Assembly (NCBI GenBank): GCA_019634795.1
Contig: JAHCAR010000005.1
Coordinates: 62,001-126,000 of the forward strand
Source of the DNA: Dokdonella sp.
GTDB taxonomy: Bacteria > Pseudomonadota > Gammaproteobacteria > Xanthomonadales > Rhodanobacteraceae
Direction: 5' to 3'
Length of the DNA: 64,000 nt
Notes under the pieces: generated by a model
What the model saw: the letters and a program-made list of their open reading frames with translations, nothing else
What the model was told of the DNA's origin: nothing
Databases searched by the model: none
Part shown: piece by piece, positions 1-64,000 of the stretch
Position numbering within the stretch: the stretch's first letter is position 1
How the letters are laid out: every line of letters starts with the position of its first letter
Program-made: the position numbers and the translations under genes

Positions 1-491
1 TGCCGCGTCGCCTCGCCGACCTGGCAATAGATCGCCGTACGAAACTGGAAACGCGCGCGCAAGGCGGTTTGCGCGCCCGCGCCGCTGGCCTCGCCGGGAG
101 CCTGCGGTTGCAGCACCTCGTCGAAGATCAGCATCGCGCGGTGTTCACCGGGCGCCAGTTGCACGGCGGGCCGGATCGAAAAACGCACGGCCTGGGAATC
201 ACCCGGCGGGATCGTGAATTCGATCGGATTGACGACGACCCATTGATCGAGGGTCGTGTCCGTGCTCGGGAGGATGCGAATCTGGCCTGCCTCGTCGAAG
301 TCCCAGCTGACCACACTGACCTTGACCTGCTTGGGGTCCTTGGTCAGGTTGAACAGACGATAGGCGTGCGTACCCTGGGCTTCTGCCAGGCCAAGGTCGA
401 AATACTGCGGGCTGAATCCGACCTGGGCCATGGCTGCGCCACTGGCAAGGCAGACTATCAGGCAAAGTACTCGCGAGAATCGGGCGTACAT
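1..491 (-). CDS. Periplasmic fimbrial chaperone, PapD-like (partial, C-terminus outside window)
   Basis: This frame reads 163 codons from an ATG at 491 and runs off the left edge. Residues 1-22 form a signal peptide (hydrophobic LCLIVCLASGAAMA, cleavage after AMA). The mature part starts VGFSPQYFDLG and continues as an immunoglobulin-like beta fold, with YRLFNLT, an IPPGDS turn and a GEHRAMLIFDE strand. These are the layout and strand signatures of the N-terminal domain of chaperone-usher chaperones, which fold and cap pilin subunits in the periplasm. The start abuts the stop of the upstream gene (TGA at 492-494), so the two are probably translationally coupled. An usher and tip adhesin would be expected further left, outside the window. 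The family call is from fold features and operon context, not from close similarity. Confidence 0.75.
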   Translation of the reverse strand, partial: MYARFSRVLCLIVCLASGAAMAQVGFSPQYFDLGLAEAQGTHAYRLFNLTKDPKQVKVSVVSWDFDEAGQIRILPSTDTTLDQWVVVNPIEFTIPPGDSQAVRFSIRPAVQLAPGEHRAMLIFDEVLQPQAPGEASGAGAQTALRARFQFRTAIYCQVGEATR

Positions 492-1073
492 TCAGAATCC
501 TTCGGTGCGGAGTACGAGCCGGCCGGAGTACTGGCCAGCGTGTTGTAGCGTTGCGCTCGGAATCTGCAAGGCGATGCCTCCCTCCAGAACGCGGCTGCCG
601 GATTGTTCCAGGCGCACGCTCACAGGGCGCTCCAGAACGGCAACCGGAATCGATACCTCCTCATGCCCGAGCAGGGACAACCTTCCGGGTTCCCCGCGCA
701 GCGATTCGACGCTCGCCGATACCTGCGCACGGGACGGACTTCCCGCAGGAACCGTCAGTCGCCAGATCCGGACCAGCTCGCGCTGGATGAGCGGATTGAT
801 CGGCTGGGTGGGGAGGGCGTAGCGGGCGCCGAGCTGCGAGGCACCGAATGCCATGGCCGTAGCCTCGGCTGCTCCCGACGTCGTGGCTGTAGCGGGCGCA
901 AGATCATTGAAGCGGATCGGCTCCAGGTGCAGATTGGCCTGCAGCGTTTCCATGACAGCCAAACCCCATTGCTGAGGGGCCTGCGCCGAAGGAATGCCGG
1001 GGACGGCCCTGGGGCTGGCAGAGACGGCCAGGCCCAGGGCGAGGGTCAACGAGAGCGCCGCGGCCATTGACAT
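492..1073 (-). CDS. Secreted fimbria-associated protein of unknown family
   Basis: The predicted protein has 193 residues. Residues 1-20 are a hydrophobic Sec signal (MSMAAALSLTLALGLAVSAS). The mature chain is cysteine-free and ends with a strand pattern, AGQYSGRLVLRTEGF, like the last strands of pilin and DUF4402-like secreted proteins (AGxYxGxLxV). It sits between a pilin-like gene (33 bp upstream) and the chaperone gene directly downstream, so it is probably a minor subunit or assembly partner of the same fimbria. An AGGGG-like ribosome-binding sequence lies about 7 bases before the ATG. No named family can be assigned with confidence. Confidence 0.6.
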   Translation of the reverse strand: MSMAAALSLTLALGLAVSASPRAVPGIPSAQAPQQWGLAVMETLQANLHLEPIRFNDLAPATATTSGAAEATAMAFGASQLGARYALPTQPINPLIQRELVRIWRLTVPAGSPSRAQVSASVESLRGEPGRLSLLGHEEVSIPVAVLERPVSVRLEQSGSRVLEGGIALQIPSATLQHAGQYSGRLVLRTEGF

Positions 1074-1106
1074 GAACAGACCCCTGGTTTGCGGGCTCCG
1101 ACGGCG

Positions 1107-1799
1107 TCAGGTACCGCTGACAGTCAGGACGTAGTTGCTGTCGCCGGTGGCGGACGCGCTGCTCGAGTACAAGCCTGAAGCCGTTGCGTTGGCCATGTTC
1201 AGGGTCAGGGCGACATTGCCCTGCTGCGCATTGACCAGGCCTGGATCGGCAAACGTGACTGCCGTGGTGTTGTTGCCCGAAACGACCGGCGTCGTCGAAA
1301 CGAGCGGTGCGCTGAGGACGATGGTCTGCGGCCCGGTGCCAGCCAGCGACAGAGTGGTGCTGGTTCCGAGCGCAATGCTGACCGTCGTGTTGGCACTGGT
1401 GCCACCGATCGCGCGCACGGCCCAGACGTTCTGCAGGGTCAGCGGGATCAGTGCTGCGCTGAAGCCGCCCGGATTCGCTCCGATCGCGCCATTGGCAGTC
1501 AGACCACTGGCGCCACCCGATGCCGTCAGCGCGCCGGTCGCGCCCAGATCGCAGTTGGCGGCGGAAGTGCTGTAGATCGCACTGACCGTACCGCTTCCAC
1601 AAAGCATTCCAGCCAGGGCCGTGGACGGAACCGTGACGTTCACGGTCGAGAAATAGTAGAGCAGGGTGATCGGGCTGAGGGTGACGTTGAGGTCGACCAC
1701 CGCATTCTGGGCACTTGCGGAATTGGCCCCGAACAGGGCGCCGGCGATGACGAGCGAGGCACCGAAGCGCGTGCCGCGACGGGCAAAGATAGTACGCAT
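1107..1799 (-). CDS. Putative major fimbrial subunit (pilin-like secreted protein)
   Basis: The protein has 230 residues from the ATG at 1799, chosen because the signal peptide MRTIFARRGTRFGASLVIAG followed by ALFGANSASAQ then begins properly; the frame itself opens 23 codons earlier. The mature protein is rich in Ala, Ser, Thr, Gly and Val with few charges. It has exactly two cysteines, in MLCGSG and AANCDLG about 20 residues apart, which could form the disulfide seen in many chaperone-usher pilins. It is the first gene of a minus-strand cluster with a secreted partner and a PapD-like chaperone, which supports a structural subunit exported to the surface. Expression is probably controlled by the leader and terminator upstream (1880-2072). 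Subunit identity is inferred from composition and context. Confidence 0.6.
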   Translation of the reverse strand: MRTIFARRGTRFGASLVIAGALFGANSASAQNAVVDLNVTLSPITLLYYFSTVNVTVPSTALAGMLCGSGTVSAIYSTSAANCDLGATGALTASGGASGLTANGAIGANPGGFSAALIPLTLQNVWAVRAIGGTSANTTVSIALGTSTTLSLAGTGPQTIVLSAPLVSTTPVVSGNNTTAVTFADPGLVNAQQGNVALTLNMANATASGLYSSSASATGDSNYVLTVSGT

Positions 1800-1879
1800 G
1801 ACCTGATTTTCTCTCTGTGTTGACGAAATGGATTGACGTTTCATGCGCCTTTTCGACAAGTCGCGCATTCACGTCGTTG

Positions 1880-1920
1880 AAAAAAACTCCCAAGATTCGG
1901 GCCTCCGGCCGTCATCTTGG
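1880..1920 (-). terminator. Intrinsic terminator in the leader of the pilin operon
   Basis: On the minus strand CCAAGAT and ATCTTGG form a 7-bp outer stem around an inner GGCC/GGCC stem, followed by GAG and seven consecutive T residues. This is a textbook rho-independent terminator. It points toward the pilin gene and lies 81 bases before its ATG with no gene between, so it looks like an attenuator in the operon leader rather than the end of a coding gene. Confidence 0.75.
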
Positions 1921-2055
1921 TCCCCCGTGCAGCGAATCCATCGCCAGACAGTTCTTGAAACCTGCGCCCCCCCGGGCGGGGGCTTCGAAATCCTGTGGCT
2001 GCCCCGACGGGGCTCTTTGCGCCTTCACCCGGATGTCGGGTTTGTATGCAGGCAA
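1921..2055 (-). promoter_or_regulatory. Structured 5' leader of the pilin operon (candidate riboregulator)
   Basis: Reading the minus strand, the leader contains a stem ACCCG/CGGGT (2037-2041 with 2027-2031), a GCCU/AGGC closing helix, the single-stranded word GCGCAAAG (2022-2015), a stem GCCCC/GGGGC (2001-2013), then GCAGCC and a C/G-rich hairpin near 1970-1980. It ends in the intrinsic terminator at 1880-1920. The order CAAACC, hairpin, CGCAAAG, hairpin, CAGCC recalls the c-di-GMP-I (GEMM) class. However, the P2 loop is not a GNRA tetraloop and the junctions are longer than consensus, so I do not assign a class. Confidence 0.45.
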
Positions 2056-2072
2056 TGCCAGATTCATGCCAA
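2056..2072 (-). promoter_or_regulatory. Candidate sigma-54 promoter of the pilin operon
   Basis: The minus strand reads TTGGCATGAATCTGGCA. Compared with the RpoN consensus TGGCACG-N4-TTGCW it keeps the invariant GG and GC at the correct 12-base offset and differs at two positions. Transcription would start near 2045, giving a leader of about 245 bases. RpoN control of pilin genes is common in gammaproteobacteria. I did not identify an enhancer site. Confidence 0.45.
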
Positions 2073-2222
2073 CTGCGTCACACATTCGAGATTCGGCAGC
2101 TCGGCAATGAGAAGTCTGGCACGTATTCCGCGTCGGCAGGGCCGGCTTGTTGCCAATGTTTTAGAATCGTAAGGGCCGCGACGACATCTGCACTGCTCCG
2201 CAGCCGGTCCAATGCCGACCGG

Positions 2223-2263
2223 TTGATCTCCATCAAGGTGCGGAATATTCCGACCGCTAGACT
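2223..2263 (+). promoter_or_regulatory. FNR/ANR-type promoter of the first uspA gene
   Basis: TTGATCTCCATCAA at 2223-2236 is a perfect FNR/ANR half-site pair (TTGAT-N4-ATCAA). A TAGACT -10 element follows at 2258-2263. With a start near 2271 the box centre (2229.5) lies at -41.5, the class II activator position. This indicates induction of the stress gene under oxygen limitation. Confidence 0.75.
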
Positions 2264-2303
2264 GCAAGTGACGGAATCCGCCGTTGTCACGGAATCTGCC
2301 GGC

Positions 2304-2741
2304 ATGTTCAGACACATCCTCATACCCACAGACGGCTCGGAACGCTCCCTCGAAGCCATCGAGAACGGGATCAGGCTGGCCAGCGAGCTTGGCGCCAGGG
2401 TCACCGGCTACCACGCGACCCAGGATTTCGCCGCGATCGCCTATCGCGCCGAAATGCTCGAGGTGACTCGGGAACACTACATGGCCCAGGCAAGACTGCG
2501 TGCCACGACGGCGCTCGACGAAGTGCGCCACCGGGCCAAACTGGCCGGCGTCGAGTGTGACGTCGAATCCACCGCCCATGAGCATCCGCACCGCGGAATC
2601 ATCGAGTCGGCCGAGCGAAACGGCTGCGATCTGATCCTGATGGCCTCGCATGGCCGCAAGGACATCCAGGGGCTGCTGCTCGGCAGCGAAACCCAGAAGG
2701 TGCTGACGCACAGCAAGATTCCGGTGCTCGTTTATCGCTGA
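2304..2741 (+). CDS. Universal stress protein, UspA family
   Basis: This is a single-domain Usp of 145 residues starting MFRHILIPTDGSERS. It has the N-terminal beta strand and the Asp of the nucleotide-binding family, and a C-terminal ATP-binding signature MASHGRKDIQGLLLGSETQKVL, i.e. the G-x2-G-x9-G-S/T type. The start at 2304 is chosen because the family begins at this methionine; the frame is open for about 300 bases upstream but that part is not conserved-looking. It is monocistronic and preceded by an FNR/ANR box at -41.5, so it probably acts during hypoxia or stationary stress. It is a paralogue of the gene at 3657-4094, with the same length and near-identical C-terminus (GSETQKVLTHS). 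Confidence 0.9.
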   Translation: MFRHILIPTDGSERSLEAIENGIRLASELGARVTGYHATQDFAAIAYRAEMLEVTREHYMAQARLRATTALDEVRHRAKLAGVECDVESTAHEHPHRGIIESAERNGCDLILMASHGRKDIQGLLLGSETQKVLTHSKIPVLVYR

Positions 2742-2994
2742 GCGGGTTCGAGTGGCAGCAAGAATTGGCTTTAATATCAGAAGCTTGCGACGCGAAGCGG
2801 CTGCGCCGCTGGGGCGGCAGGAATCCGGTTGCGAAGCATTTCGTCGCCGAAAGTGGGCTGTCCGGGCGCAGATGATACCGTGGCATCGCCATGACCTGGA
2901 CCCCGTGCAGCGCGAAGCCGCATGGGGCGTGCAGGGTGGACCTGACCCGCTTCATTGCTAAACTCGGGCCTGATTCCGCCCAGGAGCGAACGGT

Positions 2995-3423
2995 TTGCCA
3001 AACATTGCCTCAGTTCTGAAAGACGAGATCACGCGCCTTTGCCGCAAGGAAATACGCGCCCAGCTCGAGCCGATCCGGAGTTCCTCGTCCACATATCGCC
3101 GCGATATCGCCGAGCTCAAGCGTCGACTCGCGCAACTGGAACGGGAAAACACCCGGTTGCAGAAGGGAATTGCTTCGAAAAAGGAGGAGCCGACGGACAA
3201 TGGACCGAAGCTGCGCTTCGTGCCCAAGGGCCTCGGTTCGCTGCGCAAGCGCCTGGGCCTCTCGATCGAAGACTTCGCGACTTTGCTCGGCGTAAGTCCG
3301 CAGAGCATCTACAACTGGCAGTCAGGAAAGACCGTGCCGAGACGGGCCCAGCTCGAGAAGCTCGCGGCGGTTCGCTCGATCGGCAAGCGTGAGGCGCGCC
3401 AGATGCTTGAATCGGGCGAGTAG
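2995..3423 (+). CDS. Small coiled-coil/HTH DNA-binding protein
   Basis: The 142-residue protein starts at a TTG with AGGAG eight bases upstream. Residues 30-60 form a charged heptad-like coiled coil (RRDIAELKRRLAQLERENTRL). Residues 80-125 form a helix-turn-helix of the XRE/Cro type: LRKRLGLSIEDFATLLGVS followed by the recognition helix PQSIYNWQSGK. The layout suggests a dimeric repressor or nucleoid-type regulator. It lies between two uspA genes, and a strong hairpin terminator follows at 3441-3466. A TGC-TAAACT extended -10 at 2956-2964 could serve as promoter. The rest of 2742-2994 holds nothing I can identify. The target is unknown; a role in regulating the adjacent stress genes is only a guess from position. 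Confidence 0.75.
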   Translation: MPNIASVLKDEITRLCRKEIRAQLEPIRSSSSTYRRDIAELKRRLAQLERENTRLQKGIASKKEEPTDNGPKLRFVPKGLGSLRKRLGLSIEDFATLLGVSPQSIYNWQSGKTVPRRAQLEKLAAVRSIGKREARQMLESGE

Positions 3424-3440
3424 AAGCGCAGCCGGCGCCT

Positions 3441-3466
3441 GCCGTGCCGTGGTTGCGGCACGGTTT
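3441..3466 (+). terminator. Intrinsic terminator after the HTH gene
   Basis: CCGTGCCG and CGGCACGG form a perfect 8-bp stem with a 6-base loop, followed by TTT, 18 bases after the stop codon. A second hairpin, GCCCGGC/GCCGGGC at 3625-3646, lies just past the stop of the converging uspA gene but has no T-run on that strand. Confidence 0.7.
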
Positions 3467-3656
3467 CATCTACTTGAGTCAATCCGGCGGGGCATTTCAA
3501 ATTTTGCAGGGAATTGGGGCGATTCAAGGCCGCGGCCCGCATACCGTTTGTATGCACAATGCATATTATGTCAAATACGGTTTGAGCCCTGATTCTGCCG
3601 CACGCTCCTCTGCCCGCCGACGCGGCCCGGCTTGGCCGCGCCGGGCGCCCTCAAGA

Positions 3657-4094
3657 TCAGCGAAAGACCAGAACCGGCACCCTGCTATGCGTCAATACCT
3701 TCTGCGTTTCGCTGCCTATCAGCAGGCTTTCGATGCCACCCCGACCGTGCGAGGCCATCGCGATAAGGTCGCAGCCGGCGCCGTCAGTCTCGTCGACAAT
3801 TGCCCGCCAAGGGTGGTTGTGGACCGTTGAACGCACTTCCATCTTCACTCCGGCCTGGGCGGCCAGCTTGCTTGCCTCCGCCAGGGTTCGTTCGACACGC
3901 TCTCTGGCCGCAGACAGATAGGCTTCGCGCGTTATCGCAAGCATCTCCATCTGGTAACCAAGGGCATCGTAATCGGGCATGACGTGCAAACAGGTCAGGC
4001 TCGCGCCGGACTGGCCGGCGAGCTTGATCGCATTCTTCAGCGCCTCGGTGGCGAGCTCGGTTCCGTCAGTTGGCACGAGAATGTGCTTGAACAT
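3657..4094 (-). CDS. Universal stress protein, UspA family (second copy)
   Basis: This 145-residue UspA protein starts MFKHILVPTDGTELA. The ATG at 4094 follows AAGGAGGAGG by a few bases, which fixes the start over an in-frame ATG 11 codons upstream. The ATP-binding motif is MASHGRGGIESLLIGSETQKVL. It shares length, domain plan and the C-terminal GSETQKVLTHS segment with the gene at 2304-2741, so the two probably arose by duplication. An FNR/ANR-like box is centred 41.5 bases before its predicted transcription start. A role in survival under low oxygen or energy stress is expected for ANR-controlled Usp proteins. Confidence 0.9.
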   Translation of the reverse strand: MFKHILVPTDGTELATEALKNAIKLAGQSGASLTCLHVMPDYDALGYQMEMLAITREAYLSAARERVERTLAEASKLAAQAGVKMEVRSTVHNHPWRAIVDETDGAGCDLIAMASHGRGGIESLLIGSETQKVLTHSRVPVLVFR

Positions 4095-4132
4095 GTGGAC
4101 CTCCTCCTTCTCGGCTGGTTGCATCAATGTTC

Positions 4133-4174
4133 AAACTAGCAGGCACGATGCATTGCGCTCTTGATGCAGATCAT
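4133..4174 (-). promoter_or_regulatory. FNR/ANR-type promoter of the second uspA gene
   Basis: The minus strand reads ATGATCTGCATCAA at 4174-4161, one mismatch from TTGAT-N4-ATCAA. A TAGTTT -10 lies at 4138-4133. With a start near 4126 the box centre is at -41.5, the same geometry as at the other uspA promoter. Confidence 0.65.
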
Positions 4175-4243
4175 GCAGAAGCTCGATGATGATTCGACGA
4201 TCCGGCAGACGCCGGACGGCCTTGCCAGGGTTGCCCGGTCCGA

Positions 4244-6154
4244 TCAGCGCAACCAGCGTGTCTCGAATTCGGCCATCGATACCGGTCGGCCGAGATGGAA
4301 GCCCTGCAGATGATCACATTCGCAATCGCTGAGCATCCGCATCTGGGCGGGCGTCTCAATGCCTTCGGCTACCACTTCGAGTGACAGGTTGTGCGCCAGT
4401 TTGATCAGAGTCTCGATGATGGCGCCATAGCGCGGATCGTCGATGGCCCGATTCACGAACATGCGGTCGATCTTGACTGTGGACAGCGGCAGTTGGGCGA
4501 GATGGGTGATCGAGGCATAGCCTGTCCCGAAGTCATCGAGGGACAGTCCAATGCCGGCGGACGCGAGACGGTTGATCACCGACAAATCGCGCTCCTGGTT
4601 GGTCAGCAGGGTGTTTTCCGTAACCTCGACCGAAACGGCATTGGCGGGCAATCCTGCCTGCGCCACTGCTGCGATGAGTAGATCGGGAAAATCGGCACGT
4701 GTGAGCTGGACCGACGAGAGGTTGATGGCTATGACGAAGCCCGGACTCTTGATCGCTCGCCACCTGACTACCTGCTCGAACAGGCCGCCGAGCAAGGGCC
4801 ATTGCATCAGTGCGAGCAGTCCGCTGTCCTCAGCGACCTGAAGAAAATCCACCGGCTCCAGAAGGCCGCGTTGCGGGTGTTGCCAGCGAATCAGGGCTTC
4901 GGCCCCGTGCAGGCGTCCGTCTCGGGAGAAGACCGGTTGCAGGTGAAAGAAGAATTCGGAGGCTTCGATCGCTCGCCGAATGTCCGCTTCGAGCTCCAGC
5001 CGGCGACGAATCGGCTCCTCCATGCCAGACTCGAAGATCTGCACGAAATCGTGCCCTGCCCGCGCTGCCGAGTTTTGCGCGATTTCAGCGTCACGCAGTA
5101 CATCGAGCGCTGACTCGTAGTGACGGATGGACGGCACCAGGCCGATGCTGAAGCGAAGGCGGACATCCTGCCCGTCGATGAGCATGCCGTCCTGCATTTT
5201 CCGGCGCAGATCGGTTGCCCGTTGCACGGCTTCCATGACGCCCCTTTCACCGACCAGCAACAATGCAAACTCGTCGTTGCCCATGCGCCCGGCCAGTTCC
5301 CCGCGGCGGACACCCTGCTCGAGGCGCGCCGCGGTTTCGCGCAGCAGCTGGTCGCCGAATGCCGGGCCGAAGGCCTTGGCAAATTCGCCGAATCCATCGA
5401 CATCGAGGACCAGAAGGGCGGCGTCGCCATCCTTGCGGGCCGACTCGAGGCGTTCCAGGAACAGCGCACGATTGGCCAATCCGGTCAACTGGTCATGGAA
5501 CAGCGCGTGCTGGCGTTCGCGCTCCGACTTGCGCAACAGTTCGAATTCCATGACCTGGGAGCACAGGGCGCCCATCGCCGCGGCGAAGATGCGCTCCGTG
5601 ACGAGCCACTCCCTCGGCGAACCCGTGTGTTCATGGCAAAGGATTCCGATCAGCTCGCCGAACTGGCGCACCGGAACATCGAGCATGGCGCCGATGCCGA
5701 GCGGTTTCAGATAGTCATCCGCGAGCTGGCGGGTGCGCGGATCCAGCTGGGCATCGGCCACTGCCAGGGTGAGCAGACCCTGCAACGACTGGAAGTAGTC
5801 CGGAGCGACTTCGGCGGGCAGGCGCATATCGGGATGGGAAATGCCCTTCCCTTTCTCATGGAGGGCAACGCAGACGATGGCGGTCAGTCCGGGCTCGAAC
5901 AGCCAGAGACTGACGCGATCGACCTCGAGGGCCTCGGCAGCGGTGATCAGCAGGCGCTTGCGCACCGCATCGGCATCGTGAAACGGCGTGCAGGCGAGCG
6001 TGAGCAAGGCGTCGCGCAGTCGTATCCAGTGCGGATCGCTATCCATCGATGCGATATCGGCGCTGGCCTCGACCACGTTTCCCTGTCTCATTGTCTGCTG
6101 TCGTCGGATTTCCCCGGAAACCGAAGTGTACGCCGACATCCTTCGCACCGGCAC
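4244..6154 (-). CDS. GAF-GGDEF-EAL protein, probable c-di-GMP phosphodiesterase
   Basis: The protein has about 636 residues, with the start uncertain between a GTG at 6154 and ATGs at 6139 or 6091. Domains in order are a GAF sensor (about 45-205), a GGDEF domain (about 215-375) and an EAL domain (about 390-630). The GGDEF signature is GNDEF, with Asn in place of the second Gly, so cyclase activity is doubtful. The EAL domain keeps the catalytic set: EALIRW, INLSS, VTENTL, DDFGTGYAS, KIDRMFV and AEGIET. It therefore most likely hydrolyses c-di-GMP, with the GGDEF and GAF parts sensing ligands. No membrane segment or signal peptide is visible, so it is probably cytoplasmic. It stands alone, 33 bp downstream of the SDR gene. 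Confidence 0.85.
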   Translation of the reverse strand: MPVRRMSAYTSVSGEIRRQQTMRQGNVVEASADIASMDSDPHWIRLRDALLTLACTPFHDADAVRKRLLITAAEALEVDRVSLWLFEPGLTAIVCVALHEKGKGISHPDMRLPAEVAPDYFQSLQGLLTLAVADAQLDPRTRQLADDYLKPLGIGAMLDVPVRQFGELIGILCHEHTGSPREWLVTERIFAAAMGALCSQVMEFELLRKSERERQHALFHDQLTGLANRALFLERLESARKDGDAALLVLDVDGFGEFAKAFGPAFGDQLLRETAARLEQGVRRGELAGRMGNDEFALLLVGERGVMEAVQRATDLRRKMQDGMLIDGQDVRLRFSIGLVPSIRHYESALDVLRDAEIAQNSAARAGHDFVQIFESGMEEPIRRRLELEADIRRAIEASEFFFHLQPVFSRDGRLHGAEALIRWQHPQRGLLEPVDFLQVAEDSGLLALMQWPLLGGLFEQVVRWRAIKSPGFVIAINLSSVQLTRADFPDLLIAAVAQAGLPANAVSVEVTENTLLTNQERDLSVINRLASAGIGLSLDDFGTGYASITHLAQLPLSTVKIDRMFVNRAIDDPRYGAIIETLIKLAHNLSLEVVAEGIETPAQMRMLSDCECDHLQGFHLGRPVSMAEFETRWLR

Positions 6155-6187
6155 TGACGCAGCGAATGGCAGGAGTGCACCTGGTTC

Positions 6188-7771
6188 CTACCAGTCGGTC
6201 GGCTTGTAGTCTTTCAGGAACTTGCCCCAGACGTGCTCACCGCTGTTGATGCCGTGGATGATCGGGTCGACGATGCGGGCGGCGCCATCGACGATATCGA
6301 GTGGCGGATGGAAGCGCTCCTCGGCGACCTTGCGGGCGGCGATTTCGATCGGGTCCTCGTCGGTGACCCAGCCCGTATCGACGCTGTTCATGTGGATGCC
6401 GTCGTTGTGGTAGTCGGTGGCCGCCGTGCGCGTCATCATGTTCAGCGCGGCCTTGGCCATGTTCGTGTGCGGGTGCTTGGTGGTCTTGAAGTTCCGGTAG
6501 AACTGCCCTTCCACGGCCGACACGTTGACGATGTGCTTGTCGCGTCCCGGCGTGCGCAGCATCAGTGGCTTCAGCCGCGCATTGATGATGAATGGTGCGA
6601 TCGCATTGACCAGTTGCACCTCGAGCAGCTCGATGGACGGCACTTCGGCCATCTGCAGGCGCCAGGAATTGCGCCCACGCAGATCGACCTGCTGCAGGTC
6701 CTGGTCGAGGCGGCCCTCGGGGAAAAGGTGCTTTTGGGCGAGCAAGTCCTCGGGCAGCAGTTTCAGTTGCGAGAGCTCTGCTGCACGCATCAGTCCCGCC
6801 GCCGCGTCAGCGGACCGCGGAGCGATCCGCATGCCCTGCCCCGTTTCGCCTTCATACATCCCGGCGCTGCGCAGGCCCTCGTAGCTGCCGATCAGCCTGC
6901 GCACGCTTTCCGGCACATCGGCCAGCGCAGCGCTCTCCGCTTCCATCATGTGGGCATAGAACTCGGGCGGTCGGCGCACGGTCTGGCAGGCATTGTTGAT
7001 GATGAAATCGAGACGCGGGTGCGTTTTCAGCAGTTCGCTGCAGAACGCTTCGACGCTGGGCGTGTGGCGCAGGTCGAGACCGAAGATCTCGAGGCGATGG
7101 CCCCAGTCGGCGAAATCGGGCTCGTTTGCGTAGCGTGTTGCCGAATCGCGCGGAAAGCGCGTCGTCACGATCAGTCCGGCTCCGGCGCGCAGCAGTTTCA
7201 GGCCGGCCTGGTAGCCGATCTTGACGCGTCCGCCGGTGAGCAGGGCGACGCGCCCGCGCAGATCGGCCAGTTCACTGCGCTTGGCGTAGTTGAACGAGGC
7301 GCAGTCGGGGCACAGCTGGTCGTAAAAATGGTGGATCAGCGAATACTTCTGCTTGCACACGTAGCAATGCTGCGGCATGACCGATTCACGCGGCGGGTCC
7401 GTCTCGTCGCTGTCGCGGGCGACGAAACCCTCGGGCGGAAACACGTTCGGCGTCGTGAACACGGGCCTTGCGCGCAACTGGCGGATGCCGGTCGCGTTGA
7501 GCAGGGCTTCGTCGCGGTCGATCTGCGACTGGATGCGTTCTCGTTCGGCCGCCTTCATGCGCTGGCGCCTCGATACCGGGTCCGGATGGTAAACGCCGGC
7601 GACGGCCTGATGCAGGCGCCGGCGATCCTCGGCAGGCAACTGCTCGAGCAGGCTCCAGTCCTCGGCGACGGCCTGCAGGATCGCGGTCGCGGCACGCAGG
7701 CGTTCGACCAGATCGGTCGCGTCGGCCACTTCAGCGGATTCGGTTGTTCGGTGGTTCACGTCGGGCGTCAT
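6188..7771 (-). CDS. SDR-family oxidoreductase with N-terminal extension and zinc ribbon
   Basis: The protein has 527 residues from the ATG at 7771, which starts 38 bp after orn; upstream open frame looks non-genic. Residues 1-130 are a charged helical region. Residues 133-155 hold CYVC and CPDC pairs of a likely zinc ribbon. A Rossmann SDR domain follows from about 165, with TGGRVKIGY in place of TGxxxGIG and INNAC for NNAG. In the active-site region NVSAVEGQ keeps the Ser and NMAKAAL keeps the Lys, but the residue four before the Lys is Thr, not the usual Tyr. The substrate is unknown and normal SDR catalysis is questionable. Confidence 0.75.
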   Translation of the reverse strand: MTPDVNHRTTESAEVADATDLVERLRAATAILQAVAEDWSLLEQLPAEDRRRLHQAVAGVYHPDPVSRRQRMKAAERERIQSQIDRDEALLNATGIRQLRARPVFTTPNVFPPEGFVARDSDETDPPRESVMPQHCYVCKQKYSLIHHFYDQLCPDCASFNYAKRSELADLRGRVALLTGGRVKIGYQAGLKLLRAGAGLIVTTRFPRDSATRYANEPDFADWGHRLEIFGLDLRHTPSVEAFCSELLKTHPRLDFIINNACQTVRRPPEFYAHMMEAESAALADVPESVRRLIGSYEGLRSAGMYEGETGQGMRIAPRSADAAAGLMRAAELSQLKLLPEDLLAQKHLFPEGRLDQDLQQVDLRGRNSWRLQMAEVPSIELLEVQLVNAIAPFIINARLKPLMLRTPGRDKHIVNVSAVEGQFYRNFKTTKHPHTNMAKAALNMMTRTAATDYHNDGIHMNSVDTGWVTDEDPIEIAARKVAEERFHPPLDIVDGAARIVDPIIHGINSGEHVWGKFLKDYKPTDW

Positions 7772-7808
7772 GCGGCTGGCAGGCCGCACATGATCGCACG
7801 CGGAGGGC

Positions 7809-8384
7809 CTAGGGCGCGGCCGGTGCCTCGGCCAGGCGACCGAGCAGCGGCCGGTAGTAGGCCAGTTCGGCGATCGAATCGCGGACATCGCTGAGCGCAG
7901 TATGTGCCGCTTCCTTGCTGAAGCCGCGCGCCACTTCCGGCGCCCAGCGCCGTGCCAGCTCCTTGAGGGTCGACACATCGAGGTTGCGATAGTGGAAGAA
8001 CTGCTCGAGGCGCGGCATCAGGCGGTGCAGGAAACGGCGGTCCTGGCAGATCGAGTTGCCGCACATTGGCGACTTTCCGGGCGGCACCCATTGAACCAGG
8101 AATTCGACCGTGCGGATCTCGGCCAGGGCCATGGTCACCGTCGAGTCGAGCACGCGCTGCCAGAGGCCGGACTTGCGGTGCTGGTTGCGATTCCAGTCGT
8201 CCATGCCGAGCAGGCGCGCCTCGTCGTGGTGGATGGCGAATTCCGGGCCTTCGGCCAGCAGGTTGAGGTTGCGGTCGGTCACCACCGTCGCGATCTCGAG
8301 GATCGAATCGTTGTCGGTATCGAGCCCGGTCATTTCCAGGTCGATCCAGATCAGGTTGTCCTCGTGGGCTTGCGATGGCGACAT
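7809..8384 (-). CDS. orn: Oligoribonuclease
   Basis: This 191-residue DEDDh 3'-5' exoribonuclease degrades 2-5-nt RNAs and pGpG, completing c-di-GMP breakdown. Visible catalytic residues are DLEMTGLD (first D and E), the Asp in CQDRRFLH, and the His and Asp of [11 protein letters not shown]. Length is close to the usual 180, with a short C-terminal tail. It lies between the SDR gene and the divergent sbcB gene. In this window it complements two EAL proteins that would make pGpG. Confidence 0.95.
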
Positions 8385-8507
8385 GCGGCTCTCCGCTTCA
8401 AGGGATGGCCCCGATTATTGCCGGCTTGTCCGCGCAAGGCCAGATTCCGGCGTCGAAGGGCCGGCGACGGGTTAGCATGTGGCGGCCCCAAGAACGCCTT
8501 TCGCGAG

Positions 8508-9947
8508 ATGCCGCAGACCACTTTCTTCTGGCACGACTACGAGACGACCGGTACCGACCCGCGCCGCGATCGTCCGGCCCAGTTCGCCGGCATCCGCACC
8601 AATCTCGAGCTCGAGGTGATTGGCGATCCGGTCATGCTGTACTGCAAGCCGGCGCCGGATGTCCTGCCGCACCCCGAAGCCTGCCTGGTCACCGGCATTG
8701 CGCCGCAGCAGGCCGAGCGCGAGGGCCGCATCGAGGCCGAGTTCGCGGCGATCGTGCACGAAGAACTGGCCGCCCCCAGCACCTGCGGCGTCGGCTACAA
8801 CTCGCTTCGATTCGACGACGAATTCACCCGACACCTGCTCTACCGCAACTTTTACGACCCCTATGAGCGCGAATGGCGCAACGGCAACTCGCGCTGGGAC
8901 CTGATCGACCTTGCGCGCATGTGCTATGCGCTGCGCCCGCACGGCATCGAATGGCCGCTGCGCGAGGACGCCACGCCGAGTTTCCGCCTGGAGGACCTGG
9001 CCAGTGCCAACCGGCTCGAACAGAACCGCGCCCACGACGCACTTTCCGACGTCGAGGCGCTGATCGGACTGGCCCGCCTGATCAGGCGCCGGCAACCGCG
9101 CCTGTTCGACTTCCATTTCGAGCTGCGCAAGAAGCAGCGCGCGTTCCAGTACCTCGATGTCGCCCATCGCACGCCGGTGGTTCACGTCTCTTCGCGCTAT
9201 CCGGCCAGTCGCGGCTGCCTGGCCATCGTGGCGCCGCTGGCCATGCATCCGCAGCAGCCGAACGGCGTCATCGTCTACGACCTCGATGTCGACCCGACGC
9301 CACTGCTCGATCTGGCTACCGACGAAATCGCCGACCGTGTCTTCGTTTCGCGCGAAGACCTGCCCGAGGAGATCGAGCGGATTCCACTCAAGCTCGTCCA
9401 CGCCAACCGCTCGCCGGCGCTGGCTCCACTAAGCGTGCTCAGAGATGTCGATGCGGCCCGGATCGGGCTCGACAGCGAGCGCGCGCTGCGCCATCTCGAG
9501 CGGCTCAACCGCGATCCGGATCTTGCCGCCAGGGTGCAGGCGGTTTTTTCCGCGCCAGCGGCGCAGGGTGAACCGATGGACCCCGAACTGGCCCTGTATT
9601 CGGGTTTCCTGCCCGATGCCGACAAGCCCCTGTTGCGCGAAGTTCGGCGTACTCCAGGCGAAACTCTCGGTGCGAGCAACTTCCAGTTTCGCGATCCGCG
9701 CCTTGCGGAATTGCTGTTCCGCTACCGGGCACGAAACTGGCCGCAGTCCCTGGACGAGGACGAGTCCGTGCGCTGGCAGGAGTGGCGCCGGCGCACCCTG
9801 GGCAGCGAAACCCCGTTCACCGCGCTGACCTTCGACCAGTATTTCGCCACGATCGCCGACAAGCGCGCGGAAGTCGGGGCCGAGCGATGGCCCCTGCTCG
9901 ATGCGCTCGAAGCCTGGGGCCGCGAGCGGGCCCTGGAACTGACCTGA
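8508..9947 (+). CDS. sbcB: Exodeoxyribonuclease I
   Basis: The 479-residue protein (475 in E. coli) is a 3'-5' single-strand DNA exonuclease used in recombination and mismatch repair. The start MPQTTFFWHDYETTG at 8508 matches the family; the reading frame is open far upstream only as antisense of orn. The DnaQ-like core shows DYETTGTDP, the Asp of YNSLRFDDEF and HDALSDVEA (DEDDh residues). The SH3-like and C-terminal helical domains follow to the end. It is divergent from orn with 123 bp between the starts. Confidence 0.95.
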   Translation: MPQTTFFWHDYETTGTDPRRDRPAQFAGIRTNLELEVIGDPVMLYCKPAPDVLPHPEACLVTGIAPQQAEREGRIEAEFAAIVHEELAAPSTCGVGYNSLRFDDEFTRHLLYRNFYDPYEREWRNGNSRWDLIDLARMCYALRPHGIEWPLREDATPSFRLEDLASANRLEQNRAHDALSDVEALIGLARLIRRRQPRLFDFHFELRKKQRAFQYLDVAHRTPVVHVSSRYPASRGCLAIVAPLAMHPQQPNGVIVYDLDVDPTPLLDLATDEIADRVFVSREDLPEEIERIPLKLVHANRSPALAPLSVLRDVDAARIGLDSERALRHLERLNRDPDLAARVQAVFSAPAAQGEPMDPELALYSGFLPDADKPLLREVRRTPGETLGASNFQFRDPRLAELLFRYRARNWPQSLDEDESVRWQEWRRRTLGSETPFTALTFDQYFATIADKRAEVGAERWPLLDALEAWGRERALELT

Positions 9948-9983
9948 CTGCAAAAAACCAGCACCCAACGGAATACTGTCCCC

Positions 9984-10670
9984 ATGGCAACCCGATACTT
10001 CACACCGGCGACCTTCAAGTTTCTTCGCGATCTGAAGGCCAACAACAACCGACCCTGGTTCAGCGAAAACAAGGCCCGCTACGAGGAGACCTTGCGGCAG
10101 CCATTCCTGCAACTAATCGCCGATCTGCAGGCGCCGCTGGCGAAGATCTCGACGCATTTCGTCGCCGATCCGCGCACCCAGGGCGGCTCGATGTTCCGCA
10201 TCCATCGCGATACGCGATTCGCCAACGACAAGACGCCCTACAAGACCTGGTCCGGTGCGCGGCTCTTCCACGAGCGCTCGCGCCAGGTCGAGGCGCCGGT
10301 CTTCTACATGCATTTCCAGCAGGGCGATTGCTTCTGCGGCGGCGGCATCTGGCATCCGCAATCGGAGACGGTCAGGCGCATCCGCGAATTCATGGCCGAC
10401 AACCCGGCCACCTGGAAGAAGGCCACGCGCTCGAAGGCATTCGCCGCGCACTTCACGTTCGGGGGCGCCTGCCTGACCCGGCCGCCGCGTGGATTCGATG
10501 CCGGACACGAATTGATCGATGACATTAAGCGCAAGGATTTCGTCGCCTCGTCTCCGTTCACCGACGCCATCGCGACCTCGAGCGAGCTCAAGGCCGTGCT
10601 GGTCGACCGATTCAAGCGCGTCGCCCCGATGGTCGACTACCTGTGCGCCAGCCTCGATCTGGAATTCTGA
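9984..10670 (+). CDS. DUF2461/TIGR02453 family protein
   Basis: This 228-residue protein carries the DUF2461 hallmarks FTPATFKFLRDLKANNNRPWF near the N-terminus, FRIHRDTRFANDKTPYKTW around residue 71 and a C-terminal FKRVAPMVDYL. The biochemical function of the family is not established. It lies 36 bp after sbcB and its stop is one base before the GTG of the MFS gene, so it is likely cotranscribed with both. Confidence 0.85.
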   Translation: MATRYFTPATFKFLRDLKANNNRPWFSENKARYEETLRQPFLQLIADLQAPLAKISTHFVADPRTQGGSMFRIHRDTRFANDKTPYKTWSGARLFHERSRQVEAPVFYMHFQQGDCFCGGGIWHPQSETVRRIREFMADNPATWKKATRSKAFAAHFTFGGACLTRPPRGFDAGHELIDDIKRKDFVASSPFTDAIATSSELKAVLVDRFKRVAPMVDYLCASLDLEF

Positions 10671-10671
10671 C

Positions 10672-11856
10672 GTGCCCGGAACGGATTCCGTCGACTCCAG
10701 GGTTCCCTCGTTCAGACTGTCGAGCTTCTATTTCACCTATTACGCGGCGCTCGGCGCGTTCAATCCGTACTGGAGCCTGTACCTGAAGGCGCGTGGCCAA
10801 GACGTGGCCGCGATCAGCATCCTGATGAGCCTCTGGTACGCCACGCGCATCATCGCCCCGAGCACCTGGAGCACTCTGGCTGGACGCTCGGGCCGTCCGG
10901 TGCGTTGGCTGCGCGCCGGGTCGTTGCTGACCCTGGCCAGCTTCGCCGTGTTCACCGTGCCGCTCGGCTTCCCTGCCCTGTTCGCCGCGATGTGCGTGTT
11001 CTGCTTCATGTACAACGCGGTGATGCCGCAGTTCGAGTCGATCACGCTTTCGCATCTGGTCGGACGCAGCGAGCGCTACGGGCGCATCCGGGTCTGGGGT
11101 TCGATCGGCTTCGTCGCGATCGTGGCGCTCTATGGCGTCGTGCTCGATCACCTCGCCGTCGACCTGCTGCCGTGGCTGATGTTGCCGCTGTTCGCCGGCC
11201 TGGTCGCCTCCGCCTTCGTCAACGACTACGGCAAGCCAGCGACCACCACCGTGCAAGCCGAGGACACGCGCTTCGGCGCCCAGCTGCGGCGTCCCGAAGT
11301 GATTGCCTTCTTCGCCGTCGCCCTGCTCATGCAGGTTTCGTTCGGACCCTACTACACGTTCTACTCGATCTTCCTCGACGAGCACGGCTACAGCACCTCG
11401 GCGCTCGGCATCTACTGGTCGATCGGCGTGGTCCTCGAAATCGCCGTATTCACGTTCTCGAGCTGGATCTTCCGTCAGTGGAGCGCGGCGACCGTGCTGA
11501 TCGTCTCGCTGATGGCGGCCAGCCTGCGCTGGGCCATGGTCGCGCTGTGGCCGGACAACGCCCTGCTGATGGCTGCCGCACAGTCGCTGCATGCGCTGAG
11601 TTTCGCGGCCTTCTTCGCCGCCAGCATGCAGTTCCTGGTCCTGTACTTTCCGGGTCGCCAGAACGGCCATGCTCAGGGCATCTTCTACGGATTTTCGTCG
11701 GGAGTCGGCGGCGTGCTCGGCGCGCTGCTCTCGGGCCAGGCCTGGAAGCTCGCCGGCGGCGAATCGGCCTTCCTGCTGGCCTCGCTCTTCTCGATAGCGG
11801 CGACCATCATCGCCTGGGTCTGGATCCGCCCGCGGCACGCCCTGCGAGCAGCCTGA
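10672..11856 (+). CDS. MFS permease, HcaT/MFS_1-like
   Basis: The 394-residue integral membrane protein has about 12 hydrophobic segments. It starts at a GTG one base after the DUF2461 stop. The opening SFYFTYYAALGAFNPYWSLYL is characteristic of the HcaT/LacY-like MFS_1_like group (putative phenylpropionate or nucleoside-type transporters). The loop after TM2 carries TLAGRSGRPVRWLR, and the segment RYGRIRVWGSIGF matches the conserved R-x-G-R-x-R-x-W-G-S-x-G-F of the group. The substrate is unknown. It converges on epmA with 10 bp between stops. Confidence 0.85.
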   Translation: MPGTDSVDSRVPSFRLSSFYFTYYAALGAFNPYWSLYLKARGQDVAAISILMSLWYATRIIAPSTWSTLAGRSGRPVRWLRAGSLLTLASFAVFTVPLGFPALFAAMCVFCFMYNAVMPQFESITLSHLVGRSERYGRIRVWGSIGFVAIVALYGVVLDHLAVDLLPWLMLPLFAGLVASAFVNDYGKPATTTVQAEDTRFGAQLRRPEVIAFFAVALLMQVSFGPYYTFYSIFLDEHGYSTSALGIYWSIGVVLEIAVFTFSSWIFRQWSAATVLIVSLMAASLRWAMVALWPDNALLMAAAQSLHALSFAAFFAASMQFLVLYFPGRQNGHAQGIFYGFSSGVGGVLGALLSGQAWKLAGGESAFLLASLFSIAATIIAWVWIRPRHALRAA

Positions 11857-11866
11857 GCCGATCCGC

Positions 11867-16853
<4,987 letters not shown>

Positions 16854-16857
<4 letters not shown>

Positions 16858-17759
16858 GCCCACGCCGCGACCCCGATCACGACCTGCAGCGCCTGCTCGA
16901 CGAGGATGGCGGCGACTACGGCGCCATCTATCGGCGCCTGAGTCGTCCCGAGCCCCCGCGACGCCTCGATCGCGTCGTGCTGGCCAATGCGGCGCGTGCC
17001 GTGCACGGCGGCCGCGCCCCGCCGGCCCAGCGCTGGATGCTCGGAATCGGCTCGGCCGCCGGCGTCGTGCTGGCCGCCGGCATCGCCTGGCAGGTTGGCA
17101 AGCAGCTCGAATCACGCGATGCAGAGACGGGTGGAAGCCTCGAGCGCAGCCACCCGTCGGTGATCGCGGTCCAGCCGATCAGCGAATCGGCTGTTTCGAA
17201 GAAGGCCGAGAGTGATACTGCGACAAGCGATCAGTCGGCACCGGCCCCGGCGACATCGGTCGAAGAGCGCAAGCCGGATCGCGCAAGCCGCCAGAGGGCC
17301 GCCCGACCAGCGCCACCTGTACCCGCACCCCCGCCCGCCGCCGCAGCACCCGAAGTGACGCAGATTCAGCCGCAAGCGGAGCGCGCCAACAGCATGGCTG
17401 CCGATGCGGAGGCCGAGCCGTTCCCGCCCGCCAAGGATTTGCCCGAAGCTCAGGGTGCGCCCGGTTCGATCGGCGAACTCGGCAAGAGCGACCGCAGGGA
17501 ACAGGCCGACGAGGCAGCCGGCGCAGCCCGGGAGAAGTCGCTCGGTTCACCGGAGCCCATGCAATCGCGGGCACCGGCACCGACCAGCTCGGTCCAGCTT
17601 CGCCAGAACATGCGCCTGCCCCCCGAGGAATGGCTGGCCGAAATCGTGCGTCTCAAGCGCGAGGGACACCGCCAGCAGGCCATCGAGAACCTGCGCCTGT
17701 TCCGGCGCATGCATCCGGACTGGAAGCTCTCCAACGAGCTGCTCCGCCTGTCGCAGTGA
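16854..17759 (+). CDS. Probable membrane anti-sigma factor
   Basis: The 301-residue protein begins at an ATGA overlap with the sigma gene. The N-terminal 60 residues are cytoplasmic and charged, with LQRLLDEDGGDYGAIYRRL. One transmembrane helix lies at about 62-82 (MLGIGSAAGVVLAAGIAWQV). A long Pro/Ala-rich low-complexity linker (about 130-230) follows, then a C-terminal helical segment (LPPEEWLAEIVRLKREGHRQQAIENL). It has no zinc-binding HxxxCxxC motif. Overlap with an ECF gene and the single-TM topology support the call. The GTGA overlap at its end suggests the yigZ gene is in the same operon. Confidence 0.7.
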
Positions 17760-18346
17760 GCGTGCTGCACACCCTGCAAGGACGCGCCATCCTGCAGCAG
17801 GAGATCCGCAAGAGCCGATTCATCGCCATGGCGGCGCCCGCCAGCGATCCGGAGCAGGCCCTGGCCTTCATCGAAGATTCGAGGAACATCGAGGCGACGC
17901 ACAACTGCTGGGCCTACCGGATCGGCCAGCAGTACCGTTTTTCCGATGATGGCGAGCCCGGCGGCACCGCTGGTCGCCCGATCCTGCAGGCCATCGAAGG
18001 TCAGGGCCTGGACCGCGTGGCCGTGGTCGTCACACGCTGGTATGGGGGCATCAAGCTTGGTGCCGGGGGACTCGCGCGTGCTTATGGGGGGTGTGCCGCG
18101 GAATGCCTGCGCCGGGCCGATCGCGTGCCGATCATCGACCAGGTCGATGTCCATGTGTTCTGCGAATTTCCGTGGCTTGAGATCCTGCGCACGCGCCTCC
18201 GCGATTTTTCCGCGAGCCAGCTTGCCGAGCGATTCGACGCCAGCGGCGCCGACCTGCACCTGCGCCTGCCGCGCGATTGTGTCCCCGCGCTCTCCGAGCT
18301 CGTTCGCGACTTGAGCCGCGGCCATTCGCAAGTGCGCGTCGATTGA
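17756..18346 (+). CDS. yigZ: YigZ/IMPACT family protein
   Basis: This 196-residue protein starts at a GTG overlapping the previous stop (GTGA). The N-terminal IMPACT domain holds the family signature ATHNCWAYRIG, RFSDDGEPGGTAGRPIL and VVVTRWYGGIKLGAGGLARAY. The C-terminal 70 residues match the ferredoxin-like DUF1949 domain. The family binds nucleic acids or regulates translation-related stress; the bacterial role is not settled. Physical coupling with a sigma/anti-sigma pair may be incidental. Confidence 0.92.
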   Translation: MSVLHTLQGRAILQQEIRKSRFIAMAAPASDPEQALAFIEDSRNIEATHNCWAYRIGQQYRFSDDGEPGGTAGRPILQAIEGQGLDRVAVVVTRWYGGIKLGAGGLARAYGGCAAECLRRADRVPIIDQVDVHVFCEFPWLEILRTRLRDFSASQLAERFDASGADLHLRLPRDCVPALSELVRDLSRGHSQVRVD

Positions 18347-18480
18347 AGCTTGATCCAGCGCAGTTGGCCGGTGCGATTGCCATGCAATGGGGGCAGGCGG
18401 ACGCGCGCACGACTCAACGACGTGCTTGAAAAGAATCCTGCAGGCACCCATTCGTTGGCAATTCCCGGCGAATCGAGTCC

Positions 18481-20244
18481 ATGGCCACACCCGCTCAAGG
18501 CACAACCCGGCGACTCGGTGCCTACCGACGCCTGATCCCCTACCTGCGCGAACAGCGTGCCCTGATTGCCGGCTGGCTGGTTTTTCTGGCCATTTCATCG
18601 GCCGCCACCCTGGCCCTGCCGGCTGCGGCCCGCTTCATGATCGATCGTGGTTTCGGCCAGACCGATCCGGCCCAGCTCAATGCGGGTTTCATCGGCCTGT
18701 TCGGCGTCGCCGTGATCATGGCGATTGCCGGCGCGTCGCGGTATTTCTGCGTGACCCTGCTCGGCGAGCGCGTGGCAGCGAACCTGCGCAGCCGCCTGTA
18801 TGCGCACCTGCTGACCCTGGACCAGGCCTTTTTCGAACGTACGCGCTCCGGCGAACTGGTTTCGCGCCTGGCCGCCGACACCGAACTCGTGCAGACCGTG
18901 GTCGGCTCGACCCTGTCGCTGTCGCTGCGCAGCGCGGTCATGCTGGTCGGCTCGACGACCATGCTCGTCATCACCAGCCCGCGCCTGGCCGGTCTGACTG
19001 CGCTGGTCATTCCGGCCGTGATCCTGCCGATCGTGATCCTCGGCCGTCGCGTCGAACGGCTGTCGCGGCAAAGCCAGGACCGCATCGCCGATTCCGCGGC
19101 GATCGCCTCGGAGTCCCTGAATGCGATCCACACCGTGCAGGCCTACACGCGCGAGCCGCGCGAGCGCGAGCGTTATACGCAGGCGGTCCAGCGCGCCCTG
19201 GCCACCGCACGCAAACGCATCGGCACGACTGCACTGCTGACCGCCCTGGTCATCCTGCTCAGTTTCGGCGCCATCACCCTGGTCCTCTGGGCCGGCGCGC
19301 ACCAGGTGATCGCTGGCCAGATGAATGCCGGCGTGCTGGCCCAGTTCGTCCTCTATGCGGTGGTCGCGGCCGGCTCGGTCGGCGGACTGACCGAAGTCTG
19401 GGGCGAGTTGCTGCGCTGCGCCGGTGCGCTCGGGCGGATCGGCGAACTGCTCGACACCGATGCGGAAATCAGGAGTGTGGACGATGCGGCGCCGCTGAGC
19501 CGACCGGTCAGGGGCGCCCTGCGTTTCGAGCACGTCGAATTCCGCTATCCATCGCGCCCCGACCAGGCCGCGATACACGATCTCTCACTGAGCATCGAGC
19601 CCGGCGAAACAGTGGCGCTGGTCGGCCCGTCGGGTGCCGGCAAGACCACGCTGTTCCAGCTACTGCAGCGCTTCCACGATCCGCAGGCTGGCCGCATTAC
19701 CCTCGACGGTCGCGACCTGCGCAACGTGCAGCTGTCCGACTTGCGCGGCTGCTATGCCCTGGTGCCGCAGGATCCGGTGCTGTTCGGCGCGAGTGCGGCG
19801 GACAACATCCGCTTCGGACGCCTCGAAGCCGATGATGCGATGGTCGAAGCCGCAGCCCGCGCGGCTGAATGCCACGAGTTCCTCAGCGCCCTGCCCGAGC
19901 GCTACGAGACCTACCTCGGCGAACGCGGCGTGCGCCTCTCGGGCGGCCAGCAACAGCGTGTCGCCATTGCCCGCGCCTTGCTGCGCGATGCGCCGATCCT
20001 GCTCCTCGACGAGGCCACGTCGAGTCTCGATGCGCAGTCCGAGCGGCTCGTCCAGCAGGCCCTCGAACGCCTGATGGCGAACCGGACCACCCTGGTCATC
20101 GCCCATCGCCTGGCCACCGTGCAGAAAGCCGACCGGATCGTCGTACTCGATGCCGGGCGCATCGTCGCCCAGGGCACCCACGCCGAACTCATGCGCGAAG
20201 GCGGGCTGTACGCGGAGCTGGCCCGCCTGCAGTTCGCCGCCTGA
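18481..20244 (+). CDS. ABC exporter half-transporter (ABCB-type, MsbA-like)
   Basis: The 587-residue protein is a fused membrane and ATPase exporter subunit that would act as a homodimer. Six transmembrane helices span about 25-310. The nucleotide-binding domain follows, with Walker A VGPSGAGKTTL, Q-loop VPQDPVLF, signature LSGGQQQR, Walker B ILLLDEATSSLD and the switch His in IAHRLATVQ. The class is the lipid or drug exporters; the substrate cannot be told from sequence. It is separated from yigZ by 134 bp in which I see no clear promoter, and it converges on mtnP. Confidence 0.9.
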   Translation: MATPAQGTTRRLGAYRRLIPYLREQRALIAGWLVFLAISSAATLALPAAARFMIDRGFGQTDPAQLNAGFIGLFGVAVIMAIAGASRYFCVTLLGERVAANLRSRLYAHLLTLDQAFFERTRSGELVSRLAADTELVQTVVGSTLSLSLRSAVMLVGSTTMLVITSPRLAGLTALVIPAVILPIVILGRRVERLSRQSQDRIADSAAIASESLNAIHTVQAYTREPRERERYTQAVQRALATARKRIGTTALLTALVILLSFGAITLVLWAGAHQVIAGQMNAGVLAQFVLYAVVAAGSVGGLTEVWGELLRCAGALGRIGELLDTDAEIRSVDDAAPLSRPVRGALRFEHVEFRYPSRPDQAAIHDLSLSIEPGETVALVGPSGAGKTTLFQLLQRFHDPQAGRITLDGRDLRNVQLSDLRGCYALVPQDPVLFGASAADNIRFGRLEADDAMVEAAARAAECHEFLSALPERYETYLGERGVRLSGGQQQRVAIARALLRDAPILLLDEATSSLDAQSERLVQQALERLMANRTTLVIAHRLATVQKADRIVVLDAGRIVAQGTHAELMREGGLYAELARLQFAA

Positions 20245-20304
20245 GCCCGGCCGGTCAGAAGCCCGGCGATGCGGCGCACGGACCCGGCCCCGGCGTCGTC
20301 CTGC

Positions 20305-21048
20305 TCAGGACTCGAGCAAACGCGCAATCAGCACAGGAACGCGTGCCGTTGCATGTTCGAGATTGGCGTAGATTTCCTCGAGACTGATTTCCGCTTCGTC
20401 ACCGCAACCCGCGGCCCAGTTCGCGACCAGGGCCAGGCAGGCGTATTCGAGTCCCAGTTCGCGGGCCAGCGCAGCCTCGGGCATGCCGGTCATGCCGACC
20501 AGATCACAGCCGTCGCGGCGCATCCGCGCGATCTCGGCGCGCGTCTCGAGGCGCGGGCCCTGGGTGGCACCGTAGCAGCCACCGTCGACCACCTCGATAC
20601 CGGCCGCAGCAGCCGCCTCGAGCAGCTTGCTGCGCAGACTTGCCGTGTAGGGCTCGCTGAAATCGATGTGACGGACCGGTTCGCCGCTGCCTTCGCCGAA
20701 GCTGGTAATGCGGCCATGCGTGTAGTCGATGAGCTGGTCGGGGACGACCAGGATGCGCGGTCCCATGTCTTTGCGAATGCCGCCGACCGCGTTGACGCCG
20801 ATGACGCGGCTTGCCCCCAGCGATTGCAGGGCCTGCAGATTGGCCCGGTAATTCACTTCGTGCGGCGCGATATCGTGCTGGCGGCCATGCCTGGCCAGGA
20901 AGGCGACCCGCTTCGTGCCGAGCCGGCCGACAACGATGCGGTCTGAAGGCGCGCCCCAGCGCGTCTCGACCTGCTCCTCGACGACCTCCTCGAGGCCGGA
21001 AAGCCGGTACAGGCCGGTGCCGCCGATCAGGGCCAGATCGATGCCCAT
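20305..21048 (-). CDS. mtnP: S-methyl-5'-thioinosine phosphorylase
   Basis: The 247-residue protein belongs to the PNP/MTAP family and starts MGIDLALIGGTGLYRL at 21048. Phosphate and nucleoside-site motifs are IGGTGLY, RHGRQHDIAPHEVNYRAN, GVNAVGGI, GGCYGATQGPRLET and GMTGMPEAALARELGL. Gammaproteobacteria lacking MTA nucleosidase use MTIP to convert methylthioinosine to hypoxanthine and methylthioribose-1-P. Placement next to hpt, which would reuse the hypoxanthine, supports the MTIP rather than MTAP assignment, though sequence alone does not prove it. Confidence 0.85.
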   Translation of the reverse strand: MGIDLALIGGTGLYRLSGLEEVVEEQVETRWGAPSDRIVVGRLGTKRVAFLARHGRQHDIAPHEVNYRANLQALQSLGASRVIGVNAVGGIRKDMGPRILVVPDQLIDYTHGRITSFGEGSGEPVRHIDFSEPYTASLRSKLLEAAAAAGIEVVDGGCYGATQGPRLETRAEIARMRRDGCDLVGMTGMPEAALARELGLEYACLALVANWAAGCGDEAEISLEEIYANLEHATARVPVLIARLLES

Positions 21049-21055
21049 GGGCGAC

Positions 21056-21595
21056 TCAGAGTGCATGGATGCCGGGCAGGTTGCGGCCCTGTTCGTGGAA
21101 ATCCATGCCATAGCCAAACACGTAACGGTCGGGCACCTCTACACCAACGAAGTCCGCGCTGAGGCCCGGGACCGTGCGTCCATGGCGCTTTTCGCAAAGG
21201 ACCGCAAGCATGACCTGCGCTGCGCCCTGCTCATGGCACCAGTCGCGAATGGCCTTCAGCGTGTGGCCCTCGTCGAGGATATCGTCGACCAGCAGCACGA
21301 TGCGCCCGGCCAGCGGCGTCGAAGGCCGCCGCAGCCACTGCAGCGTGCCACCTTCGGTGCTGCCGCGAAAACGCGTGGCGTGCACGTAGTCGAATTCGAG
21401 CGCCGCGTCGATCTCGGTGGCCAGCTGGCCGGCGAAGACGAGGCCGCCCTGCATGATGGTCAGAAAGACCGCCGACTTGTCCTCCAGCGCGCGACTGATC
21501 TCGGCACCCATCCTCGAAATGGCTGCGCGCAGCACCGTCCGGTCATGAATCAGGTCGCCATCGCGCAAGGCGGTGGCCAGGTCGGGTCGGTTCAT
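21056..21595 (-). CDS. hpt: Hypoxanthine-guanine phosphoribosyltransferase
   Basis: This 179-residue type I PRTase salvages hypoxanthine or guanine with PRPP. The PRPP-binding signature is VLLVDDILDEGHTL; a flexible-loop region and the purine-contact VPDRYVFGYGMDF near the C-terminus are present. It overlaps nagZ by ATGA and is followed after 7 bp by mtnP, so the order nagZ-hpt-mtnP is one transcription unit. The metabolic link is hypoxanthine released by MTIP being salvaged to IMP. Confidence 0.93.
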   Translation of the reverse strand: MNRPDLATALRDGDLIHDRTVLRAAISRMGAEISRALEDKSAVFLTIMQGGLVFAGQLATEIDAALEFDYVHATRFRGSTEGGTLQWLRRPSTPLAGRIVLLVDDILDEGHTLKAIRDWCHEQGAAQVMLAVLCEKRHGRTVPGLSADFVGVEVPDRYVFGYGMDFHEQGRNLPGIHAL

Positions 21596-22611
21596 TTGCT
21601 GCTCGGTTCGGGACAGAGTTCGGCGAGGCGGGCGATGACCTTGTCGCGCTTGGGATTGTCGACCAGCGCCTCCCAGGTCGGTGCGACCGCGCCGCGCAGG
21701 CTTTCCACGCGCGCGGCGTCGCAGGCCGGCAGATGCGTGCTGGCGGTGACCGCTTCATCGACGATGGACGGACTGCAGGCGAGCACGAGATCGCATCCTG
21801 CGGCCAGGTGCGCCTCGATGCGTTCGGGGATGCCGCCGATGGCCTCGGCCGCGGCCATGCCGATGTCATCACCGATGACGATGCCACCGAAGCCGATCTC
21901 CTTGCGCAGGATGTCGCCGATCCAGATCTTCGAATATCCGGCGGCGAAGACGTCGATCTCGGGATAGGTGACGTGCGCCATCATGACCGCTTCGGCTCCC
22001 GCGGCGATGCCGTCGATGAACGGCACCAGATCCCTGCCGCGAAGTTCATCGAGGATGCGCGCATCGGCGGCGACGTCGAAATGCGTATCGGCGACCACCG
22101 AGCCATGCCCCGGAAAGTGCTTGAGGGTCACGGCCATGCCGGCAAGGTGCATGCCGCGCGCATAGGCCTGGACGAGATCAGAGGCGATCGCGGGGTCGGC
22201 GTGGAATGCGCGGTCACCGATCGCGAGATTGCCGCAGGCAAGGTCGGCGACCGGGGCGAAACTCAGGTCGATGTCGATGGCGCGCATTTCACTGGCCATG
22301 AGCCAGCCGTGATCCTCGGCCAGGGCCAGGGCGCGCTTTGGATCGCGGCCGTAGAGCTCGCCGATCCTGGACAGCGCCGGCAGGCGCGTGAAGCCGTCGC
22401 GGAACCGCTGGACCGGCCCGCCCTCCTGGTCGACGCAGATCAGGAATGGATCATCCGGTCGCTCCATGCGGATGTCGTCGATCAGCGACGTCACCTGGTC
22501 GCGGTTGGAAAAATTGCGCGTGAACAGGATCACGCCGCTGACCTGGGGAGCCGAGAGCCAGACTCGATCGTCGTCGCTCAGGGTCTTGCCGGGGATGCCG
22601 ATGATCAACAT
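21592..22611 (-). CDS. nagZ: Beta-N-acetylglucosaminidase (GH3)
   Basis: The 339-residue cytoplasmic glycosidase cleaves GlcNAc from anhydromuropeptides in cell-wall recycling. GH3 NagZ motifs are VDQEGGPVQRFRDGFTRLP, the catalytic-loop KHFPGHGSVVADTH and the nucleophile region IGDDIGM. Length is typical (E. coli 341). GAGG precedes the ATG by about 8 bases. It overlaps hpt (ATGA). Confidence 0.95.
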   Translation of the reverse strand: MLIIGIPGKTLSDDDRVWLSAPQVSGVILFTRNFSNRDQVTSLIDDIRMERPDDPFLICVDQEGGPVQRFRDGFTRLPALSRIGELYGRDPKRALALAEDHGWLMASEMRAIDIDLSFAPVADLACGNLAIGDRAFHADPAIASDLVQAYARGMHLAGMAVTLKHFPGHGSVVADTHFDVAADARILDELRGRDLVPFIDGIAAGAEAVMMAHVTYPEIDVFAAGYSKIWIGDILRKEIGFGGIVIGDDIGMAAAEAIGGIPERIEAHLAAGCDLVLACSPSIVDEAVTASTHLPACDAARVESLRGAVAPTWEALVDNPKRDKVIARLAELCPEPSSK

Positions 22612-22716
22612 GCGTCATCTGCCTCGCGAGTGTGTGTCGTCATGTGCCGTATCTGCTTCAACGGATTCGGATTGCAGGAAGTGCCGACGAACGAGCCAGT
22701 ACATCGTACCGGTCGC

Positions 22717-24012
22717 TCAACGCTCGAACAACGCTATTGATTCGACATGGGCGGTATGCGGAAACATGTCCATAACGCCGGCCCGTGTCAACGTAAATCC
22801 GTGACGCGTAACAAGCGTGCCGGCATCGCGGGCCAGCGATCCGGGGTGACAGGAAACGTAAACGACGCGGTCGGTTCCCTTGCGCGGCAGGTATTCGAGA
22901 ACCTCGGCCGCGCCGGAGCGCGGCGGATCCAGCAGCAGCTTGTCGTACCCGGCCCTGGCCCAGCTGCTTTGCGCATGGCTGATCGAGAGGTCCGCGGCAT
23001 GGAAATCCGCATTGGCTATGCCGTTTCTCGCGGCGTTCGCTGCGGCACGCTGGACCAGCCTGGCGTCGCCCTCGACACCGATGATCGAATCGACCCGGCG
23101 CGCGATCGGCAAGGTGAAATTGCCGAGGCCGCAATACAGATCAAGCACGCGGTCGTCGGTTCGCGCGTCGAGCAGTTCGAGGGCCCTGGCCACCATGCGC
23201 TGGTTCATGCCGGCGTTGACCTGGATGAAATCGAGCGGTTCGAAGGCGAGGTCGACATCGGCATCATGGATGCGGAAGTGCAGGTCGACGCGATCCGGCC
23301 ACAGCGCATGGACACTGTCAGGCCCCTTCGGTTGCAGCAGGATCGCAAGCTCATGGGCACGGCCGAACGCTTCGAGCTTGCCGAGATCGCCCTCGCTCAG
23401 CGGCGCAAGATGACGGAAAACCAGGGCCACGGTATCGTCACCGGCAGCGATCTCGATCTGCGCGATCTCGCGACGGGCGTCGAGCGACCCGATCAGTGCC
23501 GAAAGGGCCTCGATGCGCTGCCCGACTTCGGGCAACAAGGTGTGGCAGACCGCAAGGTCCGCGACGAAGCGCGGGTTGTCTTCGCGAAAACCGACCAGGG
23601 CCTTGCCCTTCTTGTCGACCCACTTGACCGACAGCCTGCCCTTGCGGCGGTAGCCCCAGGACTGGTCGGTCAGCGGCGCCAACCATTCGCCTGGCGAGAC
23701 CTTGCCGATGCGCTCGAAGTTCTCGGCGAGAACGCGCTGCTTGGCCTCGATCTGCCGCGGCGCCGACAAATGCTGGAGCGCGCAGCCACCGCACTGGCCG
23801 AAATGCGGGCAGTGCGGATCGACACGATCGGGCGATCGTGACAGCAACTCGACCACGCGTGCTTCGTCGTAGTGCCGATGCCGCCCCGCGTAGCGCACGA
23901 GCGCGCGCTCGCCAGGCAACGCACCGGCGACAAACAGGGCCTTGCCCTCGACGCGCGCCACGCCACGTCCGTCGTGGGTGAGGCTGTCAATCTCGACTTC
24001 GAAACTCTGCAT
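22717..24012 (-). CDS. rlmD: 23S rRNA (uracil-1939-C5)-methyltransferase
   Basis: This 431-residue SAM-dependent enzyme has an N-terminal TRAM domain (MQSFEVEIDSLTHDGRGVARVEGKALFV), an Fe-S cluster motif CPHFGQCGGC with a partner Cys before VCHTLL, the SAM site LDLYCGLGNFTLPIA and the catalytic VSCHPGSLARD. The start at 24012 is where the TRAM domain begins; the frame opens earlier without homologous-looking sequence. It is 105 bp upstream of nagZ. Confidence 0.95.
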   Translation of the reverse strand: MQSFEVEIDSLTHDGRGVARVEGKALFVAGALPGERALVRYAGRHRHYDEARVVELLSRSPDRVDPHCPHFGQCGGCALQHLSAPRQIEAKQRVLAENFERIGKVSPGEWLAPLTDQSWGYRRKGRLSVKWVDKKGKALVGFREDNPRFVADLAVCHTLLPEVGQRIEALSALIGSLDARREIAQIEIAAGDDTVALVFRHLAPLSEGDLGKLEAFGRAHELAILLQPKGPDSVHALWPDRVDLHFRIHDADVDLAFEPLDFIQVNAGMNQRMVARALELLDARTDDRVLDLYCGLGNFTLPIARRVDSIIGVEGDARLVQRAAANAARNGIANADFHAADLSISHAQSSWARAGYDKLLLDPPRSGAAEVLEYLPRKGTDRVVYVSCHPGSLARDAGTLVTRHGFTLTRAGVMDMFPHTAHVESIALFER

Positions 24013-24173
24013 GAACGAATCCGGACCGCGACGAGGGCGTGAACAAGGGCCGCGAATGGTAGCAGCGATTGGGCGAAGTCCGGGACGTGCCACGCCGTCG
24101 CCGCACATTTTGCGTTGACCCGGGCGCGCAATGTGTTGATGCTGAACCCGGTCCTGGAGAGGGAGTTCCACGT

Positions 24174-24869
24174 ATGAGCCGCGTGCTTGTCGCCGACGAC
24201 AATCCATTGAGCCTCGCATTCTTCCGCGATGCCATCGCCCTGGTCGGTCACGACGTCACAACGGCCGGCGACGGCGCCGAGGCGGTTGCGTTGGCCGCGA
24301 CACAACGATTCGAATTGATCCTTCTCGATACGCGCATGCCGCTGGTCGATGGGCCGGAGGCTCTACGCAGGATTCGCGCTGCACCTGGGCCTTCGCGCCA
24401 GACCACGGCACTGGCGACCAGTGCCGACGCGGGAATCAGCTGCAGCGCACTCGTCGCTGCCGGTTTCGAGGAGGTGTTGGTGAAGCCAATCGCGCTGGCC
24501 GTCGTGCACGGCTTGCTCGAGCGGTACCTGGGAGCAATAACCACATCCGGGACGCTGCTAGACGAAGCCATGGCCGCGCAGAAGACTGGTGGCGATGCGG
24601 GCATCATCGCCGCATTGCGGAAACTGCTGGCCGTCGAACTCGATGCATTGCCTGGCGAAGTGCGATTGTTCGAACGCGATGCCGATACCGTCGCGCTGCG
24701 TGATCGGCTGCATCGTCTCGAAGCCTCCGTCGGATTCTGTGGCGCTTCGGCACTGGCCCTGGCCATCGGCAGGCTTCGCGATAGCCTTGACCGCGATACA
24801 GCCTGGCCCGGAGCAGCGATTACGGACCTGCTGCAGGTCAGTGCGCAAACGCGGCTTGCCCTCGACTGA
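24174..24869 (+). CDS. Receiver-HPt signalling protein
   Basis: The 231-residue protein has a GGGAG ribosome-binding site before the ATG at 24174. The receiver domain (1-120) holds the acidic pocket ADDN, the phosphoacceptor Asp in LILLDTRMP and the Lys in VLVKPI. A C-terminal helical domain (about 130-231) contains LHRLEASVGFCGASAL, matching the HPt phosphotransfer His motif (HxLKGxxxxxGA). It has no DNA-binding output domain, so it is a phosphorelay intermediate. A cognate kinase is not in the window. Confidence 0.82.
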   Translation: MSRVLVADDNPLSLAFFRDAIALVGHDVTTAGDGAEAVALAATQRFELILLDTRMPLVDGPEALRRIRAAPGPSRQTTALATSADAGISCSALVAAGFEEVLVKPIALAVVHGLLERYLGAITTSGTLLDEAMAAQKTGGDAGIIAALRKLLAVELDALPGEVRLFERDADTVALRDRLHRLEASVGFCGASALALAIGRLRDSLDRDTAWPGAAITDLLQVSAQTRLALD

Positions 24870-25013
24870 TCGCCGCGAAAGGTCCCTTACCTGATCCATC
24901 CGCGAAGTGCGATCACCCTGGCCTGCCGGTCTTGCCCGGCACAGGTCGGCATCTTCCGCACGATCAATCCGGAGCCGACAAGCCGGTGTCGCGGAATCGG
25001 AGCGCCGCCGGGG

Positions 25014-25733
25014 CTAGCGGTCGGATCCCGCCGTCGGGGGCGCGCTCAATGTCCATGCATTCAACGATGCGCCGCCCAACTGGTGCTGCAGGAGAATGCG
25101 CATCAGCCGTCGCAATTCGGCGCAGTGTGTGGAACCCGGCATGACGTCCTCGTCAAGCGCGCGCAAGGCTGCGCCGCTGATCCGCAGGACACCGCTCTCA
25201 CCGCGCCAGATGCGCGGACCGGCATCGAGTACGTAGATGTATTCGGCATCGGCGTCCAGCTCCGCTCCGGATTCGCAATCCCGATCGAGCACGATGCCGT
25301 AGCCGAGCACGTCCATCAGATCACGCTCGAAGCGCCGCAGGGTCCAGCCTTCCGGCTCTCCATCAGCGAGCCGTTGCAGACACAGCAGATAGTGTTCGAA
25401 CAGGTCGCCGTGCGGGTCTCCGCGCGCGCACAGACGCAGCACGAGTTCATTGAGGTACATCGCCGAATAGAGACGCTCGCCACGCAGCGGCAGGGGGCCG
25501 GCGCTGGCCTCGGCCTGGGTCAGCGTCAGCAATTCGCCATTGCCGACCCAACCCAGAAACAGTGGTTGCAGCGGTTGCAGCAATCCACGCGGCAGCCGCG
25601 ATTTTTCGCGGCGCACGCCACGCGCGACGAGGCCGATGCAGCCATGATCGCGGGTCAGGCATTCGAGCAGCAGCGAAGTCTCGCGATAGGAGCGGGCGTG
25701 CAGGACCAGCGCGGGCTGGGCGTCGACGCGCAT
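25014..25733 (-). CDS. recO: DNA repair protein RecO
   Basis: This 239-residue RecFOR mediator loads RecA on SSB-coated gaps. The N-terminal OB fold (PALVLHARSYRETSLLLECLTRDHGCIGLVARGVRR) and central MYLNELVLRLCARGDPHGDLFEHYL helices fit RecO. It has no zinc-binding cysteines, as in other gammaproteobacteria. It is the last gene of the lepA-lepB-rnc-era-recO run, 12 bp after era. The converging gap 24870-25013 shows nothing clear. Confidence 0.93.
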   Translation of the reverse strand: MRVDAQPALVLHARSYRETSLLLECLTRDHGCIGLVARGVRREKSRLPRGLLQPLQPLFLGWVGNGELLTLTQAEASAGPLPLRGERLYSAMYLNELVLRLCARGDPHGDLFEHYLLCLQRLADGEPEGWTLRRFERDLMDVLGYGIVLDRDCESGAELDADAEYIYVLDAGPRIWRGESGVLRISGAALRALDEDVMPGSTHCAELRRLMRILLQHQLGGASLNAWTLSAPPTAGSDR

Positions 25734-25745
25734 GCTCCGGATCGA

Positions 25746-26645
25746 TCAGCCGGTGTAGCCGAACTGCTTCAGTGAAGCATCGTCGTCGGACCAGTTTTCG
25801 CGGACCTTGACCCAGAGCTCGAGGAAGACCTTGCCGCCGAACAGTTTCTCCATGCGTCGGCGCGCCTGGCTGCCGATCGCCTTGAGCTGGGCTCCCGAGG
25901 CGCCGATGACGATGCCCTTCTGCCCTTCCCGCTCGACCCAGATCGCCGCCGCGATTCGCGACAGGCCGCCGACCTGTTCGAAATGCTCGATCTCCACCGT
26001 GGTCGCGTACGGCAGCTCTTCGGACAGGCGCAGCATCAACTGCTCGCGGATCATTTCGGCGGCGAGGAAGCGCTCGCTGCGATCGGTCAGCTCATCCTCG
26101 GCGTAATTTGCCGGTGCTTCGGGCAACAGGCGCTCGAGGTCCGCCAGCAAGGCCTTGAGGCCCTTGCCGTGAGTCGCCTGGATGTAGTGCACGGCGTCGT
26201 AGCGCCGCGTTTCGGTGATCGCCGCGACGAAGGGCAGCAACTGCGCCTTTTCGCTTACCCGGTCGATCTTGTTGACCGCAAGCAGGCGCGGCACTTCGTG
26301 TCTCTCGATCAGCTCCCAGACCTGCTGGTCCTCTTCGGTCCAGCGCGGCGCGGCGATCACATGCACGATCAGGTCGGCCTCGTCGGGCACCTGGCGCGCG
26401 ACGCGATTCAGCTGGCGGTTGATCGCCCGCTTGCCACCGAGGTGCAGGCCTGGGGTATCGAGAAAGGCGATCTGCGCATTTTCGTGGGTCGCGATGCCGA
26501 GGATCCGGTGGCGGGTCGTCTGCGGCTTCGGCGAGACGATGCTGAGCTCGGTACCGATCAGGGCATTGAGCAGGGTCGACTTGCCGACATTCGGCCGGCC
26601 CATCAGGGCAACCTGGCCGAAGCGGTGACTGGATTGGGTGGACAT
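25746..26645 (-). CDS. era: Ras-like GTPase Era
   Basis: This 299-residue GTPase binds 16S rRNA and is needed for 30S maturation. G1 is GRPNVGKSTLL, G2 TTRH, G3 DTPGLH and G4 NKID; the C-terminal KH domain carries GQKGIVIGASGAQLKAIG. The start is the ATG at 26645, two bases from the rnc stop; earlier in-frame Met residues lie within rnc. Order rnc-era-recO is the classical operon. Confidence 0.96.
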   Translation of the reverse strand: MSTQSSHRFGQVALMGRPNVGKSTLLNALIGTELSIVSPKPQTTRHRILGIATHENAQIAFLDTPGLHLGGKRAINRQLNRVARQVPDEADLIVHVIAAPRWTEEDQQVWELIERHEVPRLLAVNKIDRVSEKAQLLPFVAAITETRRYDAVHYIQATHGKGLKALLADLERLLPEAPANYAEDELTDRSERFLAAEMIREQLMLRLSEELPYATTVEIEHFEQVGGLSRIAAAIWVEREGQKGIVIGASGAQLKAIGSQARRRMEKLFGGKVFLELWVKVRENWSDDDASLKQFGYTG

Positions 26646-26647
26646 GT

Positions 26648-27340
26648 TCAGGCCTTGCGCTTCTTCCTGCGCTCGGCAAGTGCCGCGCGCGCTTCGCCGA
26701 GTATGGCCTCGGCGGCCGATTGTTCCGCGGCGCGCCGGCTTCCGCCGCGACCCTGCGTCTTCAGGCCCAATGCTTCTATGCAACAGAGTACTTCGAAGAC
26801 CTTTTCGTGATCGTCGCCCTGTGTCGCAACCAGATCATAGGCCGGCAGGGCCAGCGCGTTGGCCTGCAACAGTTCCTGCAACGTTGTTTTCGGGTCCTTG
26901 GCCACCCTGCCTTCCGCGTCGAGCACCCGGCTGCCGAACAGTCGCCGCACCAGCGTCCGGCAGGTAGGCCAGTCCGAATCCAGATACACGGCCGCAATCA
27001 GGGCCTCGAAGGTATCCGCAAGAATCGACTCGCGACGATAGCCTCCGGTCTTCAGCTCCCCGGGACCGAGCACCAGGCTTTCGCCGAGTTCTTCTTCGCG
27101 AGCCAGCTCGGCCAATGCGGATCCGTTGACCAGGGCGGCGCGCAGCCGCGTCATGTCGCCTTCGCTGGCACGCGGATATTGCTCGTAGACAAATTCGGCG
27201 ACGATCAGGTTGAGCAGCGCGTCGCCGAGGAACTCCAACCGTTCGTTGTTGCGTCGACCGGCACTGCGATGCGTCAGCGCCTGCTCGAGCAATGAGGCAT
27301 CCGAGAACGAATGCCCGAGGGCGGCCGTGCGACTAGTCAT
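26648..27340 (-). CDS. rnc: Ribonuclease III
   Basis: This 230-residue double-strand RNA endonuclease processes rRNA. Catalytic signature NERLEFLGDALL (about 38-49), a second acidic site ADTFEALIAAVYLD and a C-terminal dsRBD (PKTTLQELLQANAL...GRGGSRRAAEQSAAEAIL) are visible. Its ATG overlaps the end of the DUF4845 gene by 8 bp, implying coupling. Confidence 0.95.
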   Translation of the reverse strand: MTSRTAALGHSFSDASLLEQALTHRSAGRRNNERLEFLGDALLNLIVAEFVYEQYPRASEGDMTRLRAALVNGSALAELAREEELGESLVLGPGELKTGGYRRESILADTFEALIAAVYLDSDWPTCRTLVRRLFGSRVLDAEGRVAKDPKTTLQELLQANALALPAYDLVATQGDDHEKVFEVLCCIEALGLKTQGRGGSRRAAEQSAAEAILGEARAALAERRKKRKA

Positions 27341-27719
27341 CGGCACCGGACAGATTGACCGACTTGTCGAAGGTGCCAAGGATCTCGAGATTGTGGATGA
27401 ACGGCACGCGACGCTCGTAGCGGATGCGCAGCGTCTGCGCATTGCCCTGGCGGATCACCTGGATGCCTTCAGGCGGAATGGCATCGTCCTCAATGTATTG
27501 GGCATTGAACTTGAACAGCAACGAACGGCGCACCTGCTCGGGCGACATGTTGGCCGCACCGGGTTCGGCTCGGACCTGCTCCATGGACTTGACCACACCC
27601 ATGTACTCGATATACATCGGTACAAGACGCATGGCGAGATAGGCAAAGAAGCCCAATACGGCCAACAGCATCACGAATCCGATTAGTGTGATGCCGCGAG
27701 AACGATTACGAATGGACAT
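27333..27719 (-). CDS. DUF4845 membrane protein
   Basis: This 128-residue protein has one N-terminal transmembrane helix (about 10-32, GITLIGFVMLLAVLGFFAYLA) and a small periplasmic alpha/beta domain, resembling a type IV pilin N-terminus without a prepilin cleavage site. DUF4845 genes sit between lepB and rnc in many beta- and gammaproteobacteria. Function is unknown; the position suggests a link to protein export or signal peptidase. Confidence 0.88.
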   Translation of the reverse strand: MSIRNRSRGITLIGFVMLLAVLGFFAYLAMRLVPMYIEYMGVVKSMEQVRAEPGAANMSPEQVRRSLLFKFNAQYIEDDAIPPEGIQVIRQGNAQTLRIRYERRVPFIHNLEILGTFDKSVNLSGADD

Positions 27720-27734
27720 GCTGATACTCCCAGT

Positions 27735-28631
27735 CTATTTGATGACGGTGCCGATACGCCGGTAGTCGATGCTGTCGTCCCAGTTCATCCATATCACGAT
27801 TGCCCGGCCGACAAGGTTGTCCTCCGGCACAAAACCCCAATAGCGACTATCCGCGCTACTGTCGCGATTGTCACCCATGACGAAGTAACTGGCCGGCGGA
27901 ACGCGCCAAGTACCTTCCCGGCCCGAATTCTGCGGAAGCACCATCATCCGGTGCGTGGTGCCCGACAGGTCCTCGTCCTTGACCTGCGCATCGGCCAGGC
28001 TTCGTCCCGATTCGGCCGGGCCAATGTAGGGGCCGACGTAGGTCTGCGGAACCTGCACGCCGTTGACGTAGATGACCTTGTCGCGATAGGTGATTTCGTC
28101 GCCGGGAAGGCCGACGACGCGCTTGATGTAATCCTGCTTTGGCACGGGAATCAGCGGCTCGTAGCAGGGATTCCCGCTGCGCACGTCCTTGCCGTCGCGC
28201 TCGCACAGATAACCGGGATAGCGGAACACGATGACGTCTCCACGCTTCGGTTCGCCGATTTCGAGAAAACGAGTGTTCAGCACCGGAAGGCGCAGCCCGT
28301 AGGCGAACTTGTTGACCAGGATGAAATCGCCGACCAGCAGGGTCGGCATCATCGAGCCGGAGGGAATCTTGAACGGTTCGGCAATGAAAGAGCGGAAAAT
28401 CAGGATCAGGACCAGCACCGGGAAAAACGAGCGCGCGTATTCGGTGATCACCGGCTCGCGCATCGCCTCCTGCATGCGCGCCTTCCTTTCCGCCTCGGAC
28501 AATGCGGTGATGTCGTCGATGCTTTCGGCACGGCGACGCCGTGCGGGCGCGAAGGCCAGCTTGTCGATGAGCCAGATTACCCCGGTCAGCGCACTCAGCA
28601 CCACCAACAGCAAGGCCAGGTCGAAATTCAT
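27735..28631 (-). CDS. lepB: Signal peptidase I
   Basis: This 298-residue inner-membrane serine protease has two N-terminal TM helices (1-25 and about 68-85). The catalytic Ser is in KIPSGSMMPTLL and the catalytic Lys in DYIKRVVGLPGDEI; the conserved box MGDNRDSSADSRYWGFV follows. It would cleave the Sec signal peptides predicted for the pilin, MucB, MucD and other proteins here. It lies 36 bp after lepA. Confidence 0.96.
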   Translation of the reverse strand: MNFDLALLLVVLSALTGVIWLIDKLAFAPARRRRAESIDDITALSEAERKARMQEAMREPVITEYARSFFPVLVLILIFRSFIAEPFKIPSGSMMPTLLVGDFILVNKFAYGLRLPVLNTRFLEIGEPKRGDVIVFRYPGYLCERDGKDVRSGNPCYEPLIPVPKQDYIKRVVGLPGDEITYRDKVIYVNGVQVPQTYVGPYIGPAESGRSLADAQVKDEDLSGTTHRMMVLPQNSGREGTWRVPPASYFVMGDNRDSSADSRYWGFVPEDNLVGRAIVIWMNWDDSIDYRRIGTVIK

Positions 28632-28667
28632 TCAATCTCCTCGAACGTTTGCCGGAAGCGGCAGCTG

Positions 28668-30461
<1,794 letters not shown>

Positions 30462-30593
30462 CGGGTCTGCCGTAAAGCACCGTCCAGATGGGCGGCACAA
30501 AGGCGGCGATTATCGCAGAAAGCGGCTGCTTTGGCTGCGCTGCAACATCGGCGACCACCTTCGCCAGGGTCCTGCGCCCGGCTTGCCCAGAAT

Positions 30594-30625
30594 GGATCGA
30601 CGCGGGCCGGGACCCGCGTCGATCC
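30594..30625 (-). terminator. Strong hairpin between mucD and lepA
   Basis: GGATCGACGCGGG and CCCGCGTCGATCC form a perfect 13-bp stem with a 6-base loop, 23 bases past the mucD stop. There is no T-run on either strand, so it may be a weak terminator, an mRNA 3' stabiliser or a processing site separating the stress operon from lepA. Confidence 0.5.
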
Positions 30626-30647
30626 GGTTGCCGGCCGGCAGACGGCC

Positions 30648-32081
30648 CTATTCGTCGTCGGATTTCGGCACGGTCAGGGCCACAAACGACGTGGTGTCGT
30701 TGCGGCGGATCAGCAGCATGACAGACTCATCGGGCTTCAGATCCTTGACCGCCGCGTTGAAATCGTTCGCCGACTTGACCGACTTGCGGCCGATCATCAG
30801 AACCACGTCACCGGGCTGCAGTGCGGCACGGCGGGCCGCGCCACCGGCGATGCGCGTGATCACGACGCCCTCGTCCTTCAGGCCAAGCTGTTGGCGCTGC
30901 TCCGAGGTCAGGTCGTCGACGACGATGCCGAGCTTGTTGGCGGGCGCCGCGCGCGGCGCCGCGCTGGCGACCGTGCTCGCGTCCTGCGGCAGCTCGCCGA
31001 CGACGACCGGCAGCTTCATGGTCTTGCCGTTGCGGAAGATCTCCAGTTCGGATTTGGTTCCCGGAGGCGTCAGGCCGACCATCGGCGGCAGGTCGGATGA
31101 ACTGACCACTTCGCTGCCATCGAAGCCGAGGATGACGTCGCCCACCTTGACCCCGGCCTTCTCTGCCGCGCCGCCAGGGGAAACGTTGTTGACCAGCGCG
31201 CCGCCGCTGCGCGGCAGGCCGAGGGCCTTGGCCGAGGCGCGATCGACATTCTGGATCTGCACGCCGATCATGCCGCGCGAAACGTGGCCCTTCTCCTTGA
31301 GCTGGCCGACCGTATTCATGGCGACCGAGATCGGTATGGCGAACGAAACGCCCATGTAACCGCCGGTGTTGGAGAAGATCTGGGAATTGATGCCGACCAC
31401 CTGGCCATCGAGATTGAACAGGGGGCCGCCCGAATTGCCGGGATTGATCGGCACATCGGTCTGGATGAACGGAACATATTGCTGACTGCGATCGTAACCG
31501 CGACCGACCGCGCTGACGATGCCATGGGTCACCGTGTGATCCATGCCGAACGGCGAACCGACGGCGACCACCCACTGTCCGGGCTTGAGCAGGGTCGAAT
31601 CGCCGATGCTGACGACCGGAAGATTCTTCGCGTCGATCTTGAGCAGGGCGATATCGGTCTGCTCATCGGTGCCGATGACCTTGGCATCGAATTCGCGGCG
31701 ATCGGAAAGGCGAACGGTGACCTGATCGGCCTCACCGACGACATGATTGTTGGTCAGCACGTAGCCGTCCGACGAGATGATGAAACCCGAACCGGCCGAA
31801 CGGCGCTCTCCTCCGGGTTGCCCGCCGCGCGGGATGGGACCGAAGAAGCGGCGGAAGATCTCCGGGATATCCTGCTGGCCGTCCGCGTCCGGACCGAGGT
31901 CCTGCGCGATCGCCGTCGGCGTGACGGTCGCCTGGACATTGACGATGGCCGGCGCGTTCTTCTCGACCAGGCTCACGAAATCGGGCAATTCCGCGGCGTG
32001 AAGATTCGCGGCGAGGGCCAGGAGGAAGACCCATGCCATGGAGAAAAGGCCGGCATTGCGCCGGCTCGATACGTTCGTCAT
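30648..32081 (-). CDS. mucD: Periplasmic serine protease, DegP/MucD (HtrA) family
   Basis: The 477-residue protein has a signal peptide (about 1-30, FSMAWVFLLALAANLHAA). The trypsin-like domain has the triad His in LTNNHVVG, Asp in TDIALLKID and Ser in GNSGGPLF. Two PDZ domains follow (about 280-370 and 395-475). It degrades or refolds misfolded envelope proteins and dampens sigma-E signalling. The start at 32081 has GAGGA upstream. It is last in the rpoE-mucA-mucB-mucD order but has its own candidate sigma-E promoter at 32158-32186. Confidence 0.95.
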   Translation of the reverse strand: MTNVSSRRNAGLFSMAWVFLLALAANLHAAELPDFVSLVEKNAPAIVNVQATVTPTAIAQDLGPDADGQQDIPEIFRRFFGPIPRGGQPGGERRSAGSGFIISSDGYVLTNNHVVGEADQVTVRLSDRREFDAKVIGTDEQTDIALLKIDAKNLPVVSIGDSTLLKPGQWVVAVGSPFGMDHTVTHGIVSAVGRGYDRSQQYVPFIQTDVPINPGNSGGPLFNLDGQVVGINSQIFSNTGGYMGVSFAIPISVAMNTVGQLKEKGHVSRGMIGVQIQNVDRASAKALGLPRSGGALVNNVSPGGAAEKAGVKVGDVILGFDGSEVVSSSDLPPMVGLTPPGTKSELEIFRNGKTMKLPVVVGELPQDASTVASAAPRAAPANKLGIVVDDLTSEQRQQLGLKDEGVVITRIAGGAARRAALQPGDVVLMIGRKSVKSANDFNAAVKDLKPDESVMLLIRRNDTTSFVALTVPKSDDE

Positions 32082-32157
32082 CTTGATTTTTCCTCGACTG
32101 CTGATGCGTGAAAATCCGTTGCGCTGGATCGCAGCAGCGCTGCGTCCACGATGCCGT

Positions 32158-32186
32158 TTGGAGCGGCGGCGATGTTCCAAAGTTCC
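32158..32186 (-). promoter_or_regulatory. Candidate sigma-E (AlgU/RpoE) promoter of mucD
   Basis: The minus strand reads GGAACTT (32186-32180), a perfect sigma-E -35, then 17 bases, then TCCAA (32162-32158), one mismatch from TCTRA. It lies in the 121-bp gap between mucB and mucD, so the protease gene can be transcribed by the sigma factor encoded upstream. Confidence 0.55.
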
Positions 32187-32202
32187 CGCGGCCGACGGTG
32201 AC

Positions 32203-33243
32203 TCATGGCACGTCCGTCGGCGCCTGGTGAGTCTCCGCTGCATCTTTCACGGAGCGGCCGATCGATCTTGCAATTGTGCTGACCGTGAGCACGGGAACGT
32301 CGCCGAGCACGGTGAACCTCCATTCGCCATCGACCGTCGTGTAGACATTGAGCGTGCCGCGACCGGCGACCGTGGTCTTTTCCTCGTCCTTGGCGTCGCG
32401 CGGCTCGACATAGATCGAGACGTTGGCGAGGCCGTCCGAATAGACCAGATGCTCGGTACCGGCGACACCATTGCGCGGTCTGCGTGCCGAGCTCAGGCTG
32501 AATCCCGGGGGTGGCTCCGTCACGCTCCAGAGCGGAGCGCCGCGCAGTTCGAGTTCGTCCGGCGGCGCCGCCGTGGTTGCCAGCAGTTCACTCTGGCGCG
32601 GGACCAGATCGGTATCGCTCGGCAGTTTCCCGAGCTCGAGCGATACGAACATGAATTGCTCCAGCGGTCGGCGTTCGCTATCGGTGACCATCGAACGCAG
32701 CAGGAAGCGGGTCGAATGATCGAGCCAGAGGCGGTAGCCGTAACGGAACCGGTCACGCGGCAGGACATCGATGACGTCGGCCTCGTAGCCGGCGACGCGG
32801 TCCTTGCCGGCGATGCGGACTTCGTAGTGCTGGCCGATCTGGCGGTTGCCTGCCTCCGGAACCAACGGCAGCAGTCCGCGTCCCGAACTGCTCGTATAGA
32901 CCGTGGCCGAGCCATCGGCCTGGATGCAGGTGACATTGGCGCCGCTACGGATGACCTCGCTGCGCGGACCGTTCAGGCTGACCAGGCGCTCGCGCTCGAT
33001 GCCCCCGCCGGCATGAAACACGCGCAAGGTGTCGACCCGTCCGGCGTGCTGGTAGACGAAGGAGCCCTGGTAATCGAGGGAGCGGATGGCCGTGGCCATC
33101 TGCTGGAGGAGTTCGTGGCTGTCGCTGGACTGCGCGTGCACGCCCTGGCCAACACCAAAGACCAGGCCGAAGACGATCCATGCGCCGAACAGTCTGATGA
33201 ATCCCGGATGGCGGCCCACCGGTTCCGACGAATGGTCTTGCAT
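32203..33243 (-). CDS. mucB: Sigma-E regulatory protein MucB/RseB
   Basis: The 346-residue periplasmic protein has a signal peptide (about 20-38, ending VHAQSS). The lipoprotein-like large domain begins LLQQMATAIRSLDYQGSFVYQH, the family hallmark, and the C-terminal MucB/RseB domain contains FSLSSARRP and LVYSDGLANVSIYVE. It protects MucA from site-1 cleavage and senses envelope lipid or LPS signals. It starts 6 bp after mucA. Confidence 0.92.
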   Translation of the reverse strand: MQDHSSEPVGRHPGFIRLFGAWIVFGLVFGVGQGVHAQSSDSHELLQQMATAIRSLDYQGSFVYQHAGRVDTLRVFHAGGGIERERLVSLNGPRSEVIRSGANVTCIQADGSATVYTSSSGRGLLPLVPEAGNRQIGQHYEVRIAGKDRVAGYEADVIDVLPRDRFRYGYRLWLDHSTRFLLRSMVTDSERRPLEQFMFVSLELGKLPSDTDLVPRQSELLATTAAPPDELELRGAPLWSVTEPPPGFSLSSARRPRNGVAGTEHLVYSDGLANVSIYVEPRDAKDEEKTTVAGRGTLNVYTTVDGEWRFTVLGDVPVLTVSTIARSIGRSVKDAAETHQAPTDVP

Positions 33244-33249
33244 TGGACC

Positions 33250-33915
33250 TCAGCGTTTCTCCGGATTCCCCTGCGCAGCCGCTTCGGCGGCAGCCTGCTG
33301 CTGGGTCGGCACGATCAGGAGCACATAGGGCATGAGCCCGGACTGGCCCGCATTGCCGGCCGCATCGTAGTGGCGAATCAGGTAGGACTGCAGGCGCGGA
33401 TCCATCGGGGTGCCGGGAGAGGCGAATCCTTCGCTGCTGACCGAGGCCGGTTGGACATCGATGGCCGGCGATACCATTGGCGCGCGGAACTCGCCCGACC
33501 TGATCGCGCTGGAAACTACCGGAGCGCTTGCGCTCGGGGTCGTGCTCGCAGGAACGGCCGCCAGCGGTTGCTCGACGGAATCGTTGCCAGGTTCCCGGGG
33601 ACCGCTGAACATCAGCGCGAACACCGCCACCGAGGCCGCGATCGCTCCGCCGGATACCCATTGCAGAACGCGTCCATTGCGCGACGGGCGCTGCGGCGGT
33701 TCATCTGCGAGCCGCGCCAGTACTGCATCCGCGAAGTCCGTCGGCAATGCCATCAGATCCTGGCGTCGAAGCACCTGTCGGCACACGTGGTAGCTCGACC
33801 ACTGTTGCAGAAGCGCGCGGTCATGGGCGACCCGCCGCAGGAGAAACGCGGTTTCGTCTTTGGGCAACTCGCCATCCATGAGGGCGGAAAGCTGTTCCCG
33901 GATCTGCTGGCTCAT
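33250..33915 (-). CDS. mucA: Anti-sigma-E factor MucA/RseA
   Basis: This 221-residue single-pass protein has the N-terminal sigma-binding domain MSQQIREQLSALMDGELPKDE...WSSYHVCRQVLR, a TM helix at about 85-103 (VSGGAIAASVAVFALMF) and a periplasmic Ser/Pro/Ala-rich tail for MucB binding and DegS-type cleavage. The start at 33915 overlaps the rpoE stop as ATGA. It holds RpoE at the membrane until envelope stress. Confidence 0.92.
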   Translation of the reverse strand: MSQQIREQLSALMDGELPKDETAFLLRRVAHDRALLQQWSSYHVCRQVLRRQDLMALPTDFADAVLARLADEPPQRPSRNGRVLQWVSGGAIAASVAVFALMFSGPREPGNDSVEQPLAAVPASTTPSASAPVVSSAIRSGEFRAPMVSPAIDVQPASVSSEGFASPGTPMDPRLQSYLIRHYDAAGNAGQSGLMPYVLLIVPTQQQAAAEAAAQGNPEKR

Positions 33916-34508
33916 GCGGCTGAATCCTCGTCTTCTGACAATAGCGGGCGGAGCTTTTCGTCGATTGCCTCGCGAGCGCGGAAGATCCGCGAACGCACGG
34001 TGCCGATCGGACAATTCATCGCTTCCGCGATTTCCTCGTAGCTCAGACCATCCACTTCCCGAAGCGTAATTGCGGTTCGCAGTTCCTCGGGTAGTTCTTC
34101 GACCGTGCCGAACACGGTTTGTTCAATTTCCTGGCGCAACAGTTCGCGCTCCGGCGTGGCGCGGTCGCGCAGCTGGCTGGCTCCGTCCAGTTGCACGGCG
34201 TCGTCGATCGCGATATCGCCGATCGGCGGCCTGCGACCTTTCGAAACGAGATAGTTCTTGGCCGTGTTGATGGCGATCTTGTAGATCCAAGTATAGAACG
34301 CGCTGTCACCGCGGAATGCGCCGATCGCCCGATAGGCACGGATGAACGCCTCCTGGGAGACATCCTGGGCCTCGCTCCAGTCCGAAACATAACGCGTCAC
34401 CACGCTGACGATCTTGTGCTGGTACTTGCGTACGAGCAGGTCGAAGGCATGCTTGTCGCCACTCTGGACACGCTCAACCAGCGCCTGATCCAATTCGCTT
34501 TCGCCCAT
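33912..34508 (-). CDS. rpoE: RNA polymerase sigma-E factor (AlgU/RpoE)
   Basis: This 198-residue ECF sigma factor has region 2 FDLLVRKYQHKIVSVVTRYV, SEAQDVSQEAFIRAYRAI and FYTWIYKIAINTAKNYLV, and region 4 ELPEELRTAITLREVDGLSYEEIAEAMNCPIGTVRSRIFRARE, close to RpoE/AlgU. AAGGAG lies before the ATG. It heads the envelope-stress operon rpoE-mucA-mucB-mucD. A self-activated promoter is likely at 34553-34579. Confidence 0.96.
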   Translation of the reverse strand: MGESELDQALVERVQSGDKHAFDLLVRKYQHKIVSVVTRYVSDWSEAQDVSQEAFIRAYRAIGAFRGDSAFYTWIYKIAINTAKNYLVSKGRRPPIGDIAIDDAVQLDGASQLRDRATPERELLRQEIEQTVFGTVEELPEELRTAITLREVDGLSYEEIAEAMNCPIGTVRSRIFRAREAIDEKLRPLLSEDEDSAA

Positions 34509-34552
34509 GCGGGCAGATCTCCTTGCCGGCGATGGGGTCGAGGCACACTGCC

Positions 34553-34579
34553 CTAGACCGCCTCGACGGGAAATAGTTT
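34553..34579 (-). promoter_or_regulatory. Candidate autoregulated sigma-E promoter of rpoE
   Basis: The minus strand has GAAACTA ending at 34574 (five of seven matches to GGAACTT), a 16-base spacer and TCTAG at 34557-34553 (TCTRA-like). The start would be near 34548, leaving about 40 bases of leader before rpoE. The -10 is imperfect, so the call is moderate. Confidence 0.4.
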
Positions 34580-34682
34580 CACCGCATTTTCCCCGATTTG
34601 GCCGGCAGCGCCAGCGTGCGGGGGTCCGGGCACTTCATCGAACTGCCGCAACGGCCCTATCTGAGGCCAACCTCCGCAAAGC

Positions 34683-37280
34683 TCAATCCTGAAGATTCGA
34701 GATCCGCGCTTCCTGGTGCAGACGCTCGCGTTCGCTCAGCAGGCTCTCGAAACTCGCCGCCGGTAGCGGCCGGCAGAAAAGATAGCCCTGCAGGACTTCG
34801 CAGCCGAGCCCGCGCAGGAAATCGAGGTGGGCCTCGATTTCGACCCCTTCGGCGACCACCGCCCGATTGAGGTTGTGGGCCATGCCGATGGTCGCCTGGA
34901 CGATTGCTTCGTCATCCGGGTCGAGGCCGATGTTGCGCACGAAGGCCTGGTCGATCTTGATCCGGTCGGCCGGAAAGCGCTTGATGTAGTCGAGCGAGGA
35001 CTGGCCGGTACCGAAATCGTCGATGGATATCTGGCAGCCAAGCTCGCGCAGGGCCTGCAGGGTTTCGAGCAGGTTCGGGATCGACTTGACGCTGATGCTC
35101 TCGGTCACCTCGAGATCGAGCAGATGCGCGGGTACTCCCGTCTCTTCGAGAATGGCCGCGACCAGGCCGACCAGATTCGGCTGGCGCAACTGCAGCGGGG
35201 ACAGGTTCACGCTGATCCGCAGCGGCAGCGAAAAGCGCACCTGCCAGCGCCGAGCGTCCTGGCAGGCAGCACGCAGGACCCATTCCCCGATCGGAATGAT
35301 CAGGCCGGTTTCCTCGGCCAGCGGAATGAAGAAGCCAGGGCTGATCATGCCGAGCTCGGGATGCTCCCAGCGGATCAGCGCCTCCATGCCGACGATATCC
35401 TCGGTAGTGGTGTCGACCTGGGGTTGATAGAACACGCGCAATTCCCCGTTGCGTTCGGCCTGGCGCAGCTTGGCTTCGAGCGCCAGGCGTTGCTGGTGGG
35501 ACTCTTCCGGCACCGCGACATAGGCCTGGTAGTTGTTGCGTCCCATGCCCTTGGCCGTATACATGGCCACGTCGGCATGCTTGAGCAGGCGCTCCGCCAC
35601 GGTCGCGTCGTCCGGATAGAAGCTCAGGCCCAGGCTGGCGGTAATCTGGATCTCGAGTCCGTCCGGCAGGGTCAGCGGTGCCTCCATCACGCGCACGATC
35701 TTCTCGGCGATGCGCATGACGTCGTCGCGCTGGACGATATGGCGCAGGATCATGGTGAATTCGTCGCCGGCGTAGCGGGCCACGGAATCCGAGGCGCGCA
35801 CGCACAGGCGCAGGCGCCGGGCCACCGCCACCAGCACATGATCGCCGACGCTGTGGCCGAGCGAATCGTTGATGTTCTTGAAACGGTCGAGGTCTACGAA
35901 CAGCACGGCGAACATCTCGCCGGTCCGGTGCGCCTCCTGGATCACCGACTCGAGCCGGTCGTTGAACAGGAGCCGGTTCGGCAGTCCGGTCAGCGCATCC
36001 TGCAGACCCCTGACCCTGCCCTGCTCACGGGTGCGACGCAGTTCCAGCTCCATGGCCAGGCGATGGGCGACCGCGCGCAAACCCTCGATGACCGGCGACT
36101 GGCGCAGGATCGGCTCGCGTCGGGCCACGATCAGGGCGCCGAGCGCAACCTTGCGTTCGTCGCAGAGCGGCAGCCCGATCAGGCATTCGAAACGCCGTTC
36201 GCGGACGAACCCGTTATCCGGACTGAGCCGCCAGGCGTCGGCCAGCTGGATCAGCTCGTCGCCGTCGAGGACATGCTTGAGGCTCGACTGGCGCAGTGGA
36301 TCAGGTGTTTCTTCGGCCGGGCTGAAACGGTGGTAGACGACCAGGGGCTGGATCTCTCCGGCCTGCTCGAGGCGCAGCGAGACCAAGGCCACGAAATCGA
36401 GCGACAGCCAGTCGACCACGCTGCGTACCGCGGCATTGATGCCCTCTTCCCCGCCTCCGGCCAGGGACAGGCTCGAAATGACCTCGAGGGCCTGCTCGTA
36501 GCGGCCGAGCTCTCCGAGTTCGCGGAAGGTATAGAAATGCACGACCTTGCCATCCTGCACGGCCAGCTGCACATGGACATCGACCAGATAGGCGCTGCCG
36601 TCGGCATGCGGCTTCTGCGCACGGAACTGCACGCTGCCCTCGCGCTGCAGGCGCAGGTTCAGTTCGCTGCGAAGCTCAGGTGCCAAGGCGGCATCGAAAT
36701 GCTCGATCCGCCCGGCCAACAACTGCATGCGCGAATAGCCGCTGCGCTGGATGAAGGTCGGATTGACGTCGATCAGGCGGCGCGTCTTCGGATCGACCAG
36801 GGCGAGCTCGTCGAGGCTGCCGTCGAATGCGTAGCGGTAGCGGGCGTCGCTTTCTGCCGCTGCCGAAGCGCCGGGCTTGCCGCCGTCATCCTTGAGCTGG
36901 GCATGGATGCGCGCGAGGGCCTCGGCAGGATTGACCGGGCTGGATATCCAGTCGACCACGCCAGGCGGCATGTTTTCCCAGTTCCAGACCTGCTGTCCGG
37001 AACTCGAGGCAAGGATTCCTATCACCGGCACCGGATTCTGCGGGCGATAGCGCAACAGCTCGCCGCAGAAGGCGACAGCGTCGCTGGCCGAGCCGATGAA
37101 CTCGAGCAGGACCAGATCGATCTGCGGATCCTGATCGAGGAAGGTGCGTGCCTGGCCGATGTCCTTGGCCGTGTAGATGGCGTCGAATTCCTGCGCGTCG
37201 AGGGCATCGAACAGAAAGCGCCGGTCGTCGCGATCGGTGGCGACGATCAGAACCGCTCCGCTGACGCCTTCGCTGACCAT
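34683..37280 (-). CDS. Pseudo-receiver-PAS-GAF-GGDEF-EAL protein
   Basis: The 865-residue soluble protein starts at an ATG overlapping the upstream stop (TGATG). Domains are a receiver-like fold (about 8-130) whose phosphoacceptor site reads LVLLEF, Glu in place of Asp; PAS (about 145-260, with LIDVNPTFIQRSGYSRMQLL); GAF (about 265-410); GGDEF (about 420-590) with the variant AGDEF; and EAL (about 600-855) with EALIRW, DDFGTGQSSLDYIK, KIDQAFV and AEGVE intact. EAL residues look catalytic; AGDEF can be active in some cyclases, so it could be bifunctional. The receiver-like part is probably not phosphorylated and may be constitutive or ligand-responsive. It is cotranscribed with the gene at 37280-37765. 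Confidence 0.85.
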   Translation of the reverse strand: MVSEGVSGAVLIVATDRDDRRFLFDALDAQEFDAIYTAKDIGQARTFLDQDPQIDLVLLEFIGSASDAVAFCGELLRYRPQNPVPVIGILASSSGQQVWNWENMPPGVVDWISSPVNPAEALARIHAQLKDDGGKPGASAAAESDARYRYAFDGSLDELALVDPKTRRLIDVNPTFIQRSGYSRMQLLAGRIEHFDAALAPELRSELNLRLQREGSVQFRAQKPHADGSAYLVDVHVQLAVQDGKVVHFYTFRELGELGRYEQALEVISSLSLAGGGEEGINAAVRSVVDWLSLDFVALVSLRLEQAGEIQPLVVYHRFSPAEETPDPLRQSSLKHVLDGDELIQLADAWRLSPDNGFVRERRFECLIGLPLCDERKVALGALIVARREPILRQSPVIEGLRAVAHRLAMELELRRTREQGRVRGLQDALTGLPNRLLFNDRLESVIQEAHRTGEMFAVLFVDLDRFKNINDSLGHSVGDHVLVAVARRLRLCVRASDSVARYAGDEFTMILRHIVQRDDVMRIAEKIVRVMEAPLTLPDGLEIQITASLGLSFYPDDATVAERLLKHADVAMYTAKGMGRNNYQAYVAVPEESHQQRLALEAKLRQAERNGELRVFYQPQVDTTTEDIVGMEALIRWEHPELGMISPGFFIPLAEETGLIIPIGEWVLRAACQDARRWQVRFSLPLRISVNLSPLQLRQPNLVGLVAAILEETGVPAHLLDLEVTESISVKSIPNLLETLQALRELGCQISIDDFGTGQSSLDYIKRFPADRIKIDQAFVRNIGLDPDDEAIVQATIGMAHNLNRAVVAEGVEIEAHLDFLRGLGCEVLQGYLFCRPLPAASFESLLSERERLHQEARISNLQD

Positions 37281-37765
37281 CAACTGACCCAGCGGCCGTC
37301 GCGCAGGCGCGGGCGCGCATTCGCCATTGCGCCGGGCGACATGCGCTCGACCAGGGCGTCGATTTCGTCGGGAAATGCGAGCTTGCGGGCGAGGAACACC
37401 ATCTTGCGCTGATTGCCCGTGCGGATCCGCGCGAACCTCCGTAACAGCGCGGTGTTCGGCGGCTTGACCTGGTCCTCGAAGTCGATCAGCAGGTAAACGG
37501 CGAACTGCATGCTCTGCAGGATGAAGCGCAAGGCGTCGCTCAAGCGCTTCGAACCCGGGATGCGCAGTTCGCTCTGGCGCAGCGCGGCGATGCCGTTGTC
37601 CGGGTCCCAGAGGTAGACGGACTGGCCACTGCGCATGGCCAGCTGACGAAACTGCTCGAGCGTTTCGTCGATCTGGCCCGTTTCAATGCCGATCAGGTTG
37701 CCCTCGGCTCCGAGAATCTGCTCGAACAGCTTCGGCGTGACCAGCACGTCCGTCGATTCCTGCAT
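37280..37765 (-). CDS. Small protein resembling the N-terminal domain of Ycf46-type AAA proteins
   Basis: The protein has 161 residues, no signal and no membrane segment. From about residue 48, SVYLWDPDNGIAAL is followed by ALRFILQSMQFAVYLLIDFED, LLRRFARIRTGNQRKMVFLA and a LAFPDEIDALVE stretch. This order matches, from memory, the region before the AAA+ module in Ycf46-like ATPases (a W...GL segment, a lone vLkDf strand, R-x-L-R-x-L and a Pro-x-E-L-E end). The protein stops there and has no Walker motifs. It overlaps the GGDEF/EAL gene by one base, so the two probably act together. The relationship is my inference; unknown function is the safe label. Confidence 0.6.
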   Translation of the reverse strand: MQESTDVLVTPKLFEQILGAEGNLIGIETGQIDETLEQFRQLAMRSGQSVYLWDPDNGIAALRQSELRIPGSKRLSDALRFILQSMQFAVYLLIDFEDQVKPPNTALLRRFARIRTGNQRKMVFLARKLAFPDEIDALVERMSPGAMANARPRLRDGRWVS

Positions 37766-37877
37766 TACCTAGACCTGCGCCCCCACCCAAGTCGCCAACA
37801 GTAGACCGATCCGGGTGCATTGACCAGAGCCGCAGCTTGCCCGGATCATAGATGTCCGCTTTTCCGAGGATCTTGCC

Positions 37878-39947
37878 ATGTTCGAGGGACTCCGCTTCAA
37901 GCACTGGAGCAGCGAACAGGACGCTGACCGGATCGTCGTCCTCACCATCGATCGGGCTGGAAGTTCAGTCAATACCTTCGCCCGCGAGGTGCTCGACGAG
38001 CTCAACGAAATCGTCGAGCGTCTGTCATTCGAACTGCCGAAGGGGGTCGTCATCCGCTCCGGCAAGACCGCGGGATTCATTGCCGGCGCCGACATCAGCG
38101 AGTTCGAGAGTTACGGACGATCGGGCAGCGTGCTCGACGCGATCAGCTTCGGCCAGGGTGTCATGCAGCATCTGTCGCGGCTGCGCTGCCCGACCGTGGC
38201 CGCGATCCACGGCCACTGCATGGGCGGTGGCACCGAACTGGCGCTGGCCTGCCGCAATCGTGTCGCCAGCCGTGATCCGTCGACCCGGATCGGGCTGCCC
38301 GAGGTCAAGCTCGGCATTTTCCCGGCCTGGGGCGGCAGCGCCCGCCTGCCCTACCTGATCGGCGCACCGAAGGCGCTCGAGCTGATGCTCAGTGGCCGCA
38401 CGGTTTCGGCCGAGCAGGCCCGCGCCATCGGCCTCGTCGATGCAGTGACCTCGGCCGAAATGCTGGTCGAACGGGCCCGGGAAATCGTTCGACGTCCGCC
38501 TTCACGATCGCTGCAGCAGCGCCTTTCGGCCTGGGCCACGAATATCTGGCCGGCACGCCAGCTGCTGGCGCCGATGGTGCGCAAGCAGACTGCAGCCAAG
38601 GCGCGTCCCGAGCACTACCCCGCCCCGTTCGCCCTGATCGAAACCTGGCGTCGCGGCGGCAGTCTGACTCAGCGCCTGCGGCATGAGGCCCGCGCCGTGG
38701 CCAAGCTTGCGCAGACGGCGACGGCACGCAACCTGATCCGCGTGTTCTTCCTGCAGGAGCGCCTCAAGGGTCTCGGCAGCGGGACCGATTCGGGCATCAG
38801 CCATGTCCATGTCATCGGCGCCGGTGTGATGGGCGGCGATATCGCCGCATGGGCGGCCTTGCGCGGCTTCACGGTGAGCTTGCAGGACCGCGAGATGAAA
38901 TACATCGAACCGGCCATGAAGCGCGCCCGCGAGCTGTTCTCGCGCCGCCTGAAGACCGCCGAGCGCATCGATCCGGCCCTGGCCCGGCTCAAGGCCGATG
39001 TCGAGGGCAAGGGTGTGGCCGATGCCGACCTCGTCATCGAGGCCATTTTCGAGAACGCGGAAGCGAAGGAAGCGCTGTACCGGAAGGCCGAACCGGACAT
39101 GAAGGAAGGGGCCCTGCTCGCCTCCAACACCTCGAGCATCCCGCTCGACGAACTGCGTCAGGCGGTCGGCCACCCCCAGCGCTTCCTCGGCCTGCACTAC
39201 TTCAACCCGGTTGCCCTGATGCCGCTGGTCGAGATCGTTCGCCACGACAAGCTCGACAAGACCGCCGAAAAGCGTGCCTTCGCGTTCTGCAAGGCCATCG
39301 ACAAGCTGCCGGTCCCGGTCCGTGGAACGCCCGGATTCCTCGTCAATCGCATACTCATGCCCTACATGCTCGAGGCCGTGCGCCTCTATGGCGAAGGCGT
39401 TCCGGGCCCGGTGCTCGACAAGGCGGCGAAGAAGTTCGGCATGCCGATGGGGCCGATCGAACTGGCCGACACGGTCGGTCTCGACGTCGCCGCATCGGTC
39501 GGTCGCGAGCTTTCGGAATTTCTCAAGCTGGAAATCCCGAAGGGCATGGAAGCCCTGCTCGAATCGGGCAAGCGCGGCAAGAAGGACGGCGAGGGCTTCT
39601 ACAAGTGGGAGAACGGCAAGGCGCAGAAACCGGAGGTCGATCCGGGCTATTCGGCGCCGGCCGATATCGAGGACCGCATGATCCTGCCGATGCTCAACGA
39701 GGCGGTCGCCTGCCTGCACGACGGCGTCGTCGACGATGCCGATCTCTGCGATGCGGGTGTCATCTTCGGCACCGGATTCGCGCCGTTCCGTGGCGGCCCG
39801 ATCCAGCACATCCGCGACACCGGTGCCGATCGACTCCGCCAGCGTCTGGTCGAGCTGGAAAAGCAGTACGGTCCACGCTTCGCCCCACGCGAAGGCTGGG
39901 ACAGCCCGGTGTTGCGGAGCGAAGCGGCACCTGCAAAAAGCGCCTGA
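37878..39947 (+). CDS. Fatty-acid oxidation complex alpha subunit (enoyl-CoA hydratase/3-hydroxyacyl-CoA dehydrogenase)
   Basis: This 689-residue bifunctional beta-oxidation protein is FadJ/FadB-like. The crotonase domain (1-190) has the oxyanion segment IAGADISEF and both catalytic Glu residues, in GGGTELALACR and GLPEVKLGIFP. The dehydrogenase starts at about 312 with NAD motif GAGVMGGDIAAW, has the catalytic His in LHYFNPVALMPLVEIV, and a C-terminal domain ending FGTGFAPFRGGPIQHI. GAGGA lies 8 bases before the ATG. It is divergent from the 37280-37765 gene. A partner thiolase (FadA/FadI) is not adjacent, so fadB versus fadJ is undecided. Confidence 0.92.
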   Translation: MFEGLRFKHWSSEQDADRIVVLTIDRAGSSVNTFAREVLDELNEIVERLSFELPKGVVIRSGKTAGFIAGADISEFESYGRSGSVLDAISFGQGVMQHLSRLRCPTVAAIHGHCMGGGTELALACRNRVASRDPSTRIGLPEVKLGIFPAWGGSARLPYLIGAPKALELMLSGRTVSAEQARAIGLVDAVTSAEMLVERAREIVRRPPSRSLQQRLSAWATNIWPARQLLAPMVRKQTAAKARPEHYPAPFALIETWRRGGSLTQRLRHEARAVAKLAQTATARNLIRVFFLQERLKGLGSGTDSGISHVHVIGAGVMGGDIAAWAALRGFTVSLQDREMKYIEPAMKRARELFSRRLKTAERIDPALARLKADVEGKGVADADLVIEAIFENAEAKEALYRKAEPDMKEGALLASNTSSIPLDELRQAVGHPQRFLGLHYFNPVALMPLVEIVRHDKLDKTAEKRAFAFCKAIDKLPVPVRGTPGFLVNRILMPYMLEAVRLYGEGVPGPVLDKAAKKFGMPMGPIELADTVGLDVAASVGRELSEFLKLEIPKGMEALLESGKRGKKDGEGFYKWENGKAQKPEVDPGYSAPADIEDRMILPMLNEAVACLHDGVVDDADLCDAGVIFGTGFAPFRGGPIQHIRDTGADRLRQRLVELEKQYGPRFAPREGWDSPVLRSEAAPAKSA

Positions 39948-39970
39948 GATCGCTACGCCGGATCCGTCGA

Positions 39971-40897
39971 TCAGCGTTCGCCGCTGGCCAGGCGCGCCTC
40001 GTGGATGCGCAATTGCGCGCAGGCCGCCGCAAGCAGCGGCGCATCGACACCGAGGGCGGCGGCTCGTGCGAGCATGTCGCCGAGGACATGCTCGACTTCG
40101 GTGCGCTGCCCGCGTTCGACGTCACGCAGCATCGAAGCCTTGAGCGGCGAATGCGGTGCGGTAAGGATGTCGAGCGCTTCCGACAGGGCGCCGTCGTCGG
40201 GCGGATAGCCGCTGCGCCTCGCCACTTCGGCGCATTCGAGGTACATCCAGCGGATCAGCTCGGTCCCTTCCGCGACCGCAACGATGGCGCCGATGTTCGC
40301 CCGCATCAGGCAGGTGATGCCGGCCAGCGCAGACAGAAAGGCGAATTTCTGCCACATCGCCGTGATCACATCGGCGCTGTGAACGACCTCCTCGGAAATG
40401 GACAGGAGTCCATCGCGGATCTGGCCGGGAACCGCGGGCGACTCCGGACGCGAGCCGAAGGTCAGGCGGGCGATGCTGCCAACCTGGCGCACCGATCCGT
40501 CCTCGGCCAGGGTCACCGAGATGTGGCAGAGCCCGCCGAGAACCCGGTTCCTGCCGAAAGCGGCATCGAGCGCGTCGAGATGACGCAAGCCGTTCAGCAG
40601 GGGCAATACGCAGGCGCCCGACTCGACCGCAGGGGCGATCGCGCTGATCGCCGAATCGAGATCGTAGGCCTTGCACGAAAGCAGGACCAGATCGAACTTC
40701 GCAGCGGGCGGAACCGCGGTGATTGCATCGACCGGCCGCTGTACGGTGCCGGAAGACGCGCGGATGACGAGTCCCTGGCTGGCCAGCGTGGCCGCCCGGC
40801 GCGGTCGAACGAGAAAGGAGACGTCAGCACCCGACTCGATCAGGCGATTGCCGAAATAGGCTCCGGTTGCGCCAGCACCGAGGACCAGGACGCGCAT
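39971..40897 (-). CDS. 2-dehydropantoate 2-reductase family (PanE/ApbA)
   Basis: The 308-residue NADPH-binding reductase has a Rossmann motif VLVLGAGATGAYFG at the N-terminus, LLSCKAYDL, LLNGLRHLDAL and the catalytic-Lys helix MWQKFAFLSALAGITCLM. The C-terminal helical domain includes SMLRDVERGQRTEVEHVLGDM, the hallmark KxSMxxDxxxGRxTEIDxxxG. The start overlaps the pilZ stop (TGATG). It may reduce ketopantoate for CoA synthesis; paralogues with other substrates exist, so no symbol is given. Confidence 0.85.
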   Translation of the reverse strand: MRVLVLGAGATGAYFGNRLIESGADVSFLVRPRRAATLASQGLVIRASSGTVQRPVDAITAVPPAAKFDLVLLSCKAYDLDSAISAIAPAVESGACVLPLLNGLRHLDALDAAFGRNRVLGGLCHISVTLAEDGSVRQVGSIARLTFGSRPESPAVPGQIRDGLLSISEEVVHSADVITAMWQKFAFLSALAGITCLMRANIGAIVAVAEGTELIRWMYLECAEVARRSGYPPDDGALSEALDILTAPHSPLKASMLRDVERGQRTEVEHVLGDMLARAAALGVDAPLLAAACAQLRIHEARLASGER

Positions 40898-41262
40898 CAC
40901 ATGGTGTGGGTCGCGCGCTCCTGGCCGAGGATGCCGGCCAGGATCGACTCGATCTTCGTGCGCGCGGCATCGCCGTCGCTGGATTCGTTGAACTGCACGC
41001 CGATGCCGGCCGTGCGGTTGCCCTGGGCGCCCGGCGGCGTGATCCAGACCACCCTGCCTGCGACCGGAAGGCGGTCCTTTTCATCCATCAGCGAGAGCAG
41101 GATGAAGACCTCGTCGCCGGGGTTGTAGCGCTTGCTGGTCGGCACGAACAGTCCGCCGCCCTTCACGTACGGCATGTAGGCATTGAACAGCGCGCCCTTG
41201 TCCTTGATCGCCAGGGACAGGATTCCCTGCCTCGGCATGCCTCCAGCGGCGGGTGTCGACAT
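40897..41262 (-). CDS. pilZ: Type IV pilus assembly protein PilZ
   Basis: This 121-residue single PilZ domain protein starts MSTPAAGGMPRQGILSLAIKDKGAL, the pattern of the founding type IV pilus PilZ that works with FimX and PilB. The N-terminal RxxxR c-di-GMP motif is absent, as in that subgroup, while GIGVQF near the C-terminus is kept. It lies two bases from holB, the usual place at the end of the fab-pabB-mltG-tmk-holB cluster. Confidence 0.9.
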   Translation of the reverse strand: MSTPAAGGMPRQGILSLAIKDKGALFNAYMPYVKGGGLFVPTSKRYNPGDEVFILLSLMDEKDRLPVAGRVVWITPPGAQGNRTAGIGVQFNESSDGDAARTKIESILAGILGQERATHTM

Positions 41263-41263
41263 C

Positions 41264-42235
41264 TCATGTCCTCCGGGGCATCTGCCATGCGTGCAGCAGG
41301 TCCAGCAGGACCAGTTCGCTGCGTAGTTGTGTAGCAAGCAGCTCGCGCGAACGGTTGGCCGACGCGAACCATGCGGCTAGCTTCGGTATTTCCTCGGTCC
41401 CGGTCAAGCCGAGCGCGCTTTTCCCTCCGCGAGCCAGGCTCAGGGCCTCGTCGTGGACGATCGCCGCCGCGTGCCATAGCCGCTCTTCGGGCCGGTCCGC
41501 GGACCATGCCTCGGCCACGGCCAGCGCGTTGCCGTGCCGATCGCGCAGGGATCGCAGGTCCTTGCGGCATTCATTGCGCAGGCCGAGGGAATCGTCGCGG
41601 ATCGCCTGCATGGCCTGGCCCGGGTTGCCGAGGGCCACGCCAAGCGCTTCCTCCGCCGCACCAGCGGCGACGCCGGCAGCGACCATCCAGTCCAGCGACT
41701 GGGCCTTGTTCGGCACCTGCAACTGGATGCGCTGGCAGCGGCTGCGGATCGTCGCCGGCAGGCGCGATGGCTTGTCGCTGACCAGGATGATGACCGTGCT
41801 CGCCGAGGGTTCTTCCAGCGTTTTCAGAAGCGCATTGGCTGCGCTCGCATTCATCTTGTCGGCCGGATCGATCAGGACCACCTGCAGCCCGCCAAACTGG
41901 CTCGACAAGGACAGGCGATGCGACAGGCTCCGGATCTGCTCGATGACGATCTCGGTGCGCGGCTTGCCATCGTCGCGCAGCTCGAAGCTGACGAACACGC
42001 GATCCGGATGCGAGCCGGCCGCGAGCAACAGGCAGGCGCGGCATTTGCCGCAGGCAAAGCCCGCCTCGGTGCGTGCTTCGCACAGGGCACTGGCCACCAA
42101 CGCATCGGCCAGGGCGCGTTTGCCAAGCCCCGGTTCTCCGCAGACCAGCAACGCATGCGGCAATTCGCCGGCGCCAAGGCGCACGCTCAGCGAATGCCAG
42201 GGTTCGAGCAGCCACGGTGCCAGGTTCGTGCTCAT
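41264..42235 (-). CDS. holB: DNA polymerase III delta-prime subunit
   Basis: This 323-residue clamp-loader AAA protein has a P-loop-like LLVCGEPGLGKRALAD, zinc-finger cysteines CGKCRAC, a Walker-B-like [25 protein letters not shown] and the sensor region SRLPATIRSRCQ. It starts at an ATGA overlap with tmk. It works with DnaX, encoded at 58100-59764. Confidence 0.93.
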   Translation of the reverse strand: MSTNLAPWLLEPWHSLSVRLGAGELPHALLVCGEPGLGKRALADALVASALCEARTEAGFACGKCRACLLLAAGSHPDRVFVSFELRDDGKPRTEIVIEQIRSLSHRLSLSSQFGGLQVVLIDPADKMNASAANALLKTLEEPSASTVIILVSDKPSRLPATIRSRCQRIQLQVPNKAQSLDWMVAAGVAAGAAEEALGVALGNPGQAMQAIRDDSLGLRNECRKDLRSLRDRHGNALAVAEAWSADRPEERLWHAAAIVHDEALSLARGGKSALGLTGTEEIPKLAAWFASANRSRELLATQLRSELVLLDLLHAWQMPRRT

Positions 42236-42864
42236 GGCTTCCAGTCTGCGACAAGCGCGTCGATCGCGGCAATCGCGTCGGCCACGACGCGCGGCAGCGG
42301 ACGGCTCGAGTCGATCACGCGAAAGCGTTGAGGATCCGCATCGGCGCGACGCCGGTAAGCGTCGCGCACGCGTTCGAAGAATTCCGCCCGTTCGGCTTCG
42401 ATGCGGTCGGGCCGCCCGCGTTCGCCCGCGCGTGCCAGGCCGAGGCTGACCGGCAGGTCGAGCAGGAGGGTCAGGTCGGGTCGCAGGCCGTCGGCCGCCC
42501 AGTCCTCGAGGTCGCCGATGCGCGCCGCGGGTTGTCCGCGCCCCCCTCCCTGGTAGGCGAAACTGGCATCGGTGAAGCGGTCGGCCAGGACCCAATCACC
42601 CCGCTCCAGTGCAGGTCGGATCAGCTCGCGCACGAGCTGCGCGCGCGCCGCGAACATCAGCAGCAGTTCGCTTTCCGCGCAGACCATGCCGAGTTCCGGA
42701 TCGAGCACGATCGCCCGGATCGCCTCGCCGAGCGCGGTTCCGCCCGGCTCCCGGGTGACCTGCAGGCGTATGCCGCAGGACTCGATGTGCTCGCGCAAGG
42801 CCTGCATGACGGTACTCTTGCCGGCACCCTCGCCTCCCTCGAGCGTGATCAGGCGCCCTCTCAT
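42232..42864 (-). CDS. tmk: Thymidylate kinase
   Basis: This 210-residue enzyme phosphorylates dTMP to dTDP. P-loop LEGGEGAGKST, TREPGGTALGEAIR, the DR motif LADRFTDASFAYQGGGR and the lid region GERGRPDRIEAE are visible. ATGA overlaps join it to mltG upstream and holB downstream. Confidence 0.95.
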   Translation of the reverse strand: MRGRLITLEGGEGAGKSTVMQALREHIESCGIRLQVTREPGGTALGEAIRAIVLDPELGMVCAESELLLMFAARAQLVRELIRPALERGDWVLADRFTDASFAYQGGGRGQPAARIGDLEDWAADGLRPDLTLLLDLPVSLGLARAGERGRPDRIEAERAEFFERVRDAYRRRADADPQRFRVIDSSRPLPRVVADAIAAIDALVADWKP

Positions 42865-43934
42865 TGCTGCCTGCGCCGGTTCAGGTAGCGCTCCACGGCA
42901 CGGTTGTGTTCCTCCAGCGACGCCGAGAATTCATGGCGTCCGCTGCCATCGCCGAGGGCGACGAAATACAGGGCATTGCCATCGGCCGGATGCAGCGCGG
43001 CCTCGATCGCAGGCAAGCCGGGCAAGGCGATCGGCGTCGGTGGCAGGCCATCGCGCGTGTAGGTGTTGTACGGGGTGTCGGTTTCGAGATGGCGGCGCCG
43101 GATATTGCCGTCGTACTGTTCGCCGAGGCCGTAGACCACGGTCGGATCTGTCTGCAAGCGGATACCGATGCGCAGGCGACGTGCAAACACGCCGGCAATG
43201 CGCGCCCGCTCATCGCCGACTCCGGTCTCCTTTTCGATGATCGAGGCAAGGATCAGGGCCTCGTACGGGCTGGCCAGGGGCACCTGCGGATCGCGCAACG
43301 GCCAGAGCCGGTCCAGCGCCTTTTTCATCGCTACATGGGCGCGCTCGAGCACGAGCATGTCGCTGTCGCCCTTGACCCAGGCATAGGTTTCCGGAAGGAA
43401 CCAGCCCTCGGGCTTGCCGTCCGCAATATCGAGCCTGGCCGCGATCGCGGCGTCATCGAGGCCCGGCAGGCTCTGCCGCAGGCCGCTCTCGCTGGCCAGG
43501 GCCAGCCGCAACTGGCGAAACGTCCAGCCGTCGACGATCGTGAACTGGTGCTGGACCACCCTGCCCTCGGCCATCATCGCGATCAAGCCGCGCGGGGTAA
43601 GCCCCGGCTGCAGCGCGTATTCGCCGGCCTGCAGGCGCGAGGCCACGTTCATTTCGCGCGACAGCAACTTCCAGTAGAACGGCGAACCATCCGAGATGCG
43701 CTCTCGCCGCAACTGCCGGACGATGTCCCTGAACGGCGTTCCGCGTGCGTAGTCGATGGTCCGGGCCTGCTCCAGTTGCAAGGGCGCATCGGCAAAGCGC
43801 CGGTAGTCGCGCCAAGCCAACCCGGCGACGACGCCAACGGCGGCAATGACGGCGAGGACCAGCAGCAGCCACCAGCGCACGCGTCCGCGCGCGCTCAAGT
43901 TGTTGAATCGCCGCTTTTCAAGAATGCTGTTCAT
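42861..43934 (-). CDS. mltG: Endolytic murein transglycosylase
   Basis: This 357-residue inner-membrane protein has an N-terminal TM helix (about 21-42, WWLLLVLAVIAAVGVVAGLA) and a periplasmic YceG domain. The catalytic Glu is in ILASIIEKETGV, and family motifs QTDPTVVYGLG, YNTYTRDGLPPTPI and LYFVALGDGSGRHEFS follow. It cleaves nascent glycan strands to set their length. It overlaps tmk by ATGA. Confidence 0.95.
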   Translation of the reverse strand: MNSILEKRRFNNLSARGRVRWWLLLVLAVIAAVGVVAGLAWRDYRRFADAPLQLEQARTIDYARGTPFRDIVRQLRRERISDGSPFYWKLLSREMNVASRLQAGEYALQPGLTPRGLIAMMAEGRVVQHQFTIVDGWTFRQLRLALASESGLRQSLPGLDDAAIAARLDIADGKPEGWFLPETYAWVKGDSDMLVLERAHVAMKKALDRLWPLRDPQVPLASPYEALILASIIEKETGVGDERARIAGVFARRLRIGIRLQTDPTVVYGLGEQYDGNIRRRHLETDTPYNTYTRDGLPPTPIALPGLPAIEAALHPADGNALYFVALGDGSGRHEFSASLEEHNRAVERYLNRRRQQ

Positions 43935-43979
43935 CGGTCAAAGCGTAGCAGGATTGGGCTGTCGGATCGGTGCCGCGGA

Positions 43980-45347
43980 TCAACGATCGAGGCCAAATGC
44001 ACGCAACATTCCGCGCGCCTTGGCCCGGGTCTCGGCGAGCTCGGATTCGGCGTCCGAGTCGATCACGATACCGGCCCCGGCGCGCAGCCGGATCTCGTCA
44101 CCACCGATGGCCAGGGTACGGATCAGGATGTTGAGGTCGAGGTCACCGTTGTTGTCGAGGTAGCCGAAGGCACCGGTGTAGCAGCCGCGCGGCGCCTGCT
44201 CGAGTTCGGCGATGATTTCCATGCAGCGCACCTTCGGGCAGCCGGTGATCGTGCCGCCCGGAAATACGGCGCGGATGACCTGCCCGGGGCTCGTGCCCTC
44301 GCGCAGTCGGCCGCGCACGTTGGAGACGATGTGGTGCACGTGGGCATAGCTCTCGACCACCATCAGCTCGTCGACCTCGACGCTGCCCGGAACACAGACG
44401 CGACCGAGGTCGTTGCGTTCGAGATCGATCAGCATGACATGTTCGGCGCGCTCCTTCGGATGCGCGACCAGTTCGCGAATGCGCGCATCCGCATCGTCTC
44501 CTTCGAGGCGCGGACGCGTGCCGGCAATCGGCCGCGTCTGCACGCGATCGCCGCGGCATTGCACCAGCCGTTCGGGAGAAGAACTCGCCACGGCCCAGCC
44601 GGCCTGCTGCAGGAGTCCGGCGAACGGGGCCGGGTTGGCGCTTCGCAGGGCCGCATACACGGCTGCCGGTGCCGCCGGTTCAGCCAGCGCAAGACGCCAT
44701 TGGCGCGACAGGTTGACCTGGAACACATCACCGTCACGCAGGTACTCGTGGGTTCGCGCGACCGCATCGAGAAAGCGCAGCGGTTCGTCCTCGGCGATCG
44801 TTGCGACGTGCAGCGCCGCATTGCCGGGGACCGCCGCACGCGCGAGATCTGCCTCGATCTGGTCGAGCCGGTGCGCATGGCCATGCTCGGCGATCAGGAA
44901 GGTCTGACCGGCGACGTGATCGACGACCACGGCGACCGGGCAACGCAGGGCCAGGGCCAGCGGCTGGCCGGCCGGCATCCGCGGCAGGCGCAGCCGCGGC
45001 TCGATTTCGCCGGCCAGTTCGTAGCCGAGGTAGAGCAGCCAGCCGCCGTGGAACGGCAGACCGTCGTCACCGCGAAACCCGTTGTGTGCGCCTTGCCAGG
45101 CCTCATCGAGAGCAGCCAGAAATCCGTCGCCGGCCCGCTCGCCGTGGCAACCGTGGACGCGACCTTCGATGTCGAGCCACAGGGACTGTTGCGGGAACGC
45201 CAGCAGGATGTCGAAACGCGCATTGGCTGTGCCATCGGCGGCGCTCTCGAACAGGCCCGGATAGCGATCCGGGGCCAGCGCAGCGAGGCCGAGCAGGTCG
45301 CGACGACCGGCCAGGCTGCGGATCGAGGGGAGTTTCCGCTCAGGCAC
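43980..45347 (-). CDS. pabB: Aminodeoxychorismate synthase component I
   Basis: This chorismate-binding enzyme converts chorismate to 4-amino-4-deoxychorismate for folate. I start it at the GTG at 45347, the only usual start in the 26-bp space after the fabF stop; it gives 455 residues (E. coli 453). Motifs are DVFQVNLSRQ, SPERLVQCRGDRVQTRPIAGTRPR, HVMLIDLERNDLGRV, FPGGTITGCPKVRCMEII and YTGAFGYLDNNGDLDLNILIRT. The glutaminase partner PabA is not nearby. Confidence 0.93.
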   Translation of the reverse strand: MPERKLPSIRSLAGRRDLLGLAALAPDRYPGLFESAADGTANARFDILLAFPQQSLWLDIEGRVHGCHGERAGDGFLAALDEAWQGAHNGFRGDDGLPFHGGWLLYLGYELAGEIEPRLRLPRMPAGQPLALALRCPVAVVVDHVAGQTFLIAEHGHAHRLDQIEADLARAAVPGNAALHVATIAEDEPLRFLDAVARTHEYLRDGDVFQVNLSRQWRLALAEPAAPAAVYAALRSANPAPFAGLLQQAGWAVASSSPERLVQCRGDRVQTRPIAGTRPRLEGDDADARIRELVAHPKERAEHVMLIDLERNDLGRVCVPGSVEVDELMVVESYAHVHHIVSNVRGRLREGTSPGQVIRAVFPGGTITGCPKVRCMEIIAELEQAPRGCYTGAFGYLDNNGDLDLNILIRTLAIGGDEIRLRAGAGIVIDSDAESELAETRAKARGMLRAFGLDR

Positions 45348-45373
45348 GACGGCAGTGCCCGTCCCGATCGCGT

Positions 45374-46612
<1,239 letters not shown>

Positions 46613-46640
46613 GCTCGAGTATCCGCAGTGCTGGGAACCG

Positions 46641-46660
46641 GCCGGCGAACATACGCCGGC
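46641..46660 (-). other. Hairpin just upstream of fabF
   Basis: GCCGGCG and CGCCGGC form a perfect 7-bp stem with the loop AACATA, 28 bases before the fabF start codon in the leader of that gene. No T-run follows, so it may affect translation or processing rather than terminate. Confidence 0.4.
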
Positions 46661-46685
46661 GTAGTGTTCCCTGTCCTCAAAATGA

Positions 46686-46710
46686 AAGCTGCGCCTCGTG
46701 GGCGCAGCTT
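46686..46710 (-). terminator. Terminator-like hairpin between acpP and fabF
   Basis: AAGCTGCGCC and GGCGCAGCTT form a perfect 10-bp stem with a 5-base loop; on the minus strand TTTCATTTTG follows. It would partly terminate acpP transcripts and lower fabF expression relative to ACP. Confidence 0.6.
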
Positions 46711-46778
46711 GGCGAATCGATGGTGATCGGGTCGGCCCTTGGACCAGGATGCCAGGCCGGTACCGATCAAGAAGGGTC

Positions 46779-46806
46779 GGCGCCGGCAAGCATGCGCTCC
46801 GGCGCC
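46779..46806 (-). terminator. Hairpin directly after acpP
   Basis: GGCGCCGG and CCGGCGCC form an 8-bp stem with a 12-base loop, 8 bases after the acpP stop. CCCTTCTT follows on the minus strand, a weak T tract. It is probably a partial terminator or 3' stabiliser of the abundant acpP mRNA. Confidence 0.5.
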
Positions 46807-46813
46807 CGGAAAA

Positions 46814-47053
46814 TCAGGACTTGACGTGCGCCTTGACGTAATCGACGGCCTGCTGGACCGTGGTGATCTTTTCGGCGTCTTCGTCGGGAATCTCGCACTC
46901 GAACTCTTCTTCGAGAGCCATCACCAACTCGACCGTGTCGAGCGAATCGGCGCCCAGATCGTCGACAAACGACGCATTTGGCGTGACTTCGTCTTCCTTT
47001 ACGCCCAACTGCTCGACGACGATTTTCTTGACGCGTTCTTCGATAGTACTCAT
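46814..47053 (-). CDS. acpP: Acyl carrier protein
   Basis: This 79-residue acidic protein carries the phosphopantetheine Ser in [18 protein letters not shown]. It holds acyl chains for FabD, FabF, FabG and FabH encoded around it. Length and sequence are typical. It lies between fabG (276 bp upstream) and fabF, with its own hairpins downstream. Confidence 0.98.
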
Positions 47054-47168
47054 GAGTTTGTTGTCTCCCGATGGGATCTCGTTTCGTGATTCGGATTGCG
47101 GAACACCGCGGGCGTCAGGTTGGCCCCGGTATCCGCTACACAGCGATGCGTGCTGCGAGGCGCCGCGA

Positions 47169-47174
47169 ATTGTA
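47169..47174 (-). promoter_or_regulatory. Possible -10 element for acpP
   Basis: The 276-bp gap between fabG and acpP is long for this operon. On the minus strand two perfect-looking TACAAT hexamers occur, at 47174-47169 and 47285-47280, either of which could be a -10 for a separate acpP promoter. Neither has a convincing -35 at 17 bases, so this is tentative. Nothing else is recognisable in 47054-47329. Confidence 0.3.
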
Positions 47175-47329
47175 GTGGAACGTGTCGATACCCGCTACCG
47201 CCAGCAGAACCGTGGCCAAAACCGCCACCGGATTCCAGACGGCAGTCCGGATCTCTGCGGCGGCGAACGCAACACGCCGATTGTAAGGGACAGGAAGGCC
47301 TCGCGCGCGTCCTTGCGACATGGACCGAC

Positions 47330-48073
47330 TCAGGCCATATGCATGCCGCCATTGACGTGCAGAGTCTCGCCGGTGATGTAGGCAGCGCCAGGCGAGGCCA
47401 GGAAGGCGACCGCATGGGCGATGTCGTCGGCTTCGCCGAAGCGCTGCAGGGCGATCTGTCCGAGCAGGGCACTGCGCTGTTCTTCCGGCAAGGCGCGGGT
47501 CATGTCGGTGTCGATAAAGCCGGGCGAAACGACGTTGACCGTGATTCCACGCGAGCCGATTTCGCGCGCCAGCGATTTCGAGAAGGCGATGATGCCGGCC
47601 TTGGCCGCGGCATAGTTGGACTGTCCGGCGTTGCCGATCGAACCGATCACCGAGGCGATGCTGATGATGCGTCCCTTGCGCGCCTTCATCATGCCGCGCA
47701 GGACCGCCTTCGAAGTGCGGAAGACCGAGCTCAGGTTGGTGTCGAGGATGGCCTGCCACTCCTCTTCCTTCATGCGCAGGAGCAACTGGTCGCGCGTGAT
47801 CCCGGCATTGTTGACGAGGATGCTGACTGCGCCGAATTCCTCGGCCACGGCGCCGATCAGGGCGTCCACTGCGGCACTGTCGCTGACATCGAGAACGCGA
47901 CCGCTGCCGCCGTGCGGCGCCAGCCGTTCGGCGATCGCGCTGGCTCCGCTCTCGCTGGTCGCCGTACCAATGACCGTTGCACCGTCGGCAGCCAGGCGAT
48001 CGGCGATGGCCGCACCGATACCGCGGCTCGCACCGGTCACCAGGGCGACCTCGCCTTTCAATGTTGAACTCAT
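47330..48073 (-). CDS. fabG: 3-oxoacyl-ACP reductase
   Basis: This 247-residue SDR reduces beta-ketoacyl-ACP with NADPH. Motifs are TGASRGIGAAIA, NNAGITRDQLL, the catalytic Ser in IASVIGSIGNAGQ, YAAAKAG for Tyr/Lys, and NVVSPGFIDTDMT. GAGGA precedes the ATG. It is 41 bp downstream of fabD. Confidence 0.97.
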   Translation of the reverse strand: MSSTLKGEVALVTGASRGIGAAIADRLAADGATVIGTATSESGASAIAERLAPHGGSGRVLDVSDSAAVDALIGAVAEEFGAVSILVNNAGITRDQLLLRMKEEEWQAILDTNLSSVFRTSKAVLRGMMKARKGRIISIASVIGSIGNAGQSNYAAAKAGIIAFSKSLAREIGSRGITVNVVSPGFIDTDMTRALPEEQRSALLGQIALQRFGEADDIAHAVAFLASPGAAYITGETLHVNGGMHMA

Positions 48074-48114
48074 GGGGGATCCTCAGACAGCGAAAAGGGG
48101 CGGGACGGGGCGGC

Positions 48115-49053
48115 TCAGCTCCATGCCTCGCGCGCCGCCTCGAGCTCGGCGGGCGTGCCGAGTGCATGCATGTCGATGCTGCGATCGATGCGTCGCACGA
48201 GACCGGCCAGCACCTTGCCCGGGCCACACTCGGCCATCTTCTTGACGCCGGCGCCGACCAGGGCCTGCACGCAGCCGGTCCATTGCACCGGCAGGTAGAG
48301 CTGGCGAACCAGCGCTGCGCGAATGTCGGCCACCGAGTCGTGCACGCTGGCATCGACGTTTTGCACGACCGGAATCTGCGGCTCGCGCCACTCGTAGGCG
48401 CTCATCGCCTCGGCCAGGCGATTTGCCGCCTCGCGCATCAGGGGCGTGTGCGAGGGCACGCTGACCGCGAGCTTGACGACCTTGCGCACACCACTCTCGG
48501 CGAGCTTCGCGATTGCCGCGTCGACGGCGACGGCATGGCCGCCGATCACGATCTGGCCTGGCGAATTGTAGTTGGCCGGAACGACCACGTGATCGCCCGA
48601 AACCTCGCGACAGATCGATTCGACCAGGGCATCGTCGGCCCCGATCACGGCGGCCATGGCGCCAACGCCAGCCGGCGCCGAGGCCTGCATGGCCTGTCCG
48701 CGGATGCGTACCAGGTGCGCCGCGTCGGCAAGCTTCAGGGTGCCGGCCGCAACGAGGGCGGTGTACTCGCCGAGGCTGTGCCCGGCCAGCAAATCGGGCA
48801 TCGGCGCCTTCAGTTCCTGCCAGACCCGCCAGACCGCGATGCCGGCCGCCAGCAGGGCCGGCTGGGTGTATTCGGTGCGGTTGAGCATCTCCTCGGGACC
48901 GCCTTGGGACAGGTGCCAGAGATCGATCCCGGCGCCATCGGAGGCGTCGACGAAAGTCTGGCGCACGATCGGAAATTCATCGCTGAGCGCGGCCAGCATG
49001 CCGACGCTTTGCGAGCCCTGGCCAGGAAAGAGGAACGCTGTCGAGCTCATCAT
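48115..49053 (-). CDS. fabD: Malonyl-CoA:ACP transacylase
   Basis: This 312-residue enzyme has N-terminal LFPGQGSQSVGML, the catalytic Ser in LAGHSLGEYTALVAAG, the conserved Arg in VRIRGQAMQ and the catalytic His in SVPSHTPLMREA. Two adjacent ATGs (49053 and 49050) are both possible; GGAG lies 5 and 8 bases before them. It is 11 bp downstream of fabH. Confidence 0.96.
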   Translation of the reverse strand: MMSSTAFLFPGQGSQSVGMLAALSDEFPIVRQTFVDASDGAGIDLWHLSQGGPEEMLNRTEYTQPALLAAGIAVWRVWQELKAPMPDLLAGHSLGEYTALVAAGTLKLADAAHLVRIRGQAMQASAPAGVGAMAAVIGADDALVESICREVSGDHVVVPANYNSPGQIVIGGHAVAVDAAIAKLAESGVRKVVKLAVSVPSHTPLMREAANRLAEAMSAYEWREPQIPVVQNVDASVHDSVADIRAALVRQLYLPVQWTGCVQALVGAGVKKMAECGPGKVLAGLVRRIDRSIDMHALGTPAELEAAREAWS

Positions 49054-49064
49054 GTGCTCCGGGA

Positions 49065-50036
49065 TCAGTAGCGAAGCAGCGCGGAGGCCCAGGTGAAGCC
49101 GCCGCCGAATGCTTCGAGGAGGATGTTCTGCCCGCGCTTGACCTTGCCCGAACGAACCGCCTCATCGAGGGCCAGTGGCACCGAACCCGAGGACGTGTTG
49201 CCGTGCCGGTCGACGGTGACGATGACGCGCTCCATCGGCAGCTTGAGGCGCTTTGCCGTCGCTTCGATGATGCGCAGATTGGCCTGGTGCGGAATCAGCC
49301 AGTCGACCTGGGATTCGTCCATGCCGGCCGCTTCGAGGGTTTCACCGACGATGCGGTCGAGGGTTTTGACCGCGACCTTGAACACTTCGTTGCCGGTCAT
49401 CATCACGCGGATGCCGTGGTTCGGCTCGTCGTCGCGAAAACCGGCCGAGACGCCGACCGGGTTGTACAACAGATGCTTGTAGCCGCCATCGGCGTGCAGC
49501 TTGGTCGTGTAGATGCCCGGCTCTTCGGCGACTTCGAGGACCACGGCCCCGGCGCCGTCTCCGAACAGCACGCAGGTGCCGCGATCGCTCCAGTCGAGCA
49601 TGCGGGTCAGTGTTTCCGAGCCGACCACGAGCGCCTTCTTCGACTGTCCGCTGCGGATAAAGGCATTGGCCACGCCGAGCGCGTACACGAAGCCCGAGCA
49701 TGCGGCGTTGACGTCGAATGCGGCACAGCCGTTCGCCCCGAGCCGATGCTGCAGCAGGCAGGCGGTCGAAGGAAAGATGATGTCCGGCGTGGTCGTGCCG
49801 AGCACGATCAGGTCGATTTCGGAGGCCGCGACACCGGCCGCCTCGAGGGCCCGGGTCGCGGCATGGAAAGCCAGATCGCCGGTGGTCTCGCCATCCGCGG
49901 CCTTGCGTCGCTCACGAATGCCGGTACGGGTCCGGATCCATTCGTCGCTGGTATCGACGAACTGCTCCAGGTCCTTGTTGGTGACGATTTTTTCCGGCAG
50001 ATAGCTGCCGGTGCCCGCAATGCGTGAGTAGAACAG
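49065..50036 (-). CDS. fabH: Beta-ketoacyl-ACP synthase III, apparently with a CTG start
   Basis: This protein condenses acetyl-CoA with malonyl-ACP to start fatty-acid synthesis. The catalytic triad is Cys in [12 protein letters not shown], His in IPHQANLRI and Asn in [10 protein letters not shown]. Conserved sequence begins [18 protein letters not shown] at codon 3, but between the in-frame stop near 50100 and that point there is no ATG, GTG or TTG. The best start is the CTG at 50036-50034, with GGGAG eight bases upstream, giving 323 residues. Internal ATG starts such as 49805 would delete 77 residues of the fold. An ATT about 20 codons upstream is a poorer alternative, and a sequencing error is possible. 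Confidence 0.9.
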
Positions 50037-50116
50037 AGCCGTTTCTCCCGAACAAATGGAAACGGCGGAACCCCGGGTCGGGGCGTCCGCCGCTTCAGCG
50101 CATCATCCGTGCGGAA

Positions 50117-50311
50117 TCAATCCGCGTCGGCAACCGGGGTCTTGCTTTCGATCACCTTCTTGCCACGGTAGTAGCCGTCCTTGGTGACGTGGTGGCGCAG
50201 ATGCACTTCGCCCGAGGTCGGGTCGGTCGCCAGCTGCTTTGCGGTTAGGGCATCGTGCGCACGGCGCATGCCGCGGCGGGACGGGGATTTACGACTTTTG
50301 GCGACTGCCAT
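50117..50311 (-). CDS. rpmF: 50S ribosomal protein L32
   Basis: This 64-residue basic protein starts [20 protein letters not shown], the universal L32 N-terminus. It lacks the zinc-binding cysteines found in some orthologues, as usual in gammaproteobacteria. It is cotranscribed with yceD and the fab genes. plsX, often next in this cluster, is absent: only 80 bp separate rpmF from fabH. Confidence 0.97.
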
Positions 50312-50417
50312 GACAACTCTCCAGATGAATCCAGGCTTGCGTGCAAGCGTACGTAGTGAAACTGACCAGGGTGACGCGACAACGTGGCATCGGACGATGC
50401 CTCTGCGCTGCCGCGAA

Positions 50418-50933
50418 CTAGTGTCGCGAACTCTTCAACTGTCCCAGCGCGGCGAACGGATTCGGCGCCTGATCGTCGTCCGGAGCCGAACCGGCGGTAA
50501 CCGGCACCTGCTCCAGCGGTGCGCCCGGACTCAAGGGCACCAACGGCAAGGCGAGGATCAACTCATCCTCGAGGACATCCTTGATGTGCAACTGACCGTC
50601 GGTCACGAGCAACGGCTCGTAACCCTCGGGTAACGCGTTCTCGTCCCGCTCGTCCCGCAACAATCCGAGCCGCTGGTTGATGCTGCACGGCTGCACGAAG
50701 ACGTTCATCGTGCGCTGGCAAACCAGCGACAGGCCCGTATCGACGTGGATATCGACGAATGCAACGTCGAACTCGTCGATGCCGAATTCGACCCTGTATG
50801 CGACGTCTCCCTCGGCCGAAGCCAGCAAGTCCTGCAGGCGTTCGAACTGCCGTAACGGCACTGTTCCTTCGAACACGCGCCCGCCTTGCACCATGCGCCA
50901 AGGATCCACACTGTCTGGCAAGGTGTCTGGCAT
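50418..50933 (-). CDS. yceD: YceD/DUF177 family 23S rRNA accumulation protein
   Basis: This 171-residue protein has the DUF177 core with a central [21 protein letters not shown] segment, [15 protein letters not shown] and the C-terminal [10 protein letters not shown] that typically ends YceD proteins. It helps accumulate 23S rRNA and nearly always precedes rpmF. It is the first gene of the rpmF-fab operon. Its ATG lies only a few bases after the predicted transcription start. Confidence 0.92.
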
Positions 50934-50942
50934 GGGCGCGCG

Positions 50943-50971
50943 ATGGTAGGTGCGGCGGTTGCCGATGTCAA
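50943..50971 (-). promoter_or_regulatory. Sigma-70 promoter of the yceD-rpmF-fab operon
   Basis: The minus strand carries TTGACA (50971-50966), a 17-base spacer and TACCAT (50948-50943). This is a near-consensus housekeeping promoter. The start would fall at about 50936, three or so bases before the yceD ATG at 50933, so the transcript is practically leaderless. Confidence 0.8.
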
Positions 50972-51086
50972 ATCGGAAAGCGACGCAAGCAATTGACCGG
51001 GACCGCAATTTTAGCGCTTTCCGCGAGGAATTGCTGGGCAGGCCGGCAAGCGGCAGACTGGGGCCCTTTCCCGGGGAGATTCGCGC

Positions 51087-51533
51087 TTGCTGGACTACCT
51101 GCTCATTGCCGCCCTGCTGCTGGCCCCGATCCCGATCTTCGTCTGGCTGCGCGAGCGCCGCCTCGGCGCGCGTACCCGCGAGCTGCGCAGCGTGCTCGAC
51201 CATGCCGATGCCCTCGAACATGAACTGCAGGAATGCCGCGCCCGGCTGCGCGAGATACCGCCCCTGGTCAGCCGCCTGCCGCCCGCGATCAGCCTGTCCG
51301 CGCATGCGACCCTGACCGCCGAACCCGAGGTCCAGGCCGCCCTCCACGATCTGCTCCAGCATCGGCTCTGGCTCAAGCAGTTCGGTGCCGACGCCTCGCT
51401 GGCCGAACTCAAGGCCGCCTCGGCCGCGCTGGTCCACTCGCGCGAAAAGCTGGCCCTGCAGCTCGAGCGGCTCGACGAGGTGCGCAAGGAACTGGCCAGC
51501 GCCGGTGGCGACATCGAGAACACCCCCTCATGA
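51087..51533 (+). CDS. Small membrane-anchored coiled-coil protein
   Basis: The 148-residue protein starts at a TTG with GGGGAG eight bases upstream. An N-terminal TM helix (about 2-20, LDYLLIAALLLAPIPIFVWL) is followed by a charged helical region with heptad character (RTRELRSVLDHADALEHELQ, and SREKLALQLERLDEVRKEL at the end). No family is recognised. Its stop overlaps the maf start (ATGA), so it is the first gene of the maf-moxR-DUF58-tgpA unit, divergent from yceD. Confidence 0.7.
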   Translation: MLDYLLIAALLLAPIPIFVWLRERRLGARTRELRSVLDHADALEHELQECRARLREIPPLVSRLPPAISLSAHATLTAEPEVQAALHDLLQHRLWLKQFGADASLAELKAASAALVHSREKLALQLERLDEVRKELASAGGDIENTPS

Positions 51534-52126
51534 CTGGCCGCGCTCCTGCGCTGGTCCTCGCCTCGACCTCGCCCTACCGCGCGCAGATGCTGGGCCGCGT
51601 CGTGGCCGATTTCCGCAGCATGGCCAGTCACGTCGACGAAACTCCACGGGAAGGGGAACTGCCGCGCGACACGGCACTGCGGCTGGCCATCGACAAGGCT
51701 CGGGCCGTCGCCGCCGACTGTGCCGACAGCCTGGTCATCGGCTCCGACCAGGTCGCCGAACTCGATGCGCGCCCGCTCGGCAAGCCGGGCAATGCCGAGC
51801 GCGCATTCGAGCAGCTCCGGCAAAGCTCGGGAAAGATACTGAGCTTCCACACCGCGCTCTGCGTGGTCGACACGCGCGCCGGGGGGATGGTCGTGCGCTC
51901 GGCGATCGACACGACCCGGGTCCATTTTCGCGAACTCGACGATGCCGAAATCCATCGCTACCTCGAGCTCGAGCGTCCGTTCGACTGCGCCGGCAGCTTC
52001 AAGGTCGAGGGCCGCGGCATTGCCCTGTTCGAGTGCATCGAAAGCGACGATCCCACGGCCCTGGTCGGCCTGCCGCTTATCGCGTTGTGCCGGCTGTTGC
52101 GCGAAGCAGGTCTGGCCATCCCCTGA
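51530..52126 (+). CDS. yceF: Maf-family nucleotide pyrophosphatase (YceF-type)
   Basis: This 198-residue house-cleaning nucleotidase has the signature ASTSPYRAQML, DETPREGE, the central IGSDQVAELDARPLGKPG, and EDPTALVG-like SDDPTALVGLPL at the end. Adjacency to yceD-rpmF, as in E. coli, supports the YceF branch that hydrolyses m7GTP. It starts by ATGA overlap with the preceding gene. Confidence 0.9.
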   Translation: MTGRAPALVLASTSPYRAQMLGRVVADFRSMASHVDETPREGELPRDTALRLAIDKARAVAADCADSLVIGSDQVAELDARPLGKPGNAERAFEQLRQSSGKILSFHTALCVVDTRAGGMVVRSAIDTTRVHFRELDDAEIHRYLELERPFDCAGSFKVEGRGIALFECIESDDPTALVGLPLIALCRLLREAGLAIP

Positions 52127-52279
52127 TCGGCCTGCCTGGCGCCGACCACTGGTCGATGCAGGGGCATGAGCGGACCCGCAACGGCAGCCGCCGGTTCGCC
52201 TGCCGGTGCAGGCAGAGGCTACACTGGCGGCAGCCGCCCCTTGGCCGTGCAGCCCATTCCCGCAATCACCCCGCAACCC

Positions 52280-53248
52280 ATGCCCGATACGCCCGTTGCC
52301 CCCGAATCCGCTGCTCCCGGACTGGCCGCCGACCTGCGCGAGGCCCTGGCCCGCAGCATCGTTCAGGTCAACGGCATCCTGCTCGGCAAGAAACAGGAGG
52401 TGCGCCTGGCCTTCGTCTGCCTGCTCGCCGGCGGACACCTGCTGATCGAGGATCTGCCCGGGGTCGGCAAGACCACCCTGGCCCATGCCCTGGCGATCAC
52501 ACTGGGCCTGGATTTCCAGCGCGTCCAGTTCACCAGCGACCTGCTGCCATCGGACATCATCGGGGTCAGCATCTACGAGCGCGATCCGGGCGCCTTCAAG
52601 TTCCACAACGGCCCGGTCTTCACCCAGTTGCTGCTGGCCGACGAGATCAACCGGGCCACGCCGAAGACGCAGAGCGCCCTGCTCGAGGCCATGGCCGAAG
52701 GCCAGGTCACGATCGATGGCCGAACGCATGCCCTGCCTGCCCCGTTCTTCGTCGTCGCGACCCAGAATCCGGTCGATTTCGCCGGAACCTATCCGCTGCC
52801 CGATTCGCAGCTCGACCGCTTCATGCTGCGCATGAGCCTCGGCTACCCGGATCCGGAGTCGGAACGCTCGATGCTCGGCTCGACGGATCGCCGGCAACTG
52901 CTCGAACAGCTCAGTCCCTGCCTCGCCGCGGGCCAGATCCTGGCCCTGCGCAAGGCGACCGCGTCGGTACTGGCCAGCAGCTCGCTGATCGCCTACGTGC
53001 AGAACCTGCTCGAGGCCAGTCGCCGCCACGCCGAGATCCGGATCGGCCTGTCGCCACGGGCAGGTCTCTCGATTCTCGCGGCTGCGCGCGCCCATGCCCT
53101 GCTCGGCGGCCGCAATTTCGTCGTCCCCGAAGACGTGCAAAAGGTCTTCCCTTACATCGCTGCGCACCGCCTGAGTCTGGGATCCGGCTCGCAGGCAAGC
53201 CGAGCCGCGGTGGTCGCCAGCCTGATCGAGAACACGCCGGTGCGATGA
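52280..53248 (+). CDS. MoxR-type AAA+ ATPase
   Basis: The protein has 322 residues from the ATG at 52280; an in-frame ATG at 52166 is possible but adds a low-complexity segment. AAA_3 features are Walker A LIEDLPGVGKTTLAH, FTSDLLPSDIIG, Walker B LLLADEINRATPKTQSALLEAM, sensor 1 VVATQNPVDFAGTYPLP and Arg finger QLDRFMLR. The C-terminal lid has LSPRAGLSILAAARAHALL. MoxR proteins act as chaperones for VWA or DUF58 partners; here a DUF58 gene follows by ATGA overlap. Confidence 0.93.
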   Translation: MPDTPVAPESAAPGLAADLREALARSIVQVNGILLGKKQEVRLAFVCLLAGGHLLIEDLPGVGKTTLAHALAITLGLDFQRVQFTSDLLPSDIIGVSIYERDPGAFKFHNGPVFTQLLLADEINRATPKTQSALLEAMAEGQVTIDGRTHALPAPFFVVATQNPVDFAGTYPLPDSQLDRFMLRMSLGYPDPESERSMLGSTDRRQLLEQLSPCLAAGQILALRKATASVLASSSLIAYVQNLLEASRRHAEIRIGLSPRAGLSILAAARAHALLGGRNFVVPEDVQKVFPYIAAHRLSLGSGSQASRAAVVASLIENTPVR

Positions 53249-54231
53249 GCGCCCTCGGCGCAAGGTTTCAATCGACCTGGCAGGGGCTGCTCGCAGTGGC
53301 CGAACGGCGGCTGCCGGCCTTGACCCGCTTGCGCGCCGCCGAGGCCCTGCCGATCCGCTTGCACCGGCGGCGTATCTACGTCCTGCCGACGGCCTTCGGC
53401 ATCGGATTTGGTGCGCTCCTCGTCATCATGCAGCTCGGCGCGCTCAACTACGCGAACAACGCCGCCCTGCTGCTGACCTGCTTTCTCGCCGCCGCCGCCT
53501 GGATGAGCCTGTTCGCCGGATTCCGTACGCTCGCCGGTCTCGAACTGGTCGCGATCCATGCCGCCGAATGCCATGCCGGCCAGTCGTTGCCACTGACCCT
53601 TCACTTTCTCGCATCGGCACGGCCACGACCCAGCCTGCGCCTGCGCATCGGCACCCACCTGTTCGCCTTCGCCCTTGCACCGGGCGACGGCCCCGGAATC
53701 AGCATCCAGTTGCCCGCGCCACGGCGTGGCTGGATGCGGCCCGGGCGCATGAAGCTCTGGACCGAACAACCGCTCGGCCTGTTCGTCGTCTGGAGCTGGA
53801 TCAATCCGCGGACGTCGATCCTGGTCTACCCGGCAATCGAGGAATCCGCCCCACCGCTTCCGCATGGATCCGGCCAGCTCGGCGAGCGCTTCAGCGCCGG
53901 TGACGGCGAAGAATTTTCCGGGCTGAGGGAATACCGCAGCGGCGATCCGCAGCGTCGCATCGCCTGGAAAGCCTCGGCCCGTCACGACGGCCTGCTGGTC
54001 CGCGAGAGCGAGGTGCCGGTCGACGACAATCGTGTGCTCAGTTACGCGAGCCTGCACGGCCTCGAGCACGAGGCACGCATCCGCCGCCTGACCGCCTGGG
54101 TGATCGCGGCGGATGCGGCCATGCTGAGCTATGCACTCGAACTGCCCGAGCTGCGCATCGGCCCGGGGCTTGGCCATTCCCACCGGCACGCCTGCCTGCG
54201 TGCGCTGGCCCTGATGCCCGATGCGCCTTAG
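53245..54231 (+). CDS. DUF58 family membrane protein
   Basis: This 328-residue protein has two TM helices near 47-90 (LPTAFGIGFGALLVIMQLGA and LLLTCFLAAAAWMSLFAGF). The C-terminal half holds the DUF58 signature GDGEEFSGLREYRSGDPQRRIAWKASARH. The family resembles VWA-type partners of MoxR ATPases. The start overlaps moxR (ATGA) and its end overlaps tgpA by 11 bp. Confidence 0.9.
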   Translation: MSALGARFQSTWQGLLAVAERRLPALTRLRAAEALPIRLHRRRIYVLPTAFGIGFGALLVIMQLGALNYANNAALLLTCFLAAAAWMSLFAGFRTLAGLELVAIHAAECHAGQSLPLTLHFLASARPRPSLRLRIGTHLFAFALAPGDGPGISIQLPAPRRGWMRPGRMKLWTEQPLGLFVVWSWINPRTSILVYPAIEESAPPLPHGSGQLGERFSAGDGEEFSGLREYRSGDPQRRIAWKASARHDGLLVRESEVPVDDNRVLSYASLHGLEHEARIRRLTAWVIAADAAMLSYALELPELRIGPGLGHSHRHACLRALALMPDAP

Positions 54232-56176
54232 CAATCACCAGTTCAACCTGCTCGCCATTTCCGCCCTGATCGCGGTTTCGGCCCATCTCGGCCGCCTGCC
54301 GTGGTGGCTGTCGATTGCCTTGGTCGCGGTTCCGCCGCTACGCATGTTCAGTCGTGCGCGCAGCCCGAAGGCCATCTCGGCCTGGTTGAGGGTGCCGCTG
54401 GTCCTGCTGCTGGTCGCGGTCGTCGTCCTCCACTACGGAAACCTGTTCGGGCGCGAACCCGGCAGCGCCCTGGCCTGCGGCCTGCTCGTGCTGAAGCTGC
54501 TCGAGAGCGAACGCATCCGCGATGCGCGCACGGCTGCCGCGTTCGCCGCATTCGTGCTCATGAGTGCGCTGCTGTTCACCCAGTCGATCGGCTACACCTT
54601 GCTCGTCAGCAGTTGCCTGATCGTCCTGCTGGCCACCCTGAACGCCCTCGAGCCTGCCCCGCTCGACCGCAACCGACCGCTCGGCGCCGAATTGCGCACG
54701 GCGGCGCTGTTGCTCGGACTCGGCGTGCCGCTGGCCGCCGCGGCCTTCCTGTTCACGCCACGGCTGGGCTCGCCTCTCTGGGGTGCTCCCGGCGCCTTTT
54801 CCGAGGCCCGCACCGGGCTGGATGACCGCATGTCGCCGGGTTCGATGACCGAGTTGCTGGTCGACGATTCGCCGGCTTTCCGGGTTCACTTCGAGACGGC
54901 GGTACCAGCGGCCAGCGCACGTTATTTTCGTTCGATCGTGCTGCCGCGCTTCGACGGAACCACCTGGACGCGCCGGGAAACGCCGGCGCAGCCCGAGCTG
55001 GAACCGGTGGTCGGCGAAACTCCGCCGATCGACTACGAAGTGACCTTCGAGCCGAGTCATCGGCCGTGGCTGGTGGCGCTCGACGTACCCGTGTCCGCCG
55101 ACACCGGCCTGCGCATGCGGCCCGACCGCACCCTCAGCGCAACCGGCGGCATCCGCAATCCGAACCAGTATCAGGCCCGCTCGGTGCTGGCCTACCGGCT
55201 GGCGCCGGATCTCGATCCGGCGGATCGCCAGCGCGCCCTGCAGTTGCCGGGTGGCTTCGATCCGAAGACCCGTGAATTGGCCAGGCGCTGGCGCAGCGAA
55301 GGCCGCGACGACGACGCCATCATCGCCAGCGCGCTGGCCATGTTCAACGCCCAGTTCACCTACACCCTGTCGGCACCCCTGCTCGGGCGCAATTCGGTCG
55401 ACGATTTCCTGTTCGATACCCGGGCCGGCTTCTGCGAACACTTCAGCTCGGCGTTCGTCGTCCTGATGCGCGCCGCCGGCATCCCGGCGCGCGTGGTGAC
55501 CGGTTACCAGGGCGGCTGGTGGAGCGACGTCGGCGAGTATCTGCTCGTCCGCCAGTCCGATGCACATGCCTGGTCCGAGGTCTGGCTGCAGGGTCGCGGC
55601 TGGGTGCGCGTCGACCCGACCGCGGCCGTCAACCCGCTGCGCATCGAATCCGGAGCGGCTGCCGCGGCGGGCGACCGGTCCTGGTACTCGGGATCCTGGT
55701 GGCTGCCCCTGCGCAATCGGCTCGACGTGATCAACCGCCTCTGGACCCAGTCCGTTGTGCAGTTCAATGCGCTGCGCCAGAAGAGCCTGCTGCAGCCGGT
55801 CGGCATTACCAGCGCCGATCAGCGCGACCTGCTGCTCGCCCTGGCCGGAGCGTTTGCCGCCATCCTGCTCTCGGCCTCGCTCTGGGTCATGCGCAGCGGG
55901 CATTCGACCCGCTTCGATGTCCTCGATGCCGCCTGGCGCCGCCTTTGCCGGCGGATCGCCAAGGGCGGCGTTCGCATACGCGACAACGAAGGGCCACTCG
56001 ATTTCCTCGACCGCAGCCGCGCCGCCTTTGCCGACACGCCGGAACGAGCGCGGCTGGAAGAACTGGTCAACGCCTACGTCGGACTACGCTACGCCGTGAC
56101 CGAACCGGTCTCGGCCAAGGTTCAGGCATTCGCGCGCAAAGTACGGGAATTCCGTGCGCCGCCAAAGGTCCAATGA
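54221..56176 (+). CDS. tgpA: Transglutaminase-like membrane protein TgpA (DUF3488)
   Basis: The 651-residue protein has about five N-terminal TM helices (1-180), a periplasmic transglutaminase-core domain and a last TM helix near 545-565, then a DUF4129-like tail. The papain-like triad is Cys in AGFCEHFSSAFVVLMRAAG, His in QSDAHAWSEVWLQG and Asp in VRVDPTAAV. P. aeruginosa TgpA is essential and envelope-associated. The overlap with DUF58 and MoxR indicates one complex or pathway. Confidence 0.93.
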   Translation: MRLSNHQFNLLAISALIAVSAHLGRLPWWLSIALVAVPPLRMFSRARSPKAISAWLRVPLVLLLVAVVVLHYGNLFGREPGSALACGLLVLKLLESERIRDARTAAAFAAFVLMSALLFTQSIGYTLLVSSCLIVLLATLNALEPAPLDRNRPLGAELRTAALLLGLGVPLAAAAFLFTPRLGSPLWGAPGAFSEARTGLDDRMSPGSMTELLVDDSPAFRVHFETAVPAASARYFRSIVLPRFDGTTWTRRETPAQPELEPVVGETPPIDYEVTFEPSHRPWLVALDVPVSADTGLRMRPDRTLSATGGIRNPNQYQARSVLAYRLAPDLDPADRQRALQLPGGFDPKTRELARRWRSEGRDDDAIIASALAMFNAQFTYTLSAPLLGRNSVDDFLFDTRAGFCEHFSSAFVVLMRAAGIPARVVTGYQGGWWSDVGEYLLVRQSDAHAWSEVWLQGRGWVRVDPTAAVNPLRIESGAAAAAGDRSWYSGSWWLPLRNRLDVINRLWTQSVVQFNALRQKSLLQPVGITSADQRDLLLALAGAFAAILLSASLWVMRSGHSTRFDVLDAAWRRLCRRIAKGGVRIRDNEGPLDFLDRSRAAFADTPERARLEELVNAYVGLRYAVTEPVSAKVQAFARKVREFRAPPKVQ

Positions 56177-56242
56177 TCGACTCCAACCTCGCTGGCCGAC
56201 GACCGCGCACGACACGATAAACGCATCCGAAGGAGGTGCCTC

Positions 56243-56815
56243 ATGTACAAGTCCGTCCTGTTGACGCCTCTTGCGCTCGCCCTGGCGGCCTGTGCGACCG
56301 TACCGGCCCCGCTGACCGGGGAATTCTCATCGCTCACGCCCCAGCAGAGCCTTTCCGGATCGCATTCCGGCGAGCGCGTGCGCTGGGGTGGCGAGATCAT
56401 CAAGGTCGAGCCCGGCGAATCCTCGACCTGTTTCGAGATCCTCTCGCGCGAACTCGATGCCAGCACGCGACCGCGTTCGCGCGATGCCAGCGAGGGTCGT
56501 TTCATCGCCTGCCGGACCGGTTTCTATGATCCCGAGGTCTTCGTAAAGGGACGCGAACTGACCGTGACCGGCAGCGTCAGCGGCACCCAGGTCGGCCGCG
56601 TCGGCGAGTTCGATTACACCTATCCGAGAATCGCGGCCGACACGATCTACCTGTGGCCGAAGCGACCGCTGGTCATCCGCCAATCTGCCGTCTGGCCCTA
56701 CGACCCGTTCTGGGGACCCGGTTTCGGACCCTATTGGGGCCCCGGCTTCTGGGGGCCACCGCCGGTCATCATCGTCAAACCCGTACCACCGCCGCCGCAC
56801 GGCGACCGGCGCTAG
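56243..56815 (+). CDS. Slp-family outer-membrane lipoprotein
   Basis: The 190-residue lipoprotein has AAGGAGG before the ATG. The signal ends with lipobox LAAC at Cys17. The Slp fold shows VRWGGEIIKVEPGESSTCFEIL, GRFIACRTGFYDPEVFVKGRELTVTG and YPRIAADTIYLWP. The C-terminus is a Trp/Pro/Gly-rich tail (WGPGFGPYWGPGFWGPPP) unlike the globular part. Slp proteins are starvation- or stress-induced outer-membrane lipoproteins. It converges on hinT with 5 bp between. Confidence 0.9.
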   Translation: MYKSVLLTPLALALAACATVPAPLTGEFSSLTPQQSLSGSHSGERVRWGGEIIKVEPGESSTCFEILSRELDASTRPRSRDASEGRFIACRTGFYDPEVFVKGRELTVTGSVSGTQVGRVGEFDYTYPRIAADTIYLWPKRPLVIRQSAVWPYDPFWGPGFGPYWGPGFWGPPPVIIVKPVPPPPHGDRR

Positions 56816-56820
56816 GCTCC

Positions 56821-57165
56821 CTACCCCGGCGGCCAGGTCATCTGGCGACCGGCCAGCAGGTGCAAGTGCAGGTGGTAGACGCTCTGGCCGCCATGGCTGT
56901 TGCAGTTGATGACGCAGCGATAACCGTCTTCGGCGAAACCCTCGCTGCGCGCGTAGCGGGTCGCGGCGAGGACGAGCTTGCCGATCAGGGCAGCATCGCT
57001 TTCTTCAAGGTCGTTCAGCGTCGCGATCGGACGCCGCGGAATGAACAGGATGTGGGTCGGTGCCTGAGCGTTGACGTCGCGGAAGGCGAGCAGGTCCTCG
57101 TCCTCGTAGACGATGTCGGCCGGAATCTCGCGTCGGATGATCTTTGCAAATATCGTGTCGCCCAC
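56821..57165 (-). CDS. HIT-domain nucleotide hydrolase, HinT-like
   Basis: This 114-residue purine phosphoramidase-type protein starts at a GTG with GAGGAG six bases upstream, giving the typical GDTIFAKIIRREIPADIVYED opening. The histidine triad HLHLHLLAGRQMTWPPG is complete, with the C-terminal Trp/Gly motif of HinT. It lies 10 bp downstream of recR. Confidence 0.93.
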   Translation of the reverse strand: MGDTIFAKIIRREIPADIVYEDEDLLAFRDVNAQAPTHILFIPRRPIATLNDLEESDAALIGKLVLAATRYARSEGFAEDGYRCVINCNSHGGQSVYHLHLHLLAGRQMTWPPG

Positions 57166-57175
57166 AGCGGTCTCC

Positions 57176-57778
57176 TCAGAGCAGCGACTGGCGCCCGCCG
57201 AAGGCGTGGGCCAGGGTGCCGCGATCGATGAATTCGAGTTCGCCGCCCAGCGGCACGCCATGGGCCAGCCGGCTGGCCCGCACGTCGGCCGCCCGGGCCA
57301 GTTGCGAAAGCATGTGCGCCGTGGCTTCGCCTTCCACGGTCGGATTGGTGGCCACGATCATCTCCTCGATTTCGCCCTCGGCCAGGCGCGCGGCGAGCAG
57401 GTCGAGGCCGAGTTCCTTCGGTCCGAGTCCGTCCAGCGGCGAGAGCCGGCCGAGCAGCACGAAATAATGTCCGCGATAGCCCGTGGCCTGCTCGATGGCG
57501 AGCTGGTCGACCGGCGTCTCGACGACGCAGAGCAGGTGCTTGTCGCGCGAGGCGTTGGCGCAGAATGAACAGATTTCCTGTTCGCTGAAGCCGCGGCAGC
57601 GGCGGCAGTTGCCGACCTTTTCGACCGCCACGGCGAGCCGCTCGGCCAGTCGCCGGGCGCCGGGCCGGTCGCGCTCGAGCATATGGAAGGCCATGCGCTG
57701 GGCGGTCTTGGCGCCGACCCCGGGCAGACAGCGCAGGGCCTCGATCAGGTCGGCCAGCAGGGGCGAACCGGTGCTCAA
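57176..57778 (-). CDS. recR: Recombination protein RecR
   Basis: This 200-residue protein has an HhH region ([23 protein letters not shown]), the zinc finger [16 protein letters not shown], a Toprim domain ([32 protein letters not shown]) and a C-terminal [17 protein letters not shown]. The start is a TTG overlapping the ybaB stop (TTGA). It forms the RecFOR loader with RecO at 25014-25733. Order dnaX-ybaB-recR is classical. Confidence 0.96.
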
Positions 57779-58098
57779 AACGGCATCTTGAATCCGGCCG
57801 GGAGGTTGAGGCCGGCGGCGAGTCCGCCGAGGCGCTCCTGGCTCAAGGCGCCGACCTTGTTGACCGCATCGTTGATCGCCGCGGCAACGAGGTCTTCGGC
57901 CATTTCCGGGTCATCGGCGAACAGCTTGCGGTCGATATTGACCCGGCGCACTTCGTGGCGGCCGCTCATGACGACGCTGACCAGTCCGCCACCGGCCTGG
58001 CCGGTGACTTCGAGCTGGGCCAGCTCTTCCTGGGCGCGCTGCATGTCTTCCTGCATGCGCTGGGCCTTCTGCATCAAACCGGCGAGCGGACCTTTCAT
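57775..58098 (-). CDS. ybaB: YbaB/EbfC nucleoid-associated protein
   Basis: The 107-residue protein starts [20 protein letters not shown] and contains the YbaB core with [21 protein letters not shown] and [14 protein letters not shown]. It binds DNA as a dimer and is usually cotranscribed with dnaX and recR. The start at 58098 is one base after the dnaX stop. Confidence 0.95.
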
Positions 58099-58099
58099 C

Positions 58100-59764
58100 T
58101 CAATTCTCCAGGGGGCGTACCGAATCACTGATGATGCGGGCGCCAAAGGTGTCTATCAATGATTGCACGGCCGGATCGGCATGCAGGCCGTCATGGGCCT
58201 GCTGACGTCGTTCGGCGCTGGCCCGGGCACGACTGTCGGCCGGACTCTCGGCCGCATCGGCCACGCGCTCGACGCGCACGCGCAGCGATCGGCCCAGCGC
58301 CGCGCCGAGCCGCTGGCCGAGCAGTTCGAGCAGAGGCGGCGAAGCGAAGTGCTCATGCGCCGCCTTCATGCCGAGCCGCAACACGTTGCCGTCGACCCCG
58401 AGCAGGACCGCATGCAAGGCCAGCTGGCCGACCGGCCCGCCGAGCTCGGCTCGTTCGAGCAGTCCGGGCCAGTCCTCGATGACGAGCGGCGTATCGACGG
58501 GCGGCGCTTCCGCGACCCGGTCGGCCGGCCGTTCAGGTGAACGGGTGCTGCGACTGCCCGCCTCCGCCGTGTCGGCAGGCCGTGCAGCCGGCGCAGCGCC
58601 AGCGGCTCCGCGTTGGGCTGGCGGCGGGACGGGCCGCGTGCCGGTAGAGACCGGGTTGCGACCGCCCGGGGCGGCGCCGCCCTCGCTGCCACTCGGCGCG
58701 AAAGCCAGCATGCGCAGCAAGGCCATTTCGAAGCCGACGCGCTGGGTCGGCGCCAGCGGCAGGTCGCGCCGCGCGGTGATCGCGATCTGGTAGTAGAGCT
58801 GGACCTCGCGCGGGTCGATCCGGGCCGCCAGTTCGGCCAGTTCCGGCTCGTCCGCGATCGCCGCTCCGGCCATCAGCTGCTGCAGCTGGATTCGATGCAG
58901 CAGCCCGGCCAGTTCGTCGAGGACCTGGCCGAAATCCGGCGCGAATTCGGCGATGCGTCCGACTTCGGCGAACAGGCTCTCGGCATCTCGGCCGACCAGG
59001 GCCTCGAGCAAGACCCGCACCCGGCCGCGCTCGACCGTGCCGAGCATCGAATGCACGTCGGCCGCGCGCAGCGCGCCGCCGCCATGGGCGATGGCCTGGT
59101 CCAGCAGGGACAGCCCATCGCGCAGGGAACCATCTGCGGCCCGCGAGAGCGCCTCGATCGCCTCGTCCTCGAACTCGACCGCCTCGGCGCCGAGGATGTG
59201 CCGCATCTGGCCGAGAATCTGCTCGGGCGTCAGCCGCTTCAGGTTGAACTTGATGCAGCGCGACAGCACCGTGATCGGCAGCTTCTGCGGATCGGTCGTC
59301 GCGAGCAGGAACTTGACGTGCGCGGGCGGCTCTTCGAGCGTCTTCAGCAGCGCATTGAAGGCGGCCTTGGACAGCATGTGCACTTCGTCGATCAGGTAGA
59401 CCTTGTGGCGACCGCGCGAGGGCGTGTACTGGGCGTTGTCGATCAGCTCGCGCACGTTGTCGATGCCAGTGTTGCTGGCCGCGTCGATCTCGAGCAGGTC
59501 GACGAAGCGGCCGGCGTCGATCTCGGTGCAGATGCCGCAGACCCCGCAGGGCTGCGAAGTCGGCCCCTTCTCGCAGTTCAGCGACTTGGCGAAGATGCGC
59601 GCGATGGTGGTCTTGCCGACCCCGCGCGTGCCGGTGAACAGGAAGGCGTGGTGGATGCGCCCGCCATCGAGGGCGTGCGACAGCGCGCGGACGACGTGTT
59701 CCTGCCCGACCAGCTCGGAAAACTGGCGCGGACGCCATTTGCGCGCGAGAACCTGATACGACAT
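58100..59764 (-). CDS. dnaX: DNA polymerase III subunits gamma/tau
   Basis: This 554-residue clamp-loader ATPase starts [20 protein letters not shown]. It has Walker [11 protein letters not shown], the zinc module [16 protein letters not shown], Walker [26 protein letters not shown] and sensor [11 protein letters not shown]. Domain III is followed by a Pro/Ala-rich linker (about 365-425) and a C-terminal tau-type domain for DnaE and DnaB contact. An A-rich frameshift site for a separate gamma form was not evident. Confidence 0.96.
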
Positions 59765-59836
59765 CGTCAATTCCGTGGAGCGATCCGCGATTGTGCCAAG
59801 TTCTGTCCGCCCTGACCAAACTTCCTCGGCGCCAGC

Positions 59837-59865
59837 TTGTCTGAAGCGGACATGCCTAGTATCCT
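59837..59865 (+). promoter_or_regulatory. Sigma-70 promoter of tRNA-Ser
   Basis: TTGTCT at 59837-59842, a 17-base spacer and TATCCT at 59860-59865 lie 67 bases before the mature tRNA end. It diverges from dnaX. A small GCCCCGCGGGGC palindrome at 59911-59922 lies in the leader. Confidence 0.55.
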
Positions 59866-59932
59866 CCGCCGCCCGTCATGGCAGGCTTTTCCGGCTGCGG
59901 CGGCGGGACAGCCCCGCGGGGCCGTAGGTTGC

Positions 59933-60025
59933 GGAGAGGTGTCCGAGTGGTTGAAGGAGCACGCCTGGAAAGTGTGTAAGCGGCTAAACCCCGCTTCGCG
60001 GGTTCGAATCCCGCTCTCTCCGCCA
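59933..60025 (+). tRNA. tRNA-Ser (GGA anticodon)
   Basis: The gene is 93 nt including an encoded CCA (60023-60025). The acceptor stem is GGAGAGG paired with TCTCTCC, with one G-T pair and discriminator G. The D loop is GAGTGGTTGAAGG, the anticodon GGA at 59967-59969 sits in the loop CTGGAAA, there is a long class II variable arm, and the T arm is GCGGGTTCGAATCCCGC. It reads UCC/UCU codons. Confidence 0.95.
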
Positions 60026-60082
60026 GTTTTGAGCTAAGAGTTAACCGCAATCCGCCGCAGCGCTCATTCCTGCGCGAAAGGT

Positions 60083-60107
60083 GGGGAGCGGGGTTCGAAC
60101 CCGCGAA
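60083..60107 (-). other. tRNA T-arm-like remnant
   Basis: On the minus strand GCGGGTTCGAACCCCGC looks like a complete T stem-loop, followed by TCCCCAC like a 3' acceptor strand, but no other tRNA arms and no CCA are present. It may be a decayed tRNA end or a chance palindrome (GGGTTCGAACCC). Confidence 0.3.
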
Positions 60108-60125
60108 ATAAGCATGCCGGGTTCG

Positions 60126-60190
60126 ACGCATGGGCAGGACGCCCATGCGTGCAGCGCAAGCTGCCCGCAGGGCGAGGCACAGGATGTGCC
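60126..60190. repeat. Cluster of short palindromes (REP-like)
   Basis: Three hairpins lie side by side between the tRNA and SRP RNA genes: ACGCATGGGC/GCCCATGCGT with loop AGGAC (60126-60150), GCAGC/GCTGC with a GCAA tetraloop (60151-60164), and GGCACA/TGTGCC with loop GGA (60175-60189). The AGGA/C loop theme recurs. They resemble dispersed REP-type palindromes of high-GC gammaproteobacteria. Confidence 0.55.
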
Positions 60191-60250
60191 GAGTACATCC
60201 CGCTCGTCCACGGGTTGAAAGGCATCCGCAACGATGCGAACACGTCTTAT

Positions 60251-60363
60251 GGTGGCTCCGTTGGTGCCTCCGCGACGATAGCTTGTGAACTCCGCCAGGT
60301 CCGGAAGGAAGCAACGGCAGCAAGTGACTCGGGTGCCGGAGTGTCGCTGGCGGAGCTACCACC
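60251..60363 (+). ncRNA. ffs: 4.5S signal recognition particle RNA
   Basis: A 113-nt RNA runs from GGTGGCTCCG to the pairing end GAGCTACCACC. The SRP hallmark is intact: CCAGGTCCGGAAGGAAGCAACGG, with the asymmetric and symmetric loops and the GGAA tetraloop that bind Ffh, followed by GGGTGCCGGAGTGTCGCTGGCGG, which pairs back with CCGCGACG and GCTCCG. It delivers nascent membrane proteins with Ffh and FtsY. No convincing promoter is visible directly upstream, so it may be processed from a longer transcript. Confidence 0.93.
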
Positions 60364-60403
60364 AACAACGAAGCAGAAACGCGACTCCGGCCAACAAAGC
60401 CGG
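60301..60403 (+). repeat. Direct repeat, copy 1 (3' part of ffs plus downstream hairpin)
   Basis: These 103 bases recur without mismatch at 60581-60683, exactly 280 bases further on. The unit starts inside the SRP RNA tetraloop region (CCGGAAGG) and runs past the RNA end through GAAGCAGAAACGCGACTCC to a hairpin arm. Past the identical part the two copies are similar but diverged (GTTCGCGCT and a GCGCGG-AACCA stretch in both). Confidence 0.95.
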
Positions 60404-60467
60404 GGGCGCTGTTCGCGCTTCTCGAGTGCGCGGCAACCATGTAGTCCCTCCCCGCGATCTCCTTAGA

Positions 60468-60570
60468 GCGCTTCTGCGCAAGCAGCCATCCCTGGAGCGG
60501 CTCCCGGCCCGGCCATCCCTGGCCGGTCGCTCAGCCCTGCATGCGTTGTCCGACGACAACGCATAAGCGC
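60468..60570. repeat. Palindromic element with near-perfect inverted ends
   Basis: The element begins GCGCTTCTGC and ends GCATAAGCGC, inverted repeats matching at nine of ten positions. Inside are CCGGCCA/TGGCCGG with loop TCCC (60510-60527) and ATGCGTTGTC/GACAACGCAT with loop CGAC (60541-60564). No coding capacity is present. It has the size and structure of a REP doublet or MITE-like element and lies between the two SRP RNA repeat copies. Confidence 0.55.
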
Positions 60571-60580
60571 AGGACTTCGC

Positions 60581-60683
60581 CCGGAAGGAAGCAACGGCAG
60601 CAAGTGACTCGGGTGCCGGAGTGTCGCTGGCGGAGCTACCACCAACAACGAAGCAGAAACGCGACTCCGGCCAACAAAGCCGG
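60581..60683 (+). repeat. Direct repeat, copy 2: truncated second SRP RNA 3' half
   Basis: This is the second copy of the 103-bp unit. Bases 60581-60643 correspond to the 3' half of the 4.5S RNA, but the 5' half is missing: upstream sequence is GGACTTCGC instead of CTCCGCCAGGT, so the long helix cannot form. It is best read as an ffs pseudogene fragment. The attached hairpin CGACTCCGGC/GCCGGAGTCG (60662-60688) is perfect here, while the copy-1 version has a mismatch. Confidence 0.9.
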
Positions 60684-60735
60684 AGTCGTCGTTCGCGCTA
60701 CTCTGGCGCGCGGAAACCACGGAGTCCGAGGCGAA

Positions 60736-61227
60736 TCACAGCTTCTTGGAAGGCGGGTTGTCTATCAGGCGTTGACCATCGATTTTCAGGAGCGTGATAC
60801 GCATCGGATCACCCTGCACAGCGCATGTCACCTCGGCATCATTCAAGGCTCCGAAATCGTTCTGAAGCCGCAGCCCATCTCCTCTATTCCAGACGAAATA
60901 GAAGCCACTGGATTGAGCCTGGTTCGCGGAATGAGGGATCACGGCAGCCGATGGATTCTTCGTGGCAGCCTTGATCGCCTTCGTGCACATCAGTTGAGCG
61001 TCGATATCATTCGGCCCGACACCCTTGCCGCTCACCGAAGAACGCCTTGGCGCCGCGTTCGATACTCTGTCGACAGATCTGAGCCAAAAAATCAGGAGAG
61101 GCAACGCGACGAATATGGCCACAAGCCATGCGCAACCGCTCGTTGGCCTGGGCTGTCTTGCTCCGCACTTCGGGCATGCCTCAGCCTTCGTGCTGATATC
61201 GGCTCCGCATTCCTTGCACTTCGTCAT
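60736..61227 (-). CDS. Zinc-ribbon single-TM protein of unknown function
   Basis: The protein has 163 residues from the ATG at 61227. The N-terminal zinc ribbon CKECGADISTKAEACPKCG (residues 3-22) is followed by one TM helix (about 33-51, CAWLVAIFVALPLLIFWLRS) and an exported domain with two Cys (LMCTKAIKAATKNPSAAVIP and VTCAVQGD). That domain matches the general aIKxxLKxPSSAxF layout seen in many small zinc-ribbon membrane proteins. Base composition is lower in GC than the neighbours, so it may have been acquired. No operon partner is evident. Confidence 0.7.
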   Translation of the reverse strand: MTKCKECGADISTKAEACPKCGARQPRPTSGCAWLVAIFVALPLLIFWLRSVDRVSNAAPRRSSVSGKGVGPNDIDAQLMCTKAIKAATKNPSAAVIPHSANQAQSSGFYFVWNRGDGLRLQNDFGALNDAEVTCAVQGDPMRITLLKIDGQRLIDNPPSKKL

Positions 61228-61582
61228 TGCCACGATCGATCCTCCCACTTGCCCGAAGCTTTCCAAACTGCGACTACCATAGCAATTGGAAAGGTACATC
61301 CGCGACGAAGTGAATCAAAGCGCATTGCCAGCCCAGTCGGATCCTCGATTTCGCAAATCGTTGCTTCGGGGGTTCAGAAAATTGCCCACCACGCTTGTGC
61401 GACACGACTGGCCACGACGCCAGTGCGCCCGCAGATATCATGCGAAACAAGGAAGCGCATATTCCATTTCGACGCCATGCCAGCTCGTCGCCTGCCTCAA
61501 TCGAGTGGACTGCGCCGCGTCGGCCCAGACACTGACCGAAAAGGCGCAATCTGAAACCGGACCATGGCGCCCAGCAATTCGA
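61228..61582. other. Intergenic stretch without recognised features
   Basis: These 355 bases separate the zinc-ribbon gene from moaE. GC content is visibly lower than in the surrounding genes. The longest reading frame (61274-61549, minus) has no recognisable domain or ribosome-binding site. I see no hairpin terminator or promoter of note. Confidence 0.5.
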
Positions 61583-62023
61583 TCAGGAATCACTCTCAAC
61601 CGGCGTATTGTCCGGATGCAACCAACCCGACTCCCCATCGGCGTAATGTTCGTTCTTCCAGATCGGCACGCGCAGCTTGATCTCGTCGATGATCCAGCGA
61701 CAGGCTTCGAAGGCTGCGTTTCGATGGTCGGCGCTGACCCCGATCCAGACCGCGAGGTCGCCGATGGCCAGGCTGCCGGTGCGATGCACCGCGAGTGCGG
61801 CGCGCAGGTCGAAGCGCGCCATCGCTTCGGCCATGATTGCTTCGCCTTCGCTTTCGGCCAGCGGCGCGTAGGCCTGGTAGTCGAGGCGGATCACCGAGCG
61901 GCCCTCGTTGTGGTTCCTGACCCAGCCTTCGAACAGCACGCAGGCCCCTGCCCGGCTGTCGTCCAGCCGGCGCTTCTCGGCGTCGACGTCGATCGCCGTG
62001 GTGGCTAGGGCGAAACGCTTCAT
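61583..62023 (-). CDS. moaE: Molybdopterin synthase catalytic subunit
   Basis: This 146-residue subunit transfers sulfur from MoaD to precursor Z. Family motifs are ACVLFEGWVRNHNEGRSV, LDYQAYAPLAESEGEAIM, HRTGSLAIGDLAVWIGVSADHR and the Lys-containing KLRVPIWKNEHYADGES. The start overlaps moaD by ATGA; it is the last gene of the moaA-C-D-E operon. Confidence 0.95.
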   Translation of the reverse strand: MKRFALATTAIDVDAEKRRLDDSRAGACVLFEGWVRNHNEGRSVIRLDYQAYAPLAESEGEAIMAEAMARFDLRAALAVHRTGSLAIGDLAVWIGVSADHRNAAFEACRWIIDEIKLRVPIWKNEHYADGESGWLHPDNTPVESDS

Positions 62024-62259
62024 CCGCCCGACACCGGCGGCAGGAACACGACCTCGTCGCCGTCCGCCAGGGCGTGGCTCCAGTCGACGATCTGGCCATT
62101 GACCGCGACGCGCAGCCGCGCGGGATCCATGGCGAAGCCGTGGCGAACCCGCAGTTCGTCGTAGAGCGCGGACAGGCCCGTCGCATCGGACTGCACCGTT
62201 TCGCCGGCGCAGCCGGCGCGGTCGGCGAGGCTGGCGAAATACAGCAGCTGATAGTTCAT
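62020..62259 (-). CDS. moaD: Molybdopterin synthase sulfur carrier subunit
   Basis: This 79-residue ubiquitin-like protein starts [16 protein letters not shown] and ends FLPPVSGG; the C-terminal Gly-Gly is the site adenylated and thiocarboxylated. ATGA overlaps link it to moaC before and moaE after. Confidence 0.95.
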
Positions 62260-62747
62260 CCTTGCACCTTGCCTGCCTTGACCGTGCGTTTGCCACCCGT
62301 CTTGTCGAGCAGGCGCAGATCGGCAATGACGATCTCGTGGCTCAGCGCCTTGCACATGTCATACACAGTCAGCGCCGCCACGCTGGCTCCGGTCATCGCT
62401 TCCATCTCGACCCCGGTCTTGTGGGTGACCGCCACTTCGCAGCGGATCCTCAGTTCGGTCGCGGAGACGAATTCGATCTCGAAGCGGCATTTCTCGATGC
62501 CGAGCGGATGGCAGAACGGAATCAGTTCGTGGGTGCGCTTGACCGCGAGGGTGCCGGCAATGATCGCGGTGTCGATGACCGGCCCCTTGGCCGAGCGCAG
62601 TTCGTTGGCCTTCAACTGTCTGGCCGCGGCGGCCGGAAATTGCACGCGCGCCTCGGCCACCGCAACGCGCCGCGTCGCCTGCTTGTCGCCGACGTCGACC
62701 ATTTTCGGGCGTCCGGCGGTATCGATGTGGGTCAGTTTCCTGGGCAT
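62256..62747 (-). CDS. moaC: Cyclic pyranopterin monophosphate synthase
   Basis: This 163-residue enzyme acts with MoaA to make cPMP. Motifs are [37 protein letters not shown] and [22 protein letters not shown], with the catalytic Lys/Asp set present. It overlaps moaD by ATGA and follows moaA by 5 bp. Confidence 0.96.
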
Positions 62748-62752
62748 GCCGT

Positions 62753-63796
62753 TCAGCCACCGATCTCGTACATTTCAACGCGCCGCCGCGAATCGACATT
62801 GGCCATTCCGCGGATTTCGCTGTAGCGATCGTCGCGGCCTTTCCAGACCGCGCTGATCAGGCCGGCCAGTTCGGCGTCGCTGGCGCCGGCCCGCAGCGGT
62901 CCGAGCAGGTCATGTCCGCTGTTGGCGAACAGGCAGGTGTACAGACGCCCGTCCGCGGAAAGCCGGGCCCGCGTGCAATCGCCGCAGAACGGCTCGCTGA
63001 CCGAGCTGATGAAGCCGATCTCGGCGCTGCCGTCATCGAGTGCCCAGCGCTGCGCCACTTCGCCGCCGTAGTTCGCCGGCAACGCATGCATCGGCCAACG
63101 CCGGGCGATGCGCTCGCGCAGCTCGGCGCTCGGCACCACCTTGTCCTCGCGCCAGGCATTGCAGGTGCCGACGTCCATGTATTCGATGAAGCGCAGGATA
63201 TGCCCGCTGCCGCGGAAATGGGCGACCATGTCGGGCACTTCCTCGTCGTTGACCCCGCGCATGACCACGCTGTTGAGCTTGAGCCGGCTGAAGCCGGCGC
63301 GCGTAGCAGCCTCGATCGCGGCATGCAGTTCGGCGACCTCACCACGGCCTCCGGAAAGGGTGCGGTAGGTTTCCGCGTCTAGGGTGTCGACGCTCAGCGT
63401 GATGCGCTGCAGGCCGGCCTCGCGCAGCGCCGCGACGCTGGCCGGCAGCAGGCTGCCATTGGTCGTCATGGCGAGGTCTTCGACCTGCGGGATGCGCGCC
63501 AGCAGTCGGACCAGTTCGGGCAGCTCGCGCCTGAGCAGCGGCTCGCCGCCGGTCAGGCGCAGCTTGCGCACGCCGAGCGACACGAAGATCCGGGCCAGGC
63601 GTTCGATTTCCTCGAAACGCAGGCGCTGTGACTTGCTCAGGAACTGGTGATCGCGCGGATAGTCGGCTTCCGGCATGCAGTACGGACAACGGAAGTTGCA
63701 GCGGTCGATGACAGATATGCGCAGGTCGGTCAGCGCGCGCGCGCGGCGATCGAGCGGCGACCCACCCGCGAACTTCAGCGGAATCGGCTCGCTCAT
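62753..63796 (-). CDS. moaA: GTP 3',8-cyclase (radical SAM)
   Basis: This 347-residue enzyme makes the first molybdopterin intermediate. The N-terminal 4Fe-4S motif is CNFRCPYC, the SAM region [11 protein letters not shown], and the C-terminal cluster [19 protein letters not shown]. The C-terminus ends EIGG, the Gly-Gly needed for activity. It overlaps the upstream MBL-fold gene by ATGA. Confidence 0.96.
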
Positions 63797-64000
63797 GATT
63801 GCGCCACTGCCGGATCGAGCACGACCGAGGCGTCGGGCCCGTCCAGTTGTACTTCCTCGCCGCGGTCGGCGACCCGATAGCCGCGCTCGCGCAAGGCCCT
63901 CGCTTCCCGGGCCGAACCGTAGTGGTAGAGGATCAGGCGTCCGAGTAATTCCGACGGATATTCGCGTTCGATATCGTCGAGACCCGAATGCGAGGGATTG
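63793..64000 (-). CDS. MBL-fold metallo-hydrolase (partial, N-terminus outside window)
   Basis: The last 68 residues are visible: NPSHSGLDDIEREYPSELLG, then GRLILYHYGS, AREARALRERGYRVADRGEE and a short tail. The SHSGLDDI and LILYHYG segments match the C-terminal part of metallo-beta-lactamase-fold phosphodiesterase-like proteins, where the His of xHYG is a metal ligand. Its stop overlaps the moaA start (ATGA), so it is upstream in the same operon. The substrate is unknown. Confidence 0.6.
   Translation of the reverse strand, partial: NPSHSGLDDIEREYPSELLGRLILYHYGSAREARALRERGYRVADRGEEVQLDGPDASVVLDPAVAQS

Follow-up and report, generated by a model that had tools for sequence, protein, structure and literature searches.

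Dokdonella is placed in the family Rhodanobacteraceae of the order Lysobacterales, in which Xanthomonas may also be placed. Two kinds of described system come close to the locus considered here, namely pilin genes under RpoN (sigma-54) control and long leaders or small RNAs bound by CsrA/RsmA. In the sections of the reports cited here, pilA of Geobacter sulfurreducens is described as RpoN-dependent (PMC2725144), RsmA/CsrA is described as acting on 5' UTRs in Xanthomonas, as in hrpG (PMC3937308), and CsrA binding is shown for the virB7 leader of X. citri, in which GGA sites extend up to +238 (PMC7286519). The cited part of a further report describes RsmU, a Xanthomonas sRNA that sequesters RsmA and comes from a 3' UTR (PMC7694677). 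Published criteria for CsrA targets, as given in the part of the source used here, comprise an A(N)GGA motif close to or overlapping the ribosome site, and at least three sites with pairs within 60 nt (PMC4066749). In the open-licence PMC literature, searches for Dokdonella with pilin, riboswitch or small RNA gave no paper whose title points to the present leader.

The leader described here lies in a stretch of 64,000 nucleotides (the window) from a 3.87-Mb draft genome of Dokdonella (G000), and was compared with its counterparts in Dokdonella immobilis (G002) and in the MAG 'Lysobacterales bacterium 63-13' (G007). It is a conserved, structured and RpoN-driven RNA located before the first gene of a probable pilin operon (Table 1).

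Table 1. Features of the pilin operon leader and its first genes (window positions)
Feature	Position	Strand	Remarks
Sigma-54 (RpoN) -24/-12 element TTGGCATGAATCTGGCA	2056..2072	minus	11/13 specified letters, GG/GC spacing right
5' leader part	1954..2045	minus	starts at predicted +1; GCGCAAAG inside at 2022-2015; unconserved
Invariant 35-nt block	1918..1952	minus	identical in all three genomes
Hairpin H1	1925..1951	minus	local; AUGGA (GGA) in loop; mutually exclusive with P1
P1 5' strand (proposed)	1932..1951	minus	shared with H1
Hairpin H2	1890..1920	minus	apical loop contains GGA; in G007 one stem pair differs on both sides
T7 after H2	1880..1886	minus	possible intrinsic terminator, this genome only
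Hairpin H3	1843..1868	minus	GUCRRA loop; both-side changes at three pairs among the three genomes
P1 3' strand (proposed)	1815..1837	minus	ends 16 bases before start codon
Probable ribosome binding site CAGG	1802..1805	minus	judged by eye
Probable pilin	1107..1799	minus	secreted, 230 aa, operon's first gene; ORF and aligned homologues
Operon gene 2	492..1073	minus	193 aa; no family above cut-off

The operon and its setting

Downstream of the pilin gene on the minus strand, the second gene is followed by genes for chaperone-like and usher-like proteins. Neither the pilin, the second gene product nor the chaperone had an above-cut-off match in Pfam or NCBIfam, and thus 'pilin' is only a guess, a reasonable one made from the gene layout and the look of the sequence. 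No meaningful match to the pilin was found in the PDB, the sole profile matched by the usher-like protein was CarboxypepD_reg, and the combination of pilin, chaperone and usher family profiles that marks a chaperone-usher pilin was not found. The predicted structures of the pilin and the chaperone, with mean pLDDT of 29.8 and 39.5, were left unused. The neighbours of the operon include genes for a GAF-GGDEF-EAL protein (4244-6148, minus strand) and two universal stress proteins (2304-2741, plus strand, and 3657-4127, minus strand). The window also carries, both on the plus strand, a small SRP RNA at 60259-60355 and, at 59933-60022, a tRNA gene.

A conserved RpoN promoter and a long leader

An earlier note on this DNA had proposed a near-consensus RpoN site at 2072-2056 and a leader of about 245 bases ahead of the pilin ATG, and both proposals agree with the present results. 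The pattern TGGCAYGNNNNTKGC has a single match in the 64 kb, which is the RpoN site itself, versus 0.18 expected, and the full consensus with two mismatches likewise has one match, versus 1.82 expected. The site is kept in both relatives, where the aligned block 2084-2055 is identical to G000 at 28/30 and 25/30 positions, and the genome encodes RpoN (PF04552, E 2e-66). Judged from its letters and their conservation, the promoter at 2072-2056 on the minus strand is real and has been kept in all three Dokdonella genomes that share the leader. With the sigma-54 start placed 12 bases after the -12 C, +1 is predicted near 2045, which gives a leader of 246 nt up to the ATG at 1799; its counterparts in the relatives measure 247 and 243 nt. 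The sequence TGTGACGCAG (2084-2073, minus strand), which adjoins the -24 element upstream, is invariant in the three genomes and may be an activator site.

The upstream regions of 19 pilin-homologue loci (L080-L096, L008 and L009) were also scored for RpoN-like sites; 18 of these loci came from a set of 398 genomes across the order and the other from G008. A site with at least 9 of the 13 letters was present within 400 bases upstream at 13/13 family loci and at 0/6 loci of other families, and one with at least 10 of the 13 letters at 10/13 family loci; this count omits G009, whose pilin match is weak and partial, and G302 offers just 174 bases of upstream sequence. By comparison, 16.3% of 400-base stretches of the window contain a site with at least 9/13 letters and 0.6% one with at least 10/13, the RpoN site itself being counted in the latter. 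The occurrence of such sites at a short distance from the family homologues suggests that RpoN has long controlled this family of proteins, which has no name in Pfam. The predicted +1 lies 79-129 bases ahead of the aligned protein start at the other family loci versus 285 and 286 bases in G000 and G007, and the long leader is therefore a feature of the Dokdonella trio.

Distribution and conservation of the leader

A DNA search with 296 bases against 39 other genomes located the leader in D. immobilis and G007. With a 71-base query at E up to 10, 229 of the 233 family genomes gave matches, of which only those in G000, G002 and G007 had E below 1e-18, the next being 2.1e-4; the weak matches L020 and L022 were rejected by eye as chance matches in coding sequence. 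Under Infernal's stricter filters, model R1 at E 0.1 gave matches in 23/233 family genomes, of which the 20 outside the trio begin at E 0.0015 and are about as many as expected; at E 0.001 it matched 3/398 genomes across the order. Model R2, run under the same filters, matched 7/233 family genomes at E 0.05, five of them weakly; four of these weak matches, L075, L076, L077 and L079, overlap open reading frames (an AsnC-type gene in the case of L077). An exact pattern scan of the genome contigs returned two records. Three members of this leader RNA were thus found, all in one genus.

Conservation within the leader is highly uneven. The region 2054-1954, which contains GCGCAAAG, shows an identity of 0.31-0.47 among the three leaders, while the adjoining segment 1953-1918 is identical at 35-36 of its 36 positions, with 35 bases invariant. 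As a neutral yardstick, the divergence at fourfold sites was 0.30-0.38 for G002 (four neighbour genes) and 0.49-0.53 for G007 (four operon genes). The conserved domain spans 1952-1815, extending past the part covered by the earlier note, and includes the block, H2, H3 and a possible helix P1. A leader peptide was also considered, as the block reads as a nine-codon ATG-to-stop frame in G000, and was rejected by eye, the stop being absent in G007 and synonymous changes being lacking.

Structure of the 3' domain

Covariance analysis of the homologous leaders, a check put forward in the earlier note, revealed covariation in three H3 pairs and one H2 pair. All 27 cells of H3 are paired (27/27). H2 is stable in all three leaders (-14.8, -17.6 and -14.6 kcal/mol, G000 first) and retains GGA in its loop though its stem changes; it was counted on alignment A4, since A8 shifts the 3' arm of H2 in G000 by one column. 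The three genomes thus share the promoter, the invariant block and a covarying H3. Of the folded leader described in the earlier note, the conserved structured 3' domain stands, but 2060-1878 does not fold more stably than shuffled sequence (z -0.82, 40/200 as good), and the stability of the whole leader (z -0.82 to -1.71) was set aside as evidence.

The evidence for P1 is mixed. This helix was proposed by RNAalifold from the three leaders, pairing 1951-1932 with 1837-1815, and 53 of its 54 cells are paired, with one broken; four one-sided changes keep the pairing and no both-side change was observed. At the alignment level, the duplex reaches -20.1 versus -9.6 +/- 2.4 for column shuffles (1/1000 as good) and -11.3 +/- 2.7 for shuffles separating invariant from variable columns (4/1000 as good). 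Taken one sequence at a time, the duplex between the block and the region downstream does not surpass shuffles, 266, 317 and 179 of 1000 being equally good. Folded alone, the 3' domain forms 15, 16 and 8 of the 18 P1 pairs and none of the H1 pairs, and these free folds lie below H1-forced folds by 3.3, 7.9 and 1.7 kcal/mol; in the best folds of the longer leader the counts are 15, 0 and 0 of the 18 P1 pairs, so that P1 is confined to G000, and G007 forms half of H1. Summed pairing probabilities of the block, local versus downstream, are 0.16/0.34, 0.10/0.50 and 0.54/0.09, and in G000 forcing all possible P1 pairs yields -45.4, worse than the -47.9 with H1 forced. In pair-count controls, 20/500 shuffles reach the observed values for P1 and H3, where the both-side changes are all in H3, and 172/500 do so for H1 and H2. 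Taken together, P1 is partly supported. The P1 and H1 conformations are close in energy, which suits a switch without proving one, and the strand shared by P1 and H1 is invariant with the 3' strand of P1 variable, a pattern that two pairing partners would be expected to produce.

A two-state leader as the preferred reading

The reading we prefer, tentatively and with a probability of about 0.42, is that the RNA of 1952-1815 switches translation of the pilin in cis through the alternative of H1 and P1, with CsrA as the most likely effector. The RpoN promoter would produce the 246-nt leader, in whose 3' domain the strand 1951-1932 could pair in two mutually exclusive ways, either as H1, exposing AUGGA in its loop, or as P1, enclosing H2 and H3. 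P1 would hamper ribosome loading and H1 would free it, and the balance would be set by a factor binding H1 and H2, most likely CsrA/RsmA at the GGA loops. The switch, its direction and the CsrA step are all inferred, and the mechanism is most likely translational.

A role of CsrA is plausible by analogy with the Xanthomonas leaders and from the GGA loops, and CsrA is encoded in the genome. GGA shows no enrichment, with 5 occurrences in 166 nt versus 4.1 expected, and the CsrA-type sites of G000 are A(N)GGA at -195 and -142, with secondary AGAGA at -17 and -15. By the published criteria, as far as the cited part of the source states them, G000 lacks an A(N)GGA close to its start codon; G007, which has five A(N)GGA, is the only one with such a motif near the ribosome site, AGGA at -6 (PMC4066749).

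Other readings of the leader

The earlier note had emphasized a strong terminator with seven T residues and attenuation through it. In this genome, H2 is indeed followed after three bases by the T run, which is the only run of at least seven T or A in the window, and no same-strand gene lies upstream of the leader, so that termination regulated through an antiterminator could be envisaged. However, the U run is absent from the leaders of G002 and G007, and a terminator scan found no terminator-like site after H2 in either, which weakens attenuation as a conserved function; the three-base spacer ahead of the T run also speaks against it, as do the variable 5' part and the failure to see a conserved antiterminator. 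The same scan gave 3 sites in window positions 1-4500 versus 4.2 expected. Termination could be specific to this species, and attenuation is quite unlikely to explain the leader. For a divergent c-di-GMP-I (GEMM-I) riboswitch, also raised in the earlier note, the word GCGCAAAG, which resembles that family, is present in the leader and a GAF-GGDEF-EAL gene lies nearby. Nevertheless, the word falls in the unconserved part and is not kept in the relatives, RF01051 has no match in the genome (control genomes were silent too), and a search of the three leaders against Rfam at E up to 10 gave no riboswitch match, only one unrelated family each (HTT-AS1_3, v-snoRNA-1 and the DnaX element, all far below their cut-offs). 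With the first 90 nt or so unconserved, T7 present only here and Rfam without a riboswitch match, neither a c-di-GMP-I riboswitch nor a conserved attenuator is supported, and the c-di-GMP-I reading is hardly credible. An undescribed class of small-molecule riboswitch, closed by P1 and binding its ligand at the invariant CGCUGCACGGGGGA, would account for an invariant stretch left unpaired in the P1 fold, for enclosed hairpins with conserved loops and for the location ahead of the ribosome site. The conserved domain matches no Rfam family, as the new class suggested in the earlier note would have it; against such a class, this lack of a match comes with three members in one genus, P1 is itself uncertain, and no ligand is indicated, since there is one target gene. 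We consider this improbable, and a similarly low probability goes to conservation of the block at the DNA level, as in a downstream protein site, with the RNA folds incidental. The invariance of the block, which leaves it without covariation of its own, and the unexceptional thermodynamic folding are in keeping with a DNA site, but H3 and one H2 pair covary.

The two-state leader acting in cis has its own difficulty in D. immobilis, where the pilin is broken yet the leader is kept, and a purely cis role therefore fits poorly. There, within the decayed operon and its kept promoter and leader (L046:12090-12700), the pilin consists of two remnants, 81% (together with the leader) and 79% identical, which have lost the start and the frame and are separated by an insertion of about 290 bp; no recognisable gene follows on the same strand, the next one lying on the other strand. 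Among positions at which G000 and G007 carry the same base, G002 was changed at 1/25 sites in the promoter, 1/36 in the block (at its edge), 1/21 in H2 (with an imperfect alignment) and 11/54 in the downstream leader, and at 3/47 and 13/53 sites in the two pilin remnants. The promoter and block together (2/61) differ from the remnants (16/100; one-sided Fisher 0.009) and from the remnants plus downstream leader (27/154; one-sided Fisher 0.003), a contrast suggestive of selection on the promoter and block after gene loss. They show no difference from the first remnant alone (3/47; p 0.38), and so the gene loss may be recent. The low count of changes is what would be expected if the promoter and block formed the gene of a trans-acting RNA, such as a CsrA sponge or a base-pairing sRNA, located only incidentally before the pilin and ending here, after about 166 nt, at H2 and T7. 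That reading is also served by the presence of H2 and T7 in G000, but it must contend with the possibly recent loss, with two relatives that lack any terminator-like site beyond H2, and with an RNA found nowhere except next to the operon or what is left of it; we hold it to be unlikely. A combined history, in which the RpoN-driven two-state RNA (block, H2, H3 and P1) arose in the Dokdonella pilin leader, continues to govern translation of the pilin in two species and, in D. immobilis, outlived its operon as an RNA acting in trans, is likewise unlikely.

Implications and comparison with known systems

If the two-state leader is the correct reading, the locus would show, in compact and testable form, how an RNA switch confined to one lineage was added to a surface-protein operon under RpoN control, in contrast to the short leaders of family relatives with an RpoN-like site. 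The leader would then be a possible switch on the making of a probable surface-fibre protein, and it matches no known riboswitch. If the D. immobilis case holds, it would represent a leader becoming an independent RNA once its operon died.

Among known systems, c-di-GMP-I (GEMM-I, RF01051) riboswitches are likewise leader RNAs, of which the word GCGCAAAG is reminiscent, but the Dokdonella leader has no Rfam match and does not conserve the word. With pilA of G. sulfurreducens, as described in the part of the report cited, the locus shares an RpoN promoter ahead of a pilin gene; pilA encodes a type IV pilin, whereas the Dokdonella protein is a pilin candidate outside known families, preceded by a long structured leader (PMC2725144). 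On the trans-acting reading, the leader would resemble RsmU, in the cited account of it, as a genus-limited and mRNA-derived RNA with predicted GGA motifs, but RsmU comes from a 3' UTR, while the Dokdonella RNA is a 5' leader with an RpoN promoter and putative binding only (PMC7694677). For the virB7 and hrpG leaders of Xanthomonas, the cited sections report demonstrated CsrA binding, whereas for the Dokdonella leader such binding is putative; what these loci would have in common is a long 5' UTR with several GGA motifs ahead of an operon for a surface machine, in a cell in which CsrA is present (PMC7286519, PMC3937308).
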